Source: a virus
Strand: one strand, 5' to 3'
IMG/VR virus record: IMGVR_UViG_3300025127_000082
Span: 1-40,421 of that record
Length of the DNA stretch: 40,421 bases
The position numbers and the translations under genes are program-made. A model generated the notes under the pieces. It was given only the letters and a program-made list of their open reading frames with translations, was not told where the DNA came from and searched no databases. Positions 1 through 40,421 of the stretch are shown here, one piece after another; positions within the stretch are counted from its first letter, which is position 1, and each line of letters opens with the position of its first letter.

Positions 1-294
1 CGGTAAAAAAACATATCCCAAACTTTCTTCTTTATTTTTATATTGATCCTTTCCTCTTTCAAGAGTAATACCATTACCATATTTGAACTTATCTTTCTTT
101 AATGTTTCTTTCGCAGAAACAAGTGCAGAGGGTGATGATACTAATGGATTTTGGTTAGCTTGTCTTGCATTATATAATTCATCAATATCATTTTGAAATT
201 GAACATTAGGCGGCTGATATTTCAAGACTTTTATTTCTAAATAATCTGTCCTATTATCTATTTGTGCATCTGGATATCTATAACTAAATGCCAT
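1..294 (-). CDS. Partial baseplate/tail-tube cap candidate (gp48-like), N-terminal 98 residues
   Basis: The reading frame opens with ATG at 294 on the minus strand and stays open to the left edge, so only the N-terminal 98 residues are visible and the C-terminus lies outside the window. The start reads MAFSYRYPDAQIDNRTDYLEI. I associate this YP...D..TDYL.I opening with the protein called gp48 (tail tube cap) in T4-like cyanophages, but this is recalled resemblance, not an alignment; similarity to T4 gp48 itself is not obvious. In T4, gp48 caps the baseplate end of the tail tube. It is followed on the same strand by gp4 and a hypothetical gene, and faces the hub genes across a divergent promoter, which fits a tail role. 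It could instead be another tail-tube-fold protein. Confidence 0.6.
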   Translation of the reverse strand, partial: MAFSYRYPDAQIDNRTDYLEIKVLKYQPPNVQFQNDIDELYNARQANQNPLVSSPSALVSAKETLKKDKFKYGNGITLERGKDQYKNKEESLGYVFLP

Positions 295-302
295 ATCCTT
301 TT

Positions 303-680
303 TTAACTATTTAGCAACATTTTGCCAAAAGGTATCTCTCTTACGTCTGCTAACTCATAAGGATAGATTTCATAGAGATTTCCTGCAACCTCTGTCCATG
401 TGTATTGTCGATATCCACCCATGTGTAAATTGATACCACGGAATCCCCATCTAAAAACATCAGTCACTGCGACAAGGGGATTCTGATCATATCTTATATT
501 CGGTGTTTTTGGATTATAAACGAAAACGTAATATTTACCAACATCTGGAACAGGGGTGCTAGAGTTTGTGACAGCTTCCATTAAATCAACCATGAGGTCA
601 TCAGCATCTTCAGTGCCAATAATTCTATCGACAACACCTCTAATGCGATTACTATTGTCATCAGTTGGATAACTGTTCAT
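303..680 (-). CDS. Conserved phage hypothetical protein (125 aa)
   Basis: A complete 125-residue ORF on the minus strand. Its stop is 8 nt upstream of the partial gp48-like start, and its start touches the end of gp4 (shared base 680), so the three genes form one leftward operon. The central and C-terminal part reads as KYYVFVYNPKTP, then a YDQNPLV.VTDVFRWGFRGINLH motif around residues 63-86, then YEIYPYEL near residue 106. This YD..PLV...GF.GiN.H pattern recurs in small proteins of many tailed phages, in my recollection without an assigned function. I considered gp53, which often sits nearby, but the LysM-like body of gp53 is absent. No signal peptide or membrane segment is seen. The context suggests a virion-assembly role, but nothing more specific is supported. 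Confidence 0.8.
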   Translation of the reverse strand: MNSYPTDDNSNRIRGVVDRIIGTEDADDLMVDLMEAVTNSSTPVPDVGKYYVFVYNPKTPNIRYDQNPLVAVTDVFRWGFRGINLHMGGYRQYTWTEVAGNLYEIYPYELADVREIPFGKMLLNS

Positions 681-1114
681 TAGATTCCTAATTCTTTCTC
701 TGTAATTATTTTAAATTCCCATAATCGATCTTTGCAAAATTCTTTTGCCGCTTCCCACTTTGCTTGATTTCTTACATACTCACGAACTTCGTAAATATAT
801 CCTTTTGTTTTTCTTTTTTGAACTTTTGGTTCAATAGTTTGTTTTTTAGGTTTTACTTCAATAATATATTTTTTTATCGAACCGTTTGATTCTTTAACTT
901 TTATGTAAAAATCTGGATAGTAACGATGTACTTTATTATCAAGTGGTGATCTGTATGGAAGTGCTATTTCTTCACTTCCCCACTCCAATATATTTGTATT
1001 CGAGTCACAATATACCATAAATTTTCTCTCCCACAATGATCTGTAAATGATTCTTGTAGGATCACCCTTATACTTTTTTGGATACGAAGGTCGATATTTA
1101 CCCTTATAAGACAT
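680..1114 (-). CDS. gp4: Head completion protein gp4
   Basis: This 144-residue protein matches T4 gp4 (about 150 aa) along its whole length. It has the MSYKGKYRPSYPKKYKGDP opening, an IIYRSLWERKFMVYCD block near residue 22, EEIALPYRSPLDN near 48, YYPDFYIKVK near 66 and YIIEVKPKKQ near 83, ending in FKIITEKELG. The D in PDFYI and the ExK in IEVKPK form a PD-(D/E)XK-like core, as recognised in this family. In T4, gp4 acts in the nucleus-free virion assembly pathway after DNA packaging, completing the filled head so that the tail can join. The start at 1114 lies just inside the divergent promoter region, about 22 nt below a minus-strand ACTAAATA element. I am very sure of this call. Confidence 0.97.
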   Translation of the reverse strand: MSYKGKYRPSYPKKYKGDPTRIIYRSLWERKFMVYCDSNTNILEWGSEEIALPYRSPLDNKVHRYYPDFYIKVKESNGSIKKYIIEVKPKKQTIEPKVQKRKTKGYIYEVREYVRNQAKWEAAKEFCKDRLWEFKIITEKELGI

Positions 1115-1115
1115 A

Positions 1116-1144
1116 TATAAATATAAATATACGAACTATTTAGT
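1116..1144. promoter_or_regulatory. Divergent late promoter region
   Basis: The 33-bp gap between gp4 (minus) and the tube-fold gene (plus) contains two overlapping TATAAATA copies on the plus strand at 1116-1123 and 1122-1129, ending 18-24 nt before the ATG at 1148. On the minus strand, ACTAAATA spans 1144-1137 and ends 22 nt before the gp4 ATG. NATAAATA is the late promoter motif reported for T4-like cyanophages, related to T4 TATAAATA. The minus-strand element differs at one position, so it is weaker. No sigma70 -35 box is obvious. Confidence 0.65.
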
Positions 1145-1147
1145 TTA

Positions 1148-1816
1148 ATGGTATCAAAGAGAAAAATATCAGATTATATCGGTATAGTTGCAGATACTGC
1201 ACAAACATCTCATTATGAGTTATCTTTTGATGGTTTGTCAGGGGGTCTCTCAAGATTTTTAACATCCAAAGGAGTTGATAAAGATTTTATTTTAAGAAAC
1301 GCTGGACTTCTCTGTAGTGATGCAGTGTTACCAGGTTCCCAATTACAAACTCAAGAAGTTGATAACAATTTTACTGGTGTAACTGAGAGATTTGCTAGTA
1401 GAAGACTTTTTGTTGATACAAATTTACAATTTTATGTTGATAAAGAATATAAAATGTTAAAATTTATGGAACACTGGATTGATTATATTAGTAATGGATC
1501 TGAGATAACTGGTATAAACAAAGATCAAGAGGGATATTTTTATAGAATGCGATATCCACGAGAGAGGACAGATGGATATAAATGTGATAGAATAAAGTTA
1601 GTAAAGTTTGATAGAGATTATCAAAATCAAATCGAGTACACTTTCTTTGGAATGTTTCCTAGAAATTTAGACTCAACTCCTGTCAGATATGGGGACTCTC
1701 AAACATTGAAGATAAGTGTAAACTTTTCTTATGAGAGATATATATGTGGTAAAGTGACAAGTTTGAGCCGTAGTATCGGTTCAAATGAAAACTTTTTAAG
1801 ATCACTTTTACCTTAA
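1148..1816 (+). CDS. Tail-tube-fold baseplate protein (gp54/gp19-like)
   Basis: A 222-residue protein at the head of the rightward hub cluster. A block near residue 85 (RRLFVDTNLQFYVD), followed by KMLKFMEHWIDYI and later IEYTFFGMFPRNLDS...LKISVNFSYERYI near 160-195, resembles the order of elements in T4 gp54: a strand pair, a 'MQDWVNSV' helix, then 'FTGCIPISV...TFDVTFAYRVM'. Such tube-fold proteins (gp19, gp48, gp54) form or initiate the tail tube on the baseplate. The match is by pattern, so the exact T4 equivalent is uncertain. The ATG at 1148 has no clear Shine-Dalgarno but sits 18 nt below a late promoter motif. It is followed 25 nt later by gp26. Confidence 0.6.
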   Translation: MVSKRKISDYIGIVADTAQTSHYELSFDGLSGGLSRFLTSKGVDKDFILRNAGLLCSDAVLPGSQLQTQEVDNNFTGVTERFASRRLFVDTNLQFYVDKEYKMLKFMEHWIDYISNGSEITGINKDQEGYFYRMRYPRERTDGYKCDRIKLVKFDRDYQNQIEYTFFGMFPRNLDSTPVRYGDSQTLKISVNFSYERYICGKVTSLSRSIGSNENFLRSLLP

Positions 1817-1822
1817 TAAATA
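1815..1822 (+). promoter_or_regulatory. Possible late promoter element AATAAATA
   Basis: AATAAATA fits the NATAAATA late motif and lies in the short gap before gp26, 19 nt upstream of its ATG at 1842. The region is AT-rich, so a chance match is possible. Confidence 0.4.
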
Positions 1823-1841
1823 AATTACATCATAAAATATT

Positions 1842-2558
1842 ATGCCATTACCAAAAATTAATACTCCAATTTATGAGTTGACACTTCCTTCGACTGGGAA
1901 AAAAATAAGATATAGACCATTTCTTGTCAAAGAGGAAAAAGTTCTGATTATTGCACTTGAGTCAGAAGATACAAAACAAATCACAAACGCTATCAAAAAT
2001 GTAATAAGTAATTGCATTTTGTCAAGAGGTGTAAAAGTTGAAAATTTATCTACTTTTGACATCGAATATTTGTTCTTAAATATTCGTGGTAAATCTGTTG
2101 GTGAAGAGGTTGAAGTCATGGTCACTTGTCCAGATGATAATGAAACTAAAGTGCCAGTGATCATTCCATTGGATGAAATTAAAATTTTTCAGGATCCAAA
2201 ACACAGTCGTGACATTGACTTAGATGATAAGTTGAAAATGAGAATGAAATATCCATCACTATCAGAGTTTGTTAAAAATAACTTTGATGTTGATGATATG
2301 GGTATGAAAGAATCATTTGAATTGATTTCATCATGTATTGAACAAGTATTCAATGATGAGGAGTCATGGAGTGCATCAGATTGTTCAAAAAAGGAATTGA
2401 ATGAATTTATTGAACAACTTAATTCTCAACAATTTAAAAAGGTTGAGAACTTTTTTGAGACAATGCCTAAATTGTCATACACAGTCAAGTTTAAAAATCC
2501 AAAGACTGGTGTTAATAATGAAGTAGTGCTGGAGGGTCTCTCAGATTTTTTCGAGTAA
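1842..2558 (+). CDS. gp26: Baseplate hub assembly protein gp26
   Basis: A 238-residue protein with the gp26 family opening: a short leader, then YELTLPSTGKKIRYRPFLVKEEKVLIIALES at residues 11-41 and IEYLFLNIRGKSVGEEV near residues 73-89. T4 gp26 is 208 aa and shares the 'YRPF.VKEEK.L..A' and 'EYLF..IR.KSV' patterns. In T4, gp26 acts in assembly of the central hub of the baseplate together with gp51, gp27, gp28 and gp29. Here it is followed 2 nt later by a small gp51-like gene, matching the T4 order 26-51-27. The C-terminal half (DDKLKMRMKYPSL...SSCIEQVFNDEE) is typical of the longer marine-phage version. Confidence 0.88.
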   Translation: MPLPKINTPIYELTLPSTGKKIRYRPFLVKEEKVLIIALESEDTKQITNAIKNVISNCILSRGVKVENLSTFDIEYLFLNIRGKSVGEEVEVMVTCPDDNETKVPVIIPLDEIKIFQDPKHSRDIDLDDKLKMRMKYPSLSEFVKNNFDVDDMGMKESFELISSCIEQVFNDEESWSASDCSKKELNEFIEQLNSQQFKKVENFFETMPKLSYTVKFKNPKTGVNNEVVLEGLSDFFE

Positions 2559-2560
2559 GT

Positions 2561-2743
2561 ATGACTCACACGAGTCTTGAGTCATACTTTAAAATAAATT
2601 TTGCCTTGATGCAGCACCATAAATATTCATTAACTGAGCTAGAAAATATGATCCCATGGGAAAAGGAGATTTATATATCCTTATTGACTCAGTATATTGA
2701 AGAAGAAAACCTAAAACAACAGCAGCAGGGAAGTGGAATCTAG
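2561..2743 (+). CDS. Small gp51-like hub assembly protein (60 aa)
   Basis: A 60-residue protein beginning 2 nt after gp26. Its core, YSLTELENMIPWEKEIYISLLTQYI near residues 22-46, resembles the conserved part of T4 gp51 and of short chaperone-like proteins that precede tape-measure genes in other tailed phages (pattern: ..ie.m.PWEre.Y...L). T4 gp51 (about 249 aa) is a catalyst of hub assembly, so this would be a strongly reduced form. Its Gln-rich tail (KQQQQGSG) overlaps the GTG start of the next gene. Position between gp26 and a long hydrophobic tape-measure candidate supports an assembly role; the sequence alone is too short to be certain. Confidence 0.55.
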   Translation: MTHTSLESYFKINFALMQHHKYSLTELENMIPWEKEIYISLLTQYIEEENLKQQQQGSGI

Positions 2744-4265
2744 TATCTCAAAAATTCCAAGAAGTATGTTAAGTAATCCAAATTTGGATGCTGCAGATAC
2801 TGGTGTCGATCCATCTACAGGGAGATATTTATCAAATAGGGAAAGGATTGCTATATTTAAAAAAAGAAAGATAGACGTAAAAAGAGTTTTTGGAAAAAGA
2901 ACTGATTTGTCTAAATTTGGAGCGATAGTCAAAGCTCCTAAACCTATCGGAGTTGAAGATAGGATAGCAGATATTGAAAAAACTTTAATTACAATAGGTG
3001 ATAATTTTAAAAGGTTACAAAATTTTGTTATTAATAATGAACTTTTAAATCGCAAATATGCAATAGATGACGAGAGATTATTGTTAAAAGAAGGTGAACG
3101 AAAAAAATTTGATAAGCAAGAGGAAGAATTAGAAGAAAATGAAGAGTTGAAAAAGACATTTAAAGTTCCTTTAGCCGGTGTTGCAAAAAAAGCTCAAGGG
3201 TTCTTACAGAGTCTATTGAAGGCATTTGGATTTTTATTTGCTGGTTGGTTAAGTGATAAGGCATTCAAGTTTTTTGATGCACTCAAAAGTGGTGATAAAA
3301 ATGTAATAGAAGATATCAAAAATAAAGTAATTACAAGCTCAGCACAAGTTTTGGGAGTATTTTTGTTTATGAATGCTTTCATAGCAAAATTACCAGCGAT
3401 CATAGCAGGTGTTGCCACTTCAGTTGCCAAACTTGGACTTTTAATTGGGAAATTCTTACTAACACCTGCAGGAATAAAGGCACTTGCGGTTTTGGGTGGA
3501 GGATACTTATTGGCTAAGTACGTAATCGAACCTGGTGTTAAATCTATTGCAAACACACTTGCAGGTGGAATTCGAGCAGAAGACGATACAAAACAAGCTT
3601 TTAGACAGGCATTTGCAAATGAAGAACAAAAACTAATTGCAGCAGGTGTTCAACCACCATCCAATGTCAATTTACAAGACGCAGCACTTTTGGATGAATT
3701 TAATAAAGTTAGAACTGGATTCGACTCAAGAACTGGTGATGCTAACGCTATTCTAACCACAGGAAGTCTTGATAGAGACGGTAAACCATATGCTTCTGTA
3801 AATCAAATCAACAGTCTTGAAGAGTATAAGAAAAATGTAAAAGCAATAAGAAGAATTGAAGAGACTATGAGAGACCCTCTTAAAGATAAAAATTTATCTG
3901 ATGAAGATAAATTACAGGTACAAGAAGAAGCTGTGGACACACTAGCTTCCAAAGGATTTCTTCAAAGAAAGGATTTTACAGGTGATTTTAAGACGATTGA
4001 TTTCTCCACAAATAATAATGATGAAAAAGCAGAATTATTACCATTAGAAAAATACATTGATAGGGCAAGATTTTTAATTGAAGATGCAAACAATGAAAAA
4101 ACCACAATAACCAATATAAATGCTGGTGGTGAAGGTGGTGGACAGAACATGTCATATAATCAAAGTAGTGGTTCAGGTGGATTAATTTCAGTTAACGCAG
4201 CAAATGATGATGATTTTTCAAAAACTGAATCTTCAAACACTTATAATATTCCAGCCACAGTATGA
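2733..4265 (+). CDS. Tape-measure candidate 1 (510 aa, hydrophobic core)
   Basis: A 510-residue protein with an N-terminal basic segment (residues 35-60), a charged predicted coiled coil (about 75-145), and a long hydrophobic stretch (about 150-265) with several possible membrane-type helices, including LFAGWL at residues 168-173. The C-terminus is low-complexity and Gly/Ser/Asn-rich. T4 places the tape measure gp29 in this part of the hub operon, and tape-measure proteins typically combine coiled coil with hydrophobic segments, so this is a candidate for the gp29 role. Length is close to T4 gp29 (590 aa), but I see no direct sequence match. The start used is a GTG overlapping the gp51-like gene; an ATG at 2766 (residue 12) is the alternative. 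The next gene overlaps its stop by 4 nt. Confidence 0.55.
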   Translation: MESSISKIPRSMLSNPNLDAADTGVDPSTGRYLSNRERIAIFKKRKIDVKRVFGKRTDLSKFGAIVKAPKPIGVEDRIADIEKTLITIGDNFKRLQNFVINNELLNRKYAIDDERLLLKEGERKKFDKQEEELEENEELKKTFKVPLAGVAKKAQGFLQSLLKAFGFLFAGWLSDKAFKFFDALKSGDKNVIEDIKNKVITSSAQVLGVFLFMNAFIAKLPAIIAGVATSVAKLGLLIGKFLLTPAGIKALAVLGGGYLLAKYVIEPGVKSIANTLAGGIRAEDDTKQAFRQAFANEEQKLIAAGVQPPSNVNLQDAALLDEFNKVRTGFDSRTGDANAILTTGSLDRDGKPYASVNQINSLEEYKKNVKAIRRIEETMRDPLKDKNLSDEDKLQVQEEAVDTLASKGFLQRKDFTGDFKTIDFSTNNNDEKAELLPLEKYIDRARFLIEDANNEKTTITNINAGGEGGGQNMSYNQSSGSGGLISVNAANDDDFSKTESSNTYNIPATV

Positions 4266-5533
4266 ATCTTAATTTCTCATCAAAAAACATAAAAAATTCC
4301 TTAAACAAAAGAGTTAAAGGAATATTTTCTGGTGTAGAAAAAACAGTTAAAAAAACAAGAAGATTTAGAAGAAACACAAGAGCATTTATTATCAAAAATC
4401 GTAGAAAAAGATTAAGAAGAAAAAAACTTGAAGCTGAAGAGAAAAGATTAGAGAATAAAAAAAATATAAAGAAAAAAACACTAACATCATCTATAAAAGA
4501 TGGTAGTATTAATATTATAAAAGCTATAACGTCATTATTTGCAGGATGGTTGATATTTAATTTACCAAAAATAATTGAATCAACAAAAAAAATTATTAAA
4601 GATATAAAAGAAATAATTAGCACTGTAAAAAATGCTGTTAATTTTTTGAGTGATAATTTAGGTGAAATTATTAAAAGACTTGTAGTAAGTAGTACTGTTT
4701 TATCAAAATTTAATTTAAAGGGTGCAAAATCAAAGATTACAGTAAGCAGTAACACTCTTTCCAATAATTTTAAAAATATTAAAAAATTATCTGATGGTAA
4801 AATAAAATTACTTGAAGATACAATGTCAAAACAAACAAATACATTGGATTCAAAATTAAATAACAAAAATAAGGGCAAAAAAAATATCAATAATAAAGAT
4901 AAAAAGACAAATACTAAAAATAAAAAAATTAACACAAATAAACTACTCGATGATCAAAAATTTAAAGCACCCGATATAAAATCCAAACCCAAAGTTAAAT
5001 TCAATTTAGGAAATAGGTTGAAAAACTTATTTTCATTAAGAAGTATTAAATCAATTAAACCATCACAAGTTGTTTCAGGTTTTAAAAACTTAGGAATTGG
5101 ATTTGTTGTAGATTATGGATTAAATGAAGCAGCTGATTTTTTAATAAATGATCCACTAAACAGACAATATGACAAAATTAGAGAGGGAAAAGTTGAAGCA
5201 GCAATGAACGAAATCGGTAGCAAAAAATATATTGAGAATTTGGAAAACAGTTTAGCTTTAGAATTAAAGAAAAAACCATATCCGTGGTGGAAAAATGCAC
5301 TTACTTTGGGTTACGGAGATATTTTTGATACCAAATATAGAGACAAGATTAAATTAGAATTGTTACAGAGAAATTTAAAAACAGCAAAAGACAAGGAGAT
5401 CATAATTATTAATAAACAAACCAATAATCAACAACAAACATCCCAAAATAACATCGCAGAATTTACTATTATTAAAAATAATAATAAAAAACAACAAATT
5501 GAAGACTTGCAACTTTTAAAAATAGGTCAGTAA
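4262..5533 (+). CDS. Tape-measure candidate 2 (423 aa, Lys/Asn-rich)
   Basis: A 423-residue, extremely AT-rich gene whose ATG overlaps the preceding stop (ATGA). The N-terminus (1-70) is strongly basic with repeated Arg/Lys clusters. A hydrophobic segment follows, containing LFAGWL at residues 92-97, the same six residues and surrounding pattern as in the preceding protein. Residues about 190-235 are a low-complexity Lys/Asn/Thr stretch. Residues about 245-350 look folded (RLKNLFSLR, WWKNALTLGYGD). Shared motif and adjacency suggest that it is a diverged paralogue of the upstream protein and that both belong to the hub/tape-measure assembly. The function is inferred from position only. A long antisense ORF here is a by-product of AT-rich codons. 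Confidence 0.5.
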   Translation: MNLNFSSKNIKNSLNKRVKGIFSGVEKTVKKTRRFRRNTRAFIIKNRRKRLRRKKLEAEEKRLENKKNIKKKTLTSSIKDGSINIIKAITSLFAGWLIFNLPKIIESTKKIIKDIKEIISTVKNAVNFLSDNLGEIIKRLVVSSTVLSKFNLKGAKSKITVSSNTLSNNFKNIKKLSDGKIKLLEDTMSKQTNTLDSKLNNKNKGKKNINNKDKKTNTKNKKINTNKLLDDQKFKAPDIKSKPKVKFNLGNRLKNLFSLRSIKSIKPSQVVSGFKNLGIGFVVDYGLNEAADFLINDPLNRQYDKIREGKVEAAMNEIGSKKYIENLENSLALELKKKPYPWWKNALTLGYGDIFDTKYRDKIKLELLQRNLKTAKDKEIIIINKQTNNQQQTSQNNIAEFTIIKNNNKKQQIEDLQLLKIGQ

Positions 5534-5534
5534 A

Positions 5535-6809
5535 ATGTCAACTAAACCTTCAAAATATCAAAAGTTAACTTTATATAACAATTCAAACACAAAAAGTGTT
5601 GACATAAGAAGTGGAACTGTGTCAATTGATTATTATGAAAGTATTTTATCTCCATCTATTACCGCAAAGATCAGAGTAATTAATACTGGTAATACGATGG
5701 CTGATGATAAGAATAATGAATATTCTGCAATATATAATGGACTACCATTAAGAGGTGGTGAATTATTAGAAATGGATGTCCTTGATTTTGGTAATAATAA
5801 ATCTGGAATTAAATTAGACCTCACTGTTTCTAGCGTAACTCAAGTTCTGAGTGAGGATGATAAAGAGTCCTTCCTTCTCAATCTCACATCAGGTGCTGCA
5901 ATTACAAATGAATTAAATCGAGTTTATAAAAAATATACTGGTACTATTGATAATTCTGTTGATAATATTCTAACAAATATATTAGGTGTGAATCGAAGTA
6001 AATCAAATATTGAATCAACACAAAATAAATATACCTTCTTAGGAAATTTAAAAAAACCATTTCGTGTCTTGACATGGTTAGCATCTAAAGCTGTTCCAGT
6101 TGGTGCAAATAGTGCCACAGCAGGATTTTTCTTTTTTGAAACACAAGATGGTCATAATTTTTTATCAGTTGATTCATTATTAAAACAAAGTCCAATACAA
6201 AAATATGTTTTTACAAATGTTTCTGAAAGTTCTGAAACATTTGAACCGACCCCTGATTTACCATCTTTAGATTTTAAAATACTTTCTTATTCAGTTGAAA
6301 AAAATCAAGATTTAGTTAAAAAATTAAGATTTGGTGCTTATTCAAGTGATAGATACTTTTTTGATCCTACAAATTTTCAAGTCACATACAAAAAATTTAC
6401 TTCTTCCGATAAAACTAATTTGGGTGGTGATGATATTGCGGATAATTTACCTGATGGTATTATTGATCAACCAAGTCGAATTTTTTCACAGGTGCTTGAT
6501 AAAGGAACACTTGAAAAAAATGTTTCAAAAGATCCAAATGCAGATCCTAATGAGTATGCAGCACAATCTGTGAGTAGATATAATACTCTTTTCACTCAAT
6601 CAATAAATATATTGATACCGTGTAATACAAATTTAAGAGCTGGTGATGTAATTGAATGTATTTTTCCAAAAACATCAATAGATAGTACAGGCACTGATGA
6701 AAAAATTAGTGGAAAATATCTTATAAAAGATTTATGCCATAATTTTAATCCAAATACATCTATAACATCTTTAAATTTAATAAGAGATACATATGGTAAA
6801 TATACATGA
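5535..6809 (+). CDS. Baseplate central hub protein (gp27-like)
   Basis: A 424-residue protein beginning with a short beta-rich domain (KLTLYNNSNTKSVDIRSGTV, ISPSITAKIRVINTGN) and ending with a domain near residues 350-420 that contains AGDVIECIFPK and SGKYLIKDLCHNFNPNTS. T4 gp27 (391 aa) has the same layout, with 'PGVKIIFND...[22 protein letters not shown]' at its C-terminus. gp27 trimers form the cup that links the tail tube to the gp5 spike. The immediate downstream gene overlaps by 4 nt and carries a gp5 OB-fold domain, which is the expected partner. The residue-level match to T4 is weak, so the call rests on pattern plus gene order. Confidence 0.75.
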   Translation: MSTKPSKYQKLTLYNNSNTKSVDIRSGTVSIDYYESILSPSITAKIRVINTGNTMADDKNNEYSAIYNGLPLRGGELLEMDVLDFGNNKSGIKLDLTVSSVTQVLSEDDKESFLLNLTSGAAITNELNRVYKKYTGTIDNSVDNILTNILGVNRSKSNIESTQNKYTFLGNLKKPFRVLTWLASKAVPVGANSATAGFFFFETQDGHNFLSVDSLLKQSPIQKYVFTNVSESSETFEPTPDLPSLDFKILSYSVEKNQDLVKKLRFGAYSSDRYFFDPTNFQVTYKKFTSSDKTNLGGDDIADNLPDGIIDQPSRIFSQVLDKGTLEKNVSKDPNADPNEYAAQSVSRYNTLFTQSINILIPCNTNLRAGDVIECIFPKTSIDSTGTDEKISGKYLIKDLCHNFNPNTSITSLNLIRDTYGKYT

Positions 6810-9100
6810 TTGAAGACTCACTTTTAAAAACAAACTTTATAGGAAAAGACGGATTTAATTGGTGGATAGGTCAAGTTGCACCAATTGAAGCTCAAGAGGA
6901 GCAAGTTAATGGAGAAGGTTGGGGAAATAGATTCCGTGTTCGAATTTTAGGTTATCATCCAGTATCTAAAAGTCAACTTCCTGATACAGATTTGCCATGG
7001 GCAATAGCTATGCTTTCAAATTCTGATGGCACAGGGGGAGCAGGAAAAGGAAGAACCGTAAGATTGAGTCCTAGTGACGTAGTGATTGGATTTTTCATAG
7101 ATGGTGATAATGCACAAGTTCCTATCATCATTGGTGCCTTGGGTCGCACGAGTGATGTTGCCATCGGAGCTGCTGGTGAAGGTTTTGAACCTTTTTCTGC
7201 ATACACGAATAGAGTTCCTGAAGCAGATGGTGTCACAGCATATAAAATTGAAGATAATGAAAACAATAAAAAATCAGGTAAAACTGGTTTTGTTAGGAAG
7301 AAACTTGATGGAACAGGGGAGAAAATAAGTGGAGAGGAAGAGGAAGTCATACTCTCAAAGGTTTATACAGAAAATTTGACAGATGATATTGCAAATACCT
7401 GTGATGATGGATTTCTTAATGGTGTAAATACCACAATCAATACCTTATTTGGTGGATTGTCAAGTGGATTGGATTTATTTTCTGAGGTAGCCTCTGCGAC
7501 AAAAAAATTAGAAAATTTATCAACTGGTGTTGTTAATAATTCGATGAATAAATTATATAAAAATATGCTTCCAAAATTGTCAACTGGCTTGGATGCAAAA
7601 TATAATGAAGCTTATAACATAGTTTTAGCAGCAACGAGAAGCACATCCGCAGCAGATCTTGCCGGAATTGCTGCTCAAAAAGCTTTTGTAGGTCCAATCA
7701 AAAATTTACAAAATGATTTGGATTGTTTACCAGGCAAAATTCAAGCAGGGTTAGGTAAAACAATTAGAGGATTACTTGAAAAAACAATTTCTGAAGTTGC
7801 ATCCATTGGACCTTGCATATCTGAACAAATAACAGGAGGTCTTTTAAATACCATCAATGATCAAATAGCATCAAATTTGTCAGGTGCTTTAGGTGGTGTT
7901 TCTGCTTTATTACCAGGAGCTTTCAAAGTAGGGGATTTTTTAACGAGTTCAGCCAGTGCATTTACATCAATTGGTGGATTTTTTGATTGTAATCAGGATA
8001 AATCAAAATGTACTTCGAAGGTAAATTTATATAATTTTGGAACTGGTGCTAGTCCAAGTCCTAATCTATTACAAACTTACAATAAGGCAATTCAAGCAGT
8101 TAATGAAATATCTGGTGGTGCAGATGCTCTTCAGAATCCACAGTGTGGAGTTCCTGATTTTTGCTCTGGACCAAAGGTTACATTTTTTGGAGGAGATGGA
8201 TTTGGAGCTTTTGGTACTGCCATTCTTGGTGAATTTGTTCAAAATACAGACGGTTTATCAGAAGTCACAGCAGATGTATCCAGAACAGCTAGTATTATCG
8301 GTGTAGAAATAACTGATCCTGGTGATGGATACTTTAATAGTCCACCCTTGATAAGTATTCAAGATTCTTGTGGCAGAGGTTATGGTGCTGTGGCAAGAGC
8401 AAATATTGATTACGATCCAAATTCACCAACTTATGGTAAAGTTCAAAATGTTGATGTAATTTCTATTGGAGAAAATTATCCTGTTGGTCAGGAAATAGAT
8501 TCAGAGACAGATGTGGTTGGTGTTGTTGATGCAGTGGTGGTTACTGGTGGATCAGGATATGAGGATGCACAAGTTGTAGATAGTAATGGTATAGAATATA
8601 ATGTCACTATTGGTAATGGTCAAATTATCTCTGCTCAGCCGATAAATAATATTGCAATAACTAATTTACCAACTATAAAAATAACCTCATCGACTGGTGT
8701 AGGTGCTTTTATAAAACCCATTATAAGAAAATTAGATTTAGATCTACAAGGTGAAATTATTCAAATTATTGATTGTGTAGGACCTGAAACCAATCTTATT
8801 GTAGGTTATGTAAATGGAAAACCATACTCAGGACCTTTTCATATACACAAAGGTGTTAAAATGGTTGGTGCAGTGCACACTAAAACACCTCATGATATAA
8901 TATATGATACACCTGCTCAAAGTTTAACATCTCAAACAATTGCAGGATTGGCAACTACCACTACAACTCAAAATATGAATGTAACACAACCAACAGTGAC
9001 ACCGACAACTGACATGTCTCCACCTAGCACTCCACCAAGTGCTCCACCAAGCGCTCCACCAAGCACACCTTCTGACGGTGGTGGTTATGGAGGTTACTAA
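6806..9100 (+). CDS. gp5-like baseplate spike base protein with OB domain, no lysozyme
   Basis: A 764-residue protein. Residues 15-115 match the N-terminal OB-fold of T4 gp5: NWWIGQV, then NRFRVRILGYHPVSKSQLPDTDLPWAIAML, then a VVIGFFIDGDNAQVPIIIGALG ending. The T4 lysozyme domain is missing; residues about 190-400 are instead helical and Ala/Leu-rich, and 480-670 contain two related 'DPGDGYFNSPPLISI' and 'VTGGSGYEDAQVV' beta modules. Near residue 671, the motif GKPYSGPFHIHKGVKMVGA is followed by HTKTPHDIIYDT. I have seen this in other marine phage tail proteins but cannot assign a function. The C-terminus is a Pro-rich tail with PPSAPPSAPPS repeats ending in GGGYGGY. It is coupled to the gp27-like gene before it and the beta-helix gene after it. 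Confidence 0.8.
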   Translation: MIEDSLLKTNFIGKDGFNWWIGQVAPIEAQEEQVNGEGWGNRFRVRILGYHPVSKSQLPDTDLPWAIAMLSNSDGTGGAGKGRTVRLSPSDVVIGFFIDGDNAQVPIIIGALGRTSDVAIGAAGEGFEPFSAYTNRVPEADGVTAYKIEDNENNKKSGKTGFVRKKLDGTGEKISGEEEEVILSKVYTENLTDDIANTCDDGFLNGVNTTINTLFGGLSSGLDLFSEVASATKKLENLSTGVVNNSMNKLYKNMLPKLSTGLDAKYNEAYNIVLAATRSTSAADLAGIAAQKAFVGPIKNLQNDLDCLPGKIQAGLGKTIRGLLEKTISEVASIGPCISEQITGGLLNTINDQIASNLSGALGGVSALLPGAFKVGDFLTSSASAFTSIGGFFDCNQDKSKCTSKVNLYNFGTGASPSPNLLQTYNKAIQAVNEISGGADALQNPQCGVPDFCSGPKVTFFGGDGFGAFGTAILGEFVQNTDGLSEVTADVSRTASIIGVEITDPGDGYFNSPPLISIQDSCGRGYGAVARANIDYDPNSPTYGKVQNVDVISIGENYPVGQEIDSETDVVGVVDAVVVTGGSGYEDAQVVDSNGIEYNVTIGNGQIISAQPINNIAITNLPTIKITSSTGVGAFIKPIIRKLDLDLQGEIIQIIDCVGPETNLIVGYVNGKPYSGPFHIHKGVKMVGAVHTKTPHDIIYDTPAQSLTSQTIAGLATTTTTQNMNVTQPTVTPTTDMSPPSTPPSAPPSAPPSTPSDGGGYGGY

Positions 9101-9846
9101 TGACTAGACCTAATGAAAATTGGGAAGCAAGAGAACAGATTGCTTGCGGTTCAAAGTTTAAGATAGATGTTAATAATCCACAAATGGGTTCTGATGGATC
9201 TTCTGTTTATATCATAACTGCGGTTACTGATAATAAAGAGCAGCATTTATGTCAGTTAAGTGAATCTGGTAAATTTAGACTTCACAATGATGGTCCTGTA
9301 GAAGTAAAGGCAGGATTAAATAAAAAAGGTAAAGGTGCAGTAGATATAATTTTAAGCACCACAGAGGGTGATGTTTGTATTACTGCAAATCAAAATGGTA
9401 AAATAAGAATAAAGGGAAGCAATATTGAATTAGTTTCTGATGTTGACATAGATTTTAGAGCTAATCGTAATATCAATTTAAATGCTGGTGCAAGAATTCT
9501 TCTTAATGGAAATAAAGTTGATGCAGAGGGATTACTTGGAAATGTTATTGAAGCGACTGTGGGTAGTTTTTTACAACGTGCGTTTGCTGGAGCTGGTGAT
9601 AAAGTTGGAAATGATTTTCTTAAATCAGCAGGTGCAGTTTCTAAACTAGGACTTGATGTATCAAATATTGTAGCTAATTCTCCTTTAGGTGATTTAGATG
9701 TAGATGGACTCGCATCTAGTCTAGAAACAGCTGTTGGATCAATCGATACTGGTGCGATAACTGAACAATTAGGATCTATTTCTCAATCATTACCTAAGAA
9801 TTTTTCATCATTACCATCACTTAATTCTCTTAATTTACCAATCTAA
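9100..9846 (+). CDS. Beta-helical spike protein (gp5 C-terminal-like, separate polypeptide)
   Basis: A 248-residue protein whose ATG overlaps the stop of the gp5-like gene by one base and has a good GGAGG at 9090-9094. Residues about 50-150 show short alternating strands: GPVEVKAG, GAVDIILSTTEGDVCITANQNG, KIRIKGSNIELVSDVDIDF, RANRNINLNAGARILLNG. This is the register seen in gp5/VgrG needle domains. In T4 this beta-helix is the C-terminal part of gp5 itself. The C-terminal 90 residues are helical/Gly-rich and unlike T4. The natural reading is that the membrane-piercing needle is encoded as its own chain here, docking on the OB-domain protein upstream. The needle fold is inferred from pattern, not modelled. 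Confidence 0.65.
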   Translation: MTRPNENWEAREQIACGSKFKIDVNNPQMGSDGSSVYIITAVTDNKEQHLCQLSESGKFRLHNDGPVEVKAGLNKKGKGAVDIILSTTEGDVCITANQNGKIRIKGSNIELVSDVDIDFRANRNINLNAGARILLNGNKVDAEGLLGNVIEATVGSFLQRAFAGAGDKVGNDFLKSAGAVSKLGLDVSNIVANSPLGDLDVDGLASSLETAVGSIDTGAITEQLGSISQSLPKNFSSLPSLNSLNLPI

Positions 9847-12800
9847 TGTCAGAAGATATCACAGTTACAGGTAATAAAGCTCAATTTAATGAGGACGTAA
9901 CCTTTTTAAAGGACATTAACGTTGGTGGTGATGTTAATCTTAACACTAATAGTACATTTTCTGGTATCGATGAACTTCAAATAGATGGTAGTGTTGATAT
10001 TGTAGAAGATTTAAGGGTGAGAGGTAATCTGACAGTTGAAAAACAAAGTACTTTAGCTGGTCTTACCACCGTTGGAACTCAATTACAAATTATTAATAAT
10101 GCACTTAGAAGGTCTGAAAAAGTAAAACCTGCAAAATTTAATCCAATACTAAAAAGTGAAAAAGCTTATCGTTCCCAAGTTTTGGATTTAAATCAACCTT
10201 TTTTCTTAGCAGAGGATGGAACTCAGGAAGATGGTCCACCCATAATTGAAAATATAACAGTAACATTAGATCCAAGCAGCACACAGATAACTTTAAACAA
10301 TACCGAGGGCATTTCACCAGAATTTACTGTCTCTACTGTAGGTGGAGCCGGTGCTCTTACACCAGGCACTACAGTTGCTGCCGTTGATAGTAGTACTGTA
10401 CTTACATTATCTGATCCACCAATATCTGGTGGTGAGACTATTCTTACTTTTACTGGACCAGGTTTTGATCCTGATGACGATACCCTTTTTACTGCTCTTG
10501 GACTTCTGAGAACAAACTTAGGAATAAATCAACCAGACCCTCAGTCATTGCTGGATGTAAATGGTATAGCTCTTATTGAAAAGATAGGGATTAATATAGA
10601 AAATCTAAGTCAAATTAAACAAGAATCAAATTATGTTCTTGACATTAATGGTTCAGTCTCGGTTAGTGTTGGTAATTCAATTGGAATAGGCACTGCTAAT
10701 GCAACACAAAGTTTTCATACAGCTGAAAGTGTGCGTATTGGAAGACAGATATTCGACTCAAGAAATAATGATGGTGCATTGAATGCTTTTTTGAGTAAAG
10801 ATGCGAATGGAATCACATGGGTGACTCAAACTCCTGCATTTACTGAGGGTATATTCCTCATGGATGAAAGTGTATTTGTACCAACACCAGAAGCAGGTGG
10901 TCAAGTTGGTGCTGGACAATCATTTCAAACAATAAATTTTGTTAATAAAAATTCTCTAGGAATTGGAACTGATGCTTTCGTAGTCACTGCTGCAAGTGTA
11001 ACTGAGAATGGTGGTAAAGGAACAGGTCTCGCAACTGCTTTTGTTGGAGATCTTTGGGGTTTTGATACAGCAGGTGGAGAGAGTGCATCAATTTATAGAA
11101 TGACGAAAGTTGGAATTCAAAATGCTACTCCAAATGTTGAATTAGATGTAACTGGAGAAGTTCATGTAACTGGTAACGTAGATTTTGATTCAGCTCTTAA
11201 TGTTGATGGTAGAGTTGATATTGGTGGAATTTTAGATGTAGACGGAGCAACAACTTTAAACAACACACTTCAAGTAACTCAAAACACATCTTTACTAAAC
11301 AATCTATCGGTAGTAGGAAATTCTATTCTAGAGGGAACTTTAAATGTACAACAGGCAGTTGACTTTGATACTACTTTAAATGTTGATGACGCAACAACTC
11401 TACAAGGTTCTTTAGATGTATCGGGAATATCAAATTTTAATAATACAACTGATTCTACTAATATTCTAAATGGAGCAGTAGTAATTGACGGTGGTGTTGG
11501 TATAGCAAACACAATTAACATTGGTGGTAATGCAAATGTAGGAAGTGCAGTTTCTATTGGAAGCAGTTTAGGTGTGACTGGATCATCAACATTTAATGAT
11601 GTTAGAGCGATTGGTATATCTACTTTTGAAAATCCCCTAGAAAGTGAAAATAAAGATACTGGATCTGTAGTTGTCATTGGTGGTGTTGGTATTGGAAAGT
11701 CTTTGAATATAGGTGGTGCAACAAAAGTAGAGGGTAATTTAGAATTAGATTCAGGATTAATTGATGTTAATGACACAATTGCAGATCCTGGTGCTGGTAA
11801 GACAGACTACAGACTATCATCTGTTGGAACTGGAGTATCTTGGAGACCCTCAGGTGTACAAACAAAAAGAACGATTTGGGTATCAAAAAATGGATTGGAT
11901 TCTAACAGTGGATTACTTGAAGGTGATGCAAAAGCTACAATAGGTGGTGCAGCAGCAATCGCAGTTGAAAATGATACTATTGTAGTAAGACCTGGTGTAT
12001 ATCTTGAAAATAATCCAATCGGTTTAAGAACTGACGTGTCAATAACAGGACAGGATATTAGACTTGTTATAGTTCAACCAAAAAACCCATTGAAAGACGT
12101 ATTTCATGTCAGAAGAGGATGTTTGGTTGAAAATTTAAACTTTGGTGGATCTAATGTTGGAGTTGATCATTCTGGGGCAGCATGTGTGGCATTCCCTCCT
12201 CCAGCTGGATCTGATAGTGCGATAACAGGTTATACTGCACCAGGACCAGCAACTGAAGGTCCAAGTGGGAGATGGAGATCACCTTATATTCGAAATTGCA
12301 CAAACTTTATGACCGGAAGTATTGGTATGAAAGTTGATGGTGATAACGCAACAGCTTCAACAATCGGTGCAGATCTTAAATCTATGGTTTGTGATTCATT
12401 TACACAGTATAATGAAAATGGAATTGGAGTATCACTTACAAATGATGCATATGCACAGTTAGTTTCTATATTTACAATTAATACTGACATTGGAATATAT
12501 GCTGACTCTGGTGCTCAATGTGATTTGACAAACTCTAACTCATCATTTGGTAATTTTGGTTTAGTTGCAGTAGGATTAGGATCAACACAATTTACAGGTA
12601 TCGTTACTAGTATTAGTCCAGCTGGATTACCAATAGGAAGCACACCACCAGATACTGACGTTATTGTATGTGCAGAGGTGAGAGACGATTCAAGTGGATC
12701 ACCAATACCACCATTTACTGGTGCAGTTCGAAGACCATTTGATGGTCAGGCTTTATTTTTTCAAATAAATTTAGATAATTACCCTGATGTTGTGGGTTCT

Positions 12801-13490
12801 GGTAGGATTACAAAACCACTTGAGAGAGTTGCTGAAGTTACAGTCTTGCCAGGTGTAGATGTCAGTGGTTATAGTGCGATTGATCCTCCTAATATTTTGA
12901 TAAGGGATGCTGATGGGACAAGTCTCCCTAAAGGTCCGCAAGGAATTATCGCAGAGGCAACTGCAAACGTAAGTGCTGCAGGAACTATAGGTAGTATTAA
13001 TGTGATTGCTCAAGGTAGAAATTATTTGTCAACTCAAAATCTTATTGTTGATATAGAGGGTAATACCGGACTTGCGACTGTAAAGACGGAACCTATTTTC
13101 TTTACTGTGAGTGAGGCATCTGAGACAACGAGTGTAGGTATTACAACGATAACATTTAATGAGTTTATTCCTTATGAATTATTTCCAAATGATCCATTTT
13201 CACTTCAAAGAATAAGTCGAATACTAACAAGCTCTCATTCATTTGAATATGTCGGTACAGGTACAGATATAAATATAGCGACACCCTTGCAAGGTGCAAT
13301 ACCTATAAAAGCAAATGAAGTTGTCAGTTCTGATGGAGCACAAATTCCATTTACTTCAACCGATCAGAAAGGAAATTTTGATATTGGTGAAGGAATTCAA
13401 ATTGATCAAACAACTTCAACAATTAGAGGAAGAGACTTTGCGAGAGCTATTCAAGCAGAAGTTACACCATTAATATTAGCATTGAGATAA
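9846..13490 (+). CDS. Large baseplate/tail-fibre protein with beta-helix domain (1214 aa)
   Basis: The N-terminal part opens with repetitive short strands (VTFLKDINVGGDVNLN; LTVEKQSTLAGLTTV). Residues about 430-660 carry many copies of a hexapeptide-like repeat (DVDGATTLNNTLQV, VDDATTLQGSLDVSGIS). From about residue 675 (TIWVSKNGLDSNSG) to about 930 it resembles a right-handed parallel beta-helix of the pectate-lyase type (IVVRPGVYLENNPIG; GCLVENLNFGGSN). No catalytic residues can be assigned. The C-terminal module near residue 1133 (FEYVGTGTD...DQKGNFDIGEG) recurs in the 2001-aa fibre protein downstream. The ATG overlaps the previous stop. It is probably a structural fibre or baseplate-to-fibre connector; the exact T4 counterpart (gp10 or gp34-37) is not identifiable. 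Confidence 0.75.
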   Translation: MSEDITVTGNKAQFNEDVTFLKDINVGGDVNLNTNSTFSGIDELQIDGSVDIVEDLRVRGNLTVEKQSTLAGLTTVGTQLQIINNALRRSEKVKPAKFNPILKSEKAYRSQVLDLNQPFFLAEDGTQEDGPPIIENITVTLDPSSTQITLNNTEGISPEFTVSTVGGAGALTPGTTVAAVDSSTVLTLSDPPISGGETILTFTGPGFDPDDDTLFTALGLLRTNLGINQPDPQSLLDVNGIALIEKIGINIENLSQIKQESNYVLDINGSVSVSVGNSIGIGTANATQSFHTAESVRIGRQIFDSRNNDGALNAFLSKDANGITWVTQTPAFTEGIFLMDESVFVPTPEAGGQVGAGQSFQTINFVNKNSLGIGTDAFVVTAASVTENGGKGTGLATAFVGDLWGFDTAGGESASIYRMTKVGIQNATPNVELDVTGEVHVTGNVDFDSALNVDGRVDIGGILDVDGATTLNNTLQVTQNTSLLNNLSVVGNSILEGTLNVQQAVDFDTTLNVDDATTLQGSLDVSGISNFNNTTDSTNILNGAVVIDGGVGIANTINIGGNANVGSAVSIGSSLGVTGSSTFNDVRAIGISTFENPLESENKDTGSVVVIGGVGIGKSLNIGGATKVEGNLELDSGLIDVNDTIADPGAGKTDYRLSSVGTGVSWRPSGVQTKRTIWVSKNGLDSNSGLLEGDAKATIGGAAAIAVENDTIVVRPGVYLENNPIGLRTDVSITGQDIRLVIVQPKNPLKDVFHVRRGCLVENLNFGGSNVGVDHSGAACVAFPPPAGSDSAITGYTAPGPATEGPSGRWRSPYIRNCTNFMTGSIGMKVDGDNATASTIGADLKSMVCDSFTQYNENGIGVSLTNDAYAQLVSIFTINTDIGIYADSGAQCDLTNSNSSFGNFGLVAVGLGSTQFTGIVTSISPAGLPIGSTPPDTDVIVCAEVRDDSSGSPIPPFTGAVRRPFDGQALFFQINLDNYPDVVGSGRITKPLERVAEVTVLPGVDVSGYSAIDPPNILIRDADGTSLPKGPQGIIAEATANVSAAGTIGSINVIAQGRNYLSTQNLIVDIEGNTGLATVKTEPIFFTVSEASETTSVGITTITFNEFIPYELFPNDPFSLQRISRILTSSHSFEYVGTGTDINIATPLQGAIPIKANEVVSSDGAQIPFTSTDQKGNFDIGEGIQIDQTTSTIRGRDFARAIQAEVTPLILALR

Positions 13491-14489
13491 ATGGCAATAG
13501 CACCACTTAATAAATTTATAACAGTCGCAGTACCAGTTGCGCCAGGAGAACAAACACTTTTTGAAGCAAATGTTGGAACCTCTGCGATAGTTTTGTACGC
13601 TCAGGTATCAAATGTTGGCACTGGTGTTACATTCCCAACGATAACATTTTCGCATAGAAGAAAAAGTGTTGCAACTAGTACAGCAGGTAATCTAAGAAAT
13701 AATAGAATAGTAAAAGATGTAGAAATACCCCCTAGTGATGCAGTCATACTAATTGATGGTAGATTGGTTTTAGAGAGAACTGCAATTGTATCAGATTCTA
13801 TTGTTATTTCTGGAACACAAACAGGTATCGCTACAATAAATGATGTTAAATACGATCATACAACAGGATTAACTACTGTCACTACATATGAACCTCATGG
13901 TTTAACTGTCGATGAAGAAATAACCATGGCTGGTATTGTTTTTACATGCCCGTCAACTGCTGGTATCACTAGTTCATTATTCCCTGCACCTCAGAGATCT
14001 TTTTTTGTTGAAAGAGTAGTAGGTATTACAACTTTTGAGACAAATACAGGTGTTGTTGCTAATTTACCTCATACATTTAGACCATCAGAGCATAGATTTA
14101 TTAGATCATTACCTAATGCTATCACTGTGAAATCAGGTGCACAAGTAAATGATCAGTTAACACCAATTAAAGGAACTTCTTATGATGCAGTCACTGGAAT
14201 TTTATCTGTGACAACTGCCACTGCTCATAATTTAACTTCTGGAAATCTTATAGAATTTGAAAATAATCACCTTATATTTAAATGCTCTCAGGATAATTAT
14301 TTTGAGGAAAAATCTTATCCTAGATCAACAGACCCTGCACGTAAGGGACAAACTTTAGGTGTCAACACTTTTATAGGTATTGCAAATACTTTTACAGTGC
14401 AAGTGGGACCTACAACTACAGGTGGATTAGTCGGACCACTTCAGATGGAATTTATCTGTAGTATCTTAGAGAATAGCACAGCAACATAA
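13491..14489 (+). CDS. Virion structural protein, fibre-associated (332 aa)
   Basis: A 332-residue protein starting directly after the stop of the 1214-aa gene. Residues 1-115 form a compact beta-rich domain (PGEQTLFEANVG, FSHRRKSVATSTAG, VILIDGRLVLE). From about 120, two copies of a small module appear: TTYEPHGLTVDEEITMAGIVFTC and TATAHNLTSGNLIEFENNHLIFKC. The same P/AHgL..G..i pattern also appears several times in the 2001-aa fibre protein, pointing to a shared adaptor-type domain. It has no membrane segment or enzyme motif. The location between two giant fibre genes suggests a connector or cap that joins fibre subunits. I recognise it as a recurrent marine T4-like phage protein but cannot give it a T4 name. 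Confidence 0.7.
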   Translation: MAIAPLNKFITVAVPVAPGEQTLFEANVGTSAIVLYAQVSNVGTGVTFPTITFSHRRKSVATSTAGNLRNNRIVKDVEIPPSDAVILIDGRLVLERTAIVSDSIVISGTQTGIATINDVKYDHTTGLTTVTTYEPHGLTVDEEITMAGIVFTCPSTAGITSSLFPAPQRSFFVERVVGITTFETNTGVVANLPHTFRPSEHRFIRSLPNAITVKSGAQVNDQLTPIKGTSYDAVTGILSVTTATAHNLTSGNLIEFENNHLIFKCSQDNYFEEKSYPRSTDPARKGQTLGVNTFIGIANTFTVQVGPTTTGGLVGPLQMEFICSILENSTAT

Positions 14490-14490
14490 T

Positions 14491-17400
14491 ATGCCAAAGT
14501 ATTTAAGTGGAAGAGTCAAAAGAACTGATCAAGCTTATCTAAGCACCGATAGATATCAATATCTTGGATTAGAACAAGCAGAACCAAATTTAGGTGATCC
14601 ACCTAGTGCGTCGGGTTCGCCAGGTATTCCTGTTGGTCAAAGATTACAAATCATATCAGTTGTTGGTAGACCCGGTGAAAGATTTTGGATACCTGTTGAA
14701 GGTGGTTTAATACCAGGATCTATCAGTGTATTTGAAGAGGGCACCTTAGTTGGAGGTCCAAGTAGTACAACTCAATTAGATTTTAGAGGAAATATTGTTA
14801 CTGCAGAGGGCACTAGAACAGGAATGGATAATCCTGGTATTGCTGTAACAGTCTCTATAGCACCACCAGGAACTGACGGACAAATACTCTTTAATGATAA
14901 TGGTGATTTTAATGCTGCTACATTTTTCAATTATGATAATTCTACAGTGGGTGTTGCATCGGTTGGAATTGGTACATCCGCTCCCACTCAAAGTTTACAC
15001 ATAAATGGAAATCTAAGATTAGAAGGAACTATATTTGATTTTAATAATGATGCTGGATCATCTGGACAAATTCTTACAAAAAATAATGAGGGGGGATTAG
15101 AGTATACAAATCCAGGATCAATACAAGCTGGTGCCGGAGGAACAATATCAAATATTCAATTTCATGATGATACAGGTTTAATCGATGGTGCATCAAATTT
15201 TGTTTATATTGAATTAGAGAAGAGAGTTGGTATAGGAAGCACTCAACCTAAAGGGTTGCTTGATGTTTTAGGAGATACAAATTTTTCTGGAATAAACACA
15301 TTTTCAAATTTAATAATTACGGGAGTATTAACTGCATCACAGGCACAGGGTGGTCTCGATTTTGAAACCGATGTGAGATTCAAGGGAGCAAATTATAATG
15401 CAGAGTGGGATATATCAACAAGTTCATTTGATTTTAATGATGATGCAAAATTAAAATTTGGCACCAATTTTGATCTTCAAATATATCATGAACTTTCATC
15501 AAATTCAAACATTATTGAAACTTATAATGATCGTGAAATACGCATTAGAGGTTCATCAGGAGCTGGCATAGCAACATTTGTATCAGATGGTGGAGTTATT
15601 TTACATCATGGAGGAAATAAAAAATTTGAGACAGTATCGACAGGTGCCATTGTTACTGGTATTTTTACAGCTACAGAAGAAATAAGATCTGCAAAAATTA
15701 CCACAATACAAAATAATTTTGTTGATGTTGATATATCCGGTATTGCAACTGTTACAGAGGCAGATATTAATATTGCTGATATTGAGCAAGTAAGAATTGG
15801 ATTTGCAACAATAAGTGATAAATTAAATGTTACGGGATTTACAACAACAAAGGACATATTTGCGTCAGGTGTAGGTACATTTTTCAAAGTTGATGTTGAT
15901 AATATTGCTATTGATGGTAACAAATTAGAATCAACAAGTGGTAATTTAATTCTTGAATCTGCCTCAAATACAATAACTATAAATGATGCGATATTTGTCA
16001 ATAATTCAGACGATTCACTTGATACAGACACTGGATCGATCATATCACAAGGTGGTATGGGTATTGATAAAAATTTAAATGTTGGTGGAGGATTATCAGT
16101 CACCGGACCTCCAGTGGGAGTTGCAATTACTCTAGCAGCGGCAGGTGGAATCGTTACCACTGGTGGTGATTTATATGTTGGTGGAAATATATTTACACAG
16201 AATGATATTATCTTGGATGATGTACAAGCTAATTCTCTTATAGTAACTGGATTGTCAACATTCGTTGGTTTATCCACATTTAACAACGGTATTATAGTTG
16301 AGTCTGGTATATCAACATTTAAAAATCAAGTTATAGTATCAGCTGCGGTGAGTGTTTCTGATGATGTAAGTATTACTGGAATTGCGACTGTTAGTGTTGC
16401 AAGTTCAATTTATGTAAGAGATACTGCTGGTGTTATATTTGGGGATGATAATGATCTGAAGATATATCACAAATCTGGTGGTGGTAGTTACATTGAAGAA
16501 ACTGGTTTAGGTTCTTTAACAATTAACAGTAATATTATAGAATTAAAAAATGCAGACGATGATGAAAATCTTGCAAAGTTTGTTGAAGGTGCACAAGTAG
16601 AATTATATCATAATAATATAAAACGACTCTCTACATCAGGGATGGGAGTCACCGTAACTGGAATTACATCAACTGTAGATTTATGTGTAACTGGTGTTGT
16701 TACATCAAATTTAACAGCAGGTATAAGTAATGCTTTTGACTTAGGATCAGATGCATCTACATGGAGAAAATTATACATTAAAGAAATAATTGGAACTGAA
16801 AAAGTAACTGTTGATGAACAGACAGTTAATAGATTAAAAGTCACAGGAGTAAGCACATTTGAGGGTGATATTGATATAGACGCTAATGTAGATCATGATG
16901 GAAATTATGACCTATCAGGTGGTATAATAGTAGGTGGAATATCTACATTTAATAGTAATGTTAATGTAGATGGAAATGTTGATTTAGATGGAAATGTTGA
17001 TCACGATGGAAATTATGATTTATCAGGTGGTTTAAAAGTAGGGGGAATATCTACATTTTCCAGCGGAGTTGGCATAGCTGATTCAATATTTCATCTTGAT
17101 GATACTAATACTGCAATAAGATTCTCTGCAAATGACACGATCTCATTTGAAACTGAAGGCACTGAAAGATTTCGTATTGAACCAAATAGTGGCAAGGCAG
17201 TATCAACATTTTTTGTAACAAATGCTGAAGATGTAATTCATATCACTACTGGTAATAATAATGGTGATACTTTTGCAAATATAAGAGGAGATAATAAATC
17301 TGGTATCAGAATCAGAGGTGGTGGATCATATGGTGGAGGTATGATCGAATTAGCTGGTGGATTACGTGGTACAGATCCTTCTGTAATTAGGTTTTTCACA

Positions 17401-20400
17401 GGAACTGATGTCACAGATAATAATAGTGAAAAACTTCGCATCAACACAGATGGTGATTTATTAAGGGGTGGAGCCAATCAAGACATTGGATCTCAGGCAA
17501 ATCCATGGGATAACATTTACGCAAATAACTTTTATGGACAAGTTCTTGTTGAACAAACTGATCAAACGATTCAAAATTTAGTTGCAGGTAGATTAAAAGT
17601 CACTGGCATATCCACATTCGAGGGAAACATTTTTGTAGGAACTGGTGCGACTGTCGGGTTCGGAACAACAGCATTCTTCCCAGATGATGTAAAAATTATT
17701 TTTGGTGATGAGGATGATTTTCAAATATCACATACTAATAGTCTTGCAAATCAAAATGACTATAATGGAGATCCAGTAACAGAGGGTAATCGAACCGCTT
17801 CATTAATTGAAGAAGCAGGACCAGGTCCGATGACATTTAAATCAAATGGTGGAGATACACGAGGAGCTTTTCAATTCTTTGATGCAGATTGGAGACCAAT
17901 ATTAAAACTGCATAGTGGTAATCAGTCTAGAGTTAAATTATTTTATAATAGTAATCTAACATTAGAGACACAATCATATGGTGCATTAATAACTGGTGTT
18001 ACATCAACTACTGATCTCTACGTATCTACTAATTTAAGATCGAATTTAATTCCCAAATATAATGAAAATTTAGATCTTGGAAGTGGTAGTTATAGATTTA
18101 GAGAAGTTTATGCTCAAAAATTCATTGGTCAAATTGATACAACTCAGGAAGAAACAGTTACTGGCAATTTACTTGTTACTGGTATTTCAACATTCCAAGG
18201 TAATATTTTTGTAGGAGTAGGTGCCACTGTCGGATTTGGAACAACAGCATTCTTCCCAGATGATGCAAAAATTATTTTTGGTGATAATAATGATTTTGAA
18301 ATATCACATACTACTAGTCTTGCAAGTCAGGTTGCCGCTGATGGAGACAATGTAACAGATGGTAATCAGACCGCTTCATTAATTGAAGATACAGGACCAG
18401 GTCCAATGATATTTAAATCAGATGGTGGAGGTGGACCAGGAGCTTTTCAATTCTTTGATAATAATTGGAGACCATTAATAAGAATGAAGAGTGGTGGTAG
18501 TGAGTTGAACAAACAAGTTATTTTATATTTTAATAGTGAAGAAAGAATACAGACAACAGGAGCTGGTGTATCAATTACAGGTAACTTAGTTGGAGGAGAT
18601 TCCTCTAATTTTGATATAATCAATAATTTTAATGGTGAAACTAGATTAATTGTCAAAGATGCAACTAATAATAATGTAGCGATTGCCACCTTCACTGCAA
18701 ACACATCAAAGAAAACAACATTTGATAGTCACGTATTACCGAAAGCGGGTGACATTTATGATCTTGGATCAACTGAATTAAGGTGGGGTACTGTTTTTGC
18801 AAATGAGTTTAATGTTTCTACAGTAGTTGATACAGATGTTCTAGAGACAGGATCAATAAATGTAACAGGTCTTAGTACTTTTGGTGGACTGCTTCGTGCA
18901 AACGGTGGTGCAGATATAAAAAATATACAGATTGGTGTGACTGATGATAATGAAATCGATACAGTCACCGGAAATCTAACAATTGATTCTGCTGGTGGAA
19001 CAACAATCATTGATGATAACTTTAATGTCACAGGAGGAAATGTTGATTTCAATCAAGGGTTGAATTTAAGTGGTGGAGATGGTTATAATTTGACTTTAGG
19101 TAATAAAGTTAATATTAGTGGTGATGGTGACGCATCATTTGTAGGTGTTGTTACATCAAAAGGATTATTTGTAACTGGATTCTCAACAATTACAAATGAT
19201 TTACTACCTCAACATAGTGAAACTGTTAACATTGGAGCTGCTACTAGAAGATTTGATGTTATCTTTGCAAATTCTTTTAATGGTGTCACTTCAATAGATT
19301 CTAGCATCATTCAAGCCACTTCATTATTTGTAAGTGGTCTAAGTACATTTCAAGGAAATGTTGATATAGATGGCACCATCACTCATGATGACACTGCATT
19401 TTTTAATAATGATGTTTATCTTGGTAATAGTGATGCTGACACAATCACAGCAAATGCAAAATTCGTTACAAATTTAATACCATCTGGCACAAGAGATCTT
19501 GGATCTGGCGCAAATCAATGGAATAATCTTTATATAGATGGAACTGGAAATATTGATGCACTCGATTCTGATACTGCAAAAGTAAGAGACATTTCTCAGA
19601 ATGAAGTTGTTTATGTGAGTGATAGCACAGGAGAGTTAACTGGAAGTAGTAATTTAACTTGGGATGGATCGGAATTTTATATCAATGGAAATTTAAGTAT
19701 CACTGGAAATTTAGTTTATGATGATGTTACAAACGTAGATGCTCTTGGTATCATTACAGCTGGTCAAGGTTTTAGAGCAACCACTGGTGGATTAATAATA
19801 AATTCAGGTATTTCTACATTTAAGGATAAGATCGAAGCAGAAAATGTTATTCAACCGATGTTTGGAAATAGTGACAATGTGGGTATCCAATGGAAATCTG
19901 ATCCTGGTGGTGGATCGGGTGATAAGGCTTACATACGTTACTACTCTCAAAGTGGTGAAAATATGAGATTTGAAATTGGAATCGAAAATGATTCTAATGA
20001 TGATTTGTATTTAAAAGCACCTCTTGTAACAACATCAGGGACTTTGGAAATTACTGATAACTTGACAGTAAATGGTAATACTACCCTCGGTAATGCAGCA
20101 AATGATACCGTTACATTTAATGCTGATGTAAACAGTAACATACTACCATCTCATAATTCTTCAGATGAAAATGATGGATCTGGTAAGGATCTTGGAGCTT
20201 CAAATGCTCAGTGGAGAAAAGTATATGCACGAGAATTTTCTGGTGCGGTCACTGGAAATGCAGACACTGCAACAAAACTGGCGACTGCAAGATCTATTTC
20301 GATCACCGGTGATTTGTCATGGAGTGTTAATTTTGACGGAAGTGCTAATGTAACTAATCCTGGAACATTGGCAAGCACTGGTGTTTCAGCAGGTAGTTAT

Positions 20401-22206
20401 GGAAGCGGAACACAAATCCCAGTTATTACAGTTGACGCAAAGGGTAGACTTACTTCTGCAACTACTACTGGTCTTGATATAACTGGTGCCACAGCAAAAA
20501 GTGCAACTAAGATAACAATTAATCCCACTAATGAAAATCAAGATTTTTATTTAACTTTTGTGACTGATTCTGGAACTGAAAAAGATGTATATGTTGATGG
20601 TCAATTGAAATATAATCCAAGAGGAAATGTTTTAACAACAAGAAATATATTTCCAGAATCAAGTGATACTTATGATTTAGGGGAAAGTAATACCAATCGA
20701 TGGGGAAATGTATACGCAGAAAATTTTAGAGGTGGAACTTTCTTCGGAACAATTGATGACTCTGTTTCAGCATTTAATGTAGACAGTAATATTAGTGAAA
20801 TATTCTCACGAACAAATAATACTTTATCGGCAATCGATCCTGGCACCAATGACAGACTTATATTTTGGGATGTCGATGGGAGTGGAGGATCATTAAGATA
20901 TTTGTCACTTGGAACCAGTCTTTCAATTACTGGCACAACAATCAATGTTAATTCAACTGATGGTGGTTTCCTAAATGATGGAACATATGGTGATATTCAA
21001 GTAAGTGGTAATGGAAGTGATTGGCAACTTAGAACTGGTGTTGTTGGATCAAATGAACTTGAATCAAGTGGTGTGACACCAGGTACTTACAATTATGCAT
21101 CAATTGATGTTGATGTGGATGGTAGGATTACAAATGCTTCAAGTGGTTCTGCAGCAGGTGGTTTATCGATAGATGGAACTGCTGGTAATATTCTGGAACT
21201 TCAAGGAGCTGTATTAAAGGGTGTAAGTGCTGGTGCTGACAAAATCGTATTCTGGGATAATGATGGTTATTTACAATATTTGACTGTAGGAGGTGGTCTT
21301 CAAATAAGTGGTACAACACTTTCTGTAAACAGTAGTGAAGTTACCACAAGTGCAGCTGGAAGTAACACTGAGGTTCAATTTAACAGTGGTGGTAATTTTG
21401 CTGCGAGTTCAGAACTTACTTTCGGTAGTGGTGCGTTGACAGTTGGTCAAGCTTCATCTTTTGCAACGAAAGGATCAGCAATTACAAATGATGGTGCATT
21501 AGAACTTTGGAGAAATTCTGATGATGGTCCATATGTTGATTTTAGTAAGACAAGAATTGGATCACAAGATTATGATTATCGAATCCAATTAGTGAATGGT
21601 CAGGGCCTTGCATTTAAACACTCAAGTGGTACAAGATTTACAATTAATAATACTGGTTCTTGGACATTTGGGGGAAGCAATTCAAATTATGGAACTGTAG
21701 GTCAGGTATTGAAATCAAATGCGAATGCCATGCCATCATGGGAAAATGAAGGTTCTGGAACTAGTGTAGACCCTTCTGACACTGGTAATGATGCTAATAT
21801 TGCTCTGATAACAACTGGTGGAAATTTAGATGATATATTTCATGCTAATTCTAATAGAGCAGTAATCAGGGCAAGTGATGGTCGTTTAAGAGTCAAGGGT
21901 GATATCATTGCATTCCGTACTTCAGATATAAGATATAAAGATAATGTCTCTCCAATAAAAAATGCATTGGAAAAGGTAGATAATATTAGTGGAAACACTT
22001 TTGTCTGGAATTCAAATCATGCTGATGAAGGAGTTGAGGAGGTTGGAGTCATAGCTCAAGAAGTTGAAAAATTAAATTTACCTGGTTTAACAGAGACAAG
22101 AGAGGACGGAAGAAAAGCAGTGAGGTACGAACTATTAATTCCATTATTGGTTGAAGCTATAAAAGAATTAAAACAAGAGGTTGATGATCTAAAATCATCT
22201 AAATAG
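14491..22206 (+). CDS. Giant tail fibre with C-terminal S74 intramolecular chaperone (2571 aa)
   Basis: This is the largest gene in the window. The shaft is made of repeats: VTGISTF-type segments throughout, eight copies of a D(L/I)G(S/A)...W..(V/I)(Y/F)A..F.G module (first residue codons near 16738, 17482, 18073, 18760, 19228, 19495, 20188 and 20674), and four copies of a FGD..D..I.H...G..VTG module. The last ~95 residues are a peptidase S74/endosialidase chaperone domain: TSDIRYKDNVSPIKNALEKV, then EEVGVIAQEVEKL, ending with a coiled-coil segment (VEAIKELKQEVDDL). In this family the chaperone trimerises the fibre and then cuts itself off just before the Ser of the Ser-Asp pair, here S2478-D2479. 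Expected role: trimeric receptor-contacting or connecting fibre of the virion. Confidence 0.88.
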   Translation: MPKYLSGRVKRTDQAYLSTDRYQYLGLEQAEPNLGDPPSASGSPGIPVGQRLQIISVVGRPGERFWIPVEGGLIPGSISVFEEGTLVGGPSSTTQLDFRGNIVTAEGTRTGMDNPGIAVTVSIAPPGTDGQILFNDNGDFNAATFFNYDNSTVGVASVGIGTSAPTQSLHINGNLRLEGTIFDFNNDAGSSGQILTKNNEGGLEYTNPGSIQAGAGGTISNIQFHDDTGLIDGASNFVYIELEKRVGIGSTQPKGLLDVLGDTNFSGINTFSNLIITGVLTASQAQGGLDFETDVRFKGANYNAEWDISTSSFDFNDDAKLKFGTNFDLQIYHELSSNSNIIETYNDREIRIRGSSGAGIATFVSDGGVILHHGGNKKFETVSTGAIVTGIFTATEEIRSAKITTIQNNFVDVDISGIATVTEADINIADIEQVRIGFATISDKLNVTGFTTTKDIFASGVGTFFKVDVDNIAIDGNKLESTSGNLILESASNTITINDAIFVNNSDDSLDTDTGSIISQGGMGIDKNLNVGGGLSVTGPPVGVAITLAAAGGIVTTGGDLYVGGNIFTQNDIILDDVQANSLIVTGLSTFVGLSTFNNGIIVESGISTFKNQVIVSAAVSVSDDVSITGIATVSVASSIYVRDTAGVIFGDDNDLKIYHKSGGGSYIEETGLGSLTINSNIIELKNADDDENLAKFVEGAQVELYHNNIKRLSTSGMGVTVTGITSTVDLCVTGVVTSNLTAGISNAFDLGSDASTWRKLYIKEIIGTEKVTVDEQTVNRLKVTGVSTFEGDIDIDANVDHDGNYDLSGGIIVGGISTFNSNVNVDGNVDLDGNVDHDGNYDLSGGLKVGGISTFSSGVGIADSIFHLDDTNTAIRFSANDTISFETEGTERFRIEPNSGKAVSTFFVTNAEDVIHITTGNNNGDTFANIRGDNKSGIRIRGGGSYGGGMIELAGGLRGTDPSVIRFFTGTDVTDNNSEKLRINTDGDLLRGGANQDIGSQANPWDNIYANNFYGQVLVEQTDQTIQNLVAGRLKVTGISTFEGNIFVGTGATVGFGTTAFFPDDVKIIFGDEDDFQISHTNSLANQNDYNGDPVTEGNRTASLIEEAGPGPMTFKSNGGDTRGAFQFFDADWRPILKLHSGNQSRVKLFYNSNLTLETQSYGALITGVTSTTDLYVSTNLRSNLIPKYNENLDLGSGSYRFREVYAQKFIGQIDTTQEETVTGNLLVTGISTFQGNIFVGVGATVGFGTTAFFPDDAKIIFGDNNDFEISHTTSLASQVAADGDNVTDGNQTASLIEDTGPGPMIFKSDGGGGPGAFQFFDNNWRPLIRMKSGGSELNKQVILYFNSEERIQTTGAGVSITGNLVGGDSSNFDIINNFNGETRLIVKDATNNNVAIATFTANTSKKTTFDSHVLPKAGDIYDLGSTELRWGTVFANEFNVSTVVDTDVLETGSINVTGLSTFGGLLRANGGADIKNIQIGVTDDNEIDTVTGNLTIDSAGGTTIIDDNFNVTGGNVDFNQGLNLSGGDGYNLTLGNKVNISGDGDASFVGVVTSKGLFVTGFSTITNDLLPQHSETVNIGAATRRFDVIFANSFNGVTSIDSSIIQATSLFVSGLSTFQGNVDIDGTITHDDTAFFNNDVYLGNSDADTITANAKFVTNLIPSGTRDLGSGANQWNNLYIDGTGNIDALDSDTAKVRDISQNEVVYVSDSTGELTGSSNLTWDGSEFYINGNLSITGNLVYDDVTNVDALGIITAGQGFRATTGGLIINSGISTFKDKIEAENVIQPMFGNSDNVGIQWKSDPGGGSGDKAYIRYYSQSGENMRFEIGIENDSNDDLYLKAPLVTTSGTLEITDNLTVNGNTTLGNAANDTVTFNADVNSNILPSHNSSDENDGSGKDLGASNAQWRKVYAREFSGAVTGNADTATKLATARSISITGDLSWSVNFDGSANVTNPGTLASTGVSAGSYGSGTQIPVITVDAKGRLTSATTTGLDITGATAKSATKITINPTNENQDFYLTFVTDSGTEKDVYVDGQLKYNPRGNVLTTRNIFPESSDTYDLGESNTNRWGNVYAENFRGGTFFGTIDDSVSAFNVDSNISEIFSRTNNTLSAIDPGTNDRLIFWDVDGSGGSLRYLSLGTSLSITGTTINVNSTDGGFLNDGTYGDIQVSGNGSDWQLRTGVVGSNELESSGVTPGTYNYASIDVDVDGRITNASSGSAAGGLSIDGTAGNILELQGAVLKGVSAGADKIVFWDNDGYLQYLTVGGGLQISGTTLSVNSSEVTTSAAGSNTEVQFNSGGNFAASSELTFGSGALTVGQASSFATKGSAITNDGALELWRNSDDGPYVDFSKTRIGSQDYDYRIQLVNGQGLAFKHSSGTRFTINNTGSWTFGGSNSNYGTVGQVLKSNANAMPSWENEGSGTSVDPSDTGNDANIALITTGGNLDDIFHANSNRAVIRASDGRLRVKGDIIAFRTSDIRYKDNVSPIKNALEKVDNISGNTFVWNSNHADEGVEEVGVIAQEVEKLNLPGLTETREDGRKAVRYELLIPLLVEAIKELKQEVDDLKSSK
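16891..17054 (+). repeat. Short in-frame tandem repeat in fibre gene (108-bp offset)
   Basis: The segment beginning GATCATGATGGAAATTATGA at 16891 recurs at 16999 as GATCACGATGGAAATTATGA, both followed by a TTATCAGGTGGT-like stretch and GGAATATCTACATTT. The offset is 108 bp (36 codons), so the reading frame is preserved. Sequence differences are mostly at third positions, so the copies are not fresh. Confidence 0.75.
17590..18590 (+). repeat. Long in-frame tandem duplication in fibre gene (576-bp offset)
   Basis: GCATTCTTCCCAGATGATG occurs at 17671 and again at 18247, 576 bp (192 codons) apart. The surrounding protein segments align over most of the unit: GNIFVG.GATVGFGTTAFFPDD, IIFGD..DF.ISHT.SLA, TASLIE..GPGPM.FKS and GAFQFFD..WRP. 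The second copy is incomplete at its 3' end. It is an old duplication that has diverged, with stretches of high nucleotide identity kept. Confidence 0.85.
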
Positions 22207-22212
22207 ATGAAA

Positions 22213-22240
22213 TTGACATTTTTTCATATTATGTTAAAAT
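22213..22240 (+). promoter_or_regulatory. Sigma70-like promoter before the 62-aa gene
   Basis: TTGACA at 22213-22218, a 16-bp spacer and TAAAAT at 22235-22240, 17 nt before the ATG at 22257. The -35 is consensus, the -10 differs at one position. It is in the only gap between the two giant fibre genes. Confidence 0.6.
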
Positions 22241-22256
22241 AGAAAAAAAAGTATAT

Positions 22257-22445
22257 ATGGAAGAAGATTTTTTATCGAAGGTGGTTGTGGACATGTGTTC
22301 TCGATCTTTCCTTTTAATAAGTGAAAATGGCACACAAAGACTTGTTGAGTGTGATACACCTGATGAATTTCTTCGTGTTCTTCAAGTATGTAATGAGTTA
22401 GAAGGAGAAAAAATTGAATATGCACAACTATCTGAGAAAAAGTAG
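22257..22445 (+). CDS. Small conserved hypothetical protein (62 aa)
   Basis: A 62-residue acidic protein: MEEDFLSKVVVDMCSRSFLL at the start, then NGTQRLVECDTPDEFLRVLQVCNELEG, ending in a charged Lys tail. The pattern (beta strands followed by a 'D.(P/A)DEF..VL..C...' helix) looks like a small alpha/beta fold rather than a fibre part, so it is not obviously virion structure. It has its own sigma70-like promoter and no strong Shine-Dalgarno. It lies alone between the two largest fibre genes, followed by a NATAAATA late element. I do not know the function; a regulatory or early-expressed role is possible because of the promoter type. Codon use is consistent with a real gene. Confidence 0.65.
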   Translation: MEEDFLSKVVVDMCSRSFLLISENGTQRLVECDTPDEFLRVLQVCNELEGEKIEYAQLSEKK

Positions 22446-22457
22446 TCATTCATCATA

Positions 22458-22465
22458 CATAAATA
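22458..22465 (+). promoter_or_regulatory. Late promoter element CATAAATA
   Basis: CATAAATA matches NATAAATA and lies in the 49-nt gap before the 2001-aa fibre gene, 29 nt upstream of its ATG (22495). AGGAT at 22486-22490 is a fair ribosome binding site. Confidence 0.6.
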
Positions 22466-22494
22466 AAATATAGTATTAAGTAGTCAGGATACCC

Positions 22495-25400
22495 ATGCCC
22501 CTGAATAAATTAGAGAATTTTATCAAGAATGTAGAAGGAAGGATACTTTATGTTAGTCCAAGTGATCTTGATTCAACAGACAGTATAACTAATGAAGGTA
22601 ATTCGCTTACCAAACCATTCAAAACTATTCAAAGAGCTTTGTTGGAGGCAGCTAGATTCTCCTACGTAAAAGGTAACAATAACGATTTGATCGAAAGGAC
22701 AACAATATTATTGATGCCTGGTGAGCATGTTGTAGATAATAGACCAGGTTTTGGCATTAAGAAAGAGAGTAATGTTGCAAAAGCAATTTTGCCAGGACCT
22801 ACAGGTGCTGTGCAGTCAGATGCTTCAATCTTTAATATTACAAAAAATTCAACTTTTGATTTAGAGCAAGAGGATAATATTCTTTACAAATTTAATAGTG
22901 TTTATGGTGGTGTAATAGTTCCTCGTGGTACATCACTTGTTGGATTAGATTTAAGAAAAACAAAGATAAGACCAAAATATGTCCCTAACCCAACAACATC
23001 ATATGAATCAGATCCAAAAAGTGCGATATTCAGAATAACAGGAACTTGTTATTTTTGGCAATTTAGTGTGTTTGATGGTGATGAAAATGGAAAAGTGTAC
23101 ACTGATAATGGTGATTTTTCTGCTACAAATAGAGTTAAACCAACATTTTCTCATCATAAGTTAACCATATTTGAATACGCCGACGGTGTTAACAATTATG
23201 ATAGGTCTGGATTGACAGATTTAGATATGTATTATGCAAAAGTGTCAAATGCATATAATACTGCTTCAACAAGAGATATAGATCAAAAGTTTCCAGCCAC
23301 TCCAGATGGATTTGCAAAACAAAGACCTGAGTGGGAGATTGTTGGTGCATTTGCTGATGATCCGATTAGTATTACAAAAATTGTTTCTGGTGACTTACCA
23401 GGTGTTCCATCAAATAAGATTACTGTCACAACACAAAATCCTCATGGATTATCTGTAGGAACTCCTATAAAAATTAAAAATGTAAGACCAGAAGCTTACA
23501 ACGTATCAACAAAAGTTGCATTTGTTGATCCTGATAACGAACGTATATTTACATATGCACTTGATGATTTTGATCAAGATTTAAATCCAGTTGGTGATGC
23601 ATCTGGAAATCCTGGTGGGCAAGTAATAATAGAAACTGACACAGTATCAGGAGCCTCACCTTACATCTTTAATATTTCGATGAGATCTGTGTATGGTATG
23701 AATGGACTTCATGCAGATGGAAGTAAAGCTGATGGATTTAGATCTATGGTGGTTGCACAATTCACTGGTGTATCACTTCAAAAAGATGACCGTGCATTTG
23801 TCAAATATATTGATACAAATAGAAATTATGAGGGTAATTTAGCATCAGATTTCTTTGGTGATCAATTAGCAGAAAAATCATCATCCACAAATCCCTCAAC
23901 AGTCTATCATTTAGATTCGGGAGCAATTTATAGAAGTGGTTGGGAGACATGTCATATCAAAATGTCTAACGATGCAATACTTCAAATTGTATCTGTTTTT
24001 GCGATAGGTTATAATAAACATTTTGAAGCATTGTCAGGTGGTGATGCCTCAATTACTAACTCAAACTCAAACTTTGGACAACTTGCTTTAATAGCTGATG
24101 GATTTAAGAAGAATGCTTTTGATAAAGATGACACATCATTTGTCACACATTACATTCCACCAAAATCTATAGAGCAAAATGTAAGCAGTATAGATTGGTT
24201 GTCCATTGATGTGGGAGTTACTACATCATTATCCACTGGTGGGGGGAACAACTCAGCTAAAGATAGAATATATATTTTTGGTTTTGATAATGTTGATAAT
24301 GAACCTCCATCATTAACACAAGGATATAAGGTTGGTGCAAAAGATCAGGATCAGTTACTAGTAAAAATTAATGATGTAACTTATTCATCCAATATTTTAA
24401 TGTCAGATGGAGTAACGAGTTCAATAAAAGAATACAGTGTTGCTGCACCAATATCAAATATATTTCAAGTTGTGAGTGGACATGCTCTTCTTACAGGAGA
24501 AAAGGTTATTTTACAGAGTAAAGTTGGTGATTTACCAGAGAACGCATTAGAAAATAAAGTTTACTTTGCAATTAGATTATCAACAACCACATTTAGTTTA
24601 GCTTCTTCACTTCAAGATGCAAACAACGGAGAAGCAGTTTCAATGAATGGTGGTGTAAATTTAGTTGTAAAAAGTAGAGTTGTTGATAAAAATTCAGGTG
24701 AAGCAGGATCTCCAATACAGTTTGACTCAGATAATAGTCAATGGTTTATACATACCAATGCAAATAGTGAATTGTTCCAACAATTAAATTCTCTTGGAAC
24801 AGCCGGTATAGGTAATCGAAAAATATCATTCATAAAAAGAATAGCAGACAATAGAAGTATAGATGAAAAACTCTATAAATTAAGAGTCACAATTCCAAAA
24901 GAAACTACAAATGCTAAGAATCCTGAAAGTGGATTCGTTCTTCAAGAATCCTCAACAACAGGATTGAGAACTGATGCAGACTTCACATCCAAATCGAGGG
25001 ATATTGCGCTCACAAGACAAGATTTCGATTTTGATAGAAACTCAAGATTCATAAGCACATGTTCTTTTGATACGGGCACAAAAGATGTCACAATTATTTC
25101 ATCCAAACCACATAATTTAAATGTTGGTGATTTAGTAACAATAAAAAATGTAACAGACTCTGTAAATACAGTTGGAGCTGCTAATAGTGGATTCAATGGA
25201 TCATTTACGGTTGATTCAGTTACTGATGGTTTAACTTTCAAATATAAACCAGGTAAAGATATTCAAACGTCTCCTACAAATAATTTTGATAATAGAACTG
25301 TAAACTTACCAAGATTTGAAAGAACAGATCTACAATCTAATATTTACACCTATAGAAATATTAAAATCTCAGATCACATTGGTCTTGAACAGGATGGTAT

Positions 25401-28400
25401 CTATCATATTATTCCACTAAATGCAAGTTATGCAGTACCTGAGGAGTTTACTGACCTTAAATTTAGTCAAAATGTTGTTGATTTGTATCCTCAACTTGAT
25501 AGGGATAATGAAGATGATAATCCTCGTCCAGCTACATCATTTGCACTTAGAAATCCAGTTGGTCAAGTATCTACAAATGATTTAAAGAAAAGTATAACAA
25601 GAGAGACATCAGATTTATTTACAAAAAAACTTGGTATCGGATTAACCGTGACGAGTGTAACACCCACGAGTGCAGGTTTATCCACAATTACTCTAGGAAA
25701 TGATCACAGTCTTTCTGGAATTGTAACTGCAAAATTAAATTCAGTTTCAAGTGGATTTAATAATGGTACATTTTATAATGTTAAAATTTTAACTGATGTA
25801 AACTCTGCATCTAGTTCTAATTGGAAGGGAACTTTAGCTACTGTTAATGTTACTGGTGGTAGTTTTGATTATATTGATATTACAAACTCAGGTGGTGGTT
25901 ATTCTGCTGGTGATATAGGATATATTGACAAAGCAATTGTTGGCACTGGTGGTGGTGACAATCAACGAAGAGTTAAAGATAAATTTGATCAAAATGCTGT
26001 TGGTTTAGGTGCAAGTGTTCTTGGGTATAGTAGTAATTTAACAATTCAAATTACTGGATCTGGAATCACAACTGATTCTTATTATAGATTAACATCAGTT
26101 CCTTCAAAGAATAGTATTGCTATAGCTAAAACTACTGGTGATAGTGAAATTACAACAGATCAGTATGCAATTGTTGTTGGTCAGGCTGTTTCAATGTTTC
26201 GTGCATACACACCAGCTGGTAGTACAACTACAGAATTTATTGCAAACAGTCCACATGGTTTAGTAGTAGGTAATCGATTCCAATATAATGATAGTGACAA
26301 TAACAATCTTGGAACGTTTGTTGTTAAATCAAAAACAAGCACCACAGTATTTACTGCAACAACACATCTACCACAAGGTTTCTTCTCTGGTGGATTTGTA
26401 TTAAAACATGCTTTTTCTGCTAACAACGCTACATCTGATGTTGATGGTGAAAATTTATCTAAGAGAGGAGTTCCAATATATGGGAATGAATATGCAAAAT
26501 TAGGTGCAAGTGTTGCGATATCAGATACCACGATACAAATATCACTATTAAATGATCAGACTGGCATATTAAATCGTTTTCCATATGGATCTTACATTCA
26601 AATTGACGATGAAATTGCAAGAGTCTCAAAAAATAGTTTAAGTGGATCTGGCAATAATAAGATAACTATTATTAGAGGTGTGTTAGGAACTTCACCAGCA
26701 GCTCATGATAACGGATCTTACATTCAAAAAATAAAAGCAATACCTATTGAGTTTCATAGACCATCTATTTTACGTGCCTCTGGACATACATTTGAATATC
26801 TTGGTTATGGTCCTGGTAACTATTCAACAGCACTACCTCAAGTACAAATTAAAACATTAACTGAAAGAGAAGAGTTTTTATCACAATCTCAAGAGAGATC
26901 TGCCGGTGCTGTTGTTTACACGGGTATGAATGACAAGGGTGATTTTTATATAGGAAATAATAGAAAATCAGCTTTAACTGGTGAAGAGATTAGTTTTGAT
27001 GTGCCCATACCAACTGTAACTGGTGCAGACCCATCACGATTAAGTGTCATATTTGATGAAGTCACAGTTAAAGAGAGACTTGTTGTAGAGGGTGGTAAAT
27101 CTAATAAACAACTTTCACAATTTGACGGACCTGTTTCATTCAACGAAGATGTTAACATATTCAATAATGTCAAAATAAGTCCAACAAATGATGATGATAG
27201 AGAAAGTTTTGATTCAAGCACAGGAGCTTTGGTCGTAGATGGTGGTGTTGGAATTGCTGGAACCGTTAATATTGGTGCTGGATCCTCAGTATTTCTTCCA
27301 GACAATACAAAATTACTTTTTGGTGATGACGAAGATTTAGAAATCGTACATGATGGAAATCATAGTATCATTAAAGATCGTGGTACTGGTAATTTAATAT
27401 TGATGACTTCAACATTAACTGTTAATAATCCTGGTAATACCGAAAATATAGCTATATTTTCAGAAAATACAGGTACAGACGATGATGGAGGTGCTAAATT
27501 ACTCCATGATAATACATTAAGATTCAACACAACTAGTAGTGGTGCTGTCGTAACCGGAATCTTAACTGCTTCTAGTGCTACTGTGAGTGGTTCACTAACT
27601 GCATCTACCCTCTTTGGAGATGGTGCAGGACTAAGCAACACCGGTTCAACTTTAACTGCTGGATCAGGTACCCAAAGGTTAGTCTTGACTTCATTGACTT
27701 CTGGTCAAATGACAGATGCTGCCACAGACGCTGAATTAACATATAATTCGAGTGAAAATGTTCTTAATGTAGGTAAATTAAATGTAAGTGGTATTTCTAC
27801 ATTCAATAATCAGGTATTTTTACCTGATGGAGTAAAACTTGAATTTGGAGGAGCTTCCTCTAACTCTGACATGGAGATACTACATGATACAGCAAATTCT
27901 GTTATTAGAGAGACTGGAGCTGGAAATCTATTCTTACAGAGTGATCAGGTAGTTAATATCACTAAAACAAATGGTGCTTATATAGGAGAATTTAGTGGCA
28001 CTGGTGCAGTAAAATTACATTGGAATGGTGCTAGTGCTGGACAGAGATTTGAAACAACTCAAACTGGTGCAAAAGTCACTGGATCATTAAGTGCTACTGA
28101 TGATATTATTGCATTTGTATCTGATATTAGACTTAAGGATGAGATTTCACCGATAACAAAGGCTCTTGAGAAAGTTAAATCAATTAGTGGATTTACTTAT
28201 AAGCATAATGAAACTGCTAAAGTTGATTGTAATGTTGATACTGGAGATCAAAGATTTGCTGGTGTATCCGCACAAGAAATTCAAGAAGTATTACCAGAGG
28301 TAGTTAAACCTGCTCCAAGCAATAATGAATATCTAACTGTTCAGTACGAGAAATTAGTTCCACTTTTAATTGAAGCAATAAAAGAATTATCTGCGAAGGT

Positions 28401-28500
28401 AGATACTTTAGAATCAATGGCACATCCGAAACCAACTGGGAAAACTCAGAAAAGGAATGAGGACAGATTAGATGCACTTGAAAACAAAATAAATAACTAA
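22495..28500 (+). CDS. Giant fibre/adhesin with N-terminal beta-helix-like domain and S74 chaperone (2001 aa)
   Basis: The N-terminus, PLNKLENFIKNVEGRILYVS followed by NSLTKPFKTIQRALLEAARFS, is a signature I recognise from marine T4-like phage structural proteins; it leads into a beta-helix-like region (TTILLMPGEHVVDNRPGF; GGVIVPRGTSLVGLDLRKTKIRP) to about residue 560. Several (P)HgL..G..i modules follow near residues 310, 670, 870 and 1245. Near 1433, FEYLGYGPG...NDKGDFYIGN repeats a module of the 1214-aa protein. Two FGD..DLEI.HD...VVTG modules lie at about 1605-1695 and 1780-1865. The C-terminus is an S74 domain with S1876-D1877 in VSDIRLKDEISPI and FAGVSAQEIQEVLPEVV, followed by a coiled-coil tail. 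It is expected to trimerise and self-cleave before the Ser. Confidence 0.85.
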   Translation: MPLNKLENFIKNVEGRILYVSPSDLDSTDSITNEGNSLTKPFKTIQRALLEAARFSYVKGNNNDLIERTTILLMPGEHVVDNRPGFGIKKESNVAKAILPGPTGAVQSDASIFNITKNSTFDLEQEDNILYKFNSVYGGVIVPRGTSLVGLDLRKTKIRPKYVPNPTTSYESDPKSAIFRITGTCYFWQFSVFDGDENGKVYTDNGDFSATNRVKPTFSHHKLTIFEYADGVNNYDRSGLTDLDMYYAKVSNAYNTASTRDIDQKFPATPDGFAKQRPEWEIVGAFADDPISITKIVSGDLPGVPSNKITVTTQNPHGLSVGTPIKIKNVRPEAYNVSTKVAFVDPDNERIFTYALDDFDQDLNPVGDASGNPGGQVIIETDTVSGASPYIFNISMRSVYGMNGLHADGSKADGFRSMVVAQFTGVSLQKDDRAFVKYIDTNRNYEGNLASDFFGDQLAEKSSSTNPSTVYHLDSGAIYRSGWETCHIKMSNDAILQIVSVFAIGYNKHFEALSGGDASITNSNSNFGQLALIADGFKKNAFDKDDTSFVTHYIPPKSIEQNVSSIDWLSIDVGVTTSLSTGGGNNSAKDRIYIFGFDNVDNEPPSLTQGYKVGAKDQDQLLVKINDVTYSSNILMSDGVTSSIKEYSVAAPISNIFQVVSGHALLTGEKVILQSKVGDLPENALENKVYFAIRLSTTTFSLASSLQDANNGEAVSMNGGVNLVVKSRVVDKNSGEAGSPIQFDSDNSQWFIHTNANSELFQQLNSLGTAGIGNRKISFIKRIADNRSIDEKLYKLRVTIPKETTNAKNPESGFVLQESSTTGLRTDADFTSKSRDIALTRQDFDFDRNSRFISTCSFDTGTKDVTIISSKPHNLNVGDLVTIKNVTDSVNTVGAANSGFNGSFTVDSVTDGLTFKYKPGKDIQTSPTNNFDNRTVNLPRFERTDLQSNIYTYRNIKISDHIGLEQDGIYHIIPLNASYAVPEEFTDLKFSQNVVDLYPQLDRDNEDDNPRPATSFALRNPVGQVSTNDLKKSITRETSDLFTKKLGIGLTVTSVTPTSAGLSTITLGNDHSLSGIVTAKLNSVSSGFNNGTFYNVKILTDVNSASSSNWKGTLATVNVTGGSFDYIDITNSGGGYSAGDIGYIDKAIVGTGGGDNQRRVKDKFDQNAVGLGASVLGYSSNLTIQITGSGITTDSYYRLTSVPSKNSIAIAKTTGDSEITTDQYAIVVGQAVSMFRAYTPAGSTTTEFIANSPHGLVVGNRFQYNDSDNNNLGTFVVKSKTSTTVFTATTHLPQGFFSGGFVLKHAFSANNATSDVDGENLSKRGVPIYGNEYAKLGASVAISDTTIQISLLNDQTGILNRFPYGSYIQIDDEIARVSKNSLSGSGNNKITIIRGVLGTSPAAHDNGSYIQKIKAIPIEFHRPSILRASGHTFEYLGYGPGNYSTALPQVQIKTLTEREEFLSQSQERSAGAVVYTGMNDKGDFYIGNNRKSALTGEEISFDVPIPTVTGADPSRLSVIFDEVTVKERLVVEGGKSNKQLSQFDGPVSFNEDVNIFNNVKISPTNDDDRESFDSSTGALVVDGGVGIAGTVNIGAGSSVFLPDNTKLLFGDDEDLEIVHDGNHSIIKDRGTGNLILMTSTLTVNNPGNTENIAIFSENTGTDDDGGAKLLHDNTLRFNTTSSGAVVTGILTASSATVSGSLTASTLFGDGAGLSNTGSTLTAGSGTQRLVLTSLTSGQMTDAATDAELTYNSSENVLNVGKLNVSGISTFNNQVFLPDGVKLEFGGASSNSDMEILHDTANSVIRETGAGNLFLQSDQVVNITKTNGAYIGEFSGTGAVKLHWNGASAGQRFETTQTGAKVTGSLSATDDIIAFVSDIRLKDEISPITKALEKVKSISGFTYKHNETAKVDCNVDTGDQRFAGVSAQEIQEVLPEVVKPAPSNNEYLTVQYEKLVPLLIEAIKELSAKVDTLESMAHPKPTGKTQKRNEDRLDALENKINN
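28488..28495 (+). promoter_or_regulatory. Possible late promoter element AATAAATA
   Basis: AATAAATA overlaps the last codons of the 2001-aa gene and ends 16 nt before the ATG at 28512, a spacing close to that of the elements at 1122-1129 and 1815-1822. A chance match within AAT/AAA codons cannot be excluded. Confidence 0.4.
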
Positions 28501-28511
28501 AAAGAATCACA

Positions 28512-30662
28512 ATGTCGAATTATAATAAATCGTTTAATTACCAAAATGGATTGCAAGTTGATGATGATCATCTTGTAGTAAATCCAAATGGTCTGGTTGG
28601 TATTGGTACATCAGTTCCTGAAAAATTACTTGATGTGAGAGGTAGTGCAAGTATATCTGGTATTCTTACAAGTTTTGGAGTTAATGTTGGAGCTGCGATT
28701 AGTGTTGGTCCAAGTATTATCATAGATGCTGCAAGTGGAATTATAACTGCAACTAAATTTGTCGGTGCTGCTGGTGACTTATCAGGAATAGTTGCAATTG
28801 CAACCGATGGATTCGTAGCTCAGGCAGGTTCTCTGTCAACGACAGCTAAAGTTGGTATATCTACCGATAATCCTGTTTTTGAATTGCAAGTTGGTGGTGA
28901 TCCAAATACACAAATTGGATTTGGTGTCACAGGGGGTAACGTTTTAATAAGTGGAATCACTACAACTCAAGATTTAGTCGTCACTGGTATTTTAACAACC
29001 AAAGATTTAGTGACTACGGGTCTTTCGACATTTTCAACAGTAAGTGTCACTGGATTTACAACAACAAATGATTTCTTTACTTCAGGTCTTTCTACATTCA
29101 CTGGTAATATAGATGCTAATGGTAATTTAGATGTAGATGGAACTACTGAACTTGATGGATTAAATGTTGATGGTTCTTCAACATTAGATGCTGTAACGAC
29201 TGATGGATTACTTGATATTAACGCTGGAGGTCAAGCAAATACATTTAAGATAGAGGATTTAACTTCTGGACGTGTTGTATTAGCTGGCACTGATGGTGAG
29301 ATAGAAGATAGTGCTAATTTAACATTTGATGGAAGCACACTCACTGTCACTGGTGGTGTCACAGTATCCACAAATATTGATGTAGATGGACAAACTCAAT
29401 TAGATGAGTTAAATGTTGCTGGTGTAACCACATTTAATGATGATGTAAAATTTACTGGTGATAATTATGATTTACAGTGGGATAAATCAGACGACGCACT
29501 TGAATTTGGAGATAACACGTTTGCTGTTTTTGGTGGTTCAGGAGATTTAAAAATCAGACACAACACCACTGTAAGTCCGAATATTTCACAAATAACAAAT
29601 AGAACAGACTCTGAACTTGAAATAGTTGCTAATCAGTTTACAATAAAAAGTGGAACTGGTGACAAAGATTTCTTAACTGCTACTGTAGGTGCTGCTACAA
29701 CAATATTTTATGATAATCAAATCAGACTTGAGACTATTGGAGCAGGTGTTTCTGTTTTCAATGAATTACAGATTGCGAGTTTGGATGGTGGAACATCGGC
29801 TTTATCAACTTCTTTCGCAAGTATAAGATATGGAGATGAAAGTGGTGGAGCAACAAATTCAACAAGAAGATCACTAGATTTTATCAATTATGATAGTGGT
29901 AATATCAATTACTATCTAAACGCTGGTGGATTTAATGGTAGTGGTAATTATAATTGGCACAGAGGATTTGGTAATGAATTAATGACTCTTACAGGAATTG
30001 GTTCATTAGGTATTGGTGTTAATGATCCTATTTCACTTCTTCATGTAGAGGGAACCTCAAGATTTACAGGATCTGCTGTTTTTACTAATAGTGTTGAAGT
30101 TCAATCATTAACAGGAAATGTGACACCCACACAAGTAAATGTAAGTGGTTTATCAACATTTGTTGGAGTTGTGACTGCAAAGAATGTTTTTACAGATAAT
30201 CTGTTTTCAAAAAATCACGATGTAAGTGGTATTGCAACAGCAAATACAGGACACATTACTGGCACTTTATCTGTCGGTGGTGCACCAAAAAATGGTCAAA
30301 ACTTTGATGTAAATGATGGATCTGTTTTTGGTGGTGCTGTTAATAGATTTTTTATTAATTCCACTGGTGAAGTTGGAATTAAGACAACAACAATACCTAT
30401 AGGTATTACAGTTAATGCTAGTGATGCTAGTGTTGCTGCCAAGGCAGTGGGTGTTGGTACAGTGACATTAAGATCATCAGTTGATTTAGCTGACGCTGGC
30501 ACCATTACAACTAGATTTATGATACCACCTCGTGTTTCTTCAACTGAAAGAGGAAGTTTAAGTGGTGTGGTTGCAGGTGCGATGATATATAATACAACAG
30601 ATAATAGACTAGAATATTATAATGGATCTGCGTGGAGACAAGTAACTGATGCTGCAATTTAA
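28512..30662 (+). CDS. Tail fibre protein (716 aa)
   Basis: A 716-residue fibre built like its neighbours. The N-terminus (NPNGLVGIGTSVPEKLLDVRGSAS) is a common start of fibre shafts. Residues 150-320 hold many VTG(I/L)(L/S)T(T/F) repeats and a nested DVDGTTELDGLNVDGSSTLD repeat. One copy of the shared FGGSGDLKIRHN...GAGVSV module lies at about 335-415. The C-terminal 60 residues (TRFMIPPRVSSTERGSLSGVVAGAMIYNTTDNRLEYYNGSAWRQV) form a small cap domain found at the ends of many phage fibres. There is no S74 chaperone domain, unlike the two larger fibres. It lies 3 nt upstream of the glycine-rich tip candidate, so a shaft-plus-tip arrangement is plausible. Confidence 0.8.
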   Translation: MSNYNKSFNYQNGLQVDDDHLVVNPNGLVGIGTSVPEKLLDVRGSASISGILTSFGVNVGAAISVGPSIIIDAASGIITATKFVGAAGDLSGIVAIATDGFVAQAGSLSTTAKVGISTDNPVFELQVGGDPNTQIGFGVTGGNVLISGITTTQDLVVTGILTTKDLVTTGLSTFSTVSVTGFTTTNDFFTSGLSTFTGNIDANGNLDVDGTTELDGLNVDGSSTLDAVTTDGLLDINAGGQANTFKIEDLTSGRVVLAGTDGEIEDSANLTFDGSTLTVTGGVTVSTNIDVDGQTQLDELNVAGVTTFNDDVKFTGDNYDLQWDKSDDALEFGDNTFAVFGGSGDLKIRHNTTVSPNISQITNRTDSELEIVANQFTIKSGTGDKDFLTATVGAATTIFYDNQIRLETIGAGVSVFNELQIASLDGGTSALSTSFASIRYGDESGGATNSTRRSLDFINYDSGNINYYLNAGGFNGSGNYNWHRGFGNELMTLTGIGSLGIGVNDPISLLHVEGTSRFTGSAVFTNSVEVQSLTGNVTPTQVNVSGLSTFVGVVTAKNVFTDNLFSKNHDVSGIATANTGHITGTLSVGGAPKNGQNFDVNDGSVFGGAVNRFFINSTGEVGIKTTTIPIGITVNASDASVAAKAVGVGTVTLRSSVDLADAGTITTRFMIPPRVSSTERGSLSGVVAGAMIYNTTDNRLEYYNGSAWRQVTDAAI

Positions 30663-30665
30663 CTT

Positions 30666-31673
30666 ATGACAATACCTGGTTCACAAACGAATATGTCGTT
30701 TAGGGATACGATTGAGGCTGAGTTCGGAGCTAATCCAGCAAGATCATTAGGAACGTATCGTATTTCTCAAACTGTTAATAAGTTAACTAATTTACCTTTA
30801 GACTCTGGTATACCACAGTCCGGAGAAATTAGATTTAGTCATTTTCGTGGAAAAAGCTTAAATGTTGTTGTTAATTTATATTCAGGTGGAAGAGAAGATC
30901 ATATTAATGCAAAGACTAATAAATGGAATAATAATTCCGTCACAGTGATTGGTAACTTTAGAGGTAAAAAAGAATCTGGATCCAAAATAATTATACACAT
31001 TGATAAAGAATTTAGATCACAAACTGGTCAAGAAAGAAGAGCTAATGGAGATAGATGTGCGGTAAGAACTGGGTCATGGAGTGCAATCGCAGGATCACTT
31101 ACAATTGATGTTGCAAATAACGGAAGATTAACTGGTGCCGGTGGAAGAGGTGGTAACGGTGGAAGAGGATATCAATTTGAGGGTGGACAACCAGGTGGGC
31201 ATGGTAGTAGTGCATTAGGAGTTGAGTATCCAGCTGTAGTTAACATAAATGGTGGACTTCTTCGTGCCGGATATGGTGGTGGTGGAGGTGGTGGATATGG
31301 AAGACAACGAGATAAACGTAAAGATAGAAAAGCCTCTGGTGGTGGAGGTGGTGGAGGTGCAGGACTTCCTTTTGGAGCAGGTGGTACTACGTCACAATCA
31401 CCAGGTCCCGGTGGTTCATATGTACCAGCAACTGGTGGAACACAAAGTAATGCAGTAACTTCTGGTGATGGTGGTAGAGGTGCAGTTAATGACAACCAAG
31501 CATATGGTGAGTCAGGTGGAGAAGGTGGACAAAATGGTAATCCTGCAGATGCTACGTCAGTTCCTGGTGGTGGAAATGGAAATGCTATAAGAAGATCAAA
31601 TGGTGGAATATCAGTTGCAGTCAACAATAGTGGCACATATATTGGTGGTCTGGGAAACGGAACTATCAATTAG
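30666..31673 (+). CDS. Glycine-rich adhesin, probable fibre tip (335 aa)
   Basis: Residues 1-75 carry a short domain (MSFRDTIEAEFG, SLGTYRISQTVN, SGEIRFSHFRGKS) that I recognise as an N-terminal attachment segment in other phage glycine-rich proteins. Residues 75-155 are a beta-rich domain. From about 158 to the end the protein is dominated by GGxGGxGG stretches, including two runs of seven Gly flanking a strongly basic insert (RQRDKRKDRK) near residues 212-225. Glycine-rich motifs separated by variable loops are the hallmark of polyglycine-helix adhesins such as the T2/T6-type gp38, which determine host range at the fibre tip. The position immediately after a fibre shaft gene fits. Homology to gp38 is not claimed; only the architecture is similar. 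Confidence 0.7.
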   Translation: MTIPGSQTNMSFRDTIEAEFGANPARSLGTYRISQTVNKLTNLPLDSGIPQSGEIRFSHFRGKSLNVVVNLYSGGREDHINAKTNKWNNNSVTVIGNFRGKKESGSKIIIHIDKEFRSQTGQERRANGDRCAVRTGSWSAIAGSLTIDVANNGRLTGAGGRGGNGGRGYQFEGGQPGGHGSSALGVEYPAVVNINGGLLRAGYGGGGGGGYGRQRDKRKDRKASGGGGGGGAGLPFGAGGTTSQSPGPGGSYVPATGGTQSNAVTSGDGGRGAVNDNQAYGESGGEGGQNGNPADATSVPGGGNGNAIRRSNGGISVAVNNSGTYIGGLGNGTIN

Positions 31674-31701
31674 TTTACATATATATTTTTTATGTTATAA
31701 T
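31674..31701 (+). promoter_or_regulatory. Sigma70-like promoter for the oxygenase operon
   Basis: TTTACA at 31674-31679, a 16-bp spacer, TATAAT at 31696-31701; the first ATG follows at 31724. The -35 starts at the stop codon of the adhesin gene, so the promoter fills the whole gap and marks the change from late structural genes to the oxygenase operon. Confidence 0.65.
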
Positions 31702-31723
31702 ATTGTTATGCGAGATTTCTTAC

Positions 31724-32302
31724 ATGACACAAGATAAGGATTTAATTCAACGTTATAATTATATTCTAACCCCTGACAACTGTGAAGAGGTTATAAAAAA
31801 CATTGAATATTTAAAAGATAATAATTTAATGTATTATGATAAGGAATATTTACATAAGCAAAATCATATGTCAATAAATTTGATAGATGATTGGGAGGTT
31901 GATTTATTAGCTACGAGTAAAATAGCAGATTTAATATTACCAAATATTAAAAATTGTGTTGATAATTATATAGAAACTTTTAGTGTATTGAAAGAATCTA
32001 AGTTTATATTATATGATTTAAAAATAAAAAAAATACCAATGGGTGGAGGATTTCATGCATGGCATTATGAAAATGGTGGAGTTCTCAATGCACAACGTGC
32101 ATTTGTGGTGCAAGTCTATTTAAATGATTCTTTTGACGGTGGTGAAACAGAATTTTTATATCAAAATCGTAGAGAACAGGCTCGTGCAGGTGACGTGCTT
32201 ATTTTTCCCGCTGGATTTACACATACACACAGAGGAAATCCACCGATAAATGGATCAAAATATATTGCTACAAGTTGGGGTATGATGCAAGATTATGACT
32301 AA
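31724..32302 (+). CDS. 2OG-Fe(II) oxygenase, prolyl-4-hydroxylase-like (192 aa)
   Basis: The protein is a double-stranded beta-helix dioxygenase by pattern. GGFHAWHYEN around residues 109-117 gives a H114-x-E116 iron pair (Glu instead of the usual Asp), followed by VQVYLNDSFDGGETEF, then AGDVLIFPAGFTHTHRG with the distal His (167 or 169) and GSKYIATSWG with a Lys at the 2OG-binding position. This layout is typical of the P4H-like proteins frequent in marine cyanophages, whose substrate is unknown. I chose the ATG at 31724; a TTG at 31703 would add seven residues but lies only 1 nt after the -10 box and is therefore unlikely. It is the first gene of an operon with overlapping ends; the next start overlaps its stop by 8 nt. 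Confidence 0.85.
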   Translation: MTQDKDLIQRYNYILTPDNCEEVIKNIEYLKDNNLMYYDKEYLHKQNHMSINLIDDWEVDLLATSKIADLILPNIKNCVDNYIETFSVLKESKFILYDLKIKKIPMGGGFHAWHYENGGVLNAQRAFVVQVYLNDSFDGGETEFLYQNRREQARAGDVLIFPAGFTHTHRGNPPINGSKYIATSWGMMQDYD

Positions 32303-33014
32303 CATTCAAATTTTTGATATTTTTCCTACGACAATTTATTCCAATAAAGTTTTACATCATGAGAAATACAAAAAAGCATTTTATGATGTATATTCAAAGT
32401 ATGATTATGAACAAGAAACTATTTGTAAAAATGGAGAAGAGTGGTATAATACTACAAGTGAAAACACTGGAAATCCTTACATACATCTTGACGAGAATCT
32501 TACAGAAATATTCGATGAGATTATTGAAAATGTAAAAACATATGTTCACGATGTTCTTGAATATGAGGATATATTTGATTTTATTATTACAAAAAGTTGG
32601 TTGTCAAGAGCGAGAGCTTCATATGAAAATATTCAATGGCATAATCATGCTAATAGTGATATATCATTTACATACTATTTAAATACACCACCCAATTCAC
32701 ATCGTTTACGTTTTTCTAATGATGCAAATATTAATGGATTATTAGCTGGATTAAATAAAAGTGATATAAAAGATGCAATTCGTAATACTAACAAGCATAA
32801 TGCCTCAACATTTTATATGGATCCACAAGAAGGAAATATAGTTTTATTTCCAAGTTCTTTGGCACATTCAACTGATAATGCACGAGATTTTGTTGGAGAG
32901 AGATTGGCAATAGTAGGGGATGTTATTCTAGTGTTTAAAGAAGATGGTGATAATGATTATTCGATGGGATATCTTAATCCAAAATATTGGAAAAAATACG
33001 AGAGTAAAAAATGA
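32295..33014 (+). CDS. Putative 2OG-Fe(II) oxygenase (239 aa)
   Basis: The N-terminus (IQIFDIFPTTIYSNKV) and the two core blocks match the 'putative 2OG-Fe(II) oxygenase' family seen in cyanophages. The blocks are NIQWHNHANSDISFTYYLNT (residues 113-131), and PQEGNIVLFPSSLAHSTDN (177-195) followed by GERLAIVGDVILVF. WHNHAN supplies the proximal His ligand(s), H191 is the distal His, and R203 is the candidate 2OG-binding residue. The acidic proximal ligand is not a clean HxD, so metal binding may differ or the D/N at 120-122 may serve. Substrate unknown. Genes on both sides overlap it by 4-8 nt, so it is co-translated. Confidence 0.8.
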   Translation: MTNIQIFDIFPTTIYSNKVLHHEKYKKAFYDVYSKYDYEQETICKNGEEWYNTTSENTGNPYIHLDENLTEIFDEIIENVKTYVHDVLEYEDIFDFIITKSWLSRARASYENIQWHNHANSDISFTYYLNTPPNSHRLRFSNDANINGLLAGLNKSDIKDAIRNTNKHNASTFYMDPQEGNIVLFPSSLAHSTDNARDFVGERLAIVGDVILVFKEDGDNDYSMGYLNPKYWKKYESKK

Positions 33015-33376
33015 AATTTATTTTTAAAATAGAGGAGTATCTATCTGAACGAAATAGTATTGTAATTAAAGCATGTAGATTACATTCACATAAACCAATT
33101 GATGATTATTTTTCTGTGATTGTTGATATGGATAGATTTAATTTTAATGATGATGATGACATAGAAGATTTCATTGATACTATGGTTAATGATGTTTTAA
33201 TTAATAAAATTAATAGTCAAGATCAAAGAGAACCTATTTTAGAATCAAATATACCAGATGAAGTTGATGTTGATGAACTTTTGAACTATCAATCTCTGGT
33301 TGGAAAGACTCTCATGGGTAAAACTACCAGATCTGGAAGACTTAAAAAGTTAAAGATGAGGAGAGTTCACCTATGA
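33011..33376 (+). CDS. Hypothetical protein (121 aa)
   Basis: A 121-residue protein overlapping both neighbours by 4 nt. The N-terminal half is beta-rich (KFIFKIEEYLSERNSIVIKA), the middle contains a very acidic run (NFNDDDDIEDFIDTMVND), and the C-terminus is basic (TTRSGRLKKLKMRR). I do not recognise the family. The charge segregation suggests a protein-interaction role. Co-translation with the oxygenase genes implies related expression but does not show related function. Confidence 0.65.
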   Translation: MKFIFKIEEYLSERNSIVIKACRLHSHKPIDDYFSVIVDMDRFNFNDDDDIEDFIDTMVNDVLINKINSQDQREPILESNIPDEVDVDELLNYQSLVGKTLMGKTTRSGRLKKLKMRRVHL

Positions 33377-33849
33377 TTATTTCAAGATATATGAAAAGGT
33401 TTGATTCATGGATGGCTTGTGCGTATAAAGCTGATGAAGGCACCGCTGGATATGAATTTCCACATGAAAGAGGTGTCATTTATCAATATGTTTATTATGG
33501 ATCAGCAAAGATTGCAAAACCATTTTCAGATGATGTCACGATCATCAAAGCAAATGGTAAATTAATTGATGTAAAAAAGTTTTATAGACAACATAATGTT
33601 TTCCATTTTTTAGAAAATACATCAATGTGGGGATTTAATACATTAAATGATGATGATGATTGGGATGGTAAACTTGTGGTTGAAGATAAAATAAAAGTGG
33701 ATTCAGAGTCTGTTTTGATTTGTCTTGATGGTCATCCAATCGTGAATAATATTGAATTAAAAAAATATGATTATGACGAATTGTCAATTGGAAAAGAATA
33801 TGATATACTGTTAAATAGTGGTGTATTAGCTTTGTTCACAAAATTATGA
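33373..33849 (+). CDS. Hypothetical protein, beta-rich (158 aa)
   Basis: A 158-residue protein with 4-nt overlaps on both sides. It has many predicted strands: GVIYQYVYYGSAKIAKPF, VTIIKANGKLIDVKKF, KLVVEDKIKVDSESVLICLDG and KEYDILLNSGVLALF. The VYYGSAKIA...I.ANGKLIDV and HPIVNN segments suggest a cupin-like beta barrel, as might be expected beside dioxygenases, but no metal-binding His set is complete, so this remains a guess. It may be a partner or a degenerate member of the cluster. Confidence 0.6.
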   Translation: MIISRYMKRFDSWMACAYKADEGTAGYEFPHERGVIYQYVYYGSAKIAKPFSDDVTIIKANGKLIDVKKFYRQHNVFHFLENTSMWGFNTLNDDDDWDGKLVVEDKIKVDSESVLICLDGHPIVNNIELKKYDYDELSIGKEYDILLNSGVLALFTKL

Positions 33850-34337
33850 TAACTAAACAAGATATCAAAGATTTATATGAGTGGGCTAAAGTAACTAAGT
33901 TTCCACTTTATAGATTACATAATCCAAGACCATATTCCAACAATCTTATTGATTACAGTTGGAATAAATTAGTAAATCGTAAAAATAGGACACTTATTCG
34001 TAAAAAATTTATGAATGAGAAAATTATAAAGATTCATGAGAATCACGAGATTTTGTGGTCTGCGATTGGTGTTTTCTATGCGGGTACAAGAGTAGAAAAA
34101 CACAAAGACCCTGATATTTTTAGTGAACCATATAAAAGAATACAGATACCTATAAAAATACCCGATAAAGAAAAATGTTATATGATATGGGAAGATGGTA
34201 GGAAAACACACTGGGAAGAGGGAGAACCTCAACTACACTATGTGATGGATTTAGAACATGAAGGACACAACTATTCTGATGAGGAAATGATATTTTTAAT
34301 GTTAGATATTAAAAAAGACACAGAAGTTTTTTTATGA
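33846..34337 (+). CDS. Aspartyl/asparaginyl beta-hydroxylase-like protein (163 aa)
   Basis: The core follows the AspH family pattern: SAIGVFYAGTRVEKHKDPD (residues 72-90) with the H86-x-D88 iron pair, KRIQIPIKIP (97-106), which corresponds to the 'R.HLPL' 2OG-binding strand, then MIWEDGRKTHWEEGE and HEGHNYSDEEMIFLMLDI (138-155), which corresponds to 'HeV.N.sd..Ri.L..D'. The distal His is H138 or H141. AspH enzymes hydroxylate Asp/Asn residues or acyl chains; the target here is unknown. It overlaps its upstream neighbour by 4 nt and precedes another oxygenase by 7 nt. Confidence 0.7.
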   Translation: MITKQDIKDLYEWAKVTKFPLYRLHNPRPYSNNLIDYSWNKLVNRKNRTLIRKKFMNEKIIKIHENHEILWSAIGVFYAGTRVEKHKDPDIFSEPYKRIQIPIKIPDKEKCYMIWEDGRKTHWEEGEPQLHYVMDLEHEGHNYSDEEMIFLMLDIKKDTEVFL

Positions 34338-34344
34338 ATTAATT

Positions 34345-34995
34345 ATGGAAAATTTACACGCAGATGCATTTGTTGAACCATTCCCACATCTCATAATAAA
34401 AGATTTTTATAATGATGATGAACTTAAATTGATATGGGAAGAATTAGATTTTTTGACAAAACCAAATAAATTAATGGGTACGAGAGAATATGGTGGTGTT
34501 GTCAATTATACAAATGCAAAAGCTTTAATATTAGATGATGTTTACTCAACAAAATATAGACCCATATCAAATATATTAACAACCACAAGAAAAATGTTTG
34601 ATACTGAAATACTAAATGCTTTTTCAAATGTGCATGATTGTCTGTCTATAGCTAAGTCTTGTAATTGGGATATTACAAAGGTGAGATATTATCATGATGG
34701 TGACGATTACAGACCACATGTAGATATGCAGATGCAGTTTCTTGCATTTTCATATTTTTTTAAGGAACCTAAGAAGTTTGAAGGTGGTGAGTTATATTTT
34801 CCTGATTATGATTATCAGTACTCATGTAATAATAACTCTATTATAATGTTACCTGGTTGGGTTAAACATGGAGTTAAAAAAGTTACTATCAAAGATTCAG
34901 ATTATTTTGATGGTTATGGTAGATATTCTATTACTACATTTTTTTCTCACAAAGAACGATCAAAAAATGTAGATAGACTTAACTATAATTTTTAA
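34345..34995 (+). CDS. 2OG-Fe(II) oxygenase, P4H-type (216 aa)
   Basis: This is the most canonical dioxygenase of the cluster. VRYYHDGDDYRPHVDMQ (residues 113-129) contains H125-x-D127, followed by a sheet segment and KFEGGELYFPDYDY (144-157), then NNSIIMLPGWVKHGVKKV (163-180) with distal H175 and GRYSITTFF with R193 for 2OG. These are the classic HxD...H...R ligands of prolyl-4-hydroxylase-type enzymes. It is the last gene of the oxygenase operon; a terminator follows at 35076. Substrate unknown. Viral P4H-like enzymes have been suggested to act on proteins or on DNA-repair substrates, but nothing here decides that. Confidence 0.88.
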   Translation: MENLHADAFVEPFPHLIIKDFYNDDELKLIWEELDFLTKPNKLMGTREYGGVVNYTNAKALILDDVYSTKYRPISNILTTTRKMFDTEILNAFSNVHDCLSIAKSCNWDITKVRYYHDGDDYRPHVDMQMQFLAFSYFFKEPKKFEGGELYFPDYDYQYSCNNNSIIMLPGWVKHGVKKVTIKDSDYFDGYGRYSITTFFSHKERSKNVDRLNYNF

Positions 34996-34998
34996 AAA

Positions 34999-35033
34999 AA
35001 CAAATATACATACATACCTTTGTATGGTTTGTT
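34999..35033 (+). other. Small hairpin in the intergenic region 34996-35201
   Basis: CATAC (35013-35017) pairs with GTATG (35022-35026) around a CTTT loop, and AACAAA (34999-35004) with TTTGTT (35028-35033) outside it, with an 8-nt bulge on the 5' side. It follows directly on the last oxygenase stop. It lacks a T tract and is followed by CCGAAGGG, which can pair in part with CCTT in the loop, so two alternative folds exist. It may be an mRNA 3'-end stabiliser or part of a small RNA. The AT-rich composition makes chance possible. Confidence 0.35.
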
Positions 35034-35075
35034 CCGAAGGGTATATTTAATCGTTAAAGGGATCAAAAATGTAGG

Positions 35076-35108
35076 AGTCTTACTTGTTTCAAAGTGAGAC
35101 TTTTTTTT
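35076..35108 (+). terminator. Rho-independent terminator after the oxygenase operon
   Basis: AGTCTTACTT (35076-35085) pairs with AAGTGAGACT (35092-35101) over ten positions with one G-T pair, a six-base loop, and eight T (35101-35108). It is a strong terminator for the upstream operon. Confidence 0.9.
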
Positions 35109-35143
35109 ATATGGTAACACATGGTCAGTTAACATAGTGGCAC

Positions 35144-35168
35144 ACCCCCTTACACAGGGGGTTTTTTT
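35144..35168 (+). terminator. Terminator half of terminator-promoter composite 1
   Basis: ACCCCC (35144-35149), loop TTACACA, GGGGGT (35157-35162), followed by a run of seven T to 35168. It sits only 35 nt after the first terminator. The loop also provides the -35 element of the promoter that follows. Confidence 0.8.
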
Positions 35169-35178
35169 ATGCTATGAT
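35150..35178 (+). promoter_or_regulatory. Sigma70-like promoter of composite 1 (helicase operon)
   Basis: TTACAC (35150-35155), a 17-bp spacer and TATGAT (35173-35178), preceded by TGC (extended -10). The predicted start lies near 35185, leaving a leader of about 17 nt with no good ribosome binding site. The same module, with two compensating base changes in its hairpin, recurs at 39919-39953. Confidence 0.75.
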
Positions 35179-35201
35179 ATGTACATATCAATGAGTTATT
35201 C

Positions 35202-36380
35202 ATGCAACTAAGACCCCACCAAGAGCAAGCAATTAAAGCGATGATTGACAATGACAAAGGTCAGGTTATCGTTCCTACAGGTGGTGGTAAGACTATCTGT
35301 ATGATACAGGATGCCAAGAGAGAGTTTGAGAGTGAAGCAGTAAAAACTATTGTAGTTGTTGCACCTCGTATTCTATTGGCAAACCAGTTGTCAGCAGAGT
35401 TCTTAGAGTTCATCACTAATGTTAAAGTAATGCACGTTCATAGTGGAGAGACTCATCACTTCAGCACAACTAAGGTTGATGCGATCAGAGAGTTCAACTT
35501 CCATTGTGCCAATGATGGTCACAACCAGTTGATCTTCACAACATATCATTCACTACACAGAATTGCTGAGAGTAATATTGTTGTTGATACTATCTACTTT
35601 GATGAAGCACACAACTCAGTTCAGAAAAACTTTTTCCCTGCTGTTGAGCATATATCAACCAGTATCTTCACAAGAGCATACTTCTTTACTGCTACACCAA
35701 AGCACAGTTTGACACCTAGCAAAGCAGGTATGAACTTGACAAAAGTATATGGCAATGTTATTTGTCAAGTACCTGCACCCAAGTTGGTCAAGCAGGGTTA
35801 CATACTACCACCAAAGGTCGAAGTTTACAAGTCAAGAATACTTGAGAAGGATGAATTGGTTGCTGACAGAGACAACGAGCAAATGGTTGAAGCGATTGAC
35901 AATCTTGACAAAGATAAAGTATTGATATGTGCCAAGTCAACAAAACAGATTGTTGCACTTGTATCACAGACTGACTTTGTTCAACAGTTGGCAATTCGTG
36001 GTTATTCTTGGATGATGATTACATCTAAGACAGGTGCCATGATTGACGGAGAGAAGGTGGACAGAGAGACATTCTTTGATACACTTAATGAGTGGGGTAG
36101 AAACGACAAGAAGTTTGTTGTACTGCACCACAGCATACTCTCAGAAGGCATCAATGTCAATGGTCTGGAAGCAGTATTGTTTATGAGGTCTATGGATTAC
36201 ATAGGTATCAGTCAGACTATTGGTCGTGTCATTCGTAAGGGCAATGCTGACAAAGTGTTCGGACTTGTCTGCATCCCTGTCTATTCTAAAGTTGGTATCT
36301 CTACTGCTAAAAAGGTCGAAGCAGTTGTTGATGTGATATTCAATCAAGGTCAAGCGGCAACTTCAGTAATTACAAGATGA
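35202..36380 (+). CDS. SF2 DNA helicase, type III restriction Res-like (392 aa)
   Basis: The motifs are clear and in order: Q-like LRPHQEQAI at the N-terminus, Walker A VPTGGGKT (residues 24-31), motif II DEAH (134-137), motif III TATP (163-166), LSEGINV (motif V, 314-320) and QTIGRVIR (motif VI, 339-346). It is a compact two-domain SF2 helicase of the group often labelled 'type III restriction res subunit' in cyanophages, and distinct from the UvsW pattern I know. It probably acts on phage or host DNA in recombination, repair or nuclease partnership. By hand count of sampled 60-nt lines, GC is about 35-45%, above much of its surroundings. It heads an operon with a PD-(D/E)XK protein and a methyltransferase, and its stop overlaps the next start (ATGA). 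Confidence 0.9.
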   Translation: MQLRPHQEQAIKAMIDNDKGQVIVPTGGGKTICMIQDAKREFESEAVKTIVVVAPRILLANQLSAEFLEFITNVKVMHVHSGETHHFSTTKVDAIREFNFHCANDGHNQLIFTTYHSLHRIAESNIVVDTIYFDEAHNSVQKNFFPAVEHISTSIFTRAYFFTATPKHSLTPSKAGMNLTKVYGNVICQVPAPKLVKQGYILPPKVEVYKSRILEKDELVADRDNEQMVEAIDNLDKDKVLICAKSTKQIVALVSQTDFVQQLAIRGYSWMMITSKTGAMIDGEKVDRETFFDTLNEWGRNDKKFVVLHHSILSEGINVNGLEAVLFMRSMDYIGISQTIGRVIRKGNADKVFGLVCIPVYSKVGISTAKKVEAVVDVIFNQGQAATSVITR

Positions 36381-36943
36381 TTAACACACCATTTTTATCT
36401 GAATTTTACACAGTTTTTCCTGCTCCCAACGCAGATGATTTCATATCAACTATTGATAAAATGTGTGAAACTAAACAAGTTGACAATGAATTTTTTAGTT
36501 GGGGGAAGCATTGTAAGATTGACAGAATACCTGTTTTATGGAAAGACTTTTATGATTTGTACAAACCAAGTTTAGAAATTTTATCTAAAGATTTCAAAAA
36601 ACTTTTCGAGTATACAATGTATAACCCTTGGATAAATTTATATAAAAGAGGTTATTTTCAAGAGATTCATGACCATGCAGGGCATGAAATATCAAGTGTA
36701 TTCTTTGCAAATGATGGTGTTGATTTTGGTAAATTTTTTTTCATGGATAGAAATTCATGTAATTTTTCAGATGATTATGAGGATTTTATATCCTATTCAA
36801 ACACTCATGAACCAATTATAAAAAAAGGAGATATAATTTTTTTCTCAAGTCACATTCTACATGGGGTCAGTCCTCATGAGAGTGATGAGATAAGAAAAAC
36901 TGTCTCAGTAAATTTTAACATTCATTCGGTGGTAACAACATGA
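36377..36943 (+). CDS. Fifth 2OG-Fe(II) oxygenase (188 aa)
   Basis: NPWINLYKRGYFQEIHDHAGHEISSVFFAND (residues 83-113) resembles the proximal part of the PF13759-type 'putative 2OG-Fe(II) oxygenase' family (here IHDHAG, with H98/H100 as candidate ligands). The distal segment KKGDIIFFSSHILHGVSPHE (149-168) has H162, and RKTVSVNFN has R173. It is related in pattern to the gene at 32295 but lies inside the helicase operon, overlapping both neighbours by 4 nt. Its base composition is lower in GC than the helicase in sampled lines (two of three at 23-25%), which suggests separate acquisition. Substrate unknown. Confidence 0.8.
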   Translation: MINTPFLSEFYTVFPAPNADDFISTIDKMCETKQVDNEFFSWGKHCKIDRIPVLWKDFYDLYKPSLEILSKDFKKLFEYTMYNPWINLYKRGYFQEIHDHAGHEISSVFFANDGVDFGKFFFMDRNSCNFSDDYEDFISYSNTHEPIIKKGDIIFFSSHILHGVSPHESDEIRKTVSVNFNIHSVVTT

Positions 36944-37491
36944 ATTTCATTGAACAATTACAAACAAGAGTGGATTGGAATCGAGTATTTGGAGTTGTTG
37001 ACTCTTTGTATTCTGATAAAGGATTCACATCAAATGCTGATAACTTTGCAAGGGCAACTATGGTAGAGAAAGCTTTGGATAAGTTTTCAGATATTGATAG
37101 AGTTGACCAAAATGGTTATGACTTTGAGTGGGAAGACCAGAAGATTGAACTTAAGATGGGTAAGAATCTATTTTACAAAAGAAAAGACCCAAATGCAACT
37201 AAGAAGTTTAAAGTCAAATCATTTCTAAGTGAGACAAAAACTGTTGAAGATTTTAAACAAGTCAGTACATTTGATTGGTTACTTGTCATTGATCTTACAG
37301 CAAGAAGAGTTGTAGTTGTTGAAGACGCTCATGCCCGAACATTATACCAAGAAGGTGCTGATGGTGCTATGATAGAATTAAAACATGGAGATTACATTGA
37401 GTGTAATATTGGAGTTGTCAATCCGATACTACCACCAATTAATCTATCATACTTGTATCAACAAGCAGATCAACATTTCTTAAATTTTTAA
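36940..37491 (+). CDS. PD-(D/E)XK nuclease-like protein (183 aa)
   Basis: Residues 39-75 contain the nuclease core pattern: a helix with a possible supporting Glu (ATMVEKALDKF, E43), then GYDFEWEDQKIELKMGK with D61 and the E70-x-K72 pair, i.e. D-X8-ExK. The next strand pair (FDWLLVIDLTARRVVVVE, residues 109-126) fits the restriction-endonuclease core (ExK strand, then helix, then strand). Outside this core I see no family that I can name. It may be a phage recombination nuclease or a restriction-like enzyme. It follows the oxygenase by a 4-nt overlap and is one base upstream of a small membrane protein. The nuclease call is from motif reading only. Confidence 0.6.
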   Translation: MNFIEQLQTRVDWNRVFGVVDSLYSDKGFTSNADNFARATMVEKALDKFSDIDRVDQNGYDFEWEDQKIELKMGKNLFYKRKDPNATKKFKVKSFLSETKTVEDFKQVSTFDWLLVIDLTARRVVVVEDAHARTLYQEGADGAMIELKHGDYIECNIGVVNPILPPINLSYLYQQADQHFLNF

Positions 37492-37492
37492 A

Positions 37493-37711
37493 ATGAAACC
37501 ATTAGTTGTATCAAGAATCACAGGTTCAATCTTGATTATTGCAGCATATTTTGTTATACTACATGTATCAGCATTTTATGGTGCGATCATGCACGTTATT
37601 GCCGATATATGTTGTATTCCATTTTACATACAACATGAACAATGGGATGTAGTAATCATGCTTACATTTTTGATGATTATTGCAACAAGCAAAGTAGCAA
37701 TTCTATTATGA
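37493..37711 (+). CDS. Small membrane protein (72 aa, two helices)
   Basis: A 72-residue protein with hydrophobic segments at residues about 9-31 (RITGSILIIAAYFVILHVSA) and 50-70 (DVVIMLTFLMIIATSKVAIL), separated by a short Cys/His-containing loop (IMHVIADICCIPFYIQ), which could itself be partly membrane-embedded. It has no signal-peptide cleavage site. The start follows the previous stop by 1 nt, and its stop overlaps the methyltransferase ATG (ATGA). It is probably an inner-membrane protein made early in infection. I recall similar small proteins in other cyanophages with no assigned function. Confidence 0.75.
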   Translation: MKPLVVSRITGSILIIAAYFVILHVSAFYGAIMHVIADICCIPFYIQHEQWDVVIMLTFLMIIATSKVAILL

Positions 37712-38670
37712 GAGATACCATACTCTATGGGGATTGTCGAGAGACACTCAAACAATTTGATGAACAGGCAAGGACTTGCATCACATCCCCACCATATTAT
37801 GGACTTCGTGACTATGGTGGAGAAGAGAATCAAATTGGTCAGGAACAAACACCTGACGAATTTATAGATCAATTAATCACAGTATTCAAGGAGGTTCGCA
37901 ATGTGCTTAGAAATGATGGAACTTGTTGGGTTAATCTTGGCGACAGTTACTATAATTACAGACCTGGAAAAGGACAAGGATTGGTTAAACAAAGTGTCTC
38001 AAATACAAAGCAAGACCTACCAGATGTGTGTCCTCGCAGAGGAAATCGAATCGAAGGACTCAAAGAAAAAGACCTTATCGGAATCCCTTGGCAATTCGCT
38101 TTCGCAATGAGAGCAGACGGATGGTATCTCAGACAGGATATAATATGGCACAAACCAAATCCAATGCCAGAGAGTGTTAAGGACAGGTGTACGAAGTCGC
38201 ACGAGTACATATTTTTGTTTAGTAAGAATAAAAAATACTATTACGATAATGAAGCAATTAAAGAACCCGCAAAAGATTGGGGAACAAGAGATCGAACAAA
38301 AGGAAAATACCATAACGAAGGAACAGGACTACAACCACATTCGGGACTTACAAAAAGCTATCCAACAAAGAATAAACGATCTGTCTGGTCAGTAACCAAT
38401 AAACCATATCGTGAAGCACACTTTGCAACATATCCACCTGACTTAATTGAACCTTGCATATTAGCAGGGAGTGAGAAGGGAGATATAATACTTGACCCAT
38501 TCATGGGTAGTGGTACTACAGCAGCAGTCGCAAAGGCACTTGGTCGTGATTACATAGGATGTGAACTACATGAGGACTATGGTAACTTAATTCAGAAGAG
38601 AGTGCAAGAATATCAACCAGTTCAGAAAGTGGCACAAGAACCCACCATAAACATATTAGATATTATATAA
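37708..38670 (+). CDS. DNA methyltransferase, beta class (SPPY motif, 320 aa)
   Basis: The catalytic motif IV TSPPYYGLRDYG (residues 26-37) comes first and the AdoMet-binding motif I DPFMGSGTTAAVAKALGRDYIGCEL (from residue 263) last, the beta-class order of amino-methyltransferases. SPPY is typical of N4-cytosine enzymes but also occurs in N6-adenine ones, so the modified base is not decided. The middle (160-235) is the target-recognition region and is unique. I chose ATG 37708 because it overlaps the upstream stop (ATGA); an upstream in-frame start at 37642 would lie deep inside the previous gene. It would modify phage or host DNA, probably to evade restriction. It ends the helicase operon. 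Confidence 0.9.
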   Translation: MRDTILYGDCRETLKQFDEQARTCITSPPYYGLRDYGGEENQIGQEQTPDEFIDQLITVFKEVRNVLRNDGTCWVNLGDSYYNYRPGKGQGLVKQSVSNTKQDLPDVCPRRGNRIEGLKEKDLIGIPWQFAFAMRADGWYLRQDIIWHKPNPMPESVKDRCTKSHEYIFLFSKNKKYYYDNEAIKEPAKDWGTRDRTKGKYHNEGTGLQPHSGLTKSYPTKNKRSVWSVTNKPYREAHFATYPPDLIEPCILAGSEKGDIILDPFMGSGTTAAVAKALGRDYIGCELHEDYGNLIQKRVQEYQPVQKVAQEPTINILDII

Positions 38671-38692
38671 TAAGAATATACAAAGGAGGATT

Positions 38693-38830
38693 ATGAATCT
38701 TGAAGTCTCACTCTATGTAAATGGTAGAGTATTTACTGAATCAGTTATCGCAAGGAATTTTGATGAAGCAAGACAGGTTGCACTGGCAAGAAATCCAAAC
38801 GCTACAGTAGTGAGTGTCAATGCCAAGTAA
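38693..38830 (+). CDS. Small conserved hypothetical protein (45 aa)
   Basis: A 45-codon gene with a perfect AAGGAGGA ribosome binding site (38683-38690), starting 22 nt after the methyltransferase. The protein has one strand, one helix and one strand: LEVSLYVNGRVFTESVIA, RNFDEARQVALARNPNATVVSV. The ending ARNPNATVVSVNA is a pattern I recognise from many short marine phage proteins, function unknown. Its last codons overlap the next ATG. Confidence 0.8.
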   Translation: MNLEVSLYVNGRVFTESVIARNFDEARQVALARNPNATVVSVNAK

Positions 38831-39041
38831 TTATCAAAACTTTTATCCAACTACATTTCCATCTTTGTTAGACCCTAAGATTGGTCAACCAAGTGGATAT
38901 GTAACCAAAGATGGCATGTGGGCAGCAGTGCCATCAAATGGAAGAAAGTTTGCTATTGTGCATAATGGTCAGATAGTTCACTTTTCAAGAAATTTTGAAT
39001 GTGCAATGTCCTATATAAAAAAGGGATTAAAGAAAAAATGA
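38820..39041 (+). CDS. Small hypothetical protein (73 aa)
   Basis: A 73-residue basic protein. It begins MPSNYQNFYPTTFPSLLDP, then has a VTKDGMWAAVPSNGRKFAIVHNGQIVHFSRNFECAMSYIKKG block that looks like a small beta sheet plus helix. I chose ATG 38820 over GTG 38814, as it overlaps the preceding stop region. Its stop overlaps the next ATG. I do not recognise the family. Confidence 0.65.
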   Translation: MPSNYQNFYPTTFPSLLDPKIGQPSGYVTKDGMWAAVPSNGRKFAIVHNGQIVHFSRNFECAMSYIKKGLKKK

Positions 39042-39313
39042 GAGATCAGGCATCCATAGGAGAGGAAACACCCTCTGTTAAGTATCAAAGGGCATTAGAC
39101 CTTTTTACTGAATCTGTTATGAAACCAGATCACGATTTGCGTGGTTGTGCATATAATCAAGGATGTTATGAGGATTTGATGGAAATTAGAGAGCATGTTT
39201 TAGAATATCTAAAGACATTAAAAGAAGTCACATACCATACTAATCCTGATGAGAGTGACATGATAGAGACAGAGAAGTTAATAGAGACAAAACCATTGAG
39301 CAAATGGAGATAG
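39038..39313 (+). CDS. Small acidic, Cys-containing hypothetical protein (91 aa)
   Basis: A 91-residue protein that is mostly helical, with GCAYNQGCYEDLMEIREHVLEYLKTL near residues 37-62. The two Cys (CAYNQGC) are five residues apart and could form a metal or disulfide pair, but no other ligands stand out. I chose ATG 39038, which overlaps the previous stop (ATGA) and follows an A-rich GGGATTAAAG stretch; the upstream ATG at 38999 would start inside the previous gene. Function unknown. Confidence 0.65.
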   Translation: MRDQASIGEETPSVKYQRALDLFTESVMKPDHDLRGCAYNQGCYEDLMEIREHVLEYLKTLKEVTYHTNPDESDMIETEKLIETKPLSKWR

Positions 39314-39342
39314 TTGACGTAAATAATTTTTTGAGGTATCAT
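39314..39342 (+). promoter_or_regulatory. Sigma70-like promoter before the 84-aa gene
   Basis: TTGACG (39314-39319), a 17-bp spacer, TATCAT (39337-39342), starting directly after the stop at 39313 and 20 nt upstream of ATG 39363. It would allow separate transcription of the 84-aa and CP12-like genes. Confidence 0.6.
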
Positions 39343-39362
39343 AAACTTAACCGCAAATTAAA

Positions 39363-39617
39363 ATGTCTAACTACAAAAACTATTCGTTAAAACATTTAAG
39401 CGATTGTATTCAAGATTGTATTCAATCTGAAGCAAGACCACATGAAATATACGAGACAATTAGAAACACAGTTGTCGAGACAATAAACTATCACGAGATT
39501 TGTTTAAGAGATTCTAAAGATTTACTATCTTTATTATCTGGTTCGAGTGGTGGTAATTGGATTCCCACAAAAACACCTATTGAAAGACTACACGCTGAGA
39601 TTGAAAAAAATAAATAG
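39363..39617 (+). CDS. Hypothetical protein (84 aa)
   Basis: An 84-residue, mainly helical protein: KHLSDCIQDCIQSEARPHEIYETIRNTVVETINYHE, then a short linker GSSGGNWIP, then a charged C-terminal helix (PIERLHAEIEKN). Pattern SARPHEIYE.I...V and NYHE..... are recurrent in small cyanophage proteins to my recollection, without known role. A promoter lies just upstream; the CP12-like gene follows 17 nt later. Confidence 0.65.
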   Translation: MSNYKNYSLKHLSDCIQDCIQSEARPHEIYETIRNTVVETINYHEICLRDSKDLLSLLSGSSGGNWIPTKTPIERLHAEIEKNK

Positions 39618-39634
39618 TACAGGAGGTAACTATT

Positions 39635-39898
39635 ATGACAATTAAACATGATTTAGACCACGAAGTACATCTTGACCCCAAAGATGGAAAGGAACATATC
39701 AATCATGGTATGTTAGAATATAAGAAGTCAGAACTCGAAGAAGTACATGCAGATTATGAATATGCACATAAAGATGATGTGGTAGAACCAAATGATGGTA
39801 AAATTAATGATTGGCATACTCGTCATGAGGATAAACATTTAGAAATATACTGTGATAACCATCCTGACGCGTTTGAGTGCAGAGTGTACGATGATTAA
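39635..39898 (+). CDS. CP12-like protein with only the C-terminal half (87 aa)
   Basis: The last 15 residues, CDNHPDAFECRVYDD, match the C-terminus of CP12 (consensus CDENPEA.ECR.Y.D), with C73 and C82 spaced by eight residues as in CP12. CP12 is a redox-controlled, disordered linker that shuts off the Calvin cycle by binding GAPDH with its C-terminus and PRK through its N-terminal part. Here the N-terminal Cys pair and the AWD-VEEL core of CP12 are missing; residues 1-60 are instead His/Asp/Lys-rich and look disordered. Cyanophages encode CP12 and are thought to use it to redirect host carbon flux to the pentose phosphate pathway. A good AGGAGG ribosome binding site precedes the ATG. The function as a GAPDH-only binder is inferred. 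Confidence 0.7.
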   Translation: MTIKHDLDHEVHLDPKDGKEHINHGMLEYKKSELEEVHADYEYAHKDDVVEPNDGKINDWHTRHEDKHLEIYCDNHPDAFECRVYDD

Positions 39899-39918
39899 GA
39901 CACTTAAATAACTGTCAC

Positions 39919-39942
39919 ACCCTCTTGCACAGAGGGTTTTTT
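39919..39942 (+). terminator. Terminator half of terminator-promoter composite 2
   Basis: ACCCTC (39919-39924), loop TTGCACA, GAGGGT (39932-39937), then six T to 39942. It terminates the CP12-like gene 21 nt after its stop. Compared with composite 1, one C-G pair is replaced by T-A at matching stem positions. Confidence 0.85.
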
Positions 39943-39953
39943 ATTGCTATAAT
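39925..39953 (+). promoter_or_regulatory. Sigma70-like promoter of composite 2 (ArdA gene)
   Basis: TTGCAC (39925-39930) in the terminator loop, a 17-bp spacer, TATAAT (39948-39953) preceded by TGC (extended -10). The predicted start near 39960 lies just before the structured leader. Confidence 0.8.
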
Positions 39954-39962
39954 AAGTACAGG

Positions 39963-40019
39963 GAAACAAAATCATCTGCAGTCATGGATAATGCCTCTGC
40001 AGTAACTGATTTTTGTTTC
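39963..40019 (+). ncRNA. Structured 5' leader upstream of the ArdA gene
   Basis: GAAACAAAATCA (39963-39974) pairs with TGATTTTTGTTTC (40007-40019; one extra T bulges). Inside, CTGCAG (39976-39981) pairs with CTGCAG (39997-40002) around a 15-nt loop holding ATG codons at 39984 and 39991. The element begins about 3 nt after the predicted transcript start. It is long and well paired for an AT-rich leader. It is not a tRNA and does not match the glutamine-riboswitch patterns I know from cyanobacteria. A regulatory leader or small RNA is possible. Confidence 0.55.
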
Positions 40020-40151
40020 TCGCATCCAATTATCCCCTTATTCCTATGGCAAGACTTTCTACAGGACAAATGCAAGAACATACACAGGAACTTCTTGACC
40101 ACTATAATGAACTCTTTAACTGGGAGTACAACGAAATGTGTGATTTCATAG
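39984..40151 (+). CDS. Possible leader ORF (55 aa) overlapping the ArdA start
   Basis: An ATG in the loop of the leader hairpin opens a 55-codon frame (MDNASAVTDFCFSHPIIPLF...), ending with TAG at 40149-40151, about 105 nt inside the ArdA gene in another frame. It has no Shine-Dalgarno and I do not recognise the product. The first half is more protein-like than the second, where it shares DNA with ArdA. It may be a regulatory upstream ORF or a chance frame. Confidence 0.25.
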   Translation: MDNASAVTDFCFSHPIIPLFLWQDFLQDKCKNIHRNFLTTIMNSLTGSTTKCVIS

Positions 40152-40421
40152 AAAAATACGGAGAGGACGCATTTCAAACCAACTATACAAAGTATCATCA
40201 ATTAGTTGATGATTATGGACAGGCAGTAGTCGATGAGTTTGCAGAAGATTACGACATTGAGAATTTTGAGGACATGTATCAAGGTCAATATGAGAGTGGT
40301 GCAGAATTTGCAGAGCAGATATGCCAAGATTGTGGATACATCACAAGAGAACTACCATCTTGGGTTGAGATAGATTGGCAAAAAACATGGGATAATGCAC
40401 TATCCTATGATTACATAGAAA
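40046..40421 (+). CDS. ArdA-like antirestriction protein, partial (N-terminal 125 aa)
   Basis: The frame from ATG 40046 is open to the right edge. The protein is very acidic. Residues 62-125 follow the ArdA pattern: GQAVVDEFAEDYDIENFEDMY, then QGQYESGAEFAEQI, then ELPSWVEIDWQKTW and YDY. ArdA proteins mimic bent DNA and block type I restriction and modification enzymes. The start is supported by the promoter and leader upstream, although no ribosome binding site is visible. It has its own terminator-promoter unit, so it can be made early and independently. Phage ArdA homologues in marine cyanophages are, to my knowledge, present but little studied. Its C-terminus lies outside the window. Confidence 0.85.
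   Translation, partial: MARLSTGQMQEHTQELLDHYNELFNWEYNEMCDFIEKYGEDAFQTNYTKYHQLVDDYGQAVVDEFAEDYDIENFEDMYQGQYESGAEFAEQICQDCGYITRELPSWVEIDWQKTWDNALSYDYIE

Follow-up and report, generated by a model that had tools for sequence, protein, structure and literature searches.

Gene context and promoter units in the window

The window, by which we mean the whole 40,421-base virus record analysed here, comes from a T4-like cyanophage. Most of it is occupied by genes for the tail and baseplate, and from 35.2 kb onward these are followed by a uvsW-type helicase, a 2OG-Fe(II) oxygenase, a DNA methyltransferase, and small genes. The top matches of the helicase, at 60-73% identity, are found in P-SSM2, S-SKS1, and other cyanophages. 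Genes on metagenomic contigs are ORF calls throughout. A search of the window against Rfam matched zero families.

We identified three composite units in the window, all on the + strand and starting at 35124, 38616, and 39899, each with a dyad, a spacer, and a -10 element (Table 1); the composite scan found none 5' of 35 kb. Two of them, units 1 and 2, had been described in an initial annotation as a repeated terminator-promoter composite. Both are present, and a 23-base pattern of the stem-loop and T run (up to three mismatches) matches the window at these two places only, with 0 matches in 100 shuffles. The separate 13-bp terminator at 35073-35104, the dyads at 35124-35144 and 39899-39919, and the hairpin-less unit at 38616-38671 had been overlooked. 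Both kinds of spacer use described below occur in the window, since unit 2 carries a hairpin and follows a gene stop (that of the gene at 39635-39898, immediately 5' of its dyad), while the hairpin-less unit 3 holds the stop itself.

Table 1. Predicted promoter units and associated features in the window
Feature	Position	Strand	Remarks
Separate intrinsic terminator, 5' of unit 1	35073..35110	+	13-bp stem, T run
Unit 1 dyad GTCAGTTAACATAGTGGCACA	35124..35144	+	15/17 consensus positions
Unit 1 hairpin and T run	35144..35168	+	stem 35144-35162, loop TACAC
Unit 1 extended -10, TGC TATGAT	35170..35178	+	
uvsW-type helicase gene	35202..36380	+	downstream of unit 1, its predicted promoter
DNA methyltransferase gene	37708..38670	+	TAA stop (38668-38670) within unit 3 -10
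Unit 3 dyad ACCAGTTCAGAAAGTGGCACA	38616..38636	+	within methyltransferase coding sequence
Unit 3 spacer and -10	38637..38671	+	spacer 29 nt, coding, without hairpin; TATAAT 38666-38671
Unit 2 dyad GACACTTAAATAACTGTCACA	39899..39919	+	17/17 consensus positions
Unit 2 hairpin and T run	39919..39942	+	stem 39919-39937, loop TGCAC
Unit 2 extended -10, TGC TATAAT	39945..39953	+	predicted start GGG from 39961

The hairpin of unit 1 lies inside a 28-nt spacer (35145-35172) that also contains a weak -35, TTACAC, at 35150-35155; the corresponding weak -35 of unit 2 is TTGCAC at 39925-39930. The stem-loops, A-CCCCCT-TACAC-AGGGGG-T in unit 1 and A-CCCTCT-TGCAC-AGAGGG-T in unit 2, fold at -12.0 and -9.9 kcal/mol, respectively, and both units have the stable stem and U run of an intrinsic terminator. 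Because an inner T-A pair closes the loop, 5 nt (TACAC or TGCAC) are unpaired, so that the annotated hairpin stands but its loop, given as TT(A/G)CACA, was drawn too long. The C-G to T-A exchange between the two stems, which had been read as compensating, is real, although a comparison of two paralogous units is thin proof of selection on pairing. The annotated extended -10 with 17-nt spacing was borne out, as TTRCAC and TATRAT are 17 nt apart with TGC just 5' of the -10. The pattern TTRCAC-N15-TGN-TATRAT gave 28 matches, which is chance level; units 1 and 2 have a gap of 14.

A dyad at a fixed distance from the -10 is the constant part of the promoter

When related sequences were compared, a box A(C/G)TG(G/T)CACA was found directly 5' of the hairpin at a constant distance from the -10. 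It forms part of a larger promoter, in which a dyad, G(A/C)CA(G/C)TT-N4-AA(C/G)TG(G/T)CACA, is followed by a 28-30-nt spacer and then a -10 (TATAAT). Among sites picked by the right half-box and -10 only, the left half-site emerged unselected, at up to 1.9 bits, and the gaps peaked at 28-30. The half-sites were separated by 4 nt in 12 of 13 cases from nine isolate genomes. At the uvsW promoter, the dyad and -10 were present in 73/77 orthologous loci, and most gaps measured 28 or 29 nt.

Nine T4-like cyanophage isolates contained 105 strong dyads, of which 25 had TATAAT at a gap of 29, 30, or 31 and three had it at other, single distances. Exact TATAAT was absent within 60 nt of the other 77, implying that some -10 elements are divergent or that some dyads have another role. 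Several dyads were complete 24-bp palindromes matching both strands (P-SSM2 66591/66596, S-PM2 20116/20121, and S-SSM7 42981/42986). Some palindromic dyads are flanked by -10 elements on both sides (for example, P-SSM2 66606+/66599-), and divergent sites can have one palindrome in common, as at P-SSM2 66591/66596.

The composite matched 22 times in P-SSM2, 16 times in S-PM2, and three times in this 40-kb window; dyads were few in S-SM2, P-TIM68, and S-CAM9. A reversed-pattern control gave zero matches in every isolate tested, and a dyad scan of T4 and RB49 found none in either. The composite was found in 0 of 292 cyanobacterial genomes. Across approximately 85,000 species it matched 28 times, with clustered matches on contigs, possibly of phage origin, from a single MAG, and no match fell in records titled Synechococcus or Prochlorococcus. 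The 0/292 result and the lack of a Synechococcus- or Prochlorococcus-titled record among the 28 rule against a host origin of the promoter. The dyad alone has six occurrences in a 10-Mb Calothrix genome. As features of the sequences themselves, the dyad, its fixed spacing, and the restriction of the composite to phages are clear.

The spacer hairpin is optional

All hairpin statistics were drawn from unit sets picked on the dyad and -10 only; an earlier set, picked on CACAG in the loop, was biased. A good perfect stem was present in the spacer of 28% of units, compared to 6% after dinucleotide shuffling, and by folding energy 44% of units had a spacer hairpin, compared to 17% of shuffled sequences. 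More than half of the units thus have no hairpin. At uvsW, the spacers of orthologous promoters are unrelated to one another, with hairpin loops of TTACACA, TACACA, GAAA, or TTCG, or no hairpin at all.

The nearest relatives of the window, loci L372 and L373 (94% and 88% UvsW identity), match its dyad base for base and retain the -10 at 28 nt, yet their spacers lack a hairpin. Because the closest relatives keep the rest of the promoter without it, the hairpin is an optional insert, contrary to the initial annotation, in which it was the defining feature. The window, L372, and L373 are alike in having a separate strong terminator just 5' of the unit. When separate upstream terminators were set against spacer hairpins, only 2/31 cases were found, using a simple rule that missed the visible terminator of L373.

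Spacer hairpins follow the end of the upstream gene

The presence of a hairpin depends on where the upstream gene ends. At uvsW, a hairpin was found in 26/33 non-redundant loci in which the upstream gene stops ahead of the dyad or inside it, but in only 1/14 in which it reads through the spacer (Fisher p=6e-6). In those 14 read-through loci, the stop codon was the TAA inside TATAAT (8 loci) or the next codon (6 loci). The same contrast was seen among annotated genes of P-SSM2 (7/7 vs 1/5, p=0.01) and in the wider unit set (59/119 vs 7/32, p=0.005). Hairpins were also less frequent beside divergent upstream genes (29%) than beside codirectional ones (58%).

Features of the hairpins themselves are consistent with this relationship. 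At least five T in seven bases followed 56% of central hairpins, compared to 6% for the equivalent positions in units that lack a hairpin. In seven sequences sharing one register, 6/7 stem pairs were changed on both sides, which no shuffle reached; since this set was chosen for its common register, the covariation illustrates rather than proves that pairing is maintained. Many spacer hairpins have no good U-tract and a 3' arm abutting the -10, and these would be weak terminators. Given that the pairing covaries and U-tracts are present, the spacer hairpins are most likely intrinsic terminators. Together with their scarcity beside divergent genes and their relation to the upstream stop codon, which like the covariation can be read directly from the sequences, this points to a role in terminating the upstream gene intrinsically.

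These data agree with the initial annotation on several points: the terminator-promoter composite recurs in related phages, two-sided stem changes among related sequences indicate that hairpin pairing is kept, U-tracts are far commoner in hairpin units than in hairpin-less ones, and hairpins follow genes that end before the unit. Its suggestion that each module insulates a cassette holds in part, as the third unit in the window has no hairpin and overlaps its upstream gene.

The -35 in the hairpin loop reflects a recurrent sub-type

The loop had also been proposed to serve as the -35 box. TTACAC and TTGCAC match TTGACA at 2/6 and 3/6 positions, respectively, while with the spacing set to 16 nt the hexamers TACACA and TGCACA match at 4/6 (counted by eye). 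Across the class, a -35-like hexamer with at least four matches at 16-18 nt was present in 31% of units, compared to 10% of shuffled sequences, and this weak enrichment was alike in units with and without a hairpin. A -35-like hexamer lay at or overlapped the loop in 21/62 central hairpins with unrelated stems, including TTGACA, TTGACC, and TTTACA, and the annotated geometry is thus a recurrent sub-type. Hairpins in a 28-30-nt spacer centre approximately 18-20 nt 5' of the -10, which automatically places the loop at the -35 position. A loop -35 as the defining feature of the unit was rejected, as loops at orthologous sites vary (GAAA, TTCG, TTACACA) and the nearest relatives are hairpin-less.

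Indirect support for the predicted start site from a structured RNA

A structured RNA element closed by a fixed 11-bp stem (GGGAAACAAAA...TTTTGTTTCTC) lies 3' of unit 2, and further examples of it occur elsewhere. The dyad promoter was found upstream of this element in 16/19 non-redundant examples, and in 11 of the 16 promoter-bearing examples the 5' GGG of the RNA is 7 nt after the -10. This positioning is indirect support for a predicted start at that GGG.

A putative activator-dependent promoter class and its alternatives

We consider it probable that these units are pre-late promoters of T4-like cyanophages, forming a class with a dyad-bound activator, fixed spacing, and a reused spacer. 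In this model, a putative dimeric DNA-binding protein, most likely the ligand of the dyad, would recruit RNA polymerase of the host type to a -10 that is often extended and has a weak -35, from a site required to lie 28-30 nt 5' of the -10. If the dyad must sit at this distance, the spacer provides length that is free for other uses. For an upstream gene that stops ahead of the dyad or inside it, this stretch would usually serve as a terminator, halting the transcript of that gene just short of the new promoter; for a gene that runs on further, it would encode the C-terminus, with the stop at the TAA of TATAAT or one codon later. The loop would come to lie at the -35 position by geometry, and some units may exploit a weak -35 there. 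Activator binding, termination, start sites, and timing are what we infer from these patterns.

A strong terminator joined to an ordinary host sigma-70 extended -10 promoter, with the upstream box incidental, would account for the extended -10 and the weak -35 enrichment, and sigma-70-type promoters have been suggested for S-PM2 and Syn9 early genes (PMC2984593). We regard this as unlikely, since the dyad is conserved more than the -35, lies at a constant distance, and occurs in hairpin-less units as well, and since no cyanobacterial genome among the 292 contained the composite. It is also quite unlikely that the hairpin is part of the promoter, whether as a cruciform in supercoiled DNA that shows the loop -35 or as a structured operator, with pairing kept for that purpose. 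Over half of the units lack a hairpin, among them those of the closest relatives, in which dyad and spacing are unchanged, even though hairpins exceed shuffles, some have no T run and a 3' arm abutting the -10, and 21/62 central ones carry a -35-like hexamer in the loop. Its presence tracks the upstream stop codon and it is rarer beside divergent genes, which fits termination and not initiation.

The dyad could instead be a repressor operator or a recombination site, such as an exchange point of the type of the promoter-early stem-loops (PeSLs) of T4-like phages. Neither role would need 28-30 nt to be kept to the -10 while the intervening sequence is wholly replaced, and we find this explanation very unlikely as a substitute for an activator site. 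The units do occur at junctions, with 29 upstream gene families among 63 uvsW loci, and shuffling in T4-like phages has been attributed to PeSLs (cited in PMC4503421). Exchange could follow from sharing the unit, which makes the two readings compatible.

Relationship to known regulatory elements

The nearest known kind of element is the PeSL of T4-like phages. The resemblance lies in a small early-type promoter combined with a stem-loop terminator, which occurs more than once per genome, at junctions where the neighbouring genes vary. PeSLs were reportedly described by Arbiol et al. in 2010 and Comeau et al. in 2014. As in PeSLs, the promoter of units 1 and 2 and of many relatives is joined directly to a stem-loop between genes, and there are several copies per genome (22, 16, and 3 in P-SSM2, S-PM2, and the window). 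The stem-loop is not constant here, being absent from more than half of the units and from the nearest relatives. As putative points of homologous exchange, the 63 uvsW loci have 29 upstream families, but their spacers differ widely. The constant part is instead the dyad at a fixed distance from the -10, which T4 and RB49 lack; the stem-loop is an optional occupant of the promoter spacer, with the coding end of the upstream gene as the alternative.

T4 middle promoters have a MotA box approximately 12 nt 5' of the -10. They resemble the units described here in combining a weak or absent -35 with an upstream protein site, here putative, at a fixed distance from the -10, but the dyad lies 28-30 nt 5' of the -10 and so does not have MotA spacing. 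Intrinsic terminators share the G+C-rich stem, short loop, T run, and position 3' of a gene end; in contrast, the spacer hairpins lie within the next promoter, between its putative activator-type site and its -10, and their length is set by that spacing. A novel regulatory element controlling early genes of the T4-like cyanophage Syn9 is said to have been reported by Doron et al. in 2016. The dyad may already have been reported as this element. Whether these promoters represent a phage-specific activator-dependent class, in which the dyad replaces a strong -35, the 28-30-nt spacer is systematically double-used, and an undescribed regulator, phage-borne or from the host, binds the dyad, is in our judgment evenly balanced.

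Cyanomyoviruses are reported to be without MotA and AsiA, and early and middle transcription in T4-like cyanophages lacking these proteins has been described as unclear (PMC2984593). With a short recognisable operator at a fixed distance from the -10, such promoters could be picked out in any cyanophage genome and their start sites predicted to the base. The operator could also serve as a probe for finding the regulator. Reuse of the spacer suggests how, in a compact genome, approximately 55 bases may accommodate a promoter together with a terminator and the end of a gene.

A candidate structured element 3' of unit 2

Unit 2, the composite promoter with its extended -10 at 39945-39953, is followed immediately by a conserved frame, GGGAAACAAAA...TTTTTGTTTCTCGCAYCC, whose ends pair to form a closing stem around the interior. 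This stem is the conserved part of the element, which is represented by 19 non-redundant examples; a short-interior form was found in 41 viral contigs. The interiors (~36-98 nt) diverge widely among phages, with AAGTCC in 10 of 19 counts and AAATCC in 3, and folded only slightly better than shuffled interiors. No Rfam family was found for the element, which, judged from sequence, is a candidate structured leader or small RNA. In P-TIM68, a manA RNA lies ~1.1 kb upstream of the element.

Sequences around other composite promoters and operators

Upstream of the uvsW unit, the window shares ATACATACCTTTGTATGGTTTGTTC(C/G)G with L373, a close relative by UvsW, and with the related sequences L375 and L380; the upstream gene differs in these relatives. 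No significant fold was detected in this stretch. Several composite promoter copies also occur on two contigs of a MAG labelled Flavobacteriales TMED113; both contigs may have come from cyanophages and been assigned to this MAG during binning.

Complete palindromes of the operator, TGTG-N-CA(C/G)TT-N4-AA(C/G)TG-N-CACA, were present in P-SSM2, S-PM2, and S-SSM7, where the operator matches on both strands. This arrangement is what would be expected of one site serving divergent promoters.

Locations of the features described
Feature	Location	Remark
Conserved frame	window 39961-40021	
Conserved-frame element, related sequences	L003, L013, L226, L231, L245, L272, L402, L412, L413, L452, L453, L466, L468, L478	and others
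manA RNA (RF01745)	L226 (P-TIM68) 12799-12994	strong match
Shared stretch	window 35000-35070	
MAG promoter copies	NHFO01000063 and NHFO01000061	L346, L356, L369
Complete palindrome	P-SSM2 66591-66614	
Complete palindrome	S-PM2 20116-20139	
Complete palindromes	S-SSM7 42981-43004 and 50837-50860	two
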